A stretch of DNA of 42,089 nucleotides, taken from the IMG/VR virus record IMGVR_UViG_3300046492_000170, positions 1 to 42,089 of that record. The stretch is one strand, 5' to 3'. The notes beneath the pieces are model-generated. The model saw nothing but the letters and a program-made list of their open reading frames with translations. It made no database searches and was not told the DNA's origin. Positions 1 to 42,089 of the stretch are shown here, in pieces (position 1 is the stretch's first letter; each line of letters begins with the position of its first letter). A program made the position numbers and the translations under genes. This DNA comes from a virus.

Positions 1-34
1 ACCATGACGAGCTTCTTTAGGAATTTACCCATAG
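1..34 (-). CDS. 5' end of a leftward gene running off the window
   Basis: Only the first eleven codons are inside the window, starting M-G-K-F-L-K-K-L-V-M. The start is supported by AGGAGA about seven bases before the ATG on the minus strand and by an extended -10 promoter further upstream at 115-124. The visible stretch is short and basic/hydrophobic, which could be the start of a signal or membrane segment, but nothing can be said about function. Confidence 0.6.
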
Positions 35-114
35 CGATCTCTCCTGATTAGTCTGTAGGCTTGACTAAAAAGATTGGTCGCTGCTTCCGGAGTAGGGTAG
101 TGCCCTGTAAGATG

Positions 115-124
115 CTTATACCAA
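115..124 (-). promoter_or_regulatory. Extended -10 promoter TTGGTATAAG
   Basis: On the minus strand this reads TTTTGGTATAAGC, matching an extended -10 (TGn-TATAAt). It lies about 80 bases before the partial gene starting at 34. The same element recurs before most other leftward genes in the window. No clear -35 is seen. Confidence 0.65.
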
Positions 125-146
125 AAGATCTGTTTTTGTTGATGCT

Positions 147-173
147 AAAAAACAAGGCTTTGTGGGCCTTGTT
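147..173 (-). terminator. Rho-independent terminator
   Basis: Minus-strand stem AACAAGGC / GCCTTGTT (166-173 with 151-158), seven-base loop, followed by TTTT. It sits eight bases after the stop of the L12-like gene and ends that transcript before the next promoter at 115-124. Confidence 0.8.
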
Positions 174-180
174 CTCCTAC

Positions 181-492
181 TTATGCAGCAAGTCCTTTAC
201 AACGCAAATGGACTTCATGGATTGAGTCTACAACATCCTTGGATTCTTTGAGCCCCAAGTTTCCTTTAACTTCACGGACGAGCTTAATCGCCTTAACCCT
301 GTCTGCACTCTTACCGATTTGATACTCCAAATCCCAAACGTACAAAATCTGTTCCACGAGCCAGTTGGGAAGATCGATAGAATCCGGGGTCCTAGTCAAC
401 TCAGGGATGATACGGTATTCAACGCGGTGATTACCTGCAACAACGTCTTTAAGCAAAACCGGTTTGAACAAGTCCGAACGATATGTGCTCAT
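181..492 (-). CDS. Small protein with a ribosomal L7/L12 C-terminal-like segment
   Basis: 103-residue protein. Residues about 63-90 (core V-K-A-I-K-L-V-R-E-V followed by L-G-L-K-E-S-K-D-V-V) closely resemble the helical hairpin of the ribosomal protein L7/L12 C-terminal domain, in which K-x-x-x-I-K-x-V-R and G-L-G-L-K-E-A-K-D-L-V are the conserved parts that contact translation factors. The N-terminal 60 residues are unlike L7/L12, which lacks such a part. The start is supported by AAGGACC six bases before the ATG. It is a one-gene unit with promoter 534-543 and terminator 147-173. A role in acting on translation factors or the ribosomal stalk is inference; the fold may instead be a generic short helical motif. 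Confidence 0.75.
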   Translation of the reverse strand: MSTYRSDLFKPVLLKDVVAGNHRVEYRIIPELTRTPDSIDLPNWLVEQILYVWDLEYQIGKSADRVKAIKLVREVKGNLGLKESKDVVDSIHEVHLRCKGLAA

Positions 493-533
493 GTCTTTGG
501 TCCTTAAAAAAGGTTGTAGTTATCTGTACTTTA

Positions 534-543
534 CTTATACCAG
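534..543 (-). promoter_or_regulatory. Extended -10 promoter CTGGTATAAG
   Basis: Minus-strand CTGGTATAAG, 42 bases before the ATG of the L12-like gene, placed between the terminator of the preceding gene and its own gene. Matches TGn-TATAAt with T at the -15 position. Confidence 0.65.
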
Positions 544-561
544 TTTCTATCTTCAAAATTC

Positions 562-582
562 AAAACGGGGCACGTAGCCCCG
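562..582 (-). terminator. Rho-independent terminator
   Basis: Minus-strand stem CGGGGC / GCCCCG with a five-base loop, followed by TTTTGAATTTTG. It directly follows the stop codon of the gene at 589-933. Confidence 0.8.
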
Positions 583-588
583 ACAAGA

Positions 589-933
589 TTACTCTAACCA
601 GCCTCGTAATTTGAGTTCTGAGGTGAGCCAGTTATAAGCTTCGGTTACTACTCGTCCATAGTCTTCTATGAAGTGTGCATTTTCCGAGTGCGGGCCGAAA
701 TCATAGTCTTTGCCTTCGAAAATGAAGTAGCCAAGAAACGGAAGATGACTGAACCATGTAGCTGCGTTGGAGAGGTAGAAGTGTTTATTAGTTTCCCACT
801 CTAAGAACGTAGTACCTTCCGGAGGATCTCCAAGTACATCTTGGATGAGTCCGTCAAATATGGTGACTAACGCAAAGTGGCCATCGACCCTGATTACCTG
901 CAATTGGTCTTCAAACGTATGTTTAGATTTCAT
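589..933 (-). CDS. Hypothetical protein, 114 residues
   Basis: I do not recognise this family. The start chosen is the ATG at 933 (M-K-S-K-H-T-F) because AAGGAA lies six bases before it; an upstream in-frame ATG at 960 has no such site. The protein is acidic and rich in aromatic residues (several Trp, Phe and Tyr), with no membrane segment or recognisable catalytic motif. It is a one-gene unit: promoter at 981-990 and a strong terminator right after the stop. Its position next to the palindromic region suggests an early accessory gene (inference). Confidence 0.75.
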   Translation of the reverse strand: MKSKHTFEDQLQVIRVDGHFALVTIFDGLIQDVLGDPPEGTTFLEWETNKHFYLSNAATWFSHLPFLGYFIFEGKDYDFGPHSENAHFIEDYGRVVTEAYNWLTSELKLRGWLE

Positions 934-980
934 GTAGTTTCCTTGGTCGTGAGAAGGCACTACTGGGTGTTACTATCCTT

Positions 981-990
981 CTTATACCAA
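981..990 (-). promoter_or_regulatory. Extended -10 promoter TTGGTATAAG at the edge of the palindromic region
   Basis: Minus-strand TTTTTGGTATAAGAAGG, 48 bases before the ATG at 933. Three bases upstream on the minus strand is TGTCCAG, part of the TGGACA hexamer array, so a protein binding that array would sit in the -20 to -35 zone of this promoter (inference). Confidence 0.65.
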
Positions 991-1166
991 AAACTGGACA
1001 CATGTCCAGAAATGTCCAATTTGTCAAAAACCTCGGATCCTTACTGGGTAAGGCTTTGCGGGGAGCGTGTCCAGTTTGTCCAATTTCTCTAAAAAAAACT
1101 GGACAGCTGAAACCTAAGCCCAGTAAGGCTTTGCGGGAGATTGTCCAGTTTTTTGGCCTTTTTTCC

Positions 1167-1190
1167 AAAAACCATACCTCACTTTCTATT
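1167..1190. repeat. Left arm of perfect 24-base inverted repeat
   Basis: Exact reverse complement of 1344-1367. The core is CATACCTCACTTTC. It brackets the AT-rich centre, separated from its partner by 153 bases. Confidence 0.9.
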
Positions 1191-1343
1191 TGAGAAATAA
1201 ATTTACCAAAAAAGAAAAACATAGGGTTTCCACTAACAGTCCAGAAAACAGGGGGTACTATATATATATTTATATTTGAACTTTTAAAAAATATATTTAT
1301 ATATAAGAGAGTGGGGTAACAGTTTTGCTAGTTTTTTATTTCT

Positions 1344-1367
1344 AATAGAAAGTGAGGTATGGTTTTT
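1344..1367. repeat. Right arm of perfect 24-base inverted repeat
   Basis: Exact reverse complement of 1167-1190. The match continues more weakly inward (GAAATAAA against TTTATTTC with a 3-base offset) and outward through the hexamer-bearing arms. Confidence 0.9.
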
Positions 1368-1560
1368 CTGAAAACCTCGAAAAAACTGGACAAAATCGCT
1401 GTGAGCCTTATCCAGTATGGGTTTGAGCCTGTCCAGTTTTCTAAAAAGTTTCTGGACAAACTGGACACACTGGCCGCAAAGCCTTGCTGGGCTTGGGTTT
1501 CAGCGTTTCGAAGAAAATGGACATTTTTGGACAAAACTGGACACGTCCAAAAACTTCTTG

Positions 1561-1718
1561 TTTAACTCCTCCTCTTTACAAGGTCAGAATACTCTTGGAT
1601 TGGATTACAGCCTCTAGGAGCCTCTGAGAGGGCCTAGTGAGTAGCCGAGTAGCACCTGACCTCTAGAAGCCTCTTAAATCGTCTCTAATAGAGTCAGATT
1701 CTTTTAACACTAAAATCG
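1561..1718. other. Non-coding leader with short CCTCT/AGAGG repeats
   Basis: No gene, tRNA or open frame with a start signal is seen. The stretch has repeated short elements (GCCTCTAGGAGCCTCTGAGAGG, written here as its parts: CCTCTAGGAG, CCTCTGAGAGG, CCTCTAGAAGCCTCTT) that can form small hairpins, and a CTCTAATAGAG hairpin near 1682. It lies between the palindromic region and the first rightward gene and may be a structured leader or extra binding sites. Confidence 0.4.
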
Positions 1719-1747
1719 TTGACATAAGATCTTGAGTGATAGAGAAT
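1719..1747 (+). promoter_or_regulatory. Candidate sigma-70 promoter for the rightward genes
   Basis: TTGACA at 1719-1724, a 17-base spacer, and GAGAAT at 1742-1747 (four of six match to TATAAT). Transcription would start near 1754, so the first in-frame start in the RNA would be the ATG at 1778. The -10 is weak, so this is tentative. Confidence 0.4.
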
Positions 1748-1777
1748 CGGATGATAATCAAATACAAAGAAAACGCT

Positions 1778-2380
1778 ATGAACGAAGCTTCTATTCTTTC
1801 GGGGTTCACAATGAGCGACATCCAAGAGATGATCGATGAGAATCCTTCTCTCCGTGGATTCCTACAAGGGTATCTCGCTGAACGTGCATTGAAGACTCAG
1901 ATCTTGGGTATTCCAGGAGTAACTTCCGTAACCAAGATTCAAGACAGAGATTCAGACAAGGGTGACTTCAGAGTTGTGTACAAAGGTGTACCTCTCTCAA
2001 TTGAGAGCAAGTCGATAGTGACTTCCTCAGTTAAAGAAGACGTTCTCTCACAGAATTGGCAAGGTACAGTAGCTGTCAAGAACACAGACAAGAGAGAAGT
2101 TACTGTTGAAGGTGTTGGAACTATTCAGACTACAAAGCTTTATCGTGGCCAGTTTGACATTCTTGCAATTTGCTGTTTCGCAGTTAGTGGAGAGTGGGAC
2201 TTTGTATTCATCGAGAATAGATTCATTCCAGGTGCAGAAGAAAGCAACGACTTACTCAAGACCAAGTTCACTGTCAATCCAAGCACTACTCCTTGTCTCA
2301 CCCATGACCTCGTTAAACTCATGGAAAAGACTTTAGAAATCAAGGCTCAAGCCTTACAACCAGAAGCTTTAGCCGCTTAA
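1778..2380 (+). CDS. Predicted PD-(D/E)XK-fold nuclease
   Basis: 200 residues from the ATG at 1778. Residues 35-78 show the layout of the restriction-endonuclease-like fold: a helix with Glu35 (A-E-R-A-L-K-T-Q), then Asp63 in G-D-F, a beta strand, and E76-S-K78 (S-I-E-S-K-S). This D...ExK pattern is the metal-binding active site of PD-(D/E)XK nucleases. Later strands (Q-F-D-I-L-A) fit the fold. Substrate is unknown; possibilities include host DNA degradation or DNA processing. In-frame GTG 1736 and ATG 1751 are alternative starts; 1778 is preferred because the candidate promoter would begin RNA after the others. The Shine-Dalgarno is weak (AAAGAAA). First gene of the rightward run next to the palindromic region. 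Confidence 0.6.
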   Translation: MNEASILSGFTMSDIQEMIDENPSLRGFLQGYLAERALKTQILGIPGVTSVTKIQDRDSDKGDFRVVYKGVPLSIESKSIVTSSVKEDVLSQNWQGTVAVKNTDKREVTVEGVGTIQTTKLYRGQFDILAICCFAVSGEWDFVFIENRFIPGAEESNDLLKTKFTVNPSTTPCLTHDLVKLMEKTLEIKAQALQPEALAA

Positions 2381-2384
2381 AATA
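2378..2384 (+). promoter_or_regulatory. TAAAATA motif in gap
   Basis: TAAAATA overlapping the stop codon of the nuclease-like gene, 25 bases before the next ATG. Part of a set of TAAAATA occurrences in rightward gaps; here the first three bases are simply the stop codon, so the match may be accidental. Confidence 0.15.
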
Positions 2385-2409
2385 TCTGAGTAAAACGGAT
2401 CCCTACACC

Positions 2410-3012
2410 ATGAATGACAATGAAATTGTTATGAACCTTCTAGACTTTTACAAACGTAAAGGTATCGATTTATATAAGGTTCTTGACGACCCGACTTTTA
2501 AGTCCCTAGGCCGAGACACTCAGCTTAAGGCCCTGCAGATGTATGCTAACCATATTCTCGCAGGTACACCTCAAGGTTTCTCAAAGAACGATTTCAGATC
2601 AGTTCTTAAAAACACTTTTATGCAAGCAGGCATCGGAGCGGTATCAGGTGGTGCTACAGCATTTGGCCTTTCTAAGGCATTTAGAGGCGGCTCAGTACCA
2701 GCTGAAGCATTGTTGGCAGGTGGTATCTTCGGTGGTATGTCTGGAGCCTTCAGCGGGATCCTAGGAGCTGTTGGTAGAGCGAATGATCGTAGGTTCATGA
2801 GAAGTGAACTAGAGACGCTTACTAATACGCCTACTCCAGGTCATGCTCTAAATGTTCTTACAGCAAATCATATTCGCGCTGGTCAACTTGAACCAACGAA
2901 CAAGGTTTTAGAAGCAGTACGTGAAAAGGTTAGAACTTCAGTAGACGCTAGTCGTGACGAACAGGTTAAGTTCTTTGTAGAACAGCATAACCTCGACAAT
3001 GAACGCATGTAA
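2410..3012 (+). CDS. Hypothetical protein with glycine-zipper hydrophobic segment
   Basis: 200 residues, family not recognised. Residues about 74-118 form a Gly/Ala-rich hydrophobic stretch (G-I-G-A-V-S-G-G-A, then L-L-A-G-G-I-F-G-G-M-S-G-A) typical of glycine-zipper membrane or pore-forming segments; the flanks are charged and helical. Such segments occur in phage proteins ejected with DNA or inserted in membranes, so an internal virion or membrane-active role is possible (inference). No clear Shine-Dalgarno precedes the ATG. It is followed 20 bases later by the next gene and belongs to the run 1778-4894. Confidence 0.65.
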   Translation: MNDNEIVMNLLDFYKRKGIDLYKVLDDPTFKSLGRDTQLKALQMYANHILAGTPQGFSKNDFRSVLKNTFMQAGIGAVSGGATAFGLSKAFRGGSVPAEALLAGGIFGGMSGAFSGILGAVGRANDRRFMRSELETLTNTPTPGHALNVLTANHIRAGQLEPTNKVLEAVREKVRTSVDASRDEQVKFFVEQHNLDNERM

Positions 3013-3032
3013 CGAACTAAGATATAAACACT

Positions 3033-3920
3033 ATGCTAGCATACACACTTAAAGAAATTCTCGATCTTGTGCCGGAAGCCGCTTCATTTGTAAAGCAGGC
3101 TTCTGTAGAGCAAGAAATGCCCCTTGACAACAAGGACTCTTGCATCGCTACGGCCCTGCAAATGAAGTACCATGAAAAGGTCGCTTACAAGGCCGTAGAC
3201 GTTTTTGCGCTAGATAAAGTTGCAAAGGCTGTCGAAGCTTATGGCGTTCAGACTGAAGTAGCTGCACTAACTGACCGTATGGTCAAGGCTGCTGCACAGC
3301 GCACAGCTACAGCTGCTGCCATCGCTACTGACGACTACATGACCAAGCAAGCTTACTTCGAAGGCGAACTCTCAGGTCTTCGTGTAAACGGTACTCTTTC
3401 AAAGCAAGCTGCTGAGCTTTATGATGAAGCTAAAGAAAAGGGTATTGAGCCTAGCGAAGCCGTAGTACGTTATTCAGGTAACGGCTACATGGATAAGGAA
3501 GCTGCAGTTAAGGCACTTGCTAATCGTTTCTACGAAACCAAGAATCCTTCATTCGTTAAACTGGCTACTGCAATCCACAAGCTTCCACATCAAATTCGCC
3601 CAGAGACAGTTCGTGACATTTGTGATACAATTTCAGAAATGGACAAGCAAGCTGGTCTAGTCACTAAGGGCTATAACTTCTACAACGAAACAATCCATAC
3701 CAAAGAAGCTTCACTACGGTCATCACTGATGGTTAAGCTGTGCGGTAAGGACGTTCCATTTGAGAAAATTGCAAAGCTTGGTAAGGGTCATTTCTCATCA
3801 ATGATGGGTTCAGATATCGGTAATGAGTTCGACCACGGTCCTGCTCACTTCAAGCAAGTACTTGAAACCCTACCGATGGATCTGCAGAAAGTAGCTCTCC
3901 ACCTAACTAAAAACGTATAA
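3033..3920 (+). CDS. Hypothetical alanine-rich helical protein, possible virion protein
   Basis: 295 residues, Ala- and Lys-rich and predicted almost entirely helical. A short motif K-Q-A or K-E-A recurs (V-K-Q-A-S, T-K-Q-A-Y, S-K-Q-A-A, D-K-E-A-A, D-K-Q-A-G), suggesting degenerate internal repeats of about 40-60 residues. I do not recognise the family. The ATG is preceded by GATATAAACACT rather than a Shine-Dalgarno site. The gene ends three bases before the next ATG. An internal or scaffold-like virion protein would fit the composition and context, but this is inference. Confidence 0.65.
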   Translation: MLAYTLKEILDLVPEAASFVKQASVEQEMPLDNKDSCIATALQMKYHEKVAYKAVDVFALDKVAKAVEAYGVQTEVAALTDRMVKAAAQRTATAAAIATDDYMTKQAYFEGELSGLRVNGTLSKQAAELYDEAKEKGIEPSEAVVRYSGNGYMDKEAAVKALANRFYETKNPSFVKLATAIHKLPHQIRPETVRDICDTISEMDKQAGLVTKGYNFYNETIHTKEASLRSSLMVKLCGKDVPFEKIAKLGKGHFSSMMGSDIGNEFDHGPAHFKQVLETLPMDLQKVALHLTKNV

Positions 3921-3922
3921 GC

Positions 3923-4486
3923 ATGTTTGACGAAGAAGATATCGGCATTGAATTGAAAGCTCCTGATCCTAGGTTGGCAATGGCTTCAATTTCACACATC
4001 AAAGCCTCCTTGGATCGTATCTTCGGCAAGGGTGAGTGGAGAGATTTAGAAATCGAAACTATCTCTATTACGCTCGGTATGGTACTTGACACCTTAACTC
4101 GTGATAAGATTAGTGTTCTTCAGCTTATCGAAACTCAACCAGAACTGTACTTCGAAGACGCTGCGTTTACTCTGTATGCTACAGACGTTATTAATAACAT
4201 CGAAGCAGACTTTGAATTCGTACCTGCACCTACGACTCTTGAGCTAGCATACGCAATTACTGAAGTCCGTAAGGTTCTGACAGAGAACGGTATTTACATT
4301 CCAGTCGAGTCAACAGGTCTTGTAGCTACAGCTGCATACATGCTTAACCAAGAAGGATACTCAGTACCAGTAGCTCCATTTGACTTCATCCCCAATGAGA
4401 TGCTGTCAGAAGGTCAGACTACAGAAGATACTGAGAACAAAAAGAAAGCTATTAAGCGTTACATTAAAGAAATGAGTGGTGACTAA
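3923..4486 (+). CDS. Hypothetical protein, 187 residues
   Basis: Acidic, mostly helical protein that I do not recognise. No membrane segment or catalytic motif is evident; the C terminus is Lys/Glu-rich (E-N-K-K-K-A-I-K-R). Its start follows the previous stop by two bases (TAAGCATG) and its own stop touches the next ATG (TAAATG), so the three genes 3033-4894 are probably translated as a coupled set. A structural or assembly role is likely only from context. Confidence 0.65.
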   Translation: MFDEEDIGIELKAPDPRLAMASISHIKASLDRIFGKGEWRDLEIETISITLGMVLDTLTRDKISVLQLIETQPELYFEDAAFTLYATDVINNIEADFEFVPAPTTLELAYAITEVRKVLTENGIYIPVESTGLVATAAYMLNQEGYSVPVAPFDFIPNEMLSEGQTTEDTENKKKAIKRYIKEMSGD

Positions 4487-4894
4487 ATGTATTCAATCGA
4501 AATCGAAGTAAACAACCCAGTTACCATTACTGCTCAAGGGCCAAGCACAGGTCTTACAGCCCCACCTGACCAAATTCTTCTTTTCAATGGTGCAGTAAGC
4601 GTTCTTCCAGTTACGTTTGCCCCTGTCGCAGGTCCTCTATATAACTTGACATTTACACCTACTGTTACTGGCACATACTTGCTTTATGCGTTTGGTGTTA
4701 TTCAAGGAGTAGTAAATGTAGTAACTCAATCGCTTTACACAATTACCAAGAATATCCAAGATGAAGCCGTTGGTAGCTGGCAGTGGGATAAAACTGCTGG
4801 TACACTGATTATGCTTAGACAAGACGGTACGACCCTGGCTCAATTCACTGTCACAGATAATTTAACGATGTCCAGTCGTGAGCGAATCTCGTGA
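4487..4894 (+). CDS. Beta-rich hypothetical protein, possible virion/tail protein
   Basis: 135 residues, almost all beta strand, with Thr/Val/Pro-rich N-terminal half similar in texture to Ig-like phage domains (T-P-T-V-T-G-T-Y-L-L-Y-A-F-G). The C-terminal part (V-G-S-W-Q-W-D-K-T then L-R-Q-D-G-T-T-L-A-Q-F) resembles a segment common in phage tail and baseplate accessory proteins. The ATG directly abuts the previous stop codon. It is the last gene before the bidirectional terminator at 4915-4944. Function is not established from sequence. Confidence 0.6.
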   Translation: MYSIEIEVNNPVTITAQGPSTGLTAPPDQILLFNGAVSVLPVTFAPVAGPLYNLTFTPTVTGTYLLYAFGVIQGVVNVVTQSLYTITKNIQDEAVGSWQWDKTAGTLIMLRQDGTTLAQFTVTDNLTMSSRERIS

Positions 4895-4914
4895 GCGCTT
4901 GCAACTAAGCTAAA

Positions 4915-4944
4915 AAAAAGCCCCTCGTAAAACAGGGGCTTTTT
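4915..4944. terminator. Bidirectional Rho-independent terminator
   Basis: Stem AAAAAGCCCCT (4915-4925) with AGGGGCTTTTT (4934-4944), eight-base loop, A-run on one side and T-run on the other. It lies between convergent genes ending at 4894 (rightward) and 4954 (leftward) and can stop both. Confidence 0.9.
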
Positions 4945-4953
4945 CTTTGCTAC

Positions 4954-6225
4954 TTAAAACTGACCGACGTTATCCCACACTGATGGCCGTGCTTCTTCTG
5001 CAGCCGCTTCAGGAAGAGCGAAAGATACGTTGTTAGCTTCAGCTTCAAAATCTACCAACGTAGGACCACTTACCTCGCCTACCAAGGGTTCCGAAGTTCC
5101 AACAAGTCCACTATAGACAGGAGTCATCTCAACATCCATCGGCTGAACCTGAATGATCGGACGAAGCTCCTTGACCTTGGCTTTCTTCTTGGGCTTCTCT
5201 GCTTCTTTAACTACCGGCTCGCCAGACGTCTGAGCCTTGATCAGAGCATCCACTTCAAGAGCATTACGACGAATGAACATATTCAGTACGTCAACGGCGT
5301 TAATGCCAGTCAGTCCTCCAAGCATTCCAGCACAACCCGTACCGATTTGAGTCAAATCAGCGTCGCCATGAATCATCTTGTTGCGATATTCCACAACTGT
5401 ATTCTTCGTATACGAGGTCGATCCACTGACGATATCAATCGACACCGCATTGTAGTCGATAGCCTTGTTATAGAAGTGATTCTGCACGAACGACAGAATG
5501 TACATAGCCATCAATGAATTGATAGCCAACGTCTGATCAAGATCTGCACAACTACCGAGACCAGGATTGTCTTCCAGATCACGATAGAAATAGTAGTCGA
5601 ATGGAATGTAGCTCAGATGATCGTGTGCGTACTCAATACGTTCCGGATTCTTGAAATGCGGACGCGCAGCTTCAGCACTACCATAATCGAAGTCAACAAA
5701 GCCGACGTTGTGGAACATACGGACTTGACCAAAACTGTCTTCGTTGCCTGCATCAATGAACACCGTGGGATCACCGTTAACGGAAAAAGTTTCGATAACA
5801 ATACGACGAGCTTTGGCACTGTCAACACACATGATAACCATGTCGTTGAAACGATGCTGAATATCAAGGCCGCTTACTTCCGATAGCAGACTGCGGAAGG
5901 CATACGGATTCGTACCTTCTTCAATGAACTTCGGATAAGCAACGACGTTCATGCCATATGCCTTTGCATATCGATTGGCCAGTACTGCAGCCTTGTTCTT
6001 ACCAACATCGCTCTGAACGAAGTTCTGACGAATCAGATTCTTCTGCTCAACAACGTCACCGTCAACCAAGACGATGTTCGTGGTACCGAGCCAACCAGAC
6101 GGTACGTGTTCTTTCGTGATGGAACGGATGAATTGAATCAGTGCCGGTACCAGCCGTGAGCCAGTTCCACCGCAGCCAACTACAAAAATGTTCGAAGGAA
6201 TAGAGGAGGGACGAAACGTAAACAT
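4954..6225 (-). CDS. E1-like/ThiF-family adenylating enzyme (PRTRC ThiF type)
   Basis: 423 residues. Residues 12-24 carry the Rossmann nucleotide-binding motif G-C-G-G-T-G (17-22). Residues 51-69 match the E1 signature: V-L-V-D-G-D-V-V-E with N-L-I-R-Q-N-F, followed by V-G-K-N-K-A (Lys76 region) and C-V-D-S-A (Asp135), the ATP/Mg-binding set of E1, MoeB and ThiF enzymes. G-S-C-A-D at 224-228 (Cys226) is the best candidate for the Cys seen at this place in the family. In these families the enzyme adenylates the C-terminal Gly of a ubiquitin-like protein. Residues from about 335 on form a Lys-rich then acidic tail not needed for the core fold. GGAG lies nine bases before the ATG; the promoter is at 6302-6311. 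It ends the ubiquitin-like cassette and is probably the activator of the Ubl at 10260-10682. Confidence 0.88.
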   Translation of the reverse strand: MFTFRPSSIPSNIFVVGCGGTGSRLVPALIQFIRSITKEHVPSGWLGTTNIVLVDGDVVEQKNLIRQNFVQSDVGKNKAAVLANRYAKAYGMNVVAYPKFIEEGTNPYAFRSLLSEVSGLDIQHRFNDMVIMCVDSAKARRIVIETFSVNGDPTVFIDAGNEDSFGQVRMFHNVGFVDFDYGSAEAARPHFKNPERIEYAHDHLSYIPFDYYFYRDLEDNPGLGSCADLDQTLAINSLMAMYILSFVQNHFYNKAIDYNAVSIDIVSGSTSYTKNTVVEYRNKMIHGDADLTQIGTGCAGMLGGLTGINAVDVLNMFIRRNALEVDALIKAQTSGEPVVKEAEKPKKKAKVKELRPIIQVQPMDVEMTPVYSGLVGTSEPLVGEVSGPTLVDFEAEANNVSFALPEAAAEEARPSVWDNVGQF

Positions 6226-6301
6226 AAAAAATGACTCCGAAAGTTAGACAACATATAGGCGCAATGACCTTGTTTAAGGACGTGGTGGTCCGTTCAATAC
6301 T

Positions 6302-6311
6302 CTTATACCAA
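6302..6311 (-). promoter_or_regulatory. Extended -10 promoter embedded in an upstream stop codon
   Basis: Minus-strand TTTGGTATAAG, 76 bases before the E1 start. The same bases encode the last codons of the zinc-finger gene (TTG-GTA-TAA), so its stop codon is part of the -10 element. It gives the E1 gene its own start of transcription. Confidence 0.65.
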
Positions 6312-6551
6312 AGAATCGGTATTTAAAGGACGAGGTCCAGTTTCTTCCCCGATGATAGCTACGTTGTTACCAGCAGAGAGAGCTGCATCAAGTTGCATCT
6401 CAAAATTCTTTTCTGTTTCTTTTTTATTGTCAGGCTTCATAGCGCAGTCGAAACAAATCATCGCACCTTTATGGCCGTAAGGTCGAAGCTCATAGCTGTC
6501 GAAATTTACCTTACAGTAAGCACATGCTATTTTCTTTTTTTCTTCAGTCAT
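6303..6551 (-). CDS. Small zinc-finger protein (two CxxC)
   Basis: 82 residues. Two C-x-x-C pairs, C-A-Y-C near residue 10-13 and C-F-D-C near residue 33-36, are spaced like a zinc ribbon or treble-clef finger; the rest is charged and probably helical. Short proteins of this kind bind nucleic acid or proteins; no more specific family is recognised. Its start overlaps the end of the 41-residue gene (6544-6669), and its last codons contain the promoter for the E1 gene. It lies between the JAB and E1 genes, so a link to the modification cassette is possible but unproven. Confidence 0.7.
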   Translation of the reverse strand: MTEEKKKIACAYCKVNFDSYELRPYGHKGAMICFDCAMKPDNKKETEKNFEMQLDAALSAGNNVAIIGEETGPRPLNTDSLV

Positions 6552-6669
6552 TGTGAGACTCTGCCAGCCATTCCAAAAAATGATTGTAATTTTTGAATCG
6601 ACGCCGTTTATCCGGATGGGCTTGACGCTCTAGAAAATACAAAAACCACTCAGTCATGTTGTAGTGCAT
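6544..6669 (-). CDS. Very short ORF, 41 residues
   Basis: Begins M-H-Y-N-M-T-E-W-F-L-Y-F-L-E and is rich in aromatic and basic residues. A strong Shine-Dalgarno-like run (AGGGGGAG) precedes it; the in-frame ATG at 6657 is an alternative start with a more relaxed spacing. It overlaps the gene before it by 16 bases and the gene after it by 8 bases, filling an otherwise empty gap, which is the main reason to believe it. Function unknown; it is too short for a domain call. Confidence 0.5.
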   Translation of the reverse strand: MHYNMTEWFLYFLERQAHPDKRRRFKNYNHFLEWLAESHND

Positions 6670-6860
6670 TTCTCCCCCTTATCATTTTCGTACCTAGCAA
6701 TAGCCATGCCAATTAGAAACGATAATCCATCGACACTGAAAGATGCAGAAATGAATGGGGGCGTTCCTTCTCCACCAGTCGTAATACAATGTGCTGCAGT
6801 GTGAAAATCTTTAACCAAATGGACAGTATTTTTATACGCCCAATCCATGACTTCACTCAT
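6654..6860 (-). CDS. Hypothetical protein, 68 residues
   Basis: Begins M-S-E-V-M-D-W-A-Y-K. It has a moderately hydrophobic segment (F-S-V-D-G-L-S-F-L-I-G-M-A-I-A) in the second half but no clear membrane anchor. AGGTGAG lies just before the ATG. It follows the JAB terminator at 6875-6902 and overlaps the 41-residue gene downstream. No promoter of the TTTGGTATAAG type precedes it, so expression probably depends on read-through from the JAB gene. Family not recognised. Confidence 0.55.
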   Translation of the reverse strand: MSEVMDWAYKNTVHLVKDFHTAAHCITTGGEGTPPFISASFSVDGLSFLIGMAIARYENDKGEKCTTT

Positions 6861-6874
6861 CTTCTCACCTATCT

Positions 6875-6902
6875 AAAAAAAGAAGCGCTCGGTTAGGAGC
6901 GC
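6875..6902 (-). terminator. Rho-independent terminator after the JAB gene
   Basis: Minus-strand stem GCGCTC / GAGCGC with six-base loop, followed by TTCTTTTTTT. It lies ten bases after the JAB stop codon, so it partly separates the Ubl/E2/JAB transcript from the three small genes. Confidence 0.8.
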
Positions 6903-6912
6903 CTCTGAATCC

Positions 6913-8226
6913 TTAATGGATACCGTTCATCTGGATACGTTCTTGAGCACTGTCAGGGAGTTCCTGATACAGACGCTTGAACAATTCCTCTTGACCTTCT
7001 TCTGACATCATATGAATCATATCTGCCATCAGAGTTTCTACGAGTTCATCCTTTCCGTTCAGCACAGCCATGCCATCATCGATCAAACAATAGATGTCAG
7101 CAACGTCTTTGCCATGAACTTCCTTGACTTCTTCATAACGTTCATCACAGTCAAACGTGGTGTTAGCATCAGGATCGAAATCAGGATTGTATGGAAACAA
7201 CTGCGGATGAGCGCTCAGATGAGACTCTTCATACTCAGGGTTCTCACGAAGAACAGCCAGAGCACGTTCTGCCTTATCAAGCGTAAGCATAGACGTGTCG
7301 ATGATACCGTCAGCGTCTACTGCATCAGGGTTGAAGGCCCAGGACTCCCAGGGGAAGCCTGCTCCAGCTCCAGCGGCAGCTGAGTGCTCCTCCCAATAGT
7401 TCCCATAACCATCGGGAAGTAACCCCCTATCACGAGCCTGCATATGTGGCCCTGCCCGATTTCCTACGTCCTCGCTTCCGCCCCTTGTGTACTGCCAAGG
7501 CTTTAGATGATCCGCTTTTCCCTTTGTGTTGTTCCCTCCAGTCGAATATCCAGGACTCGTAGTTACGATCTTGGAAATCCAATCTTCAGGAATTGCTTGC
7601 TCTTCACGAGTAGGGAGGACGAAGATGTCATCGAAGTTGCAGTCGATCTTCTTGTCCTTATAGTTAAAGCGCCACACCGTTTGAGGAGTTTCATCCTTCA
7701 GACGACCGATCACACCCGAGAAACCGATATTGCCACGGTCATCGTTATTGTCCGTGGTGCTGAAGAATGCACCCATCGTATTGTGACTATGAATGTCACA
7801 CACGATAGTCTTGCCAGCAGGCAGGGAGTTCCAGTCATACGATGCCGAAGCCTTCGACACACGTTGCTCAGGAACGATCAGATGATAACCACTCTCTTGA
7901 TCCCAACAAACCCAGATCATTGCTTCAAGCTCGGACTTCTTCACTTCCATCACTTGCTTGAAAAAGGCCACGACCTGATCAAACAACTGGATAGGAATCT
8001 TGCCGTCAGGCAGGAAGTTGATTTCTTGCGAGATCTTTCCTTCCTTATAGTTTGTCGGAAGTTTTTCCACCTTGAGTCGCACGAAACGATTACGACCACG
8101 AAGCTTGTGATGCTTGATAATACCTTCGCTGGTCATTGCGTAGATTTCGCTATAACCAGCGTCTACTGCTGCTTGAAGTTCATTGGGAAGAACAACGCAG
8201 CTAATGTGTTGGCTAATGATTTCCAT
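6913..8226 (-). CDS. JAB/JAMM metallopeptidase (PRTRC protein A type) with long C-terminal extension
   Basis: 437 residues. The zinc site of JAMM peptidases is complete: H146-S-H148, then S156 and D159 (H-S-H-x7-S-x2-D), on C-D-I-H-S-H-N-T-M-G. A preceding V-P-E-Q segment (Glu120) may supply the catalytic Glu. In E1-linked bacterial systems such enzymes cut at the C terminus of ubiquitin-like domains, so this one probably separates the two Ubl copies and may remove Ubl from targets (inference). Residues about 215-437 go well beyond the usual length of PRTRC A proteins and include a Gly/Ser/Arg/Ala-rich low-complexity stretch (about 225-290) and an acidic helical C terminus. AAGGAT precedes the ATG. 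It lies 14 bases after the E2-like gene and ends at a terminator. Confidence 0.88.
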   Translation of the reverse strand: MEIISQHISCVVLPNELQAAVDAGYSEIYAMTSEGIIKHHKLRGRNRFVRLKVEKLPTNYKEGKISQEINFLPDGKIPIQLFDQVVAFFKQVMEVKKSELEAMIWVCWDQESGYHLIVPEQRVSKASASYDWNSLPAGKTIVCDIHSHNTMGAFFSTTDNNDDRGNIGFSGVIGRLKDETPQTVWRFNYKDKKIDCNFDDIFVLPTREEQAIPEDWISKIVTTSPGYSTGGNNTKGKADHLKPWQYTRGGSEDVGNRAGPHMQARDRGLLPDGYGNYWEEHSAAAGAGAGFPWESWAFNPDAVDADGIIDTSMLTLDKAERALAVLRENPEYEESHLSAHPQLFPYNPDFDPDANTTFDCDERYEEVKEVHGKDVADIYCLIDDGMAVLNGKDELVETLMADMIHMMSEEGQEELFKRLYQELPDSAQERIQMNGIH

Positions 8227-8240
8227 TTGTATATCCTTGA

Positions 8241-8993
8241 TTAACGCGAATAACCACGAAGTTTGTTGTACGGGAATGCAAGATTGTCTTTAGCAGTTTG
8301 TGCAAGAAGTTCGAACCACTGATTAATAGTCATATCATCGCCTCGAACAGAACGCAGACCCAAGTCATTGTTGAACGGGGATTCGAACAAGAACTGATAA
8401 TACCAGTTCAGACCTTGAAGGTTGTTGTCCTGAAAGATCGAAGGCATTGAATTGCCACCATAACACATACGACCTTCAGGATACGTGTTCGGGAACGGAG
8501 AAATGAACACATGATTGCTGTGGTCTGGATCCCAGATTAAACCCTTCGGTAATGCACCAACCTTGGAATCTGTACAGAAGAACCTAGACTCAGTTACACG
8601 CCACTGCTTTCCGTTATGCTTATCAAGCTTGTGACTGATAATGAAGTTCGGCGTCTTAAGCGTGTACTTCGTATCCAAGTGAGCCATCTCAGCAATCCGC
8701 TCAGCATAGTAACAGCTGAGCTGAATCGAGTTACCAGACTTCGCAAAGAAGAAACAGTTTGCAGGAAGCTGGAATCCTTCAAGAGACTCTTCATTACGAC
8801 GATTCAGAATCGAGTTAATGATGCTCCCGAAATCTTCGTACGTAATACGCTTTTGAATCTGACTCGTGTCATCACCAATCAAAGCTGCTACACAATCTTC
8901 AAAGAGAATAATGTGTTGGCCTTGTGCGTTGACAAGCTCCACTTGTTCTTCCACATTAACTTCTTTAACTTCATCAACAATAAAGTCGCTCAT
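8241..8993 (-). CDS. E2-like protein (PRTRC protein B family)
   Basis: 250 residues. The segment F-P-N-T-Y-P-E-G-R-M-C-Y-G-G-N around residues 168-181 matches the conserved Cys-containing core of PRTRC protein B / prokaryotic E2-like proteins, with Cys177 the likely thioester-forming residue. The position between Ubl and JAB genes is the classic PRTRC order. In this family the protein is predicted to take the activated ubiquitin-like protein from E1 and pass it to a target. The assignment rests on my recall of the family motif and on synteny, not on a database search. The ATG overlaps the previous gene's stop (ATGA), with GAGGAT upstream, so translation is coupled to the 85-residue gene. Confidence 0.75.
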   Translation of the reverse strand: MSDFIVDEVKEVNVEEQVELVNAQGQHIILFEDCVAALIGDDTSQIQKRITYEDFGSIINSILNRRNEESLEGFQLPANCFFFAKSGNSIQLSCYYAERIAEMAHLDTKYTLKTPNFIISHKLDKHNGKQWRVTESRFFCTDSKVGALPKGLIWDPDHSNHVFISPFPNTYPEGRMCYGGNSMPSIFQDNNLQGLNWYYQFLFESPFNNDLGLRSVRGDDMTINQWFELLAQTAKDNLAFPYNKLRGYSR

Positions 8994-9247
8994 ACGAAAT
9001 CCTCTTCATCCTCTTCAACAGATGCATGTTTGGCTTTAACAATTCCCATTTCAATGGTCTTAACGCTAACCTTACGCCTGGAGGTAGTCTCACAAGCATA
9101 GGTTTTAATCGTTACCTTAGCCATTGTTTCAAGGTCTTTAGCACTGAGATCGCTTCCGATAGAATTGAACTCTCTCTGTGCTTCCTTAACTTCCGATGAC
9201 AGATCAGGTAGAGCTGTCGCTTCCGATATTAAACGCTGCAGTATCAT
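8990..9247 (-). CDS. Hypothetical 85-residue protein of the Ubl cassette
   Basis: Not recognised. The first half is a charged amphipathic helix (S-S-E-V-K-E-A-Q-R-E-F), the second half includes V-K-T-I-E-M-G-I-V and ends in a very acidic tail (E-E-D-E-E-D-F-V). It overlaps the preceding 305-residue gene by 44 bases and the E2-like gene by four. The ATG at 9247 has only a poor ribosome-binding site, so translation probably depends on the upstream gene. The tight overlaps on both sides suggest a partner or adaptor of the cassette. Confidence 0.6.
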   Translation of the reverse strand: MILQRLISEATALPDLSSEVKEAQREFNSIGSDLSAKDLETMAKVTIKTYACETTSRRKVSVKTIEMGIVKAKHASVEEDEEDFV

Positions 9248-10121
9248 AGTTCGATTTTCTAGAAAGTGTCTTGATTACTTGTTGCATCTCTTCCAGAACG
9301 AGGAAGATTTTCTCTACTGCCATAAACCTTTCTGAATCCGGGTAGACTGAAAGCCCACGACGAGAAGTGATATCGTATGTGTCCCATAGCTGAACGTCTC
9401 TATATGCACGAAGATTATCCAGTTGATTATTTTCAAGAAAATGTTGGGCAAGCTTTTCGTGAGTATCAACGCCTGGAATTGGCTCAACACCGAGAGGATT
9501 ATAACGTAGATACGCATCATGTGAGTATCCACGAATGGATACTTTTGCAGTCAGTGTAATTTTGAATCTGCCAGTGAAGTCAGACTTCGGACCTCTGTTA
9601 TTGGTCCACTGTCTATACGTATCATGTTCATCTGCATGGCCTTCTACGTTTGTACGAATCCGGTCAATGTTGAGAGAGATACCATTTCTCATACACTTGT
9701 AGTTCAGAAATCGAAAGTAACGACGCATTACTTTAACCCACTTAGCGCTTTCTAAGAGGAGTGAGACTTCATTACCATCAGGAATAGTGAGCATCATGTA
9801 CGGAGAAACAAGCTTTATGTTTACGCTGTTAGCCCCGTTGTTATTAAACAGAAGATCCCCCCCAGACATATACTCAAGATACGGAACCTGTTTCTTAACC
9901 GCCTTAAGCAGAATGTCTTTCAATTTCTGTACTGACTTACGTTGACCACCAGACCTCGAACCACACATATCAAACTGGTAATTGAACGTCTTCGTTGACA
10001 GTTTGCTATCAATGATCATCTTGGTGCAGAAATGTTTGAATTTCTCTTCTACATCTACTCTAAGCTTATTCACCTCTCTAGGTAAATTAGAGCTTGAGCG
10101 AGGTACTTTAAAAGTCTGCAT
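9204..10121 (-). CDS. Hypothetical 305-residue protein of the Ubl cassette
   Basis: Not recognised by motif. It is a mixed alpha/beta basic protein with no transmembrane segment; it contains a run of Asn near residue 92-95 and several Arg/Lys-rich patches, so nucleic-acid binding is possible. In PRTRC cassettes a protein (PRTRC F) of comparable size usually sits between the Ubl-like protein C and the E2-like protein B, and this gene holds that place; homology to it is only a positional guess. AAGGACA lies eight bases before the ATG. It follows the terminator after the Ubl gene, so its transcription depends on read-through. Confidence 0.65.
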   Translation of the reverse strand: MQTFKVPRSSSNLPREVNKLRVDVEEKFKHFCTKMIIDSKLSTKTFNYQFDMCGSRSGGQRKSVQKLKDILLKAVKKQVPYLEYMSGGDLLFNNNGANSVNIKLVSPYMMLTIPDGNEVSLLLESAKWVKVMRRYFRFLNYKCMRNGISLNIDRIRTNVEGHADEHDTYRQWTNNRGPKSDFTGRFKITLTAKVSIRGYSHDAYLRYNPLGVEPIPGVDTHEKLAQHFLENNQLDNLRAYRDVQLWDTYDITSRRGLSVYPDSERFMAVEKIFLVLEEMQQVIKTLSRKSNYDTAAFNIGSDSST

Positions 10122-10170
10122 AGTAAATGTCCTTTATTATTCCTGTTTTTCTTAAGCTCCTAGCTCGACT

Positions 10171-10222
10171 AAAAAAAACAGGAAAGACGAGCAGCTTGGC
10201 TAGGAGGAACCCTGCTGCTCGT
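10171..10222 (-). terminator. Terminator/attenuator after the Ubl gene
   Basis: Minus-strand stem ACGAGCAGC / GCTGCTCGT (nine pairs, 10187-10195 with 10214-10222), 18-base loop, followed after seven bases by TTTTTTTT. The loop CTCCTAGC can also pair with AGCTAGGAG downstream, giving an alternative fold. It lies between the Ubl gene and the enzyme genes and should make Ubl RNA more abundant than enzyme RNA. Confidence 0.65.
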
Positions 10223-10259
10223 ACCATTACTCAGATGCTAAAAGCAACTGAAGTAATAC

Positions 10260-10682
10260 TTAACCCTTCGTACCCGTGCGCGGCTTGAAGGTGATCTCAC
10301 GGACGGTCTCGCCGTCTTGCGTCACAACACGCTCTTCGAACTGCATCGAACCGATGTTCGGGATGTCGTTCGCATAATTGCGTTGAATCGATGCCGGGGT
10401 GTAGTCACCCGGAATCTGGTACTCCGTGTCCGTCGAAGCGATGGTCACGATGGTCTTCGTTACACCAGCGCCCTTCGTACCCGTACGGGGCTTGAAGGTG
10501 ATTTCACGAACCGTTTCACCGTCTTGCGTAACGACACGCTCTTCGAATTGCATGCTGCCGATATTAGGAATATCGTTAGCGTAGTTGCGTTGGATCGAAG
10601 CCGGTGTGTAATCACCCGGAATTTGGTACTCGGTGTCGGTCGAAGCGATGGTAACGATAGTCTTGGTTACGGTTGCAGCCAT
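10260..10682 (-). CDS. Tandem ubiquitin-like protein (two identical PRTRC protein C / Prok_Ub copies)
   Basis: 140 residues made of two identical 67-residue copies (residues 5-71 and 74-140) joined by Ala-Gly. Each copy has the beta-grasp-like pattern of the PRTRC C family: strand K-T-I-V-T-I-A-S, then P-A-S-I-Q-R-N-Y-A helix, strand Q-F-E-E-R-V, and a final strand R-E-I-T-F-K-P-R followed by the tail T-G-T-K-G. The ends in Gly match substrates of E1-like enzymes; the internal G-T-K-G before Ala72 is the obvious site for the JAB peptidase, and the second copy is already mature because the stop codon follows G140. The ATG is preceded by AAAGGA. Promoter at 10755-10764, terminator right after. 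Codon choice is more GC-rich than in neighbours, fitting high expression. Confidence 0.88.
   Translation of the reverse strand: MAATVTKTIVTIASTDTEYQIPGDYTPASIQRNYANDIPNIGSMQFEERVVTQDGETVREITFKPRTGTKGAGVTKTIVTIASTDTEYQIPGDYTPASIQRNYANDIPNIGSMQFEERVVTQDGETVREITFKPRTGTKG
10263..10463 (-). repeat. C-terminal Ubl coding copy
   Basis: Encodes residues 74-140. By hand count it differs from the other copy at about 32 of 201 bases in 30 codons with no amino-acid change, including one Ser TCG against AGC swap. More GC-rich at third positions than the N-terminal copy. Confidence 0.85.
10470..10670 (-). repeat. N-terminal Ubl coding copy
   Basis: Encodes residues 5-71, offset 207 bases from the other copy. 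Identical in protein, diverged at synonymous positions. Confidence 0.85.
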
Positions 10683-10754
10683 TTGGGTAAATCCTTTGTT
10701 TTAGCTAAATAAAAAGATGGACTTTGGAAATGTATTTTCTACCTGTCCAGTATA

Positions 10755-10764
10755 GTTATACCAA
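10755..10764 (-). promoter_or_regulatory. Extended -10 promoter of the Ubl gene, with adjacent TGGACA
   Basis: Minus-strand TTTGGTATAACTATACTGGACAGG. The -10 is 73 bases before the ATG; the hexamer TGGACA (10744-10749) falls just past the expected transcription start, an operator-like place, and is the same hexamer that fills 991-1560. Confidence 0.6.
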
Positions 10765-10826
10765 ACATCTCTAAATTATTGAAATATCTGATACCTATAA
10801 AAGCTATGCACAGCCTTTACAATACT

Positions 10827-10837
10827 GTTATACCCAA
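10827..10837 (-). promoter_or_regulatory. Second, weaker promoter-like element upstream of the Ubl gene
   Basis: Minus-strand TTTGGGTATAAC, one base longer than the consensus so the TG of the extended -10 is out of register. About 145 bases before the Ubl ATG. It may be a weak second promoter or a relic of duplication. Confidence 0.3.
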
Positions 10838-10852
10838 ATTAGCTAAAAAATT

Positions 10853-10881
10853 GAAAAATAGCCTCGGGACTAGAAGAGGCT
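10853..10881 (-). terminator. Terminator after the 163-residue gene
   Basis: Minus-strand stem AGCCTC / GAGGCT with ten-base loop then ATTTTTC. An overlapping alternative stem CTCGGGA / TCCCGAG (10863-10869 with 10890-10896) excludes the first. Either would end the transcript of the gene at 10915-11406. Confidence 0.65.
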
Positions 10882-10914
10882 GCAACTAATCCCGAGACTT
10901 AAGACACCCGATGG

Positions 10915-11406
10915 CTACTTGATCAGAGCAACCGAACGGGTGTATCCCCCGTCCATTGCCTTTTTCAAGATCTCAGCTATTTCCACGAAGGTAGCACCCA
11001 TGTCGTTTATCCCTGATAATGAAAGAGAATGTAATTCCAGAGTATTCCCTTCCTCATCCGGAAATCTACCTCCTACGTACAGTCCTAGTGGACCTAGTTC
11101 AGACCCGTAATGACCTCGAACAAAAGGAGTTAAATGGTCCTTGACAGCATTCTCTGTAGAACAAGCTTCATTCGGGAGAAAACTGTACGCATGTGCTCCA
11201 GTATCAAAAGTCCAACCTTCTGGATCAACGAGGTTACAAGCAACCCCGAGACAGCAGAAGCCAGTCTCATCTCTTAGAGCGAACGTAGTCTGCTTGAACT
11301 CGCCAGACTCAAGGGCATTGATCCACCTTTCCCATTGCTGCTTCTGATCGTCAGTCAGAACTACGCTGGGAATACGTTCAATTACTGCGCCACACATTAG
11401 TCTCAT
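10915..11406 (-). CDS. Conserved phage protein of unknown function (FCCLGV family)
   Basis: 163 residues. The core W-I-N-A-L-E-S-G-E-F followed by F-C-C-L-G-V-A-C-N-L is a signature I know from many unrelated phage proteins of unknown function, with conserved paired Cys. The C-terminal half has L-S-L-S-G-I-N-D-M-G, also typical of that family. AAAGGG lies eight bases before the ATG. It is a one-gene unit with promoter 11493-11502 and terminator 10853-10881. Nothing ties it directly to the Ubl cassette beyond strand and position. Function cannot be inferred. Confidence 0.75.
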   Translation of the reverse strand: MRLMCGAVIERIPSVVLTDDQKQQWERWINALESGEFKQTTFALRDETGFCCLGVACNLVDPEGWTFDTGAHAYSFLPNEACSTENAVKDHLTPFVRGHYGSELGPLGLYVGGRFPDEEGNTLELHSLSLSGINDMGATFVEIAEILKKAMDGGYTRSVALIK

Positions 11407-11456
11407 TTTAAAAACCCTTTCTCGTAGAATATTTATAACTACACCAGTCCTAAAGA

Positions 11457-11462
11457 TATAAT
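11457..11462 (+). promoter_or_regulatory. Perfect -10 hexamer TATAAT upstream of terminase
   Basis: GATATAATC on the plus strand, 62 bases before the terminase ATG, in the divergent gap. No -35 at the right distance and no extended -10, so it is a weak candidate. Confidence 0.3.
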
Positions 11463-11492
11463 CATGGATTGACGTATGTTTACTACATAGTT

Positions 11493-11502
11493 CTTATACC
11501 AA
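11493..11502 (-). promoter_or_regulatory. Extended -10 promoter TTGGTATAAG
   Basis: Minus-strand ATTTTGGTATAAGAAC, 86 bases before the ATG of the 163-residue gene, in the divergent gap with terminase. Confidence 0.65.
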
Positions 11503-11524
11503 AATAGAGTACTAAGATAGGAAC

Positions 11525-13135
11525 ATGGATACAGCAAGCCTTTTAAAACTAAGACCCTCCGAGATTTCCAAGGCACTTTTAACCCTAAAAGGTAAACCTC
11601 TAAATCTCGAAGACTACAAACCGTTCGAAATCATCTATGACGTTTCTCCAAATGAAATGACGCTGATGGCTGGACGACAGATTGGTAAGTCAGTCTCACT
11701 TGGCGCAGCTATTGTTGCCAACAGCCTCGTTCGTCCACACTTTTCAACTCTATTCAGCAGCCCGTTATCTCAACAGACTTCAAGATTCTCAACAGCATAC
11801 CTAGACCCGTTCTTAAGCTCACCTCTGATTCGTAAACACTTCGTTGATGCAGGTTCACGTAAAAACGTATTCTCTAAATCATTCACTAATGGCAGTGCTG
11901 TAACTCTTGGTTATGCAGAAACTGAACAAGATGCCGACCGTATTCGAGGAGTGTTCGCTGATGCGCTATATCTGGATGAGTTCCAGGACACCAGCCTTGA
12001 ATGTGCACCGATTCTTGCAGAGACATTAGGTGCTTCAGACTTTGCCTTCAGACGATATACAGGCACGGCTAAGACAGAAACAAACTCACTCACACAAAAG
12101 TTCAAGCAATCGAACATGATGGAGTGGGCGGTTAAGTGTACACATTGCGGTAAGTTCACGCTTCCTATCGATTTCGATATTTGTCATAAAATGCTGCATG
12201 CAAACAAAGATGGTCCAGGCTGTGTGTATTGTGGTGGCTTGCTTGATATGATGACTGGCAAGTGGGTAGCGGCAAAGCCTTTAGAGAAGGATCATTATGG
12301 ATTCCATTTGCCACAGCTAATCTTCCCTGCACGTACAAAGCCTAAGAAGTGGAAAGATCTTCTTCATAAATCGAAGACATATTCAGTACCTAAACTTGCT
12401 AACGAAGTGTTTGGATGCCCTAGCGGTCTAGCTGGTCGTCCACTATCACTTAAAGAAGTAATGGCATGTTGTAACAACAACAAGACTGAGTGGGATAAGG
12501 GTTTTCCTATGGATGACCGGGGTATTCTACATACAGTGCTTGGAGTAGACTGGTCAGTGAGCGGTGGCTCAAACTCGTATACGGTTATTACTATTCTTGG
12601 CTATGACTGGAATGGCAAAGCTTATCTAATCTACGCTCAACGCTTAAACGGTATTGACATCTTGGATCAGGTAAAGCGTGTAGAAGAACTGTACGCTCAA
12701 TATAAATGTACCATGCTTGCTTCAGACCGTGGTGTTGGTCAGCTTCAAGTAGAATTGATGAGAAAAAGTATTGGCGAAGATAGAGTTAATTCTGTACAAT
12801 ATGTAGCAGCAAAGTCTACGCTTCGTTGGGACAAAGAGGGGAAGTTCTTTTCTGCAGATAGAACTACTAATATGGACACGATGGTACTTAAGGCTAAGCT
12901 TGGTCGTGACCGTATTGAAACACCATGCTGGAATCTGATGTCAGAGTTCTGGCAAGATGCGCTAAACATTTTCGAAGAGGAATCCATTACTGGACGTCGC
13001 CTTTATAAGAAAGATGAAGACTTGTGTGATGATTGGTTCCACAGCATAGTTTTCGCTAACATAGCGTATATGGTTCTTAAAGGTGAGTTCACAACAGTGG
13101 ACGAAGTTAAGGACAATAACATATTTGATTTTTAA
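11525..13135 (+). CDS. terL: Terminase large subunit
   Basis: 536 residues. ATPase half: Walker A A-G-R-Q-I-G-K-S at 49-56 and Walker B A-L-Y-L-D-E at 147-152 followed by F-Q-D. A zinc-ribbon-like insertion has C-T-H-C (205-208) and C-V-Y-C (233-236). Nuclease half (RNase H fold): L-G-V-D-W-S (Asp342), L-A-S-D-R-G (Asp401) and C-D-D-W-F-H (Asp502/503), the usual acidic triad. The enzyme cuts concatemeric DNA and drives packaging through the portal. Length is normal. The small subunit and portal are not seen next to it, an arrangement found in large myoviruses. The start ATG is preceded by ATAGGAAC. Nine bases separate it from the tail chaperone gene. Confidence 0.93.
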   Translation: MDTASLLKLRPSEISKALLTLKGKPLNLEDYKPFEIIYDVSPNEMTLMAGRQIGKSVSLGAAIVANSLVRPHFSTLFSSPLSQQTSRFSTAYLDPFLSSPLIRKHFVDAGSRKNVFSKSFTNGSAVTLGYAETEQDADRIRGVFADALYLDEFQDTSLECAPILAETLGASDFAFRRYTGTAKTETNSLTQKFKQSNMMEWAVKCTHCGKFTLPIDFDICHKMLHANKDGPGCVYCGGLLDMMTGKWVAAKPLEKDHYGFHLPQLIFPARTKPKKWKDLLHKSKTYSVPKLANEVFGCPSGLAGRPLSLKEVMACCNNNKTEWDKGFPMDDRGILHTVLGVDWSVSGGSNSYTVITILGYDWNGKAYLIYAQRLNGIDILDQVKRVEELYAQYKCTMLASDRGVGQLQVELMRKSIGEDRVNSVQYVAAKSTLRWDKEGKFFSADRTTNMDTMVLKAKLGRDRIETPCWNLMSEFWQDALNIFEEESITGRRLYKKDEDLCDDWFHSIVFANIAYMVLKGEFTTVDEVKDNNIFDF

Positions 13136-13143
13136 GGAAAGAA

Positions 13144-13659
13144 ATGAGCGAGTTTGAATTTACAGAGCACAAGCCAAAGCGTGGCCGTGCTACAAAACAA
13201 GAAGAAGTTGCGATTGAGAAAGAGCCAATTACTGAACTTCCTACAGAAGAAAAAAAGGACGAGACTCCTGAAAAGCCTCAATACGATAAAGACGAGCTAC
13301 TGCGTATCTTTGATGAGATTATCTTCCAAGGAGAATACGTTGAAGATGTTACAATTCGTGGCAAATTAAAGGTTCAATTCAGGACAAGAACGGCAGAAGA
13401 CATTGAACAGATTAGCAAAGTCATCGATTCAACGTCGTTTAATCTTATCGCAACACTGAATGAATCAAAGATGGTTCTGAATCTTCAGTATGCGCTTACC
13501 TTCTATCAAGGCCGGGATCTGTCAGCTCTTAAGAATGAAGATAAAGCGAAGTTCATCAAACGTCTTCCTGGCCCTGTTATTGCAATGCTGCTAGATGCCT
13601 TGTATAAGTTTGATGCCAAGGTAAACGAAGCCTGTAAAGATCTAGAAGAAAATTTTTAA
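13144..13659 (+). CDS. Tail assembly chaperone (gpG-like, upstream frame)
   Basis: 171 residues. A charged, disordered N terminus (residues 1-50, Lys/Glu/Pro-rich) precedes a helical domain (L-L-R-I-F-D-E-I-I, then A-L-T-F-Y-Q-G-R-D-L) with the size and texture of tail assembly chaperones that sit before the tape measure. The gene ends in a -1 slippery heptamer (A-AAT-TTT) right before its stop codon, and the next frame continues without a break into 13674-14045, exactly as in lambda G/G-T type genes. AAGGAAAG precedes the ATG. The chaperone call rests on context and the frameshift rather than on sequence similarity. Confidence 0.7.
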   Translation: MSEFEFTEHKPKRGRATKQEEVAIEKEPITELPTEEKKDETPEKPQYDKDELLRIFDEIIFQGEYVEDVTIRGKLKVQFRTRTAEDIEQISKVIDSTSFNLIATLNESKMVLNLQYALTFYQGRDLSALKNEDKAKFIKRLPGPVIAMLLDALYKFDAKVNEACKDLEENF

Positions 13660-13733
13660 AACACTCCTGGGCGATGCAGAGAATGAAGTTGCATCTCTCA
13701 GGAATGAAAGTCCCTCCGCTTGGTTCTCTGCAT
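13650..13733 (+). promoter_or_regulatory. Programmed -1 ribosomal frameshift signal
   Basis: Heptamer AAATTTT at 13650-13656, in the correct phase (A AAT TTT) and immediately before the zero-frame stop TAA at 13657. After a -1 slip the ribosome enters the frame of 13674-14045. Downstream, ATGCAGAGAA (13674-13683) can pair perfectly with TTCTCTGCAT (13724-13733), 17 bases past the heptamer; a competing hairpin GATGCA/TGCATC (13673-13678 with 13690-13695) uses the same left arm. Confidence 0.75.
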
Positions 13734-14045
13734 GATCGGATATATAGGGAGTACATGACCAAAGAAAGTCAACTCGAAGTCGAGAAGATGAAAATGACCA
13801 TGCTTACTGCCTTGACTAACCCTAGTATCTCCGATCCTAATAAAGCGCGGGATTGGTCAAGTAGCATAAAGAAACATTGGGCTAAGTACTTATCCCTAGC
13901 ATTCAATACAGAAATGCCAGAACAAACAGAGAAGGAAGTACAAATGCTAGAATACTACGAAAACGTAGTTAAGCATCTTAAACCTACTCTTGAGAAATCA
14001 GGCTCAGGTTATAACGTCAAGGGTCTTGACCATCTATTTAAGTAA
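13674..14045 (+). CDS. Tail assembly chaperone frameshift extension (gpT-like)
   Basis: 123 residues if read from its own ATG, but no Shine-Dalgarno precedes that ATG; the frame is open back to the slippery site, so the likely product is a fusion of the 171-residue chaperone with about 129 further residues (joining at L-K-H-S-W-A-M-Q). The extension is helical and charged (V-E-K-M-K-M-T-M-L-T-A-L), like the T part of G-T chaperones that binds the tape measure. It is followed by a terminator and then the tape-measure gene. An independent small protein is the alternative. Confidence 0.7.
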   Translation: MQRMKLHLSGMKVPPLGSLHDRIYREYMTKESQLEVEKMKMTMLTALTNPSISDPNKARDWSSSIKKHWAKYLSLAFNTEMPEQTEKEVQMLEYYENVVKHLKPTLEKSGSGYNVKGLDHLFK

Positions 14046-14050
14046 TTCCG

Positions 14051-14080
14051 AAGCCGCCCTAAAAAGCGGCTTTTTCTTTT
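14051..14080 (+). terminator. Rho-independent terminator
   Basis: Stem AAGCCGC (14051-14057) / GCGGCTT (14066-14072) with an eight-base loop, followed by TTTTTCTTTTT. It separates the chaperone transcript from the tape-measure gene. Confidence 0.85.
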
Positions 14081-14087
14081 TAAAATA
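14081..14087 (+). promoter_or_regulatory. TAAAATA, five bases before the tape-measure ATG
   Basis: TAAAATA-N5-ATG, the same arrangement as before the genes at 17269 and 23063. Candidate phage late -10 element or A-rich translation start. It directly follows a terminator, so a new transcription start here would make sense. Confidence 0.3.
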
Positions 14088-14092
14088 AAGGC

Positions 14093-17000
14093 ATGATCCC
14101 ACCTTCAGCTTATAACATGCTCGGCAACATTTATCAGTCTCAGGCTGATACGTATACCAATTCGTTTGCCAATCCGATGAATCCTGCGAATATGAATCCA
14201 GGTTTCGGAATGGATCCGAATTTGCTTACGCCTAGCTACACAGCAGGATACAGACCTCAATATGATGGTCCTCAGCCATACAATCAATATGGTCGAGTAG
14301 GTTTCTTTGCTGGTGTTAACAATATTCTTAACCCTACTTCGTCAGAGCCTAGATACGGTAATCCTATCGATAACAACACTCAGACTATGGAGGGTGTATC
14401 ATCACGTCCGTTTGATTCAGTAGTTTGGGCTGGTCAACGTATTGCTGCTCCAGCATTAGCTTTCGGAGCTGCATTCAAGTACACGTCAGGAATAGGTGCT
14501 TGGGCAGGAGGAACTACAGGCCGTGCGCTTGGAGCGGGTATTGCTTCAGGCATGGGCGGATATATGCCTGGCTTTGTTGGACGTGGACTTACAGGAGGTC
14601 TTGGCGCTGTAGGTGGACTAGCTGGTAGATTGTTCTTACCCGTAGCTGTTGGTCAAGCTGCAATGGCAGTAGGTCAAAGAGCCATCTTCAACCCATACAT
14701 GAATACTCGCCGTGAAGCACGTGACTTACGTGATAACTTCCAGGGAGTAACATTTGATGGCGCGCAAGGTAATGCTGTAACAGGTCAAGGACTTGGTTTC
14801 AGAGAGTCTACTCAGATCGCCCAGCAGATCACTAAGCAAGGTATTAACGACTTTTCGTTCTCGACAGGCGAGTATGCAAACATTGCTGACTACACTGCCC
14901 GTTCAGGCATGCTGGATGACACCAAGGTTAAGCAAATTAGTCAACGTGTCAAGGACGTAGCTGAACAAGTCAAGCTAGTAATGGCTATTGCCGGTGACCC
15001 TTCGATTAAGAACGCTATTGAAGAAATTTCTAAGCTTCACAGTGCTGGCGCATCAGTATCAGGCCCTAACAGCCAAGCTTCAAGAGCATTTATGTCTCTT
15101 GGACTAAGCGCAGCCGTGTCTGGCCGTAGCGTACAGAACATCATGAACACTGTTGGTGCTCAAGGTCAGTATCTATACCAAGCAAACGGCATGACACCTT
15201 ATCTAGGTCAAATGGCTGCTGCTAACATCATTGGTTCGTTCGATACAGCAAGGCGTAACGGTATTCTCAATACCTCGCAAATCGCTCGTATGGGTGGAGT
15301 TGAAGGTGCAACACAAGCATCGCTAACAGCACAGGTTAACGGTTCACAAACGTTGCTTAACAAAATGGCAATGTACAACCAATATATCAATGGCCGTACA
15401 GGATCTAGTAATTCTGGTCCTGGAATGAGCATTACCAATGTTACTTCACAGTTTGGATCAGACTTCAGTCGTGACCCTATGAAGGCGTATGGTGGAATGC
15501 ATCTATATAGCCGTGTACTTGGCGGTAAGCAGATGGATGAGCGTGGATCATTAGCTCTGGAAGATCAGATTACTTCTATTCTTGATTCGACGGCTACCCA
15601 GAGGGATAAGAACGGTAAATACAGTGCTGAACAGATGGCTGGCGTAATGTCAGGCGTTATGGGTATGAGCGATGATGAAATTCAGGCTTATATCGCCCAA
15701 CGTACTGCTGAGTCAGATCCAGGCACATATCGTCAAGGCCTTAAAGCACGTAATGCTCAGACACAGAAACAACTGCGTCAATACGTGTCCCAAAACTATC
15801 TTTATGGCGGTGCTATCGGCGGAACTGTACGTAGTCTAATGAAAGGCGGCAGAAACGTCACATCGTTGATGGGTGAGGCTGCTGGTTGGTTTGCAGAAGG
15901 CTCAGCTGCAGTTGGTGATGCTACTCAGAGCGGAGCTGATTGGTTACAGTTCGGTGCTTCATTCGGTGACAATTACACTACTTCAGACATGGATAAAGTG
16001 ATTGACTCCATGACTACTGGCAGAAAGACAAACAATCAAGCTCCTGCTGAGACTAGTATGAACCTCCTTAATGAGGGCCATGACTTCTTCTCGGGACGTA
16101 CTCTTACTGATCTTGGTCGTGTAGGAAGCCGTATTGCTAATGGCGACACATTGATGGGTAGTGATTCAATCAAGATCACTCAACAAATCAACGCATTGGC
16201 TAAGCAAGGCAATAAAAACGCTCAAGCGTTTATTAATGCTACGGATAAACAAGGTCGTAGCAAGGCTCTTGGAACTCTGCTTAAAGAGAACAAGGCAGAT
16301 ATGGCTAACGTAGCAGGTCTTCTGTCTGGCGGTGGTTCAAGAGAGTCAAGCGGTAACTTTGACTCATTCCTTGATGATGTAGGTTCGTTCGGTAATCACG
16401 AAGAATTAGTTAAAAATCAACAAGGCCAGGTTAAGGGTTTGATGGGTGACGTTGTTAAAACTCTTGGCGAAGAGAAAATACCAGAAGGTCACCGTAAAAA
16501 CTTCCTTGACTCAGTAAATGCAATCGGTCAGGTTTCAGATCTTGCTAACAAGATTGCTGGTGGTGCAAGCCAAGCTGAGATTCGTGACATGCTTAACAGC
16601 GGTCAATATGACCAAGTCAAGGGTCTTGTTGGTGGCCGTGGTGATAGAGAAGCTGTTGATTACATTACTGATACATACAAGCGTTCAGTTGAAACTGGCT
16701 TAGGTCAATTAGGTAACCTGGCTTATACCGGTGGTTTTAACGTCGATGAGTTCAAGAAGAATCCTAATCGCATTCAAGATAAGAAACAACGTGATGCATT
16801 TATTGCCGCCATGAAGTCAGGCGATACGGCTACGATGGAAAACATTGTTTCTAAGCAACTCGGTTATGCAGCAGGTGGGAAGCTAAAAACAGAAGGTCTG
16901 AAAGGTGCTACGAGTCAGAGTCTTAACGATGTAGTAGGATTCCAGCAACACCTTGACTTAGAAGGTCAAGAGAATGCCAAGGCATATGAAAAAGTTGCTT

Positions 17001-17251
17001 CAGGTCGATATGACTTCGCAACTACTCAGAATATCCTTAATAACATTGACTCCAAAAAGAACAATGAAGTATTCAAGGCTGCAGTAGACAAGTTAGACGG
17101 TGCTGCTGATAAGTTAGGAAAGGCTGCTGATGGAATGGGAGGTAGTAGTTCATCAGGTTCAGGCTCTAGCTGGAGTTTTCTGAACCCGTTTAATGGAACT
17201 AGTGACCTAAAGGTTCCTAATAATCAACGCAACAATGGTTCACCAAAATAA
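14093..17251 (+). CDS. Tail length tape measure protein
   Basis: 1052 residues, one of the two largest products in the window. It follows the frameshifting chaperone pair, the normal place for a tape measure. The first 100 residues are Asn/Pro/Tyr-rich; residues about 110-200 are Gly/Ala-rich and hydrophobic (A-P-A-L-A-F-G-A-A-F, then G-G-L-G-A-V-G-G-L-A-G), the kind of membrane-active segment found in tape measures; most of the rest is helical, with a Gly/Ser tail. The protein sets tail length and is thought to leave the tail at DNA entry. No peptidoglycan hydrolase motif is seen. The ATG is the sixth base after a TAAAATA motif and has only AAAGG close by. Confidence 0.75.
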   Translation: MIPPSAYNMLGNIYQSQADTYTNSFANPMNPANMNPGFGMDPNLLTPSYTAGYRPQYDGPQPYNQYGRVGFFAGVNNILNPTSSEPRYGNPIDNNTQTMEGVSSRPFDSVVWAGQRIAAPALAFGAAFKYTSGIGAWAGGTTGRALGAGIASGMGGYMPGFVGRGLTGGLGAVGGLAGRLFLPVAVGQAAMAVGQRAIFNPYMNTRREARDLRDNFQGVTFDGAQGNAVTGQGLGFRESTQIAQQITKQGINDFSFSTGEYANIADYTARSGMLDDTKVKQISQRVKDVAEQVKLVMAIAGDPSIKNAIEEISKLHSAGASVSGPNSQASRAFMSLGLSAAVSGRSVQNIMNTVGAQGQYLYQANGMTPYLGQMAAANIIGSFDTARRNGILNTSQIARMGGVEGATQASLTAQVNGSQTLLNKMAMYNQYINGRTGSSNSGPGMSITNVTSQFGSDFSRDPMKAYGGMHLYSRVLGGKQMDERGSLALEDQITSILDSTATQRDKNGKYSAEQMAGVMSGVMGMSDDEIQAYIAQRTAESDPGTYRQGLKARNAQTQKQLRQYVSQNYLYGGAIGGTVRSLMKGGRNVTSLMGEAAGWFAEGSAAVGDATQSGADWLQFGASFGDNYTTSDMDKVIDSMTTGRKTNNQAPAETSMNLLNEGHDFFSGRTLTDLGRVGSRIANGDTLMGSDSIKITQQINALAKQGNKNAQAFINATDKQGRSKALGTLLKENKADMANVAGLLSGGGSRESSGNFDSFLDDVGSFGNHEELVKNQQGQVKGLMGDVVKTLGEEKIPEGHRKNFLDSVNAIGQVSDLANKIAGGASQAEIRDMLNSGQYDQVKGLVGGRGDREAVDYITDTYKRSVETGLGQLGNLAYTGGFNVDEFKKNPNRIQDKKQRDAFIAAMKSGDTATMENIVSKQLGYAAGGKLKTEGLKGATSQSLNDVVGFQQHLDLEGQENAKAYEKVASGRYDFATTQNILNNIDSKKNNEVFKAAVDKLDGAADKLGKAADGMGGSSSSGSGSSWSFLNPFNGTSDLKVPNNQRNNGSPK

Positions 17252-17256
17252 AGGGA

Positions 17257-17263
17257 TAAAATA
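17257..17263 (+). promoter_or_regulatory. TAAAATA, five bases before an ATG
   Basis: AAGGGATAAAATACGATCATG: TAAAATA-N5-ATG with AGGGA before it. Compare 14081-14087 and 23051-23057. Confidence 0.3.
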
Positions 17264-17268
17264 CGATC

Positions 17269-17496
17269 ATGCCTATAGTTACTAAATCTACAAGTTCATA
17301 CATTACACCACGATTTCTTGTGATGTCACCGTATGAAATCTACTTAAGCCAAGTAAGAGGCGCGATTGATAACATCCGTTATACATCGCAAGGCTTATCG
17401 TATGTCCCTCCTCAACTTGGTGGGTTAGATGGGCAATTAGATACCCTCAATCAAGCAGTTGTATTACAAGTTACAGACTTTAAGGTCACAGACTAA
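17269..17496 (+). CDS. Small virion-associated protein, 75 residues
   Basis: Not recognised. It begins with a polar stretch and then S-P-Y-E-I-Y-L-S-Q-V-R-G-A-I-D-N, a short helix, ending with L-N-Q-A-V-V-L-Q. The stop codon shares one base with the next start (TAATG), so it is translated together with the 494-residue protein. Position between tape measure and baseplate proteins suggests a small tail or baseplate component. Confidence 0.65.
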   Translation: MPIVTKSTSSYITPRFLVMSPYEIYLSQVRGAIDNIRYTSQGLSYVPPQLGGLDGQLDTLNQAVVLQVTDFKVTD

Positions 17497-18980
17497 TGGC
17501 TACACAATTAACATTTGGCGATTCAGTTATTTCTAGCACTAATAGTGTTCAGAACAGTAACGGGACCGTAACTCAAACAGAACGGCTATTCACATTGCGT
17601 CCTCGTGGCACTAACACTGCTAACGTAGGAGGTGGAGATCGTGGAAGCCGTGCTTATATTCGTCTATTGACTACTGATGGATCTGCTTCACTGAATCGCC
17701 AAACTGGCCATAATGAAGGGTTAGGCGGTACTTCATTATCAGCTTCAGGTGGCCCTCTTGACCAAGCTATTAATGGCGGTGGCGGGTTTGGCGGATATGC
17801 TGATTTCTTTGTAACTGATATCCGCTGTAGCCTTGATGAAAAACTGCAGATCACTGAGACATTCGGAGATGGGGAAGTAGCTTATTACTTCGGTCGTCAG
17901 CCTATTATGATGAACGTTTCTGGCTACATTTTTGATAGCCAAGATAACTCATGGTTCACTGAATTTCTAAGCATGTATGGTCAAGTTCTTCGAGGCACAG
18001 AACTAGCTCGTAACTACGAGTTGGTTAAGCTCGTCCTGCCTAACATGTACGTGATTGGGTCATTTACTCACGTTGATTGGGGTCAGAATTCAAGCCGTGA
18101 TACTGACATTCAGTTTTCATTCCAGTTTCTTGTCAAACAACTTGTACCTATTGCTATTCGTGTACCCGGCGTACCCACATCTAGTGACAGTGGTCTAATC
18201 AACTTTGATGCTATTCCTAACTTCGTTAGTCAGGCAGGTATTAACACGGTTAAGAACAGCATGTCTAGTCTACAGAGTTTGATTCAAGATCCTACGTCTA
18301 CCTCAGGTCAAATTGCAGCAGGCATTACTGGCATTGGATCTGGATTAAGCGCCGGTATCTCTGATCTTGGAAATACATTCGGCGTTGGGTCTAACACATT
18401 TGGCTTTACAACTGATGGATCTGGATCAAGCGCAAGCTCATCTATAGGATCTGCTTTAAGCAGCGCTGGTGACACTATTTCAGGCATCTTCTCAAGCGTA
18501 AGCGCTAACTTGACTGGACTACGTGCAAGTCTGTTTTCACCTATATATGGTGTGCTTTCATCACTGACTAAGCTTGTTAAAAATGCAGCGGGCTCTATAA
18601 ACTCGATATTCAATGCCCTTACAAGTCCTGTACGTGATATAATCCGTGCTGTTTCAGATATCAGTAACCAAGCTGTAGGCATTGTTAATCTCGTTAATCA
18701 CACGATTCAAGGCCTGACCGGCCAAGTTACATCGATTGATAATCAAGTACGTATTGCACTTGGAGGTCTTAAGAACGCAGCGGGAGTTATTACCAATGCT
18801 CCTAAGACAATATCTCAGTCAATCGGTGAGCTAGTCAACTCTGGAAGACTACCTATTACTACTGGATATCTACAGAACAAACCGATGGCAAGCTTATCTT
18901 CATCGGGGACTACTCCATCGAAACTAGCATTGCTAAATTCCGGTAAGAAATACACAGCACAATCAGGCGCATCACTATGA
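17496..18980 (+). CDS. Tail/baseplate structural protein
   Basis: 494 residues. Residues about 105-225 (F-F-V-T-D-I-R-C-S-L, then D-G-E-V-A-Y-Y-F-G-R-Q-P and S-G-Y-I-F-D) form a beta-rich domain I associate with baseplate or tail-tip proteins near the tape measure in myoviruses. Residues about 230 on are Ser/Gly/Ala-rich with long helices of the V-S-D-I-S-N-Q type, possibly a coiled shaft. It overlaps the previous gene by one base and the next by four (ATGA), so it belongs to a coupled operon. Precise role, such as hub connection or tape-measure end cap, is inference. Confidence 0.65.
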   Translation: MATQLTFGDSVISSTNSVQNSNGTVTQTERLFTLRPRGTNTANVGGGDRGSRAYIRLLTTDGSASLNRQTGHNEGLGGTSLSASGGPLDQAINGGGGFGGYADFFVTDIRCSLDEKLQITETFGDGEVAYYFGRQPIMMNVSGYIFDSQDNSWFTEFLSMYGQVLRGTELARNYELVKLVLPNMYVIGSFTHVDWGQNSSRDTDIQFSFQFLVKQLVPIAIRVPGVPTSSDSGLINFDAIPNFVSQAGINTVKNSMSSLQSLIQDPTSTSGQIAAGITGIGSGLSAGISDLGNTFGVGSNTFGFTTDGSGSSASSSIGSALSSAGDTISGIFSSVSANLTGLRASLFSPIYGVLSSLTKLVKNAAGSINSIFNALTSPVRDIIRAVSDISNQAVGIVNLVNHTIQGLTGQVTSIDNQVRIALGGLKNAAGVITNAPKTISQSIGELVNSGRLPITTGYLQNKPMASLSSSGTTPSKLALLNSGKKYTAQSGASL

Positions 18981-19828
18981 GAAGCTATTCAAGCCTTTTA
19001 GTTTTTGAAGACATTTACGACTTCGTACCCAATCAGAATAAAGATGTAACTAGCCTGGCTAGTATGATCTTTACTCCGAATGTTCCTATTGTAGAAACGA
19101 ATTGCAATACTACGCTTGGACTTTTTCAAACCGTCAACTACGAACTAGAAGGTGCTGTAGAGCTAGCTACAGGACAGATTATTAGTCGAGATAGAATCGA
19201 CAATCTTCTGTTTCAAGGTATTTACTTAATAGCTACACGTACCCTCTCTACCTGTATTTCAAAAGGTGGAGTGTGCCAAGCATGCTATCATGCAAGCAAT
19301 CAACGTTTAGATGTTCCTGCAATTGGAACACGAGTAATCATTCAGCCAGAGTACATTTCTTCTACCGACGTTATTAAGGCATCGGCTGGTGAAAACACAT
19401 GGCCACTCAGCGCTCCTGATAACACTTATCAGTTCACATCTATTTATGTAGATGGTGTAGCTCAGGATGCCAGTACCTATACTGTTGCCAATCAGGTTCT
19501 TACGTTTAATACTCCGCTTGCTACTGATGATAACGTAGTTGTGCACTTCTCAAGCTACAATAGAGCACCTTATCTTGTTTACTTAGCAAAGACATATTCC
19601 GGTTCTCTACTGGGAATGAAACCGCTTCCTTCACAGTTACTTCCTATCCGATCACTTCTGTTGGGTAGCTTAATTCCTCAGAATAAGCTAGAATTAATTG
19701 TAGAGTATACAAAGGAAGTAGACATAATCCCACAAGAGTACAGGGATTATATAGATACAGTTAACGATACGCTTGAAAGAGCGCTTTACGTTCTTGCTAT
19801 CAATTGTATCTATGCTAACGTGAACTAA
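18977..19828 (+). CDS. Baseplate-region protein with an RNA polymerase beta'-like zinc motif
   Basis: 283 residues. Residues 86-117 resemble a conserved zinc-binding part of the bacterial RNA polymerase beta' subunit: R-T-L-S-T-C-I-S-K-G-G-V-C-Q-A-C-Y. The spacing C93-x6-C100-x2-C103 is identical to that of beta' (C-x6-C-x2-C), with G-V-C and C-Y conserved and a Gly 13 residues after the Tyr in both. Cys43 could be the fourth ligand. Residues 120-200 look like a beta-sandwich with V-D-G-V-A-Q-D-A-S-T-Y. The polymerase likeness may be a real shared zinc ribbon or convergence. By position the protein is a tail or baseplate part. The ATG overlaps the previous stop. Confidence 0.65.
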   Translation: MRSYSSLLVFEDIYDFVPNQNKDVTSLASMIFTPNVPIVETNCNTTLGLFQTVNYELEGAVELATGQIISRDRIDNLLFQGIYLIATRTLSTCISKGGVCQACYHASNQRLDVPAIGTRVIIQPEYISSTDVIKASAGENTWPLSAPDNTYQFTSIYVDGVAQDASTYTVANQVLTFNTPLATDDNVVVHFSSYNRAPYLVYLAKTYSGSLLGMKPLPSQLLPIRSLLLGSLIPQNKLELIVEYTKEVDIIPQEYRDYIDTVNDTLERALYVLAINCIYANVN

Positions 19829-19830
19829 TA

Positions 19831-22800
19831 ATGTCTTTATTCGACGCAATCAAAAATGTAACCATTAACACAGTGATGTCCCAGAACAAGGGATTATCAA
19901 AAATTACGAGCACGACGTTCTCACAGGCTGGGACGTCGATTAATTCAATTCGTAATCAAACACTGGGTTCGGTTAACGCCTCTCTTGGTAACACAGACTA
20001 TAGCAGTCAGCTATACAATCCTGTTACCCAGATGAGCAACTTCGCCCTATCTCAAGCCACGGGGCCAGGACAGCAAGATGCAATCGCAACAGCTACCAAC
20101 AATGCGTATGCTGCGGTTGACTCTAGTTTTAACGCTGCTTTCCCTTCCGGCACTAGCGTAACTCTTTTTGATATTCAAACAGCCTCGACTCAGGCAATTT
20201 CTAGTGGTGTTAGCAATTTAGCTAACTCCTTTTCAGCTATTGACGGAAGTTTCGTATCACCTGCTCTAAGTATTGGTAATGCTGCTCTTGTAGGTGCAGG
20301 TAACACTGCTGATGCATTAGTCACGTCTGTATTTAACACAGCTACAAACACAGTCAATTCAGCGGTCTCTGCTGTGAACAGTACAGTAGCAAGTGTAGTT
20401 GCAGCTAAGAATGCTATTTCCTCTGCTGCGAACTCAGCTATTGATCTAGTCTCTGGAGCCACTAGTGCAGATTCAGCCGCAGCTAGTGTATTTGGCGGTG
20501 CAGGTGTTTCAGCAGTTGATGAGGGCAAGGTTGACGGCACAGTTAATAACACCGATATTATCTATCAAGACGTCAAGCTTTACATCGAAGGCGTACAAGT
20601 TCCCTTCGAGGCTATTTCTATTTCACAAGGCATTGGTTCACTGCCTACGGCAAGTATTCAGATTCCGCCACAGCCAGGTCTGCTTGACATCGCTCGTTAC
20701 TACCAACCCAAAGTACATATCTTTTACTCAGATAAGAACTACGGGGGAGATCGTCTCCTATTCTGGGGACACATCCTAGTCGGTAACTACTCTAAGTCAA
20801 GACAGAATAGTAGCTCAAGCATTACGTTCCATTGTGAACACAAGAACTCCTTGCTCTCTACTGTGACTCTGGAGTTTTCAGGCTATGCTTCAAACGCTAC
20901 TACTATCCTGAATGACCAGAATCCAGACCAAGCTACAGCTAAGGTAAACAACCTGAATTCAACCTTGGCAATTATTAAGGCTTTGCAGGGCATTACAGGC
21001 CTCCAGAGCGATTCCAAAGACTTGCTTGACCCAAGTAACACAACTGTCTCTCAAGCCGATGTATCGAAGCTTAGCAAGCGTTTCCAGAACTTTGAAAAAA
21101 GACTGATAGGCATGCCTTCAGCTATAATGAACTTCTGGAATCAACTGAAGAAGGAATGCTACGCGGATATTACGCTTAATACTATTATGGCTGACATGTA
21201 CATCCCTCTCGTTGAGGATGGGCTTGGTTTCTTTGACCGCATGGCAGGACACACAATAATCGAAAATCTTATCGATACTAGCAAGCAGGACTATTGTCCA
21301 GGCGGAGTCACGCCTTCATCTACTGCTAAGCCAGTGATGGTCCCTCCTGCGTACAGACTTAATAGCATTTCAGCAATCAAGTCTTCACTCGCAGTTAGCA
21401 CCATCGGTAACATGCTTGGCTTCTCAGGGGAGTTGACAACGTTTCTACAGATGTTCTCTGATTTCTACTCAGCAGTAGAGTATGAGATTCTGACTCTGGC
21501 GAGCCCTGCAGAAGTTCCAGTAGATCCAGATGCTAACGTAGGTAACATGGATATTCCATCGACATATGCGTCGGTTGACAAAATGGCTATTGAGACAATC
21601 ATTAAGCCACAGATTCCGTTTTACTACAGCCCTATTTGTAACGTACTGTTTCCTAAGATGTATGGAACTATCAACGTTACTCAAGATGAGTCGCAGATTC
21701 CTAGCCGTCTGTCAGCTTTCTCAGACATTATTCCAGGAAGTCAAGGCCAGATTGGTAGTCAGTATCGTGCTCCGAATTCTATCCGTGAAGCCGTAGCATA
21801 CGGTGCAGCTATGTCAAATGCTGCGAAAGGCACAAACCTGCAAGTAAACCTTCAAGGTACTACTGGTCAGTCCTTTAATGTGCCTGGTAAATATGAAGTA
21901 GGCCGTGGTGTTCGTCATAAACGTATAACCCTGCCTAACTGGCTGGCACAGTTGCTAAAGGGTAAGATTCAGGACATTGGTTCACCCAATAACGAAACGT
22001 GGCCTGACAAAACTGATCCGGACTATAAAGCTCTTTGCGATCTTCATGCAGCTTGGATTGATCGATATGGTTTCGACGTTACAGTCTTTGATGACGGCAC
22101 GTCAGAAGATACACGTAACACAGATAAGGATTCACTAGACCCATACTCACAGAAGTCTGATATCCATCCGTTTCAACGTCTACTCTTTGCTACGGCAGAT
22201 TATGAGTATACGAAAGCTGTTGTGGCTTCACGTATGGGTAACGTTGATGGCATTTTCAATCCGTATATTGTCCCAGGTTACCCAATGGAGATTTTGGATG
22301 ATTCACCTAATGCGCCAAGCTTCCATGCAATGTGCTCATCAGTGACTCACTCATTTACTTCACGTGGTATTTCGACAAGCATTGGCTTCGTTGCAGCGTG
22401 TACATATACTGAGATGGTTAACTATTACATGCAGCCACTTCATCCTTGGCTTCAGACGGCTCTTGCCATTGTTAATACTGAACCTGGTCAATCAGGCAAG
22501 TCTTCAACAGATGGTGATGGCTATGGTAATCCTCCGGATGATCTGCAAGTAAACAGCACGATTCTATTTAATGAAGCAGCTAAGTTTGCAGCCGATGAAT
22601 TCTACAAGAGTGTACTTGGTGTAAGCGCAGTTGCTATCGATGATCTATACGATTTTGAAATGGGTCGAGTTATCCCTGTTAAACGCTCATCTGGATTGTT
22701 AGTTGAAAGCACGGAAACATCAAAGCCTACTGCTAATGGCGGTGAGGCTAATGACTTCTTGACAGCAGTGGGTAATCTACGTCTTGTTATGAGACCGATT

Positions 22801-23046
22801 GAAGGTAAGAAAAGTATTCAAACCAAGTTTGGTATTACATTTATTGATTTGACACCTACTAACTACAATCCAACATCAATCAGTTATCAGAACCCTGCAT
22901 TGGATTCTGCAACATTGCTTGAACCAGGTGCTAGCCTGTTCTTGGATTATCAGGAAGTTGCTGACTTCATTAATAACTCTGTTGCAACAGCTAAAACAGA
23001 AGATACGACATCCAGCTCATCTGAAGTTGGTGGTCACGTAGCTTAA
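19831..23046 (+). CDS. Baseplate hub-like protein
   Basis: 1071 residues. The first 240 residues are Ala/Ser/Asn/Thr-rich and helical (A-V-S-A-V-N-S-T-V-A-S). From about residue 245, V-K-L-Y-I-E-G-V-Q-V-P-F-E-A-I-S-I-S followed by L-L-F-W-G-H-I-L-V-G and S-I-T-F-H-C-E-H-K is the pattern of the ring-forming domain of gp27/gpD-like tail hub proteins. The remaining part is mixed, with a C-terminal beta-rich end. Such hubs form the trimeric centre of the baseplate around which the spike sits. No lysozyme active site is seen. Spacing to the previous gene is two bases. Other baseplate identities are possible. Confidence 0.65.
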   Translation: MSLFDAIKNVTINTVMSQNKGLSKITSTTFSQAGTSINSIRNQTLGSVNASLGNTDYSSQLYNPVTQMSNFALSQATGPGQQDAIATATNNAYAAVDSSFNAAFPSGTSVTLFDIQTASTQAISSGVSNLANSFSAIDGSFVSPALSIGNAALVGAGNTADALVTSVFNTATNTVNSAVSAVNSTVASVVAAKNAISSAANSAIDLVSGATSADSAAASVFGGAGVSAVDEGKVDGTVNNTDIIYQDVKLYIEGVQVPFEAISISQGIGSLPTASIQIPPQPGLLDIARYYQPKVHIFYSDKNYGGDRLLFWGHILVGNYSKSRQNSSSSITFHCEHKNSLLSTVTLEFSGYASNATTILNDQNPDQATAKVNNLNSTLAIIKALQGITGLQSDSKDLLDPSNTTVSQADVSKLSKRFQNFEKRLIGMPSAIMNFWNQLKKECYADITLNTIMADMYIPLVEDGLGFFDRMAGHTIIENLIDTSKQDYCPGGVTPSSTAKPVMVPPAYRLNSISAIKSSLAVSTIGNMLGFSGELTTFLQMFSDFYSAVEYEILTLASPAEVPVDPDANVGNMDIPSTYASVDKMAIETIIKPQIPFYYSPICNVLFPKMYGTINVTQDESQIPSRLSAFSDIIPGSQGQIGSQYRAPNSIREAVAYGAAMSNAAKGTNLQVNLQGTTGQSFNVPGKYEVGRGVRHKRITLPNWLAQLLKGKIQDIGSPNNETWPDKTDPDYKALCDLHAAWIDRYGFDVTVFDDGTSEDTRNTDKDSLDPYSQKSDIHPFQRLLFATADYEYTKAVVASRMGNVDGIFNPYIVPGYPMEILDDSPNAPSFHAMCSSVTHSFTSRGISTSIGFVAACTYTEMVNYYMQPLHPWLQTALAIVNTEPGQSGKSSTDGDGYGNPPDDLQVNSTILFNEAAKFAADEFYKSVLGVSAVAIDDLYDFEMGRVIPVKRSSGLLVESTETSKPTANGGEANDFLTAVGNLRLVMRPIEGKKSIQTKFGITFIDLTPTNYNPTSISYQNPALDSATLLEPGASLFLDYQEVADFINNSVATAKTEDTTSSSSEVGGHVA

Positions 23047-23050
23047 GGAG

Positions 23051-23057
23051 TAAAATA
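23051..23057 (+). promoter_or_regulatory. TAAAATA, five bases before an ATG
   Basis: AAGGAGTAAAATAACACTATG: TAAAATA-N5-ATG with AAGGAG before it. Third member of the set with 14081-14087 and 17257-17263. Confidence 0.3.
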
Positions 23058-23062
23058 ACACT

Positions 23063-23290
23063 ATGTCAATCGCATCAACTATCACAGACGGATTCGCAGC
23101 CCTTGGAGAAGTTAAAGGCGGGCTGCCTAGAAGCGTTAATATCCCGACTAACATTTACCAATCAGGTATGTTGTCTGACACCTCATGGGCAGACGACTGC
23201 TTTGTCTATCAGAAGTTTTCTGCTAGGCTTCAGGCCTATATGATTGGTTACGTTAACAGCGTTTACTCTAACTACAGCGTTTATCTATAA
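23063..23290 (+). CDS. Small tail-operon protein, 75 residues
   Basis: Not recognised. Begins M-S-I-A-S-T-I-T-D-G-F and is mildly hydrophobic with Tyr/Ser-rich C terminus. Length and structure class match the 75-residue protein at 17269, but I see no clear sequence similarity. The stop shares a base with the sigma factor start (TAATG), so the two are probably co-translated. A small baseplate component is likely from context. Confidence 0.6.
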   Translation: MSIASTITDGFAALGEVKGGLPRSVNIPTNIYQSGMLSDTSWADDCFVYQKFSARLQAYMIGYVNSVYSNYSVYL

Positions 23291-24003
23291 TGGAAGAAAC
23301 AGAAAAGCCCGCATGGATCGATTATCGATCAAAAGACCAAGAGCTATACGACCAGTGGAAAAAGACTGGGAGTAAAACTCATCTTGGCGCTCTAGTTAAT
23401 CAGCTTAGCGGCGTTATTTACCAAGAAGTGAATCGTCAATCAGGTAGCTTGCCTAGTGCTGCTTTAAGTGCGGAAGCTAAGAAGTGGGCTATTAAAGCTA
23501 TTCACAGCTACGACCCTGCAAAGGGTACACAGCTCTCTACTCACGTTACGAATTATCTTCAGCGCGTACGCCGTCTTAATTACAAGTATCAAAATGCAGT
23601 GCGTCTTCCCGAGAATATGCAACTCTTGTACAGAGATTGGAACTCTGCAAATCAGGAGCTAGCAGATCAGCTTAATCGTGATCCTACTGAGGAAGAACTT
23701 GCTAAAGCGTTGGGTTGGTCAAAGCCTCAAGTTATCAAGTACAAGAACTCTCTTTACTCGGACTTGGTTGAATCAGCATCCGACAAACCAGCAGAATTCA
23801 CTCAGTACAACGAGAATGCTGAGCTTATGGCATATCTTATGAGTCAGCTATCTTCTGATGAAAAATTTATTTTCGACAACGTTAAAGAAATGCCTGCACC
23901 GAAGATCGCAGAAAAGCTAGGTGTGAACATCAATCGCTATAATTACATCAAGAAACAGTTGATTAACAAAATCGAAAAAACCAAACGAGAAATCGGACTA
24001 TAA
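23290..24003 (+). CDS. Sigma-70-family RNA polymerase sigma factor
   Basis: 237 residues with sigma domain layout. Region 2 at about 66-107: A-I-H-S-Y-D-P-A-K-G-T-Q-L-S-T-H-V then a basic helix (Q-R-V-R-R-L-N-Y-K), matching the F-D-P-x-K-G-x-x-F-x-T-Y-A signature. Region 3 at 108-160: D-P-T-E-E-E-L-A-K-A-L-G. Region 4 at 185-234 includes a helix-turn-helix (P-K-I-A-E-K-L-G-V-N-I-N-R-Y). Region 1 is absent, like FliA-type and phage factors. It would direct host RNA polymerase to phage promoters, most plausibly the late genes. It lies inside the baseplate operon with one-base overlaps to both neighbours, an unusual place for a regulator. Confidence 0.85.
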   Translation: MEETEKPAWIDYRSKDQELYDQWKKTGSKTHLGALVNQLSGVIYQEVNRQSGSLPSAALSAEAKKWAIKAIHSYDPAKGTQLSTHVTNYLQRVRRLNYKYQNAVRLPENMQLLYRDWNSANQELADQLNRDPTEEELAKALGWSKPQVIKYKNSLYSDLVESASDKPAEFTQYNENAELMAYLMSQLSSDEKFIFDNVKEMPAPKIAEKLGVNINRYNYIKKQLINKIEKTKREIGL

Positions 24004-24395
24004 TGGCAATCGACGCTAATTCGGCAGTAGGCCAAGCACAAAATATCTACAATAGCTTGGCTAAATACTTTTCTGACATGACTACATATCTTGGCAGTGG
24101 AGGCGCTTGTCCGGATTTCAACGATTATGTTGGTACGATTGATTTTTCAGAGCTTCACCGAGTAACAGCTATGGCTCAATCAGGCAGCTCCAATTATCCA
24201 AACGGTGCTGCTATTGAGAGTATTCATCACATCACTTCTGTTCTGCGCGAGTTTGCACTTCGTACAAAGAACAAGGCTCAATACTATGGTGATGGTCAAG
24301 GTGAAGCTACTGACGAATCTAATTACTACGCTACGCTTAAGACTTCTACCGTAAGTACGTTAAGCGGGATCGTAACACCTGGAGGTACAATGTAA
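24003..24395 (+). CDS. Hypothetical protein of the baseplate operon
   Basis: 130 residues, mostly helical, not recognised. It contains A-C-P-D-F-N-D-Y-V-G-T-I-D-F-S and ends Gly/Thr-rich. One-base TAATG overlaps on both sides tie it to the sigma factor and to the gp25-like protein. A small baseplate wedge part is possible; no further evidence is seen. Confidence 0.6.
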   Translation: MAIDANSAVGQAQNIYNSLAKYFSDMTTYLGSGGACPDFNDYVGTIDFSELHRVTAMAQSGSSNYPNGAAIESIHHITSVLREFALRTKNKAQYYGDGQGEATDESNYYATLKTSTVSTLSGIVTPGGTM

Positions 24396-24928
24396 TGGCT
24401 GGTTTAAACTTTAACTTTAACCAACGTATCGGTACGACCTCCAACCTGCCACAAGGCGGGACTTATGACTTGCTATTTATTTCGTTTCCAGGTGGCTTCC
24501 CACAGAGCCAACTTATATTCGAAATTGCTGATACTCCGCGTAAAGTAACAGGTCTCCAGAAAGTAGCTCAGATGTTCCTGAAACTTCTCTTTACTCGTAA
24601 AGGTAGCAATGTTATCATCCCGGCTCAGGGTACGTTCTTCTCAGACTTCGTAATTAATGCAAATCGTGTTGAAGATACTGACACTACTTTGATCGCTGAT
24701 CTAACTGAGCAGATTACCGATGCGCAAGGTCAGTGTCAGTACATTATGAATACCACCGATTCTGACGTTGCAAGTCAATTAAAGACTGTGCAAATGCTCG
24801 GTATTGACGTAACCAAAGAATCAATTGTTATCTATCTGCGTATTCTGACCAATGCCGGAGCTATGGCTTCTATCGCCGTACCGTTCCCACAATTGGATCT
24901 TCCTCTTTCAGATCAAATGTCTAAGTAA
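24395..24928 (+). CDS. Baseplate protein, gp25/W-like
   Basis: 177 residues. The segment L-L-F-T-R-K-G-S-N-V-I-I-P-A-Q-G-T at about residue 63-80 and the following helix with L-T-E-Q-I-T resemble the gp25/gpW baseplate family, in which a short beta and helix protein begins sheath assembly. A gp25-like gene just before the gp6/J-like gene is a common order. The rest is less typical and longer than the family's usual 110-140 residues. The match is partial, so moderate confidence. Confidence 0.5.
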   Translation: MAGLNFNFNQRIGTTSNLPQGGTYDLLFISFPGGFPQSQLIFEIADTPRKVTGLQKVAQMFLKLLFTRKGSNVIIPAQGTFFSDFVINANRVEDTDTTLIADLTEQITDAQGQCQYIMNTTDSDVASQLKTVQMLGIDVTKESIVIYLRILTNAGAMASIAVPFPQLDLPLSDQMSK

Positions 24929-24991
24929 TAGGGCTGGTGCGTTGCATGTAGAAGGATTAAACTACTACAAGTAACGTACTGACCTATAACT

Positions 24992-27388
24992 ATGGCAAAT
25001 TTCTACTCTGTTCTACCTGGCCTTCAACCCTCAGCGCAAGATATTCTTGAAGCCGAGCTTCTAGCCAAGCAAATTCTTGAAGCACAATATCCAGACCTAG
25101 ACCTCCGAGAAGGTACAGGGCTTCGTGATATGGTTCTGCGACCATCTGCTATGCTACTGGCACTGGTTCGTCTTGGTATCGATTACTACTTTGCTCAGAA
25201 CACTATTGCTGGAGTAAATGATACTACTCCTACTAGCATCGTTGATAACATTCTTTCAAACTGGTTTATTAACCGTAACCTTGGTACTCGTGCTGTTATT
25301 AGCGCACGTCTATTCTTTGCCAAGCAAAAGAACGTATCTCTAACGACTGATATCTTTTTCTCAACCGATAACATCTCTAAGTTCTTCCCTCAGGCTGCAG
25401 TTACATTCAGCTCAGGCACGCTTACATATGATGCTTTCCAAAACGAATACTATGTTGACGTTGACCTAGTTGCAGAAGCAGAAGGAACACAGTACAACAT
25501 CGGTTCAGGCTCACTTCTTTACTTCTCTAACTTTGATCCGTACTTCCTTCACGCAGAAATTAACTTCCTGAAGGATACTTCAGTATCATCAGAGACTAAC
25601 GAAGAGTTTATTACACGTGCTCAGAACGCTATTTCTACACGTAATCTGATTAACGATCCATCAATCAGTTCAAACCTGCAGAATACCTTTAACTTTCTGG
25701 ATAAGATCGTTTCAATCGGTATGGGAGATCCTGAAATGATTCGAGATCAGATTCAGGCTGTATTCACAGGTCAGCTAGCACAGCTCATTACTCAGCTTAC
25801 CAGCTCAGGTACTACTGCGACTGCTACCTTGGCTAATCACGGCTACAACTCAGGCCAAACTGTAACCATTGCAGGTGGTGCTCCGACGACATACAACGGT
25901 TCATATACGATTACCGTAGTTGATACTTCGCACTTCACGTATCAGATGGCTACGGCTGCAACTAACGTAACAGTTCTTCCTACTGTTCAGGCTGTGAACT
26001 CACCATTGCTTATCCATAACGGCGGCATGGTTGACGTGTACTGTGGCAACACCATTGCTACGTCAATCGTACAGGTTACAACAGACGATTTTGGTGATGC
26101 TGACTTGACTGGCGCAATCTACAACTTCACACGTAGCTCTGTAAGCGGTGGAAGCTCAGACGATACTATTCCTTTTCTAGCCACGATCTCTGCTTCAAGC
26201 ACGACGGTTGCAGCTAATCTAGGTCTTGTTCACGTTGCTTCAACTAGCCACGGACTATCAACTGGCCAAATGGTTACAGTGTCAGGTCTTGTTGAAACGT
26301 TGCCTATTACTTCGATTTCATGCTCGGCAATTACTGTAACTGTAGTTTCTGCTAACCACGGTCTGACAAGTGGTACGTCTGTAACCATTCAAGGCGTAAC
26401 ACCGATTCAGTACAATGGTACGTTCCCGATTAACGTAGTTGATGCTAATACTTTCAACTACATCGTATCATTTAACATTGCAACGCCCGGTTCTGGCTCA
26501 TCAATGCTTATTGCCAACCCATCGCTTACAGGACAGTTTTCTGTAAACGTGCTAAGTGCAAATGCGTTTGACATTGTAATGCCTGGCCTTTGGACAAATG
26601 CTACCGTCACTAACAACATCGTTATTAACTATGCTGTACCATTTACCTTTAAAAACAAAAATACGCAAAGCCAAGCTATTACTGCGCTTACTTGCACAGG
26701 TACTACTGTTACCGTAACAATTCCTAACCACGGAATTACTGAGAACCGCTATGTGACAATTCGTGGTGCAACTCCATCCGATTACAACGGTACATGGCTA
26801 GTAACTAACGCTCTTAATAAAGATCAGTTCCAATTCACAGTTCCAGTAACTATCGGAAGTCCTGGTTCAAATGCAGTATGTGATTCTGTTATTCCTTGGT
26901 TCGATTATGGTTTTAGCTCCCGTCAAGACTTGGTTGTAAGCTTTGGTTCACTCTATGCTAATCAAACAGCAAGTTTCCAAATCAGCTTCTTTGATAACGT
27001 TGATAGCGTACAGTCATATCTAGAGAACTCAACAAACCGTGTACTGTGTGGAGATTTGCTTGCTCGTGGATTTAACTTCTACTTGATCGATCTGTCAGTA
27101 ACTGGCTATAATGGCGTGTCCCCAGATGCGACCGTAATTACTGAAACTACAAAGAATTTCTTCAGTAATATGAATCCAGGTGATACCTTGATTCTTTCAG
27201 ATCTTATGGCTCAGCTTTCACTAGCCGGTATTACGAATATCAAGACTCCGCTTGGCGTAGCTTACACTCATTACACTCGTGACTTGATTCCTGCAACCAC
27301 AGGTATGATCACTGACTATCTAGATCCAGCAGATAGAACTAACATCTTTATACTGAACACTGTAACAACGAATAACCAAACAGTTTAA
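24992..27388 (+). CDS. Baseplate wedge protein, gp6/J-like, with inserted repeat domains
   Basis: 798 residues. Residues 1-260 show the J/gp6 pattern (E-A-Q-Y-P-D-L-D-L-R-E-G-T-G-L-R-D, later T-N-E-E-F-I-T-R-A-Q-N-A). The C-terminal 170 residues finish that fold. Between them are copies of a small beta module with N-H-G-x-x-x-G-x-x-V-T-I-x-G and Y-N-G: residues about 268-320, 398-530 and 565-617. The middle one is itself split by another copy at 442-510, so one module is nested in another. These wedge proteins join the hub to the outer baseplate; the modules probably decorate the surface. Much of the length excess over the family comes from them. No Shine-Dalgarno; the ATG is preceded by CTATAACT. 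Confidence 0.75.
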   Translation: MANFYSVLPGLQPSAQDILEAELLAKQILEAQYPDLDLREGTGLRDMVLRPSAMLLALVRLGIDYYFAQNTIAGVNDTTPTSIVDNILSNWFINRNLGTRAVISARLFFAKQKNVSLTTDIFFSTDNISKFFPQAAVTFSSGTLTYDAFQNEYYVDVDLVAEAEGTQYNIGSGSLLYFSNFDPYFLHAEINFLKDTSVSSETNEEFITRAQNAISTRNLINDPSISSNLQNTFNFLDKIVSIGMGDPEMIRDQIQAVFTGQLAQLITQLTSSGTTATATLANHGYNSGQTVTIAGGAPTTYNGSYTITVVDTSHFTYQMATAATNVTVLPTVQAVNSPLLIHNGGMVDVYCGNTIATSIVQVTTDDFGDADLTGAIYNFTRSSVSGGSSDDTIPFLATISASSTTVAANLGLVHVASTSHGLSTGQMVTVSGLVETLPITSISCSAITVTVVSANHGLTSGTSVTIQGVTPIQYNGTFPINVVDANTFNYIVSFNIATPGSGSSMLIANPSLTGQFSVNVLSANAFDIVMPGLWTNATVTNNIVINYAVPFTFKNKNTQSQAITALTCTGTTVTVTIPNHGITENRYVTIRGATPSDYNGTWLVTNALNKDQFQFTVPVTIGSPGSNAVCDSVIPWFDYGFSSRQDLVVSFGSLYANQTASFQISFFDNVDSVQSYLENSTNRVLCGDLLARGFNFYLIDLSVTGYNGVSPDATVITETTKNFFSNMNPGDTLILSDLMAQLSLAGITNIKTPLGVAYTHYTRDLIPATTGMITDYLDPADRTNIFILNTVTTNNQTV

Positions 27389-27390
27389 CT

Positions 27391-29592
27391 ATGACTCGTG
27401 CTAACTTCACTGAAAACGGCCTGAACATCGGGCAGAACCTAACGAATATGACGTACCTATATGGTATTTCAGATTTCTTCACGGTTCTGTTCGAGGATAC
27501 AGACCGTATGAACCTTATCCTTGAAGCTGGCACAGAAGGGGCTGCAGAAACTTACAGCAAGTTCTTGCAGCTTACCTCGTCAATTAGTCTTGCAACGATT
27601 CAGGAAACTATTGGCTCATCTATTGAGCTTGTTATTCTTCCTGCATCCAACGCAGTGCAAGGCCAAGTAAACACGTACAAGGTCGGCAAGGCAATTACCT
27701 CAAGTCGATACATTGCTAACCGTCCATTTCTTCCCACGGTAATTCTTGAGGAAGACGTTGACTATCATCTAGAAACAGCACTTGACGGAACTATGAATGT
27801 TCGCTTTGCTGCTGACATTTCAGATAAGGGCTTTTCATCTAACACAGATGTCAATGGCGTTCGTCAGTATGCAATGTGGTTCGTAGATGCAACAATCGAT
27901 GAAAACCTTATCTCAACGATGTTCGGTGATTTGATTGGCGTTGATCCTGAGAGTTCAACTGATGCATTCTACAACTTCGTTTACGGCCTATACTACGTAT
28001 ACGTTAATGGCCCTACTCTTGATTTAGTTCGCAAGGGATTAAACCTTGTTCTTGGCATGCCTTTGGCTCGTGCAAATGAGACTGTTCTTGATGTTCGTAA
28101 CTATCTTGAGACTGACCAGTACATCGTTATTACTGACCAGAACCAATATCTAATTCCTTTCGGGGTTGTTCCTAACGTTGTACCGGGAGATAGCATCGTC
28201 ACAGGTCAAGAGTTAGCTCAATGGGTTGAGATTCAGGATTACCTGAGTGATGGAGAGTGGTGGCTTAATTTACAGATTCCAGCTTCAATCATTCCTGAAC
28301 TACCGGCTGGTCAGAAGGATAGATTTGCAACTGAAGGTAGTCACTTCGACTATCTAATGCGCAACTACCTAAAGAAACACACGTTTCTAGTAAACGTGAA
28401 GGTAGACTCGTTTAAAAATATTCAAACGTTCCAGCAGCTATCGGACATTATTAACAAAGTAAAACCTACGTACACTCAGCCGATTTACGTTTGGTCTATT
28501 ACTGCGATGACAGAAGAGCTTACTCTAAGCGATGATCTGTCTACGTACCGTGTTGATCCTAGCCGTTGTGAAAAGATTCAATATCCTATCGCTCGTATGC
28601 GCAGGGATAATACTGATGACCCTATTAAGCGTGGTTGCCCTACGTTCATTCGCTCTAACGTACCAATGTGGGTCACAAAGATTCTAGGTACTGACGAGCT
28701 TATCAACGGAAATCAGACTACTGTTAATGGCGGTTCACTATCAGGGTTTATCAACCCTCAGGCTCAATTCCGTGCAAATACAACACAGGAAACATCTTGG
28801 CTTACTGCTATGTTCCAACGTGGACATGACCAGACTCAGATTCGCCGTGACAAAGTAGCGTTCAACCGTAGTCGTGGTGACTTGACAGTTGCTAATGGCA
28901 AAGCCGTAACTTGGTACGACATCCCTGCCGGTATGAAGGTTGTTCCGCTTTACATTACCAAGCAATACGACATTGCTGCTAAATGCTTATCTGTAGGCAC
29001 AGACGTTCCGCCTACTGGTCAGTGGGTGTTTTCCATTTTCAACCCTTCTAATTCTGGCCTTGCAATTAACGTGGCGGCGATTAATGATAGCGGATCGTCT
29101 TTTACAATAAACCCGCTTGTAACGTTTTTTAACACTTTGTTTTTCCGTGGCACTAACGTAGGTTATCTGGGAGCATTGATTCCTGATCTTGGAATGCAAG
29201 CAACGTATGCGCCTACTCCAGCAGACATTGGATTAGCAGACTATTTGATGGGCGTTCGTATTCTAGAAGATACAGTTGGAATTTACTGGGTCACAGAGAA
29301 TGCTTCTATTGAATCTCCTCAGTACTTCCCAGTAGAAGAAATGGATAGAGCTGTTATTAGTTATGATATGCCGTTGACTCGTGGACACCAAGCAATTGGA
29401 ACTCCGCATTATACTTTGCGCGGCTCAGATCTTAACTATACTGGTGATTCGAGCATTGACGGCACTGCGATTAATGAAGAATCCGGCTATAATAACTCTA
29501 TAACTCCGAACACTTATTCGGACAAATATAACTCGTCAGTTACAATTACCAGAGGTGGTGCAGTTATCACCCATGCCCAAGAACTTAGTTAA
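27391..29592 (+). CDS. Large baseplate/tail structural protein
   Basis: 733 residues, not matched to a named family with certainty. Acidic N terminus; L-V-Y-V-N-G-P-T-L-D-L-V-R-K-like segment (around 205-225) and E-G-S-H-F-D-Y-L-M-R-N-Y (around 317-328) look like phage baseplate proteins following the J protein. C-terminal part beta-rich, with several Pro/Thr-rich turns. It starts two bases after the previous stop. A wedge protein or tail-fibre attachment protein is a reasonable guess. Confidence 0.65.
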   Translation: MTRANFTENGLNIGQNLTNMTYLYGISDFFTVLFEDTDRMNLILEAGTEGAAETYSKFLQLTSSISLATIQETIGSSIELVILPASNAVQGQVNTYKVGKAITSSRYIANRPFLPTVILEEDVDYHLETALDGTMNVRFAADISDKGFSSNTDVNGVRQYAMWFVDATIDENLISTMFGDLIGVDPESSTDAFYNFVYGLYYVYVNGPTLDLVRKGLNLVLGMPLARANETVLDVRNYLETDQYIVITDQNQYLIPFGVVPNVVPGDSIVTGQELAQWVEIQDYLSDGEWWLNLQIPASIIPELPAGQKDRFATEGSHFDYLMRNYLKKHTFLVNVKVDSFKNIQTFQQLSDIINKVKPTYTQPIYVWSITAMTEELTLSDDLSTYRVDPSRCEKIQYPIARMRRDNTDDPIKRGCPTFIRSNVPMWVTKILGTDELINGNQTTVNGGSLSGFINPQAQFRANTTQETSWLTAMFQRGHDQTQIRRDKVAFNRSRGDLTVANGKAVTWYDIPAGMKVVPLYITKQYDIAAKCLSVGTDVPPTGQWVFSIFNPSNSGLAINVAAINDSGSSFTINPLVTFFNTLFFRGTNVGYLGALIPDLGMQATYAPTPADIGLADYLMGVRILEDTVGIYWVTENASIESPQYFPVEEMDRAVISYDMPLTRGHQAIGTPHYTLRGSDLNYTGDSSIDGTAINEESGYNNSITPNTYSDKYNSSVTITRGGAVITHAQELS

Positions 29593-29593
29593 C

Positions 29594-30106
29594 ATGAAAG
29601 AACTTATTAATCGCTTCGTTAAACGCTTTCTCAAGATGGTCAATCTTATTCCGCTTGAAGGCGTTTTAAGAGTAGAGAAGTGGTATCCTGATGGCCGTAA
29701 AGAACTGGCTTTTGAAAAGAAAAACCTTATCGTACTTACGGCTAAGCAAGTTCTTCTGAGTAGCCTGTACGTAGCCAACCAGGTGTCTGATCCAATCATT
29801 AATCTGAAGATCGGCACCGGTGGCTGTATCGACCCACAAGGCCTGTTCCCTAAGCCTATCAGCCAAGCTATGTCTTCGCTATTCACGCCTCTCCTTGACG
29901 TTGCTACATCGTTTACTATTAACAATGCGGCGCCTTCGGTTACGTTCATTGCTGACGTTGACCAAGGTACGGCTAACGGTCAATTGATCACAGAAGCAGG
30001 TCTGTATAAGGCCAGTGCAACGATGTTTAATATCAAGACATTTCCTGGTATCCCGAAGACTAGCGAGTTCTCAATCCACTTCGAGTGGACCATCCAGATG
30101 TCTTAA
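29594..30106 (+). CDS. Virion structural protein of the tail-appendage block
   Basis: 170 residues from the ATG at 29594, which follows the previous stop by one base. In-frame GTG at 29555 and ATG at 29573 are alternatives that would overlap the previous gene. The middle (L-K-I-G-T-G-G) and the end (L-I-T-E-A-G-L-Y, then T-F-P-G-I-P-K-T and F-E-W-T-I) belong to a pattern I know from many phage structural proteins just before tail-fibre genes. Role probably as a tail-fibre connector (inference). Confidence 0.65.
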   Translation: MKELINRFVKRFLKMVNLIPLEGVLRVEKWYPDGRKELAFEKKNLIVLTAKQVLLSSLYVANQVSDPIINLKIGTGGCIDPQGLFPKPISQAMSSLFTPLLDVATSFTINNAAPSVTFIADVDQGTANGQLITEAGLYKASATMFNIKTFPGIPKTSEFSIHFEWTIQMS

Positions 30107-30109
30107 GCT

Positions 30110-30481
30110 ATGCCAACGACTACTTCACAGCTTCAAGTAACCACTCAACTAGAAGGTGACAAGATTACTGTCACCGCTCTTATTCTTCCAAACGGTTTCT
30201 TGCCACAAAATATTTTCCTGTATAAAAACACTGGGACAAATGCGCTTGGAGATTACTACGGCGTAGCTAATGTCGAAGAAATGACACGTTTCCAGATTTT
30301 CACTGGAACTGCTATTCCTAAGTTCGGAAATGCATTCGTCAGGTTCAATCAGGCTAAAATTACACTGAGCGTCAACGATGATTCAGCCTCTGTTATTGCA
30401 GCGATTACGCAAGGCGTAACAAACCTAAGCGCAGCGATGAAGCTAGCAGCTAGCACCACTAAAGTTATTACAATTTCATGA
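30110..30481 (+). CDS. Tail-appendage protein, 123 residues
   Basis: Thr/Ala/Ile-rich beta protein with a helical C terminus (V-I-A-A-I-T-Q-G-V-T-N-L-S-A-A-M-K-L-A). Resembles small phage proteins next to tail fibres, but I do not name a family. Starts three bases after the previous stop (TAAGCTATG) and its stop overlaps the next start (ATGA). Confidence 0.6.
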   Translation: MPTTTSQLQVTTQLEGDKITVTALILPNGFLPQNIFLYKNTGTNALGDYYGVANVEEMTRFQIFTGTAIPKFGNAFVRFNQAKITLSVNDDSASVIAAITQGVTNLSAAMKLAASTTKVITIS

Positions 30482-31254
30482 CAACTTCAACGCGACTTTA
30501 CGCAAATAATGCGAAAACAACTCTTGCGTCTTCAGTTCAGCCTGGCGACACAACAATTCAAGTAGCGAATGCTTCGCTGTTTCCACAGCCTACTGCTGGT
30601 CAACACTTCTTAGCAACCATCGATACCGGATCAACTCAAGAAGTTATTCAGGTAAATGGCGTAAGCGGAAATAGCTTTATTAACTGCGTTCGTGGTTTTG
30701 AAGGGGTAGCAGGCACATACCAGGCCGGTACTCGTATTGAAAACCGTGCAACTGCCGGTACTTACGAGTCGTTTGCACGTCTCCAAGACCGTGTTGCACC
30801 TATCACTAACCTTGACTCCTTGTCAGCTCCCGGAGCTTCTGACTCGAACAGCTACGTCACTCAGAGTACTGATGACGGTGGTAACTACATACTAGCATAT
30901 TCAGGAAGTGCAAGCGGTGTATGGAGTTTTACGAATTACCCTACCGTTCTTACTTCAGGTACTCTAGCAGGCGTTGGAACTACTATTTCAATTTCAGTTA
31001 CGAACGCCGCAACTATTATACCTCTACCGTTTGCAGGAAAGTACATTATTCAGTTCATGACTGGTCAGAATAAAGGCTTGGTCAGGGCTATTACTTCGAT
31101 TTCAGGCAACACTATAAACTGGGCTACGGCTCTCCCATTTGCACCGGCTGCATCTGATAGCTACCAAGTCTATCAAAGTGAAGTTTCTAATTTGAACGCA
31201 CTGAATATAGCTGCAAATAATGGTCTTATCTATGCAATCCTTCTTGGTTCTTAA
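30478..31254 (+). CDS. Tail-appendage/fibre-associated protein
   Basis: 258 residues. The N-terminal part (T-T-I-Q-V-A-N-A-S-L-F-P, then I-D-T-G-S-T-Q-E-V-I-Q-V-N-G-V) is a beta domain very common in phage tail proteins that starts with a short surface strand and continues with C-V-R-G-F-E-G-V. The C-terminal half is also beta-rich and ends N-L-N-A-L-N-I-A-A-N-N-G. Probably part of the fibre or baseplate decoration. No catalytic residues seen. Confidence 0.65.
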   Translation: MTTSTRLYANNAKTTLASSVQPGDTTIQVANASLFPQPTAGQHFLATIDTGSTQEVIQVNGVSGNSFINCVRGFEGVAGTYQAGTRIENRATAGTYESFARLQDRVAPITNLDSLSAPGASDSNSYVTQSTDDGGNYILAYSGSASGVWSFTNYPTVLTSGTLAGVGTTISISVTNAATIIPLPFAGKYIIQFMTGQNKGLVRAITSISGNTINWATALPFAPAASDSYQVYQSEVSNLNALNIAANNGLIYAILLGS

Positions 31255-31258
31255 TTAA

Positions 31259-31588
31259 ATGGCACAGAATTTTAAACACTCTACAAACGGTCTTACACTA
31301 GGCACTTCAAACACGCTTATTTACGGACCAGTTCCAGCTGGCACTACAGCTATTGTATTCAGCGGTACATTTCCCAATCTGGATGCAACCAATAAGCTAA
31401 TGCACTATTTGACACTGTTCAAATATGATGGCGTTACGTTCAACTATGAACTAAATAGTGTTCCTATTCCGTACGGTAGTGCTTCCAAGTCACCTAAAAT
31501 TGTAATGAACGCTGGCGAGTCACTATATGCTACTGCTGATACAGCAGCAATGATTGGTGTAAGTCTTAGCGTACTAGAACTTTCATAA
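31259..31588 (+). CDS. Small tail-appendage protein
   Basis: 109 residues, beta-rich: G-T-S-N-T-L-I-Y-G-P-V-P-A-G-T-T near the start and M-N-A-G-E-S-L-Y-A-T-A near the end, a fold type found in phage tail and head decoration proteins. Starts four bases after the previous stop. Function within the tail appendage block is inferred from position. Confidence 0.6.
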   Translation: MAQNFKHSTNGLTLGTSNTLIYGPVPAGTTAIVFSGTFPNLDATNKLMHYLTLFKYDGVTFNYELNSVPIPYGSASKSPKIVMNAGESLYATADTAAMIGVSLSVLELS

Positions 31589-31596
31589 GGTAAACA

Positions 31597-32850
31597 ATGG
31601 CAGTCGATTTAGAATATTTCGGTGTACCACCGGCAGACTACAGAGAGCAAGAGCTTCGCACTCGGCTTACTGCAACTGTTGGTCAAACTACATTTTCAGC
31701 CCCGTATTCTCCAGGCAACGTTGACGTTTTCTACAACGGGGCTAAACTCGACCCTTTTTCTGAGTTTACCGGCACTGATGGAGCAAACATTGTACTTGCT
31801 AGTGGCGCATTCGCTACTGGTGATATCGTTGAAGTTATCTCACGTTCACAAGTACAAGTATCAAACATTTACACGAAGCAGCAAGTAGATAACCTTGCTG
31901 GTAACTTCTATGGTATCGCAACCGGTACAGGTAACGCTCAAGTCGTAACTACAGTTCCTACTTTTGCAGCGTATCTGGATGGCATGGAAATCAAGGTTCG
32001 TGCAGTTGCAGCTAACTCTTCTGCTACGCCTACTATTGCTATTAATGGTATTACTGCTAAGACTATTGTTTCTAACAATGCTGCAGCGGCTCTGTTCACT
32101 AACGACTGGGTAGCTGGTTCAGAGATTACGCTTCGCTACAATCAGACTCTGGATAAACTGGTACTTCTTGAGGGAGCTACTACGATAGCTACCCCTGCTC
32201 AGTTTGCTAACAATAATCAGGTTCCGAGTACTTTGTTTGTTCAAAGAGCTTTGGGAAATAGAAGTACATCAGTTAACGCTAATACAACAAGAACTTTAAC
32301 TACTTCACAGGTTGGAAGTTTAATTTCTACATTTGGAGCTACTGGGCCAATCACATTGACACTTCCTGACGTTAGTGCTTTTACTGCTGGTACCGGTCAA
32401 TCGTATCTGATTACTAACCCATCATTATTTCCAATTACTCTGACGTCTACGTCATTTTTCTCTCAACCTTGGGGGCCATCCGGAGGACAAAATAATTTTG
32501 TGCTACAATCGGGAGTATCAGTAGAATGTATTTCAGATGGAGGTAGTTGGAATCTTGTAGGTGGTGGCGGTTCATCTTCTCTACTCACCAATGGCCTTCA
32601 AAGACTTCCAAGTGGAATGATAATGCAGTGGGGTACAACAACTTCCATAACAACAGGAACAAGTATAACTGTAACCCTTCCTGTAGCCATGCCTGCAAAC
32701 ATTCTACAAGTAATGATTACATCTCAGTCTTCTGCAAACGGTACAGTTCCGTTTAGTGGAGGTTGGCAAGCAATTAACAACGCTACATTTACACTAAGAA
32801 ATAACTCCACGCTAACTGGACAGTATTCTTGGATGGCAATCGGTTATTAA
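31597..32850 (+). CDS. Tail fibre protein, paralogue 1
   Basis: 417 residues. N-terminal domain (residues about 1-100) attaches fibres and contains F-S-A-P-Y-S-P-G-N-V-D-V-F-Y-N-G, known from many tail fibres. A central stretch follows, then A-Q-F-A-N-N-N-Q-V-P-S-T-L-F-V-Q-R-A-L-G, a module shared with the fibres at 34899 and 35953. The last 90 residues (L-Q-R-L-P-S-G-M-I-M-Q-W-G to A-I-G-Y) match the gp53-like tail-fibre tip domain, which is expected to bind the host receptor. Only this paralogue has the attachment-type N terminus. Confidence 0.8.
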   Translation: MAVDLEYFGVPPADYREQELRTRLTATVGQTTFSAPYSPGNVDVFYNGAKLDPFSEFTGTDGANIVLASGAFATGDIVEVISRSQVQVSNIYTKQQVDNLAGNFYGIATGTGNAQVVTTVPTFAAYLDGMEIKVRAVAANSSATPTIAINGITAKTIVSNNAAAALFTNDWVAGSEITLRYNQTLDKLVLLEGATTIATPAQFANNNQVPSTLFVQRALGNRSTSVNANTTRTLTTSQVGSLISTFGATGPITLTLPDVSAFTAGTGQSYLITNPSLFPITLTSTSFFSQPWGPSGGQNNFVLQSGVSVECISDGGSWNLVGGGGSSSLLTNGLQRLPSGMIMQWGTTTSITTGTSITVTLPVAMPANILQVMITSQSSANGTVPFSGGWQAINNATFTLRNNSTLTGQYSWMAIGY

Positions 32851-32886
32851 GAATTAAAATCACATAGTAATTAACAAGGCAAACAA

Positions 32887-33483
32887 ATGGCACTTTTTTA
32901 TTCAAAGTCAACTGGTGGATTCTACGATGATTCAATCCACACGGCTGCACAAATTCCTTCAGACGCAGTAGCGATTACTGAAGTACAACATCAAGCGCTG
33001 CTTACAGGTCAATCTGCAGGCAAGCTAATTACGGCTGATGCTAATGGCAACCCTATTCTTACAGATCCTCCTGCACCTCCACTTGCTGATGTTCAAGCAC
33101 GCTCACTAGCAGCTCTTGACGACGCTGCAGAAGTGCTTCGTGGAAAGTTCATCACGGCTAACTCAGGTCAAGTAGCTACGTATCTGCTCAAGCAAAACCA
33201 AGCTGCAGCATTCAAGGCTGCTAACTACACCGGTACAGTTCCAGGCCTAGTACAAGCTGAAGCAGATGCTACTGGTGATACTGCTAAAGTTTCATGTGAC
33301 ACGATTCTTGCTCAGTATGATCTGTGGTGCACTCTTGCAGCATCAATTGAGACCGCACGTCGTACAGCTAAGGTTGCAGTGAGCGCAGCAACTACGGTAG
33401 ATGCTGTCAACTCAGCTGTAAGCTCGGCCCAAGCTGCATTTGCACAAATTGAAACACAAGCAGGTTCAGGTTCGGTCGAATAA
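32887..33483 (+). CDS. Tail fibre assembly protein-like
   Basis: 198 residues. The first 65 residues (F-Y-D-D-S-I-H-T-A-A-Q-I-P-S-D-A, then L-L-T-G-Q-S-A-G-K-L-I) match tail fibre assembly (chaperone) proteins, and L-T-D-P-P-A-P-P is their usual hinge. The C-terminal part is Ala-rich and helical. The gene follows directly after a tail fibre gene, the normal place. AAGGC precedes the ATG. Confidence 0.7.
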   Translation: MALFYSKSTGGFYDDSIHTAAQIPSDAVAITEVQHQALLTGQSAGKLITADANGNPILTDPPAPPLADVQARSLAALDDAAEVLRGKFITANSGQVATYLLKQNQAAAFKAANYTGTVPGLVQAEADATGDTAKVSCDTILAQYDLWCTLAASIETARRTAKVAVSAATTVDAVNSAVSSAQAAFAQIETQAGSGSVE

Positions 33484-33495
33484 CCGGAGTTTTAA

Positions 33496-34011
33496 ATGAA
33501 GTACGATGATGTACGCAATTCTATCAAGACTGGCGATCTTATCGCTGTAAGAAATAAGAAATTCCAGTTCTTGCCCATTGCGACCCGAATTGTAACGAAT
33601 AGCCCGTACACACATACGGGCATTGCAATTTGGGCAGGTGGTCGTTTGCTGTTAGCTCAGACAAACGCTGGAGGCTGCAACGTCGTTCCCCTTTCACAAG
33701 AAGCGGAATACGACTTTGATGTTTTTGAGTGTCCAGTTGACCGTGACAAGTGCGAGGCTGTAATTTGGTCCGAGCTTGGTTCAAGAATCCCTTATGGTTT
33801 TATTGATTTAGCTCGTATCTTTGGTTACAAAGTGTTCGGCATCCCTCTCCCACAATCTGATGGAGCCGACCTAGTCTGCAGCGCACTATCAGCGACCATA
33901 TATAAACTATGTGGTTGGAACCCAGTAGGGTTACCATCTATTCCTTGGCCAGGCGCTGTTACAGACCAGTTACAAAATGCAAAGAAATTCGAAGTAGAAG
34001 CTTCGACATAA
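33496..34011 (+). CDS. Permuted NlpC/P60-like (YiiX-type) cysteine hydrolase
   Basis: 171 residues. Catalytic-type residues appear in permuted order: His40 in Y-T-H-T-G-I-A-I-W, and Cys128 in D-L-V-C-S-A-L-S. This arrangement, T-G-D-L-I followed by H then C, is that of permuted papain-like (LRAT/YaeF/YiiX) hydrolases, which act as amidases, peptidases or acyltransferases. It could help cut the cell wall or a host lipid/protein; the exact substrate cannot be told. It lies between the fibre assembly gene and holin-like genes, in the stretch leading to lysis. Confidence 0.7.
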   Translation: MKYDDVRNSIKTGDLIAVRNKKFQFLPIATRIVTNSPYTHTGIAIWAGGRLLLAQTNAGGCNVVPLSQEAEYDFDVFECPVDRDKCEAVIWSELGSRIPYGFIDLARIFGYKVFGIPLPQSDGADLVCSALSATIYKLCGWNPVGLPSIPWPGAVTDQLQNAKKFEVEAST

Positions 34012-34036
34012 TACTAAATTAATAGGGGAATATTCT

Positions 34037-34486
34037 ATGGCTGAGCCAGTCACTACATCTGCCGGGGCAATCTTTACTATTGCTAAAGCATGGTCCATCC
34101 TTGCGGGGGTATCTGGCTCTGTCGTTCCTATTCTTGCATTAAGTGATCAAAACAAGACTAGTTTCAAGAACGCTTTATTCATGGCGATAGTAGGTTCATC
34201 CTTTGCTATTTTCATGGGTCCTTGGATTGCAGATAACGCTAACGTTCATTCAACAGAGGGTGTAGTTGCTCTCTCTTGGGCTTTGGGCGCTGTTGGTGTT
34301 TATGTAATCAGAGCAGTTCTAAGATGGATCGACAAACGAGGCGAAGACGCAGTAGATCAAATCGTAAACAGAGTAATCGGCGGTGATTCACGCGACGATG
34401 AAAAGCAAGTTATCCGTGAGACTATAGTCATTGAAGATCGCCGGTCTCTTCCTTCTCAAGGTGGGCCATTTGAGGAAAACAAATGA
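34037..34486 (+). CDS. Holin-like protein with three membrane segments
   Basis: 149 residues. Hydrophobic segments at about 17-36, 45-64 and 75-95, followed by a charged cytoplasmic tail of about 50 residues. Size and layout fit class I-like holins, which make lesions in the inner membrane. The start has a good Shine-Dalgarno (AGGGGAA). The stop overlaps the next start (ATGA), so it is co-translated with a second membrane protein. The real endolysin lies 2.3 kb downstream, so this pair may be holin/antiholin or may serve another membrane task. Confidence 0.6.
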   Translation: MAEPVTTSAGAIFTIAKAWSILAGVSGSVVPILALSDQNKTSFKNALFMAIVGSSFAIFMGPWIADNANVHSTEGVVALSWALGAVGVYVIRAVLRWIDKRGEDAVDQIVNRVIGGDSRDDEKQVIRETIVIEDRRSLPSQGGPFEENK

Positions 34487-34869
34487 TCTCGACTTTTTTA
34501 AACCTGCTTGCTGATGTAAATATACCGCTTGTTCTTAATTTCCTTATTTCAATAGGGATGGGTTTCTGTGGTTTCTTTTTTGCGTTTGTAATTAAGAACA
34601 AGAATATCAAGAACAAGTGGTTCACGTCTCTTCGATACATTCTAATACTTCTCTCCATCTCAGCTTTCAGCAATGCTTACTGTTTAGGTATTCTGGGCTA
34701 CAAAGTGGTTCAGCCGAGCGAGTTACTTCTCCATCTATCAGTTTTAGTATTCATGCTTTGGGGAACAGCTTACTATCTATTCAATATAGTTGGCTCAGGC
34801 ACAAGTCTAACTCAAGAGAAAGTATTAAAATTCATTGAGAAAGAACATTCAACTACGAGTACACAATGA
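34483..34869 (+). CDS. Membrane protein with three membrane segments (second holin or antiholin)
   Basis: 128 residues. Hydrophobic segments at about 17-37, 50-73 and 81-104, with a short basic loop and a charged C terminus (E-K-V-L-K-F-I-E-K-E-H). Similar topology to the preceding protein but no obvious sequence similarity. Its four-base overlap with that gene suggests equal expression; a holin/antiholin pair is a natural guess. Terminator 34851-34884 overlaps its end. Confidence 0.55.
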   Translation: MISTFLNLLADVNIPLVLNFLISIGMGFCGFFFAFVIKNKNIKNKWFTSLRYILILLSISAFSNAYCLGILGYKVVQPSELLLHLSVLVFMLWGTAYYLFNIVGSGTSLTQEKVLKFIEKEHSTTSTQ

Positions 34870-34884
34870 TTGCTCGTAGTTTTT
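34851..34884 (+). terminator. Rho-independent terminator overlapping a gene end
   Basis: Stem AACTACGAG (34851-34859) / CTCGTAGTT (34873-34881), loop 13 bases, then TTTAG with TTTTT counted from 34880. The left arm lies in the last codons of the membrane protein gene and the stop codon TGA is in the loop. Confidence 0.7.
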
Positions 34885-34898
34885 AGAAACTATAAACT

Positions 34899-35939
34899 AT
34901 GAGCTATTTTGGTCTACCTCTTTACCCAGTATCTCCTCCTAATCAGCAAGCAGTAGTCACAATCGTCGGGAACACTACCCTTGGCGTTGGTGCAGCTACG
35001 TATGACAAACAGTTCATGATTACTGGTGCTGGCGGTTATACAATCACGCTTCCTTCACTTGATGGTGTGAATTTCCCATCCAAGTCATACAGCATTTTCA
35101 ATAGTAGCTCTGCTCTTTGCACAGTAAACTGCGCTGGTTCAGACACTGCACTTCTGCTTGGTTCAAGCTTTACTTCATTTTCTATTCTTCCCGGTGAACG
35201 TATTCTTGTTCAAAACATGGTTACGTCATGGATTGTAGCATTGGAGAGCGCTTCTAGAACTACGACTGCACCTCAATTTGATAGTACTATTCGTAATGCA
35301 AGTACAGCTTGGGTTAGACAGTTTGGATTACAATACTCCGCAAATTTTGGAGTTTCTTCTAACGCTACTCTAACTGCAGCCCAAGTTGCTGGAGCGATTT
35401 GCAACATTCAAGGCAATAACATAACCGTAACTCTGCCCTTAACTTCTACAGCAGTTATTGGTACTAGAGTAGAATTTGTTAGTGGCGGAGGTACTAACAC
35501 TATTCAACGGCAGGGCTCAGACGTTATTTCTACGAACTTTTCAAATAACGTTAACTCTATCGTTTTAAACGCTGGAGATTCAGCAACTTTGGTGTACATG
35601 GGTACTGGGCAATGGTACGTTGTAGGTGGATCAGTTCAGATTGGTTTATCTGGTTCGTTTCTGCCAAATTTTTCAAACAACGGTTTCCAAAAACTTCCTA
35701 GTGGATTGATAATGCAGTGGGGTTATAGCGCAGCAGTAGCGTTTAATACTACCACAATAGTAACCTTTCCTATTTCTTTTCCAACGCAATGTATCGGAGT
35801 AACTGCTACTGCGTTTGGCGCGGCTGGAAATTATGCATCTCCTGAAGTTTTTAATAAGTCAACTACCAACTGTACCGTAGGTAACCCTACTACTGGAAGT
35901 ACCGCTACTGCTTACTTCGTTGTTGCAATTGGTAATTAA
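34899..35939 (+). CDS. Tail fibre protein, paralogue 2
   Basis: 346 residues. Several similar beta modules in a row (V-V-T-I-V-G-N-T-T-L then L-T-A-A-Q-V-A-G-A-I-C), with A-P-Q-F-D-S near the middle as in the other fibres. The last 90 residues (F-Q-K-L-P-S-G-L-I-M-Q-W-G to A-I-G-N) are the gp53-like tip domain. The N-terminal attachment domain of the fibre at 31597 is missing, so it may be a separate tip or be fitted to another partner. The ATG is preceded by TATAAACT, with no Shine-Dalgarno. Confidence 0.7.
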   Translation: MSYFGLPLYPVSPPNQQAVVTIVGNTTLGVGAATYDKQFMITGAGGYTITLPSLDGVNFPSKSYSIFNSSSALCTVNCAGSDTALLLGSSFTSFSILPGERILVQNMVTSWIVALESASRTTTAPQFDSTIRNASTAWVRQFGLQYSANFGVSSNATLTAAQVAGAICNIQGNNITVTLPLTSTAVIGTRVEFVSGGGTNTIQRQGSDVISTNFSNNVNSIVLNAGDSATLVYMGTGQWYVVGGSVQIGLSGSFLPNFSNNGFQKLPSGLIMQWGYSAAVAFNTTTIVTFPISFPTQCIGVTATAFGAAGNYASPEVFNKSTTNCTVGNPTTGSTATAYFVVAIGN

Positions 35940-35952
35940 GGAATAAATAAAA

Positions 35953-36711
35953 ATGGCACGTACAAGAAATTTAGGTAATTTGACTGATCTGCTTACTGCA
36001 GGGTCAACTTACGTCACAACAACTACTCCTCCGCAGTTTGACAATGGTACAAATTTGTCAACAACGGGTTTTGTGCAACGAGCACTTGGAAATTTTTCAG
36101 GGTATTTGAGCTTAGGGGTAAATACAGCGCTTACTGCGGCCCATGCCGGTTTTTTCATTACATGCGCTGGAACTACATTAACAATTACTTTGCCACAAGT
36201 TAGTACAATGGTAATTGGCTCTCAGATCACTATTTCTGCTGCAGGTGGTGCTACTGCATTGACTGTAGCAACGTTTGCTGGCGATACCTTAGTAGGAGCT
36301 AATAATCCTAATACAAGTATCTTGATGGGCGTGGACGAGTATTTAACTGCTATCGTTGTAGGTCCAACTTCATGGGTTGTAATTGGAAATACTCCTCGTA
36401 TTTTGAGTCAAAATGCTATGTTTAGTACCTCACTTTTGTCAACAGCTGGCTTTCAAAAATTACCAAGTGGAGTTATTTTACAATGGGGAAATGGAAACTA
36501 TACCGCCCAGACAACTACAACTAGCAATTTTGCGATGACGTTTCCAAATAGCTGTTTGGCTACTTATGCAAGCTTGGGTTTTAACCTTTCACTTACAACG
36601 AATAGCGTTGGTATAGGTATCCAGGCTATCAGCACTTCCCAATTTAAATTAACGGTACCTTCTGCAGGTGCCGGTACGACAGGGTGCTCCTGGCTTGCAA
36701 TTGGTGTATAA
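35953..36711 (+). CDS. Tail fibre protein, paralogue 3
   Basis: 252 residues. Shares P-P-Q-F-D-N, F-V-Q-R-A-L-G and the module L-T-A-A-H-A-G-F-F-I-T-C-A-G with its relatives, and ends with the tip domain (F-Q-K-L-P-S-G-V-I-L-Q-W-G to A-I-G-V). It is the shortest of the three, and visibly more A/T-rich at third positions than the genes around it, which hints at recent acquisition or exchange. The start is preceded by AATAAATAAAA. Confidence 0.7.
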   Translation: MARTRNLGNLTDLLTAGSTYVTTTTPPQFDNGTNLSTTGFVQRALGNFSGYLSLGVNTALTAAHAGFFITCAGTTLTITLPQVSTMVIGSQITISAAGGATALTVATFAGDTLVGANNPNTSILMGVDEYLTAIVVGPTSWVVIGNTPRILSQNAMFSTSLLSTAGFQKLPSGVILQWGNGNYTAQTTTTSNFAMTFPNSCLATYASLGFNLSLTTNSVGIGIQAISTSQFKLTVPSAGAGTTGCSWLAIGV

Positions 36712-36746
36712 CACTTTGTAACATTTCTCCTATTGACGTTTCATCT

Positions 36747-36782
36747 AAAATCACCGTATAGGCAACTAGCGGTGATTTTTTT
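36747..36782 (+). terminator. Terminator ending right before the endolysin ATG
   Basis: Stem AAAATCACCG (36747-36756) / CGGTGATTTT (36770-36779), 13-base loop, T-run extending to 36782, one base before the ATG at 36783. It should stop transcription from the fibre genes and leaves no room for a Shine-Dalgarno site for the endolysin. Confidence 0.8.
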
Positions 36783-37322
36783 ATGATACTTACACAAGCA
36801 CAACTCAAAACAATCGCTCCGACGATGAATCAAACTCGTCTGGACACGTTCACAGATCCAATCAATGAAACGTTGATTAAATACGGCATTACTGAAATGC
36901 CAATCGTTGCTATGTTCATCGCTCAAGTCATGCATGAGAGCTGTGGATGTATCTATACGACAGAACTCGCTTCAGGACAAGCCTATGAAGGGCGTAAGGA
37001 TCTAGGAAATACTCAGAAGGGTGACGGTGTGCTGTATAAGGGTCGAGGTCTAATCCAGGTTACAGGCAGATCTAATTACGCTGCAATGACAATGGCTCTT
37101 GACCACGATTTTCTGTCTCACCCCACTGACTTAGCTTTGCCTGAATGGGCCGCACTATCAGCAGGACAATTCTGGAAGGATAAAAATCTTTCAGACTTGG
37201 CTCAGCCTAATACTGATGACGCCTTTTTAAAAGTAACCAAGCGAATTAATGGCGGCACTAATGGTCTGGCCGACAGACAAGCCTACTGGGCCCGTGCCAA
37301 GAAAGTCCTAGGAGTTAACTAA
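36783..37322 (+). CDS. Endolysin, glycoside hydrolase family 19 (chitinase-like)
   Basis: 179 residues. Glu52 (M-H-E-S-C-G) and Glu61 (T-E-L-A-S-G) are in place as catalytic acid and base; Y-K-G-R-G-L-I-Q-V-T-G-R-S-N-Y at 85-99 and I-N-G-G-T-N-G-L-A-D-R at 155-165 are the conserved substrate-cleft motifs. The family cuts the peptidoglycan sugar backbone. There is no signal peptide, so it depends on a holin. The start is set by homology (M-I-L-T-Q-A-Q-L-K) though no ribosome-binding site is visible, just the T-run of a terminator. Followed after three bases by a small membrane protein. Confidence 0.9.
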   Translation: MILTQAQLKTIAPTMNQTRLDTFTDPINETLIKYGITEMPIVAMFIAQVMHESCGCIYTTELASGQAYEGRKDLGNTQKGDGVLYKGRGLIQVTGRSNYAAMTMALDHDFLSHPTDLALPEWAALSAGQFWKDKNLSDLAQPNTDDAFLKVTKRINGGTNGLADRQAYWARAKKVLGVN

Positions 37323-37325
37323 ACC

Positions 37326-37589
37326 ATGTTCTCAATCAAACAATTTCTTAAAGATCTAATCACAGAAAACGACGGCGTAAGCTTCTGTCCAGTCCGTATT
37401 CTATCAATGGGCCTCAGCGTTCCCACAGTAGTAATGTTCATTGCTGGCTACGCTGCAAGTATTTTCCAGGGTCATTTCGATGGCCAAAACATGGCACTTG
37501 CTTTCACTACCCTTTGTGGAGGCTTTGCAGCTATCGGTGCTGGTGTTGCTGCCAAGGCACTTACCGACACCGATATCACTAAGAAGTAA
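37326..37589 (+). CDS. Small membrane protein, holin-like
   Basis: 87 residues with two hydrophobic segments at about 29-50 and 59-80 (S-V-P-T-V-V-M-F-I-A-G-Y, then L-C-G-G-F-A-A-I-G-A-G-V-A-A). The sequence S-F-C-P-V-R and A-L-T-D-T-D are recurring parts in small phage proteins next to endolysins. A two-segment holin is plausible because of the direct link to the endolysin. It begins two bases after the endolysin stop, so the pair is coupled. Confidence 0.65.
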   Translation: MFSIKQFLKDLITENDGVSFCPVRILSMGLSVPTVVMFIAGYAASIFQGHFDGQNMALAFTTLCGGFAAIGAGVAAKALTDTDITKK

Positions 37590-37618
37590 TTGACAGCCGG
37601 GCCAGTGTGGAATAGACT
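37590..37618 (+). promoter_or_regulatory. Candidate sigma-70 promoter upstream of the spanins
   Basis: TTGACA at 37590-37595, 17-base spacer, TAGACT at 37613-37618 (four of six match). It starts where the preceding stop codon ends, with AAGGGA (ribosome site) downstream. It would give the spanin genes their own transcript. Confidence 0.45.
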
Positions 37619-37641
37619 TCTCTTAATCAAGGGACAAACAT

Positions 37642-38058
37642 ATGTTTACATCATTTGCACTTATTAAGGCTTTCTTTTCGCACTGGCTTGGTATCACCAT
37701 CGGCGTACTAGTACTAGTCTTGGCACTATTCTGCACCGTAGAGTATTTCCACATCAAGACGCTCAACACAACCATTGCTTCTCTAAATCAGAAGATTGGT
37801 TCCTCACAGGCTACTGCTGCTCAATTCGAATCTGCAGCCAGTGATTGTAGCGCCAACACAGACGCTCTAGCACAAGCTGAAGCTACTGCCACTGCATCCG
37901 CTGCCGTTGCAGTAAGCGAAGCTACTGTCAAGGCTAAGACATTCACAAGCCACGCCAAAACGATTCTTGCTCAAAAGCCTACTGGTACAGACGATTATGC
38001 CAATAGTAAAGCATTGATGGATCAATTAATCGATAATCGTCAAGCTAATCAACCGTAA
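37642..38058 (+). CDS. Inner-membrane spanin (Rz-like)
   Basis: 138 residues. One N-terminal membrane segment (about 16-35) and a long periplasmic helix rich in Ala, Gln and Glu, which fits the coiled-coil body of i-spanins. It lies nine bases before an Rz1-like lipoprotein gene, the classic Rz/Rz1 pair that joins inner and outer membrane at the last step of lysis. AAGGGA precedes the ATG. Rz is called by topology and position, since these proteins are poorly conserved in sequence. Confidence 0.75.
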   Translation: MFTSFALIKAFFSHWLGITIGVLVLVLALFCTVEYFHIKTLNTTIASLNQKIGSSQATAAQFESAASDCSANTDALAQAEATATASAAVAVSEATVKAKTFTSHAKTILAQKPTGTDDYANSKALMDQLIDNRQANQP

Positions 38059-38066
38059 GAGTCATC

Positions 38067-38345
38067 ATGAAAAAGTTAATCCTCATCGCAGCCATGCTCT
38101 TGTCTGGCTGTACCGTGTTTGGCGCTGCTCAACCCGAAGTCCAGTACGTTACCAAAGAAGTGAAAGTTCCTGTGACCATTAAGTGTGAGAAGCAAAATAT
38201 CACTAAGCCTAAATATGTGTTTACACAGGCTAAAAAAGGCGACTTGCTTTATACCAACTTGGCCCTACTCGCTGCTGAGAACGACTACTTGATCGCATAT
38301 ACGGCTAAACTAGAAGCAGCGCTTAATGCTTGCACTAAACCATGA
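38067..38345 (+). CDS. Outer-membrane spanin (Rz1-like lipoprotein)
   Basis: 92 residues. Signal sequence K-K-L-I-L-I-A-A-M-L followed by lipobox L-L-S-G-C with Cys15 as the lipid-bearing residue. The mature part is short with a helical tail (L-L-A-A-E-N-D-Y). It follows the Rz-like gene and overlaps the next gene by four bases (ATGA). Not nested in the Rz gene as in lambda, but in separate tandem order, which is also common. Sequence after the lipobox is not very Pro-rich. Confidence 0.8.
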   Translation: MKKLILIAAMLLSGCTVFGAAQPEVQYVTKEVKVPVTIKCEKQNITKPKYVFTQAKKGDLLYTNLALLAAENDYLIAYTAKLEAALNACTKP

Positions 38346-38716
38346 CAAGAAACGTTACTCACTTTGAAATAACTGAAGGGACTGATTTTACTCAGTCCTT
38401 TTTATATGTTGATCTCTCAACAGGCTTACCCATCGATCTGACTGACTACACAGCAGATATGAAGCTTAAGGAAAACATGAATGGCACTTATGATGGCTAT
38501 GCTAATGGTGCGTTCGTACTTGAGCTTTCAACTACGCTTGGCGGTATTACTCTTGGTGGAGATACTGGCCTAGTCACAGTTACGTTCACTGCTGAACAGA
38601 CGACTAACGTTCTTTGGAACCGCGCTGTATATAACCTTGTTTTGACTTCTCCTCAGGGCAAACGTACTCCTTTCATGAACGGATTTGTAACAATTCTTTC
38701 TGATACGGTGGCGTAA
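38342..38716 (+). CDS. Beta-rich tail adaptor-like protein
   Basis: 124 residues. H-F-E-I-T-E-G-T-D-F-T-Q-S-F-L-Y and L-T-D-Y-T-A-D-M-K-L-K-E are typical of BppU-like N-terminal / Ig-like phage domains often linked to receptor-binding parts. It has no transmembrane segment. Overlaps the Rz1-like gene by four bases and the PAAR gene by one (TAATG), so it is in one coupled run. A baseplate or fibre adaptor is likely from fold type and place. Confidence 0.55.
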   Translation: MTRNVTHFEITEGTDFTQSFLYVDLSTGLPIDLTDYTADMKLKENMNGTYDGYANGAFVLELSTTLGGITLGGDTGLVTVTFTAEQTTNVLWNRAVYNLVLTSPQGKRTPFMNGFVTILSDTVA

Positions 38717-39036
38717 TGGCCCAAAAGCCAGTCTGCCGTATTGGAGATCAAGGCCAAGGAATCTGTCACCTCCATGCTTCTCCTACTCCCTACACTACTA
38801 CTTTCATTAGTAATCCAGGCACTACTGTTACTGCTGATGGATTAGTCGTTTGCACAATCGGCGCTATTGGCAACGCTACGTGCGGACACCAAACAATTGC
38901 TACGACTGGCTCTGGGCTTAGTCAAGACATTAACGGCAATGCTTTCCACCGTGTCGGAGACCAAGGACATATTATTGGTGATGCCGCTGGAATTTACACT
39001 GCAACTACTGGCTCGGGCATAGTTAGTTCCGAGTAA
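38716..39036 (+). CDS. PAAR-like spike tip protein
   Basis: 106 residues. It opens with P-V-C-R-I-G-D-Q-G-Q-G-I-C-H and has paired C/H residues (C-H-L-H, T-C-G-H, V-G-D-Q-G-H) that fit the metal-binding cone of PAAR proteins, which sharpen the central spike of contractile tails and pierce the outer membrane. Size and repeat of G-D-Q-G-x-x fit. The placement away from the hub is unusual but known in large phages. Confidence 0.8.
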   Translation: MAQKPVCRIGDQGQGICHLHASPTPYTTTFISNPGTTVTADGLVVCTIGAIGNATCGHQTIATTGSGLSQDINGNAFHRVGDQGHIIGDAAGIYTATTGSGIVSSE

Positions 39037-39040
39037 AATA

Positions 39041-39063
39041 GAGGTATCTTTCCAGGATACCTC
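39041..39063 (+). promoter_or_regulatory. RNA hairpin next to the start of a small gene
   Basis: GAGGTATC (39041-39048) pairs with GATACCTC (39056-39063) around a seven-base loop. AGGA in the loop and 3' arm (CCAGGATACC) is the only Shine-Dalgarno-like sequence for the ATG at 39067, so it would be partly hidden when the hairpin forms. No T-run, so it is not a terminator. Confidence 0.5.
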
Positions 39064-39066
39064 ATC

Positions 39067-39288
39067 ATGGCTTTTACATCAGCTTCTACCGACGCAACCA
39101 TTGAGTTAGTATTTGACTCAACTGGTTCTCAACTAATCAGTCCGTCTTCTCTAGCTCATACATACGGCTACGACGGCTCAAACAATCTTATCACAGACAC
39201 CATTACAGACGGTGTCAACACTTGGGTCAAGACCTATACTTATACCGGCAGTAACTTGACTGGCGAAAGCGCTTGGGTGAAGCAATGA
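39067..39288 (+). CDS. Small protein, 73 residues
   Basis: Thr/Ser/Tyr-rich beta protein: T-Y-G-Y-D-G-S-N-N-L-I-T and W-V-K-T-Y-T-Y-T-G-S-N-L, the texture of RHS/YD-type or fibre repeats. Not recognised as a family. Its stop overlaps the ATG of the SGNH protein, so the two are coupled, suggesting a cofactor or assembly aid for that tail protein. Confidence 0.6.
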   Translation: MAFTSASTDATIELVFDSTGSQLISPSSLAHTYGYDGSNNLITDTITDGVNTWVKTYTYTGSNLTGESAWVKQ

Positions 39289-40568
39289 GTCTAGGTCTAG
39301 GCGAATTTAAAAAGCTTCTTAAGCTTGCTGGAGTTGGTAGTTCTTCAGGTGGTGGCTCTACTACACCTCCGGGGCAAACAGTTCGTAACATTGCAACTCG
39401 TTGCCGTCAGAACTATCAAACCGTAGCTTCTGTTCAAGCTATGAAGTCAAAATCACAGCATACTAATATGGGCGACCATATTCTTGCAGCCGATGGCGTT
39501 CAAATCGTAGTTGGTAACTGGTACGCTAATAACACTGGTGAGTTTTCTGGCCCGGCTACATCAACTGAGATGATCTCTATTGAGTACCCTCAAGGCGTAT
39601 ACAAACTAGCAACATTTGGCGGAAATCAATCAACAACATGTGCTGCTGGATCTAATGTAACAACCGACGCTATTAAACTAGCTATTCCAAAGGGTGCTAC
39701 ATTCTGGGTTCACCGTTGGCAGACATTTCCATCAGCAGTGAGTATTCCTGTTTCAGCAAACGCTGTTACTATTTCTACCTTTGATGTTGCAACTCAATAC
39801 AGCGCTGCGCAATTAGCTGCACTTACTGTTGATCCTCGTTCATTCCTAACTGGTATGACTGCAAGTGGTGGCACAGCGGGCGGTGCATGGACTATGTATC
39901 CTCTGGCCGTCCTTGGTAAGTCTTCAGTGCCTAGCGTAATCGGATATGGGGATAGCCGTATGTCTGGTCGTTCAGATGCTCAAAGTACTCTGACTACAGC
40001 TGCAGACTTTGGCTATTTCGGTATGGGGGAAGTGTTCCGCTCTATTGGCCACTTATTGCCGTATACTAACTGTGGCTGTGAAACAGATACGATTCAACAG
40101 TTCAATGCATTTCCTACATTCCGTAGTAATTTGGCTCAATACCACACCCACGTTCATTTCGAATATGGTGTTAACGATCTTACAGCAGGCCGTACAGCCG
40201 CAGTTATTCAAGCAGCGCTTCAGGCTGGGTACGCATTGTTTCCGACTAAGAAGATTTCTCAGTCAACGATTCCTCCTGTAACTGCCAGTACAGATACTTG
40301 GCTTACCCTAGCTAACCAGACTACAGCAGGTACTAATCCACAACGTGTTATTCTAAATAACTGGATTCGTACTAAACCAAGTCCACTCTGGGCTTACTTT
40401 GAAGTAGCAGATGCTGTAGAATCAGCTCGTGATAGTGGGTTGTGGAAAGCCCCTACTGGATCAACAGGTATCTATAGCCCTGTTACTGGCGACGGTACAC
40501 ACGAAACTCCATACGGATATAGCCTTATTCAGCTTTCGAACGCCATCGATCCAACACTCTTCGTCTAA
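39285..40568 (+). CDS. Tail protein with SGNH/GDSL hydrolase domain
   Basis: 427 residues from the ATG at 39285, which overlaps the preceding stop (ATGA); a TTG start at 39273 is less likely. The N-terminal 200 residues have Gly/Ser linker and beta-rich content. From about residue 217 the SGNH motifs appear in order: I-G-Y-G-D-S-R (Ser224), H-F-E-Y-G-V-N-D (Asn297), and D-G-T-H (Asp403, His406). This is a complete catalytic set for esterases that remove acetyl groups from polysaccharides. In a tail it would modify host capsule or O-antigen for binding. No signal peptide. Confidence 0.8.
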   Translation: MSLGLGEFKKLLKLAGVGSSSGGGSTTPPGQTVRNIATRCRQNYQTVASVQAMKSKSQHTNMGDHILAADGVQIVVGNWYANNTGEFSGPATSTEMISIEYPQGVYKLATFGGNQSTTCAAGSNVTTDAIKLAIPKGATFWVHRWQTFPSAVSIPVSANAVTISTFDVATQYSAAQLAALTVDPRSFLTGMTASGGTAGGAWTMYPLAVLGKSSVPSVIGYGDSRMSGRSDAQSTLTTAADFGYFGMGEVFRSIGHLLPYTNCGCETDTIQQFNAFPTFRSNLAQYHTHVHFEYGVNDLTAGRTAAVIQAALQAGYALFPTKKISQSTIPPVTASTDTWLTLANQTTAGTNPQRVILNNWIRTKPSPLWAYFEVADAVESARDSGLWKAPTGSTGIYSPVTGDGTHETPYGYSLIQLSNAIDPTLFV

Positions 40569-40577
40569 AGGACAAAC

Positions 40578-41081
40578 ATGTTTCTCATTCTGTACCCGTT
40601 CTACGCAATTGCATCGCTTCTGTTTGTAGTTGTTACGATGATCTTTGCACCGCTTATCGCTAAGTTCGTAGATGCTGAAGGCAATCTTCCTAAATGGCTC
40701 TCATGGTTTCAAACCTTTGATGCAACGTTATTTGAAGGTCGTCAGCCTCAGTATGGATTTACGGGTACTGATGAGGAAGTAGCTACGAAATGGCTACGTC
40801 GTAATCCTGGCTACACGTTTGATTACGAGCCTCTTGGCGTAGCCTGGGATAAGACTCAGTGGACTGCAACGTTTGTAAAGACTCAAGACGGGACTACGCG
40901 TTTTTTCGCTAAAGGCCCTAACGGTCAATTCAACTATGAATACGGCGGTAAGCATCTTCAAGTTAAGCTAGGCTGGAAAGCGTTTAATCTGTACAATGCT
41001 GATACTGGCACTTACAGAGATGGCAATTGGGGCCCTCTACCTAGAATCCCAGTTTGCTTCACGATCAAGCCAGTGCTGTAA
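40578..41081 (+). CDS. Membrane-anchored phage protein (DUF7338-like)
   Basis: 167 residues. One or two hydrophobic segments at about 5-30 (L-Y-P-F-Y-A-I-A-S-L-L-F), then L-P-K-W-L-S-W-F-Q-T-F-D and W-L-R-R-N-P-G-Y-T-F-D-Y, which I know as the conserved core of a family of unknown function in phages near lysis and fibre genes. The C-terminal half is beta-rich with several Trp and Gly. Function unknown. AAAGGACAAAC precedes the ATG. Confidence 0.6.
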   Translation: MFLILYPFYAIASLLFVVVTMIFAPLIAKFVDAEGNLPKWLSWFQTFDATLFEGRQPQYGFTGTDEEVATKWLRRNPGYTFDYEPLGVAWDKTQWTATFVKTQDGTTRFFAKGPNGQFNYEYGGKHLQVKLGWKAFNLYNADTGTYRDGNWGPLPRIPVCFTIKPVL

Positions 41082-41085
41082 AATA
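41079..41085 (+). promoter_or_regulatory. TAAAATA motif in gap
   Basis: TAAAATA beginning with the previous stop codon and 22 bases before the next ATG. Weak member of the TAAAATA set because the stop codon supplies the first three bases. Confidence 0.15.
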
Positions 41086-41107
41086 AAAACACAACTTTAG
41101 AAGAATT

Positions 41108-41557
41108 ATGAGCTTAGTAACCTTTAACACTGTTAGATTCTACACCCAGGACGATGTGTACCACTACACGGCAGATAATCGTCCCCTCCAAGACTTAGCG
41201 TCTAATGATACTTTGCTCCAAGAGGCTATTGATACTGTAAATGATTCCGTTTCTAACTTGGCTACAGTAGTAGTTTCTCCTGGCGATGTCAATGTCGTAG
41301 TAGTAGAAGCGCCTAACACTTTGGTCTATTACACTACTGCTATAACGGCAACTCGTACGGTCACTATGCCGAACATCACAGATAGCAATGTTTGTACTGT
41401 TAGGGTTACGAGGGCTTCAACGTCTACTGGCTCATTTTCTATCAGTATCAAACAGCCTGGCGGTGCCAACATTAAAAGCCTTTCCTCAGCAGGGACTTGG
41501 GCTGATTTCATGTATACAGGTTCAGCGTGGATTCAAACAGCAGCAGGAAGTCTATAA
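41108..41557 (+). CDS. Tail/virion accessory protein
   Basis: 149 residues. F-Y-T-Q-D-D-V-Y-H-Y-T-A-D-N-R-P-L-Q-D-L is a well-known motif in phage virion proteins near tail-fibre genes. The C-terminal two thirds form a beta-rich domain (V-T-M-P-N-I-T-D then I-S-I-K-Q-P-G-G-A). Function is probably attachment or decoration in the tail. AGAAG lies close to the ATG. It is the last rightward gene before the bidirectional terminator. Confidence 0.65.
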   Translation: MSLVTFNTVRFYTQDDVYHYTADNRPLQDLASNDTLLQEAIDTVNDSVSNLATVVVSPGDVNVVVVEAPNTLVYYTTAITATRTVTMPNITDSNVCTVRVTRASTSTGSFSISIKQPGGANIKSLSSAGTWADFMYTGSAWIQTAAGSL

Positions 41558-41574
41558 CAGCTTTGATAAGCTAA

Positions 41575-41604
41575 AAAAAGCCACGCTAGAAACGTGGCTT
41601 TTTC
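41575..41604. terminator. Bidirectional Rho-independent terminator
   Basis: Stem AAAAAGCCACG (41575-41585) / CGTGGCTTTTT (41593-41603), seven-base loop, T-runs on both sides. Lies between convergent genes ending at 41557 and 41609. Confidence 0.9.
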
Positions 41605-41608
41605 TTTG

Positions 41609-42076
41609 TTACTTACCTGTCTTTTTTCTCATCGCTTTGAACTTCGGCACTAGCTTGTGCCAGATATCTGTCAACTCAGCTACATCATTCATGATGGATA
41701 CGACTGGATGATCTTCAATAGAGATGTTCTTCTTAGGCTCGACCGTGACTCTGACGTCTACCTCTTGAGGCTTACTCTGAGTAATAGGCCCGTCAGGTTC
41801 GAACTTCAATACAGGCTTTGGCTTGTTTTCTTCTGGTACAGGGAATGGCTTGTAAAAGTTCTGATATGTATTCTGGACAAGCTTAGGCGGATCTTCTCTA
41901 ACCGGCTCTGGTTCTGGCTCAATCTCAGGTTCTTCATCACTAATACAATCCATCTCGTATTCGTCTAATGCATCTTCAGCCTGTTCAAGGTTATCTACAT
42001 CAAACGTCAACTGCCCGTCCATATCCGGATGGCATAAAACGATTTGATGAGTGTTATGTTTTGATACATCAGCCAT
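41609..42076 (-). CDS. Hypothetical acidic/proline-rich protein
   Basis: 155 residues, not recognised. N-terminal part (I-V-L-C-H-P-D-M-D-G-Q-L-T-F) followed by a strongly acidic Glu/Pro stretch (E-P-E-I-E-P-E-P-E-P) and a Pro/Lys-rich linker, then a helical, basic C terminus. The composition suggests a flexible linker protein. AGAAG precedes the ATG near the window edge. No promoter can be judged because the upstream region is outside the window. Confidence 0.6.
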   Translation of the reverse strand: MADVSKHNTHQIVLCHPDMDGQLTFDVDNLEQAEDALDEYEMDCISDEEPEIEPEPEPVREDPPKLVQNTYQNFYKPFPVPEENKPKPVLKFEPDGPITQSKPQEVDVRVTVEPKKNISIEDHPVVSIMNDVAELTDIWHKLVPKFKAMRKKTGK

Positions 42077-42089
42077 GACTTCTAATTCG

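Follow-up and report, generated by a model that had tools for sequence, protein, structure and literature searches.

The window analyzed here, a 42,089-nt stretch of viral DNA (IMG/VR record IMGVR_UViG_3300046492_000170), carries genes for a ubiquitin-like protein (Ubl), an E2-like protein, a JAB protease and an E1-like enzyme. The locus raises the question of whether a phage owns a working pathway of ubiquitin-like conjugation and, if so, which proteins it would modify. A sequence-only reading had placed a complete phage-borne set of these four genes at 4954-10682, all on the minus strand, and the features listed here bear this out.

10260..10682, minus strand: Ubl precursor of 140 aa with two identical 67-aa units.
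10125..10259, minus strand: structured gap between the Ubl gene and the enzyme genes, containing two hairpins, one of 9 bp and a longer one with a U8 run.
9204..10121, minus strand: P305, a protein of 305 aa and unknown fold, its position kept and its sequence kept in most relatives.
8990..9247, minus strand: P85, a small gene lying after P305 and before E2; relatives have a counterpart there.
8241..8993, minus strand: E2-like protein of 250 aa with invariant Cys177 and Asn169 in F-P-N-x7-C.
6913..8226, minus strand: JAB/JAMM metalloprotease of 437 aa with E101 and H146-S-H148-x7-S156-x2-D159.
6654..6860, minus strand: small ORF of 68 aa, lineage-specific and outside the conserved set.
6303..6551, minus strand: 82-aa protein (phrog_18256) that has two CxxC pairs; it occurs in locus L004 too and is outside the conserved set.
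4954..6225, minus strand: E1/ThiF-like adenylating enzyme of 423 aa with D55, D57, R66, K78, D135 and C226 (SCADLD).
11525..13135, plus strand: terminase large subunit (TerL), the divergent neighbor and anchor of the conserved synteny.
3033..4894, plus strand: three conserved genes (fl3033, fl3923, fl4487) that flank E1 in relatives.

Read from 10682 to 4954, the order is Ubl, P305, P85, E2, JAB, two small genes and E1. The conserved set also takes in P305 and P85, both located between Ubl and E2. As had been proposed, the block lies amid structural genes, with the terminase on one side and three structural-region genes on the other. No E3 was recognized in the set, and no ParB match was found among the cassette and neighboring proteins scanned, which are part of the window's genes. 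A match to E1_FCCH in 24992-27388 was sub-threshold and was not taken as meaningful.

Pfam recognizes all three enzymes: E1 matches PF00899 (E=5.4e-15), JAB matches PF14464 (E=1.4e-9, over the Pfam cut-off) and E2 matches PF14460 (E=1.5e-7, 31.8 bits, over the cut-off of 25). The PRTRC families that the earlier reading had in mind did not reach this level, all four proteins scoring under the NCBIfam cut-offs: JAB 78.4 bits against TIGR03735 (cut-off 101.8), E1 91.5 bits against TIGR03736 (E=5.2e-26; cut-off 144.75), E2 23.9 bits against TIGR03737 (cut-off 131.45) and Ubl 15.1 bits against TIGR03738 (E=0.019; cut-off 45.95). PRTRC membership was rejected on these cut-offs; the four proteins are related to the PRTRC families without belonging to them. 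Profile-profile comparison (hhalign) relates E2 to PRTRC_B (E=6e-5) and a profile built from 23 Ubl units of the phages to the PRTRC_C Ubls (95% probability, E=3e-8). AlphaFold2 predicts a beta-grasp fold for a single Ubl unit (strand order E-E-H-E-E, pLDDT 89.4), in which the tail residues 65-71 with the GTKG end are loose. Its best fold match in the PDB (Foldseek) is a ubiquitin-like domain, with an E-value of 0.13 that is not significant; no sequence relatives of E2, JAB or Ubl were found in the PDB. The outcome named earlier as refuting, no profile hits for E2 and Ubl, did not occur: E2 scores over the Pfam threshold, and for Ubl, whose direct HMM hit is weak, the support comes from profile-profile comparison and the predicted fold.

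P305 occupies the place of the extra PRTRC gene F, and we rejected its assignment to PRTRC_F as there is no profile similarity (hhalign probability 0.2%). Its model is mixed alpha/beta and has no fold match in the PDB. It is a candidate for a target-recognition (E3-like) or scaffold subunit. The C-terminus of P85 is acidic-aromatic in most relatives (EEDFV, DDDFI, GDIDYV).

The catalytic residues were compared in 31 distinct cassettes, from phages whose TerL differ by up to 56%. E1 residues D55, D57, R66, K78, D135 and C226 are invariant among them. The ATP motif and E1 signature had been described earlier as intact; the invariant lysine is K78 and not Lys76 as had been named, and C226 is a candidate catalytic cysteine. 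Cys177, proposed earlier as the catalytic residue of E2, is invariant in 31 of 31 relatives together with N169, and the F-P-N-x7-C motif has the spacing of the canonical E2 H-P-N-x7-C with the histidine replaced. An observation that speaks against a cascade is that this E2 is without the histidine that type 6d E2s reportedly need. The JAMM site of JAB, H-S-H-x7-S-x2-D, had been read as intact, and E101, H146, S147, H148, S156 and D159 are kept in the 31 relatives save for gaps at split ORFs. In three loci (L135, L137 and L160) JAB looks broken, an interpretation that we rejected: the interruptions are group I introns within or right after the JAMM HSH codons. The intron model fits end to end in L135 (E=1.3e-5) and L137 (E=2.4e-6), both under the Rfam gathering score, and a scan at gathering level found none; these two were the ones scored, L160 being nearly the same as L137. 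Introns often sit in strongly conserved sites. An apparent loss of the E1 N-terminus in phage D69 was likewise rejected, being an annotation start error.

We searched for the set elsewhere with JAB and E2 alignments, and ran a reverse check from a terminase search. In many viral contigs, up to ~190 kb long, Ubl-P305-P85-E2-JAB-E1 lies in the opposite orientation between the terminase and the same three structural-region genes. The clade consists of ~165–190 kb phages and includes Salmonella phage Arash and Vibrio phages D69, D148 and D181; the next nearest terminases outside it are ~25% identical. In the terminase search the set was present at 40 of 40 loci with enough flanking DNA, several of the contigs counted being near duplicates. 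At 38 of these it immediately adjoins the terminase, with its genes on the other strand. The other two are L141, in which E2, JAB and E1 lie just beyond the analyzed stretch (the same contig as L097), and L162, the most distant member, in which the set is displaced by ~14 kb from the terminase; loss of the set in L162 was rejected on finding it there. All four cultured members in the phage collection (Arash, D69, D148 and D181) have JAB and E2.

Distances between TerL proteins correlate with those between the E2, E1 and JAB proteins (Mantel r 0.83–0.89, reached in 0 of 5000 permutations). In a tree of 153 E1s the phage enzymes form one clade (34 of 34, support 0.992) against 119 others, and by this tree they are monophyletic, with a single origin. 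A scan of cellular genomes gave only JAB relatives of 25–43% identity, whose E1s all lie outside the phage clade, and we thus found no link to a prophage or a host. Taken together, sequence comparison indicates that the set is a core block of the phage clade, vertically inherited and not a stray acquisition. The word cassette therefore undersells it, and the complete set that had been proposed is supported by profiles, predicted fold, invariant catalytic residues and fixation in the clade.

The Ubl had been described as a tandem ending in G-T-K-G; the window gene indeed contains two units, and both 67-aa units end R-T-G-T-K-G, joined by the linker AG. Across the clade the precursors have one to five units that end in GTKG, sometimes GNKG or GAKG, and G71 is invariant (n=23 Ubl units). 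Many other phages of the clade have a one-unit Ubl, and two units are found in the window, L020, L029, L033 and L034. The D69 precursor has three units and a five-residue tail, and that of the L162 phage five units and one extra residue. Several precursors extend past GTKG (C, AKR, VCA, ND, longer tails) and some stop exactly there, so that processing is not required in all phages. Fusions of the two parts may also exist: in one protein from a Lysinibacillus plasmid and one from a faecal phage, a Ubl-xKG segment seems to precede JAB on the same chain, which would fit cleavage by JAB behind the xKG motif.

The two window units have no amino-acid difference against 32 nucleotide differences and 30 synonymous codons over 67 codons (dS ~1.3). 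From the dN/dS of the neighboring E2 (~0.075) about 15 amino-acid changes would be expected, a rough estimate as dS is near saturation. The identical protein despite 32 nucleotide differences argues that each unit functions as a free modifier. The units of L033 differ by one change (23 nucleotide differences), those of L020 by one (27) and those of L029 by eight. The 100% identity of the window and L004 Ubls was also considered as proof of constraint and is weakened by a Ubl dS of 0.23 against 0.8–2.6 for the other cassette genes; the low value suggests recent exchange or codon constraint. Comparing the paired units inside a single gene (dS ~1.3) avoids this problem.

A Ubl activated by a ThiF-type E1 could also be a ThiS/MoaD-like sulfur carrier for thio-modification, with the E2-like protein and JAB as accessories, and Ubl-JAB pairs do occur in prokaryotic sulfur pathways (PMC1779556). 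We consider this improbable: poly-Ubl precursors are unlike ThiS and MoaD, the known sulfur-carrier pathways give no role to an E2-like protein with an invariant Cys and an Asn of oxyanion type, and the set contains no rhodanese or thio-enzyme.

Between Ubl and the enzyme genes, the gap at 10125..10259 is predicted to fold with -52.5 kcal/mol compared to -31.3 for shuffles (z -6.1). A consensus terminator scan does not list it. It is a possible terminator or attenuator and may suggest, without proof, that Ubl is made in excess over the enzymes.

The particle proteome of Arash lists 116 proteins of ~252 (PMC10585845, Table 2). Near the block the published numbers mismatch the deposited gene numbers, and the coverage percentages fit with a shift of +1: 77.17% is 267/346 for E1, 61.41% is 253/412 for JAB, 76.25% is 244/320 for P305 and 80.50% is 128/159 for the fl3923 counterpart. 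We infer the numbering correction from this coverage arithmetic. After the shift, E1 is represented by 3 unique peptides and 430 spectra, JAB by 2 and 369, P305 by 2 and 379, and E2 by 5 and 226, with 100% coverage that fits any length (PMC10585845). The Arash counterparts of fl3033, fl3923 and fl4487 are in the particle proteome as well. The deposited Ubl gene of Arash (gp251c) is in the wrong frame and overlapped by the ORF that ends in GTKG (66 aa; record bases 180513-180713, minus strand), and the Ubl would therefore probably be missed in this proteome. With trypsin, which cuts this end as GTK|G, a conjugated lysine would carry one Gly (+57.02), a mass shared with carbamidomethyl. Ribonucleotide reductase, DNA ligase and RNA polymerase are also in the particle list (PMC10585845) and, with such non-structural enzymes present, carry-over is possible. 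The data are thus suggestive, not proof, of packaging of E1, E2, JAB and P305 in the particle.

Presence in the particle and a position among structural genes would also fit exapted folds, that is, a Ubl and enzymes that serve as structural or scaffold parts without any conjugation. Exaptation usually loses catalytic residues, whereas those of E1, E2 and JAB are all retained in the 31 divergent cassettes, and we regard this explanation as very improbable. The main rival is a cascade that, injected or produced early, would tag proteins of the host, for takeover or counter-defence, instead of virion proteins. Ubl conjugation is already a weapon in the conflict of phages and bacteria (Bil, CBASS), and E1, E2, JAB and P305 are reported with the particle along with RNA polymerase and other early enzymes (PMC10585845). 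A set that is fixed next to TerL and inherited in parallel with it, in phages of different hosts, looks like a core function instead of an accessory gene for counter-defence, and we judge host targets unlikely.

We favor a conjugation cascade, for which we infer processing, thioesters, conjugation and target as follows. The Ubl precursor would contain between one and five units and, in some phages, a C-terminal tail; cleavage by JAB behind every GTKG would expose the terminal glycine, and JAB may also strip conjugated Ubl. E1 would adenylate this glycine and probably hold Ubl on Cys226, from where E2 would take it on Cys177 and pass it to an amine on the target. P305 and P85, as conserved partners, may choose the target or act as a scaffold. 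Most likely the cascade acts late in infection, while virions form or from the virion itself; it would modify virion or assembly proteins of the phage, and its enzymes would finish in or on the particle. Virion and assembly proteins are the leading target class because of the location among structural genes, the terminase linkage and the particle data.

That the block is a real conjugation cascade is highly probable. The full picture, a working and vertically inherited cascade that acts late in infection, mainly on virion or assembly targets, with its enzymes in or on the particle, we hold to be rather probable. Taken by itself, the claim that the targets are mainly virion or assembly proteins falls a little short of an even chance. 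Tentatively, and with more doubt, the lineage might attach a modifier from poly-Ubl precursors to its virion proteins as a required step of maturation, with the enzymes packaged.

In bacteria, Ubl systems such as Bil and CBASS are directed against phages. Here the full set belongs to the phage, in every member found, and the gene for the modifier often encodes polyubiquitin-like chains, an arrangement familiar mainly from eukaryotes. Were the virion-maturation reading true, this would be the first complete virus-encoded Ubl pathway used for virus assembly. A search of the open-licence PMC literature found no paper describing such a phage Ubl set. Arash is in culture, can be grown on a standard strain and has an existing particle proteome, so the role of the phage ubiquitin is open to test at once.

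Among known systems, the PRTRC cassette has weak but real homology in all four proteins and a common order of Ubl(C), extra gene (F), E2(B), JAB(A) and ThiF; the PRTRC_C of Burkholderia phage BgVeeders33 ends in GTKG as the Ubl of the phage clade does. The phage set differs in scoring below all four NCBIfam cut-offs, in its poly-Ubl and in the long C-terminal extensions of JAB and E1. The FTHPN of E2, kept in plasmid and Burkholderia relatives, is FNNDL in the phage. No cassette protein has an NCBIfam match to PRTRC_E or PRTRC_F, both of which match in the positive control L009. PRTRC cassettes reside on plasmids and integrated elements, whereas the phage set is inherited vertically beside TerL in large phages.

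The type 6d operon comprises a Ubl with a C-terminal Gly, a JAB with an N-terminal domain, E1, E2 and an alpha-helical protein; its E2 has a Cys and an "absolutely conserved" downstream His, and its JAB-N has strictly conserved Arg and Trp (Iyer, Burroughs and Aravind 2006; PMC1779556). The phage set resembles it in the separate Ubl with a conserved C-terminal glycine (the precursors carry GxKG), the JAB with an N-terminal domain, the E1, the E2 with a conserved Cys and one extra protein, although P305 is not recognizably the alpha-helical protein. In contrast, the E2 His position is N17 D8 S3 T1 Q1 Y1 here (n=31), and the JAB-N Trp is not kept: by a weak alignment, RPW of the Burkholderia phage becomes R-x-F/A/Y in the large phages.

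Bil (BilABCD) also combines a Ubl, which is tandem, with E2, JAB and E1 and conjugates in a phage-bacterium setting, but here the set is on the phage side. The CEHH motif of the Bil E2 consists of C, E+6, H+8 and H+13 (PMC11354881), whereas C177 of the phage E2 is followed by YGGNSMPSIFQDN, with no E or H at these positions. The Bil E1 has an inactive and an active adenylation domain, and in the phage E1 a single ThiF match spans residues 11-173 of 423. PADLOC has no model that matches E2, JAB or Ubl. Bub (bacterial ubiquitination-like) operons, known to us through citations, appear to share the bacterial E1-E2-Ubl logic.

Eukaryotic polyubiquitin genes (UBI4, UBC) have the same head-to-tail units with identical protein and diverged codons. 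Yeast UBI4 carries a single extra residue after the last unit, and the L162 phage has this layout, with five units and one extra residue. The unit end is LRGG there and GTKG here, the duplications are independent, and processing is predicted here by a JAMM protein from the same gene block. The lambda-type tail genes I (Ubl) and K (JAB+NlpC) likewise place a phage Ubl and JAB near structural genes, but without E1 or E2 and with other gene order and domains (PMC1779556).

Taken together, the compared sequences place the set outside PRTRC proper and outside Bil, and it differs from type 6d at the histidine of E2 and the tryptophan of JAB-N; on the evidence of its parts, it would work like the PRTRC, 6d and Bil systems.

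Group I introns lie in or next to the codons for the zinc-site residues (JAMM H-S-H) of the phage JAB gene in three of the compared sequences, and their insertion points differ slightly from gene to gene.

L135:6078-6353, minus strand, group I intron
L137:6667-6941, minus strand, group I intron
L160, group I intron

Additional genes were found in and around the cassette, the first two of them both in the window and in the compared sequence L004.

Window 6303-6551, minus strand, small protein (phrog_18256) that has two CxxC pairs, between JAB and E1
Window 10915-11406, minus strand, 163-aa protein (phrog_18067), between Ubl and terminase
L004:14350-14952, minus strand, HNH-like endonuclease ORF adjoining the cassette

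The CxxC protein has an almost invariant C-terminus, which in the window reads NNVAIIGEETGPRPLNTDSLV. The phrog_18067 protein has a look-alike in L016 and is absent from some relatives. The HNH-like ORF was identified by eye; lying between E1 and the structural genes, it may be a mobile insertion.

Elsewhere in the window, a virion protein (24992-27388) matched the E1 FCCH domain model at 28.6 bits, below the threshold of 29.5, which is probably a chance match. Overlapping small ORFs at 900-1650, alike and on both strands, resemble non-coding repeats.

Two deposited records contain annotation errors. For Arash (OQ632216; L006:107-307) the wrong reading frame was called for the Ubl, and for Vibrio phage D69 (L007:9959-10969) the E1 start was placed too late, so that the ATP-binding half is lost.

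On a 172-kb phage contig (L252:2637-3743) five tandem Ubl units are followed by one extra residue. The JAB proteins of a Lysinibacillus plasmid (L107:6458-7534) and a faecal phage (L008:7-924) carry a Ubl-like N-terminal part ending in GSKG or NKG and are apparent Ubl-JAB fusions.

Follow-up and report, generated by a model that had tools for sequence, protein, structure and literature searches.

The DNA analyzed here, referred to as the window, is the whole stretch of 42,089 nucleotides comprising positions 1 to 42,089 of the virus record IMGVR_UViG_3300046492_000170 in IMG/VR. On its reverse strand, an open reading frame at positions 10260–10682 encodes a tandem ubiquitin-like (Ubl) precursor of 140 residues, which consists of two identical 67-residue units in the architecture MAAT-[67 residues]-AG-[67 residues]. 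Unit 1 (residues 5–71; positions 10470–10670) ends in TGTKG, and cleavage is predicted after its last residue, Gly71. An Ala-Gly linker (residues 72–73; positions 10464–10469) leads to unit 2 (residues 74–140; positions 10263–10463), the last codon of which encodes Gly, followed by the stop codon at positions 10260–10262; all of these features lie on the reverse strand. The repeat was independently detected by Tandem Repeats Finder (period 207, 2.0 copies, 84% match), and the same protein was found in five further contigs (L002–L006). The possibility that the frame at 10260–10682 is open by chance was rejected.

An earlier note on this DNA had claimed, from the letters alone, that the two copies are identical in protein but carry silent differences at about 30 of 67 codons, or 32 of 201 bases. 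This proved exact on recounting, and the coordinates, strand and frame were right: the units agree at 67/67 residues, differ at 30 codons and 32 bases and show no replacement change. Thirty of the 32 base differences fall at third positions, and the remaining two belong to the multi-base serine swap that had been pointed out, which is located at Ser43 (AGC in one unit and TCG in the other). When 32 substitutions were placed at random, ∼22 residues were altered (minimum 13 in 5,000 trials). Silent divergence between the units is saturated (pS 0.63, JC dS ∼1.3–1.4), and the 30 differing codons compare with 28.4 expected if codons were drawn independently from the codon usage of the gene itself. 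Alignment of the copies gave an upper 95% bound for dN/dS of ∼0.014, which bears out the claim of strong selection on the protein, of the purifying kind. The two-copy observation is therefore confirmed as real and far from chance.

Structure prediction gives, at high confidence, a β-β-α-β-β β-grasp domain with a flexible TGTKG tail for the unit. An AlphaFold2 model of residues 72–140 had a pLDDT of 92.4, with strands at 5–10, 15–20, 43–51 and 54–62 and a helix at 25–31. Structural matches from VIA-align had middling Z scores (protein G, 5.3; the TINCR Ubl, 5.1; MoaD, 5.0; ubiquitin, 5.0), and protein L was also matched. Since a Foldseek search with the Ubl gave a best E value of only 0.11, topology and the VIA-align matches with Z values of ∼5 are the basis for assigning the fold. 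The fold class is clear in the predicted model, and fold alone does not establish kinship. Among the weak sequence leads to solved structures, the sole Ubl was MoaD (E value 0.36). Pfam Prok_Ub (PF14454), at an E value of at most 0.01, matched six of 30 relatives and not the window unit; matches of the Ubl to Chlam_vir, SU10_adaptor and phrog_13864 in Pfam and PHROG were below cut-off or marginal and were taken as chance. A first hhalign comparison with PRTRC_C (98.8%) was set aside because the profile contained a near-copy of the target. A profile free of such a near-copy gave 84.9% and an E value of 6.5e-06 against PRTRC_C of Burkholderia phage BgVeeders33. This profile match, a weak similarity to TIGR03738 and the operon together lend weak support to a kinship with PRTRC_C.

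Downstream of the Ubl gene and on the same strand lie genes for a 305-residue protein (9204–10121), an 85-residue protein (8990–9247), an E2-like protein (8241–8993), a JAB/JAMM peptidase (6913–8226) and an E1-like adenylating enzyme of the ThiF type (4954–6225). The Prok-E2_D (PF14460, 31.8 bits, cut-off 25), Prok-JAB (PF14464, 38.3 bits, cut-off 25) and ThiF (PF00899, 55.6 bits, cut-off 28.1) matches in Pfam all exceed the gathering scores. Cys177 of the E2 is invariant across the six E2s aligned; the E1 carries GxGGxGS and a Cys226 that is invariant across the aligned E1s. The earlier note had pointed to a nearby JAB as the peptidase that such a precursor needs, and the enzyme does belong to the same operon, with its JAMM motif (Glu101, His-Ser-His at 146–148, Asp159) intact and Glu101, His146, His148 and Asp159 invariant in the alignment. 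Searches of solved structures with the E2 and JAB profiles returned nothing useful. The 305-residue protein has 26 family members and a conserved position in the lineage, and its AlphaFold2 model (pLDDT 76) had no convincing fold match. The C-terminus of the 85-residue protein (EEDFV) overlaps the start of E2, and in the window clade an 82-residue zinc-ribbon-like protein with CxxC pairs (phrog_18256; 6303–6551, reverse strand) is encoded between JAB and E1. The operon adjoins the gene for the large terminase subunit and virion genes. Elsewhere in the window, three tail-fibre-like genes on the forward strand (31597–32850, 34899–35939 and 35953–36711) belong to the same PHROG families, phrog_4209 and phrog_11518, and are possibly duplicated receptor-binding genes.

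In content and order the cassette resembles the PRTRC cassette and the type 6d operons of Iyer et al. (2006), which comprise a Ubl, a JAB with an N-terminal extension, an E1, an E2 and a helical protein. The PRTRC order of Ubl, F position, E2, JAB and E1 is kept, and E1, JAB and E2 are detectably similar to PRTRC_ThiF, PRTRC_A and PRTRC_B, although the NCBIfam scores stay below the curated cut-offs (ThiF, 91.5 against 144.75 bits; A, 78.4 against 101.8; B, 23.9 against 131.45; C, 15.1 against 45.95). No ParB-family member and no match to proteins E and F was found among the operon proteins and neighbours scanned, and an hhalign comparison of the 305-residue family with the F-position protein of BgVeeders33 was negative. 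The conserved E2 cysteine of type 6d corresponds to Cys177. However, a His C-terminal to this Cys is called absolutely conserved in type 6d (Iyer et al., 2006; PMC1779556), whereas the window E2 has no His after Cys177 and the phage clade carries FNND, FNDD or FNSD in place of the FTHP or FNHD found elsewhere. Multi-unit Ubl genes are a further difference of the phage cassettes from PRTRC and type 6d systems. The phage cassette is a diverged relative of these systems.

The Ubl gene is flanked by putative expression signals of its own. The promoter-like element CAAT-N15-GGTATAA, which is specific to this lineage, occurs twice upstream of Ubl in the window clade (proximal, 10756–10781; distal, 10828–10853; both on the reverse strand) and nowhere else in the window; of 35 cassettes of the lineage, 26 have it immediately before Ubl, and only five copies are present in the 181 kb of Salmonella phage Arash. 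A sigma-70-like factor that might read this element is encoded at 23290–24003 of the window. Directly after the Ubl gene, a hairpin with a U-run (10171–10222, reverse strand; z −3.9) resembles a terminator and recurs in L002 (z −3.4) and L026 (z −7.4); a simple terminator scan missed it, probably owing to its long loop. In Arash, the codon adaptation index of Ubl (0.75) exceeds that of all 243 ORFs of at least 100 residues, the major capsid gene (0.67) included, and E1, E2 and JAB reach 0.40–0.46; the values were calculated for this one phage and 63 Ubl codons with an E. coli table. A higher GC3 of Ubl is not a general rule, as the mean difference is only 0.03 and its sign varies across cassettes. 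The natural reading of these signals is that Ubl would be made from a separate, abundant transcript, with the tandem units adding to the yield.

A tblastn search with the Ubl against named phages gave no match, and relatives were found via E1 and E2. From the E1 and JAB alignments, 62 non-redundant cassettes in viral contigs and named phages were selected to hold E1, JAB, E2 and Ubl, and in all 62 the gene order is Ubl-E2-JAB-E1. The earlier note had suggested looking for variation in copy number among related phages, and such variation is extensive: 47 of the 62 cassettes have a single unit, ten have two and the others have three, four, four, five and six. In the E1 tree the closest relatives of the window clade are single-copy, and the single or multiple state has changed at least seven times, which indicates that multi-copy Ubl genes arose repeatedly. 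Among named phages, Arash has one unit, Vibrio phage D69 has three diverged units and Bacillus phage KLEB27-3 has four units and a seven-residue tail. Tails past the last GxKG also occur in L090, L059, L036, L135 and L020 and are often basic or amphipathic (ARFTKLVIKLA, LFSRFLQAIAKLRG, ARLLKTGVKGASLFKRVVNFLIG); by analogy with eukaryotic polyubiquitin, their removal would need the same peptidase. The 66-residue single Ubl gene of Arash (OQ632216.1; positions 107–307 of L017) is absent from the GenBank annotation, where the overlapping gene gp251c is read in another frame. Two copies can also be reached by another route, as in L047, where two separate single-Ubl genes (4360–4551 and 4625–4810) are adjacent and differ at eight residues. 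Cellular PRTRC-like cassettes with a detected Ubl have a single one in all cases but an Anaerolineae contig, L225, in which positions 3597–4394 encode two near-identical units and a C-terminal domain.

The pattern seen in the window recurs in independent multi-unit genes. Near-identical units in L020, L032, L045, L059, L074 and L090 carry as many silent differences as independently chosen codons would give, which amounts to saturation, and five pairs of units in these genes have no amino-acid difference. In L090, silent differences affect 29/56 codons between units 1 and 4, 35/56 between units 3 and 4 and 37/56 between units 5 and 6, each with identical protein; the L045 copies are identical over 60 codons and differ at 21 nucleotides. 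Units 2 and 3 of KLEB27-3 are likewise identical in protein, with 31/57 silent codons differing and 27.0 expected. The units of L016, L046, L087 and L127 differ by many residues, and unit identity is hence common in multi-unit genes but not a rule.

The duplication in the window is old. An IMG/VR scan found the identical 140-residue protein in the five further phage contigs, from four sample sets, and the six contigs represent four distinct DNA haplotypes, on which grounds an assembly artefact was rejected. Among the 12 copies, first copies are 0–12 nucleotides apart from one another and second copies 0–9, compared with 30–35 between a first and a second copy, and at 21 codons the copies disagree in all six genomes. 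Because first copies cluster with first copies and second copies with second copies across clades, the duplication happened before the two clades separated. This orthologous grouping excludes that the copies recently exchanged sequence, whether by gene conversion or by unequal exchange. Conversion of the protein without the DNA, which the earlier note had listed as excluded, is no real alternative. Of the two grounds for doubt that it had named, an assembly error finds no support in the six contigs, and the other, related phages with one diverged copy, applies in part: the closest outgroups (L026, L027 and L031) have a single copy that is 62–64% identical to the window unit, which dates the duplication to the clade of the window and does not turn it into an artefact. 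No other gene of the stretch is as conserved as Ubl, which has a between-clade protein identity of 100%, compared with 94% for terminase, 86% for JAB, 72% for E1, 71% for E2 and 54% for the 305-residue protein.

In multi-unit genes, Gx[KR]G ends all 42 units, internal ones included, and the residues that follow it vary among Ala, Ser, Met, Thr, Asn and Gln. This retention of the motif in every unit, followed by variable residues, makes cleavage behind every unit likelier than a fixed fusion, and together with the identical head-to-tail units it supports the resemblance to polyubiquitin that had been proposed. We consider it probable that the gene encodes a phage polyubiquitin-like precursor, which would be cut by JAB and conjugated through E1 and E2 to supply an abundant, identical modifier. 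The Ubl gene would have one or more promoters and a terminator to itself. The operon's JAMM peptidase would cut after Gly71 to release two identical Ubls ending in TGTKG, unit 2 being Gly-terminal already; the C-terminal Gly would then be activated by E1 and passed to Cys177 of E2, and the Ubl would be joined to target proteins during infection. The tandem units would raise the molar amount of this one highly expressed modifier. As copies in one genome meet the same JAB, E1, E2 and set of targets, both would have to suit them and the protein would stay identical, whereas orthologues meet different partners; the silent sites would be randomized because the DNA is not homogenized by conversion. 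Single-copy orthologous Ubls do change readily (24 residues with 70 nucleotides between the window and L026; 17 residues with 47 nucleotides between L026 and L027), in contrast to no residue between the copies in the window (32 nucleotides) or in L045 (21 nucleotides). Points against the precursor model are the single C-terminal Gly, with no GlyGly, the E2 without the His of type 6d, the multi-unit genes whose units clearly differ and the predominance of single-unit cassettes (47 of 62).

Two further explanations are compatible with this precursor model. The first, put forward in the earlier note, is selection against DNA repeats, whereby only recoded duplicates would escape recombinational deletion. 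The longest run common to both copies is just 14 nucleotides (window, L002 and L003), and the near-identical pairs include no unsaturated one, as would be expected under such selection. However, the silent differences match the random expectation without excess and are no more evenly spaced than in permutations among codons for the same amino acid (P ∼0.11–0.26; window, L002 and L003), so that repeat selection is not needed; furthermore, young duplicates with identical DNA are prone to be merged during short-read assembly, and their absence is expected from ascertainment. A part for this selection is accordingly rather unlikely. The second explanation, which we hold only tentatively and at a similarly low level, is that the tandem arose by the joining of two previously diverged alleles of an invariant Ubl from two phages, rather than by a duplication and gradual drift. 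The between-clade dS of Ubl is 0.23, compared with 0.37–2.4 for its neighbours and ∼1.33 from copy to copy; no such reduction is seen inside the clade of the window (0.06 and 0.11 for Ubl, compared with 0.06 and 0.03 for terminase). The simplest reading of the low between-clade value is exchange of the gene between clades, and a gene that seemingly moved in this way could have supplied such alleles. However, no single-copy phage with either allele was found, and the nearest single-copy Ubls differ from the window unit at 23–24 of 67 residues.

BilA of the bacterial Bil system is a fused di-Ubl modifier, like ISG15. That the window tandem is likewise never cut and acts as one fused modifier, of which only the C-terminal Gly is used, appears improbable: unit 1 is held identical to unit 2, which is needless in a fusion, the internal units of all multi-unit genes keep Gx[KR]G and genes with four to six units make a fixed fusion unlikely, even though unit 2 stops exactly at Gly without a tail and Bil is known to attach its Ubl to a phage tail fibre (PMC12948488). 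Least likely is a sulfur carrier of the ThiS/MoaD kind, which would donate a thiocarboxylate without protein conjugation, since the β-grasp fold, the ThiF-type E1 and the MoaD lead are offset by the presence in the cassettes, all 62 having been chosen for the four genes, of an E2-like protein of their own with an invariant Cys and by the lack of a sulfurtransferase gene among the window ORFs scanned. To our knowledge, no sulfur carrier is made as a precursor of four to six units.

The polyubiquitin-like precursor shares with eukaryotic polyubiquitin the identical head-to-tail units in one ORF, the silent divergence, the variable number of units and the C-terminal Gly (PMC10457151), as well as, in some relatives, extra residues after the last unit. 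It differs in that the phage operon co-encodes a peptidase and in that the phage units are only 62–64% identical to those of the nearest single-copy clade, so that the sequence is not universally frozen. Concerted evolution has been reported for Plasmodium polyubiquitin; the window clade shows the opposite, with 9–10 nucleotide differences across phages and 31–33 within a phage. In bacteria, type 6e operons have two to three tandem Ubl domains, which were likened to polyubiquitin in 2006 (PMC1779556); they are of a different operon type, and copy identity with silent saturation is not described in the available part of that paper.

The Bil cassette (BilABCD) consists of Ubl, E2, DUB and E1 genes in that order, and the cassette studied here has the same kinds of gene, with the difference that the phage is the encoder. 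In a comparison with known defence models, made with Bil and type II CBASS in view, PADLOC had no model matching Ubl, E2 or JAB, and on E1 it gave just weak partial E1–E2 matches (best 4.5e-07 over 76 residues). The operon of Arash sits between tail genes and terminase, and its E1 and E2 were labelled 'structural protein' by the depositors, with no basis for the label in the record. This position and these labels are hints of a role in infection biology and virion assembly; it is equally possible that the system is a phage counterpart, or decoy, of a host Ubl defence.

Scattered annotations of PRTRC-like genes in phages exist, and tandem Ubls in bacterial operons were already known. No description of phage-encoded Ubl systems was found in the open-access journal literature searched, which included a survey of jumbo phages (PMC7824862). 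What appears new relative to that literature is the occurrence of putative phage polyubiquitin-like precursors together with a complete pathway, and the pattern of identity with silent saturation. Whether polyubiquitin repeats are kept alike by concerted evolution or by purifying selection with birth and death has been disputed (PMC10457151), and the recurrent multi-unit precursors provide natural replicates for this dispute. In the window clade they give a clear answer: the copies predate the phage clades, the DNA is unhomogenized and the protein is frozen. The named carriers, Salmonella phage Arash, Bacillus phage KLEB27-3 and the Vibrio phage D69 group, make the system testable in the laboratory. 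Bacterial Ubl conjugation is mainly known as an anti-phage defence, and here phages bear the whole kit and, to judge from codon bias, seem to produce large amounts of the modifier. More broadly, and with about even confidence, tailed phages may have evolved polyubiquitin genes repeatedly and independently, with two to six often identical units and with peptidase, E1 and E2 co-encoded; these would run a full conjugation pathway in infection, and nothing but the shared partners would hold the protein of their units identical, with no concerted evolution at the DNA level.
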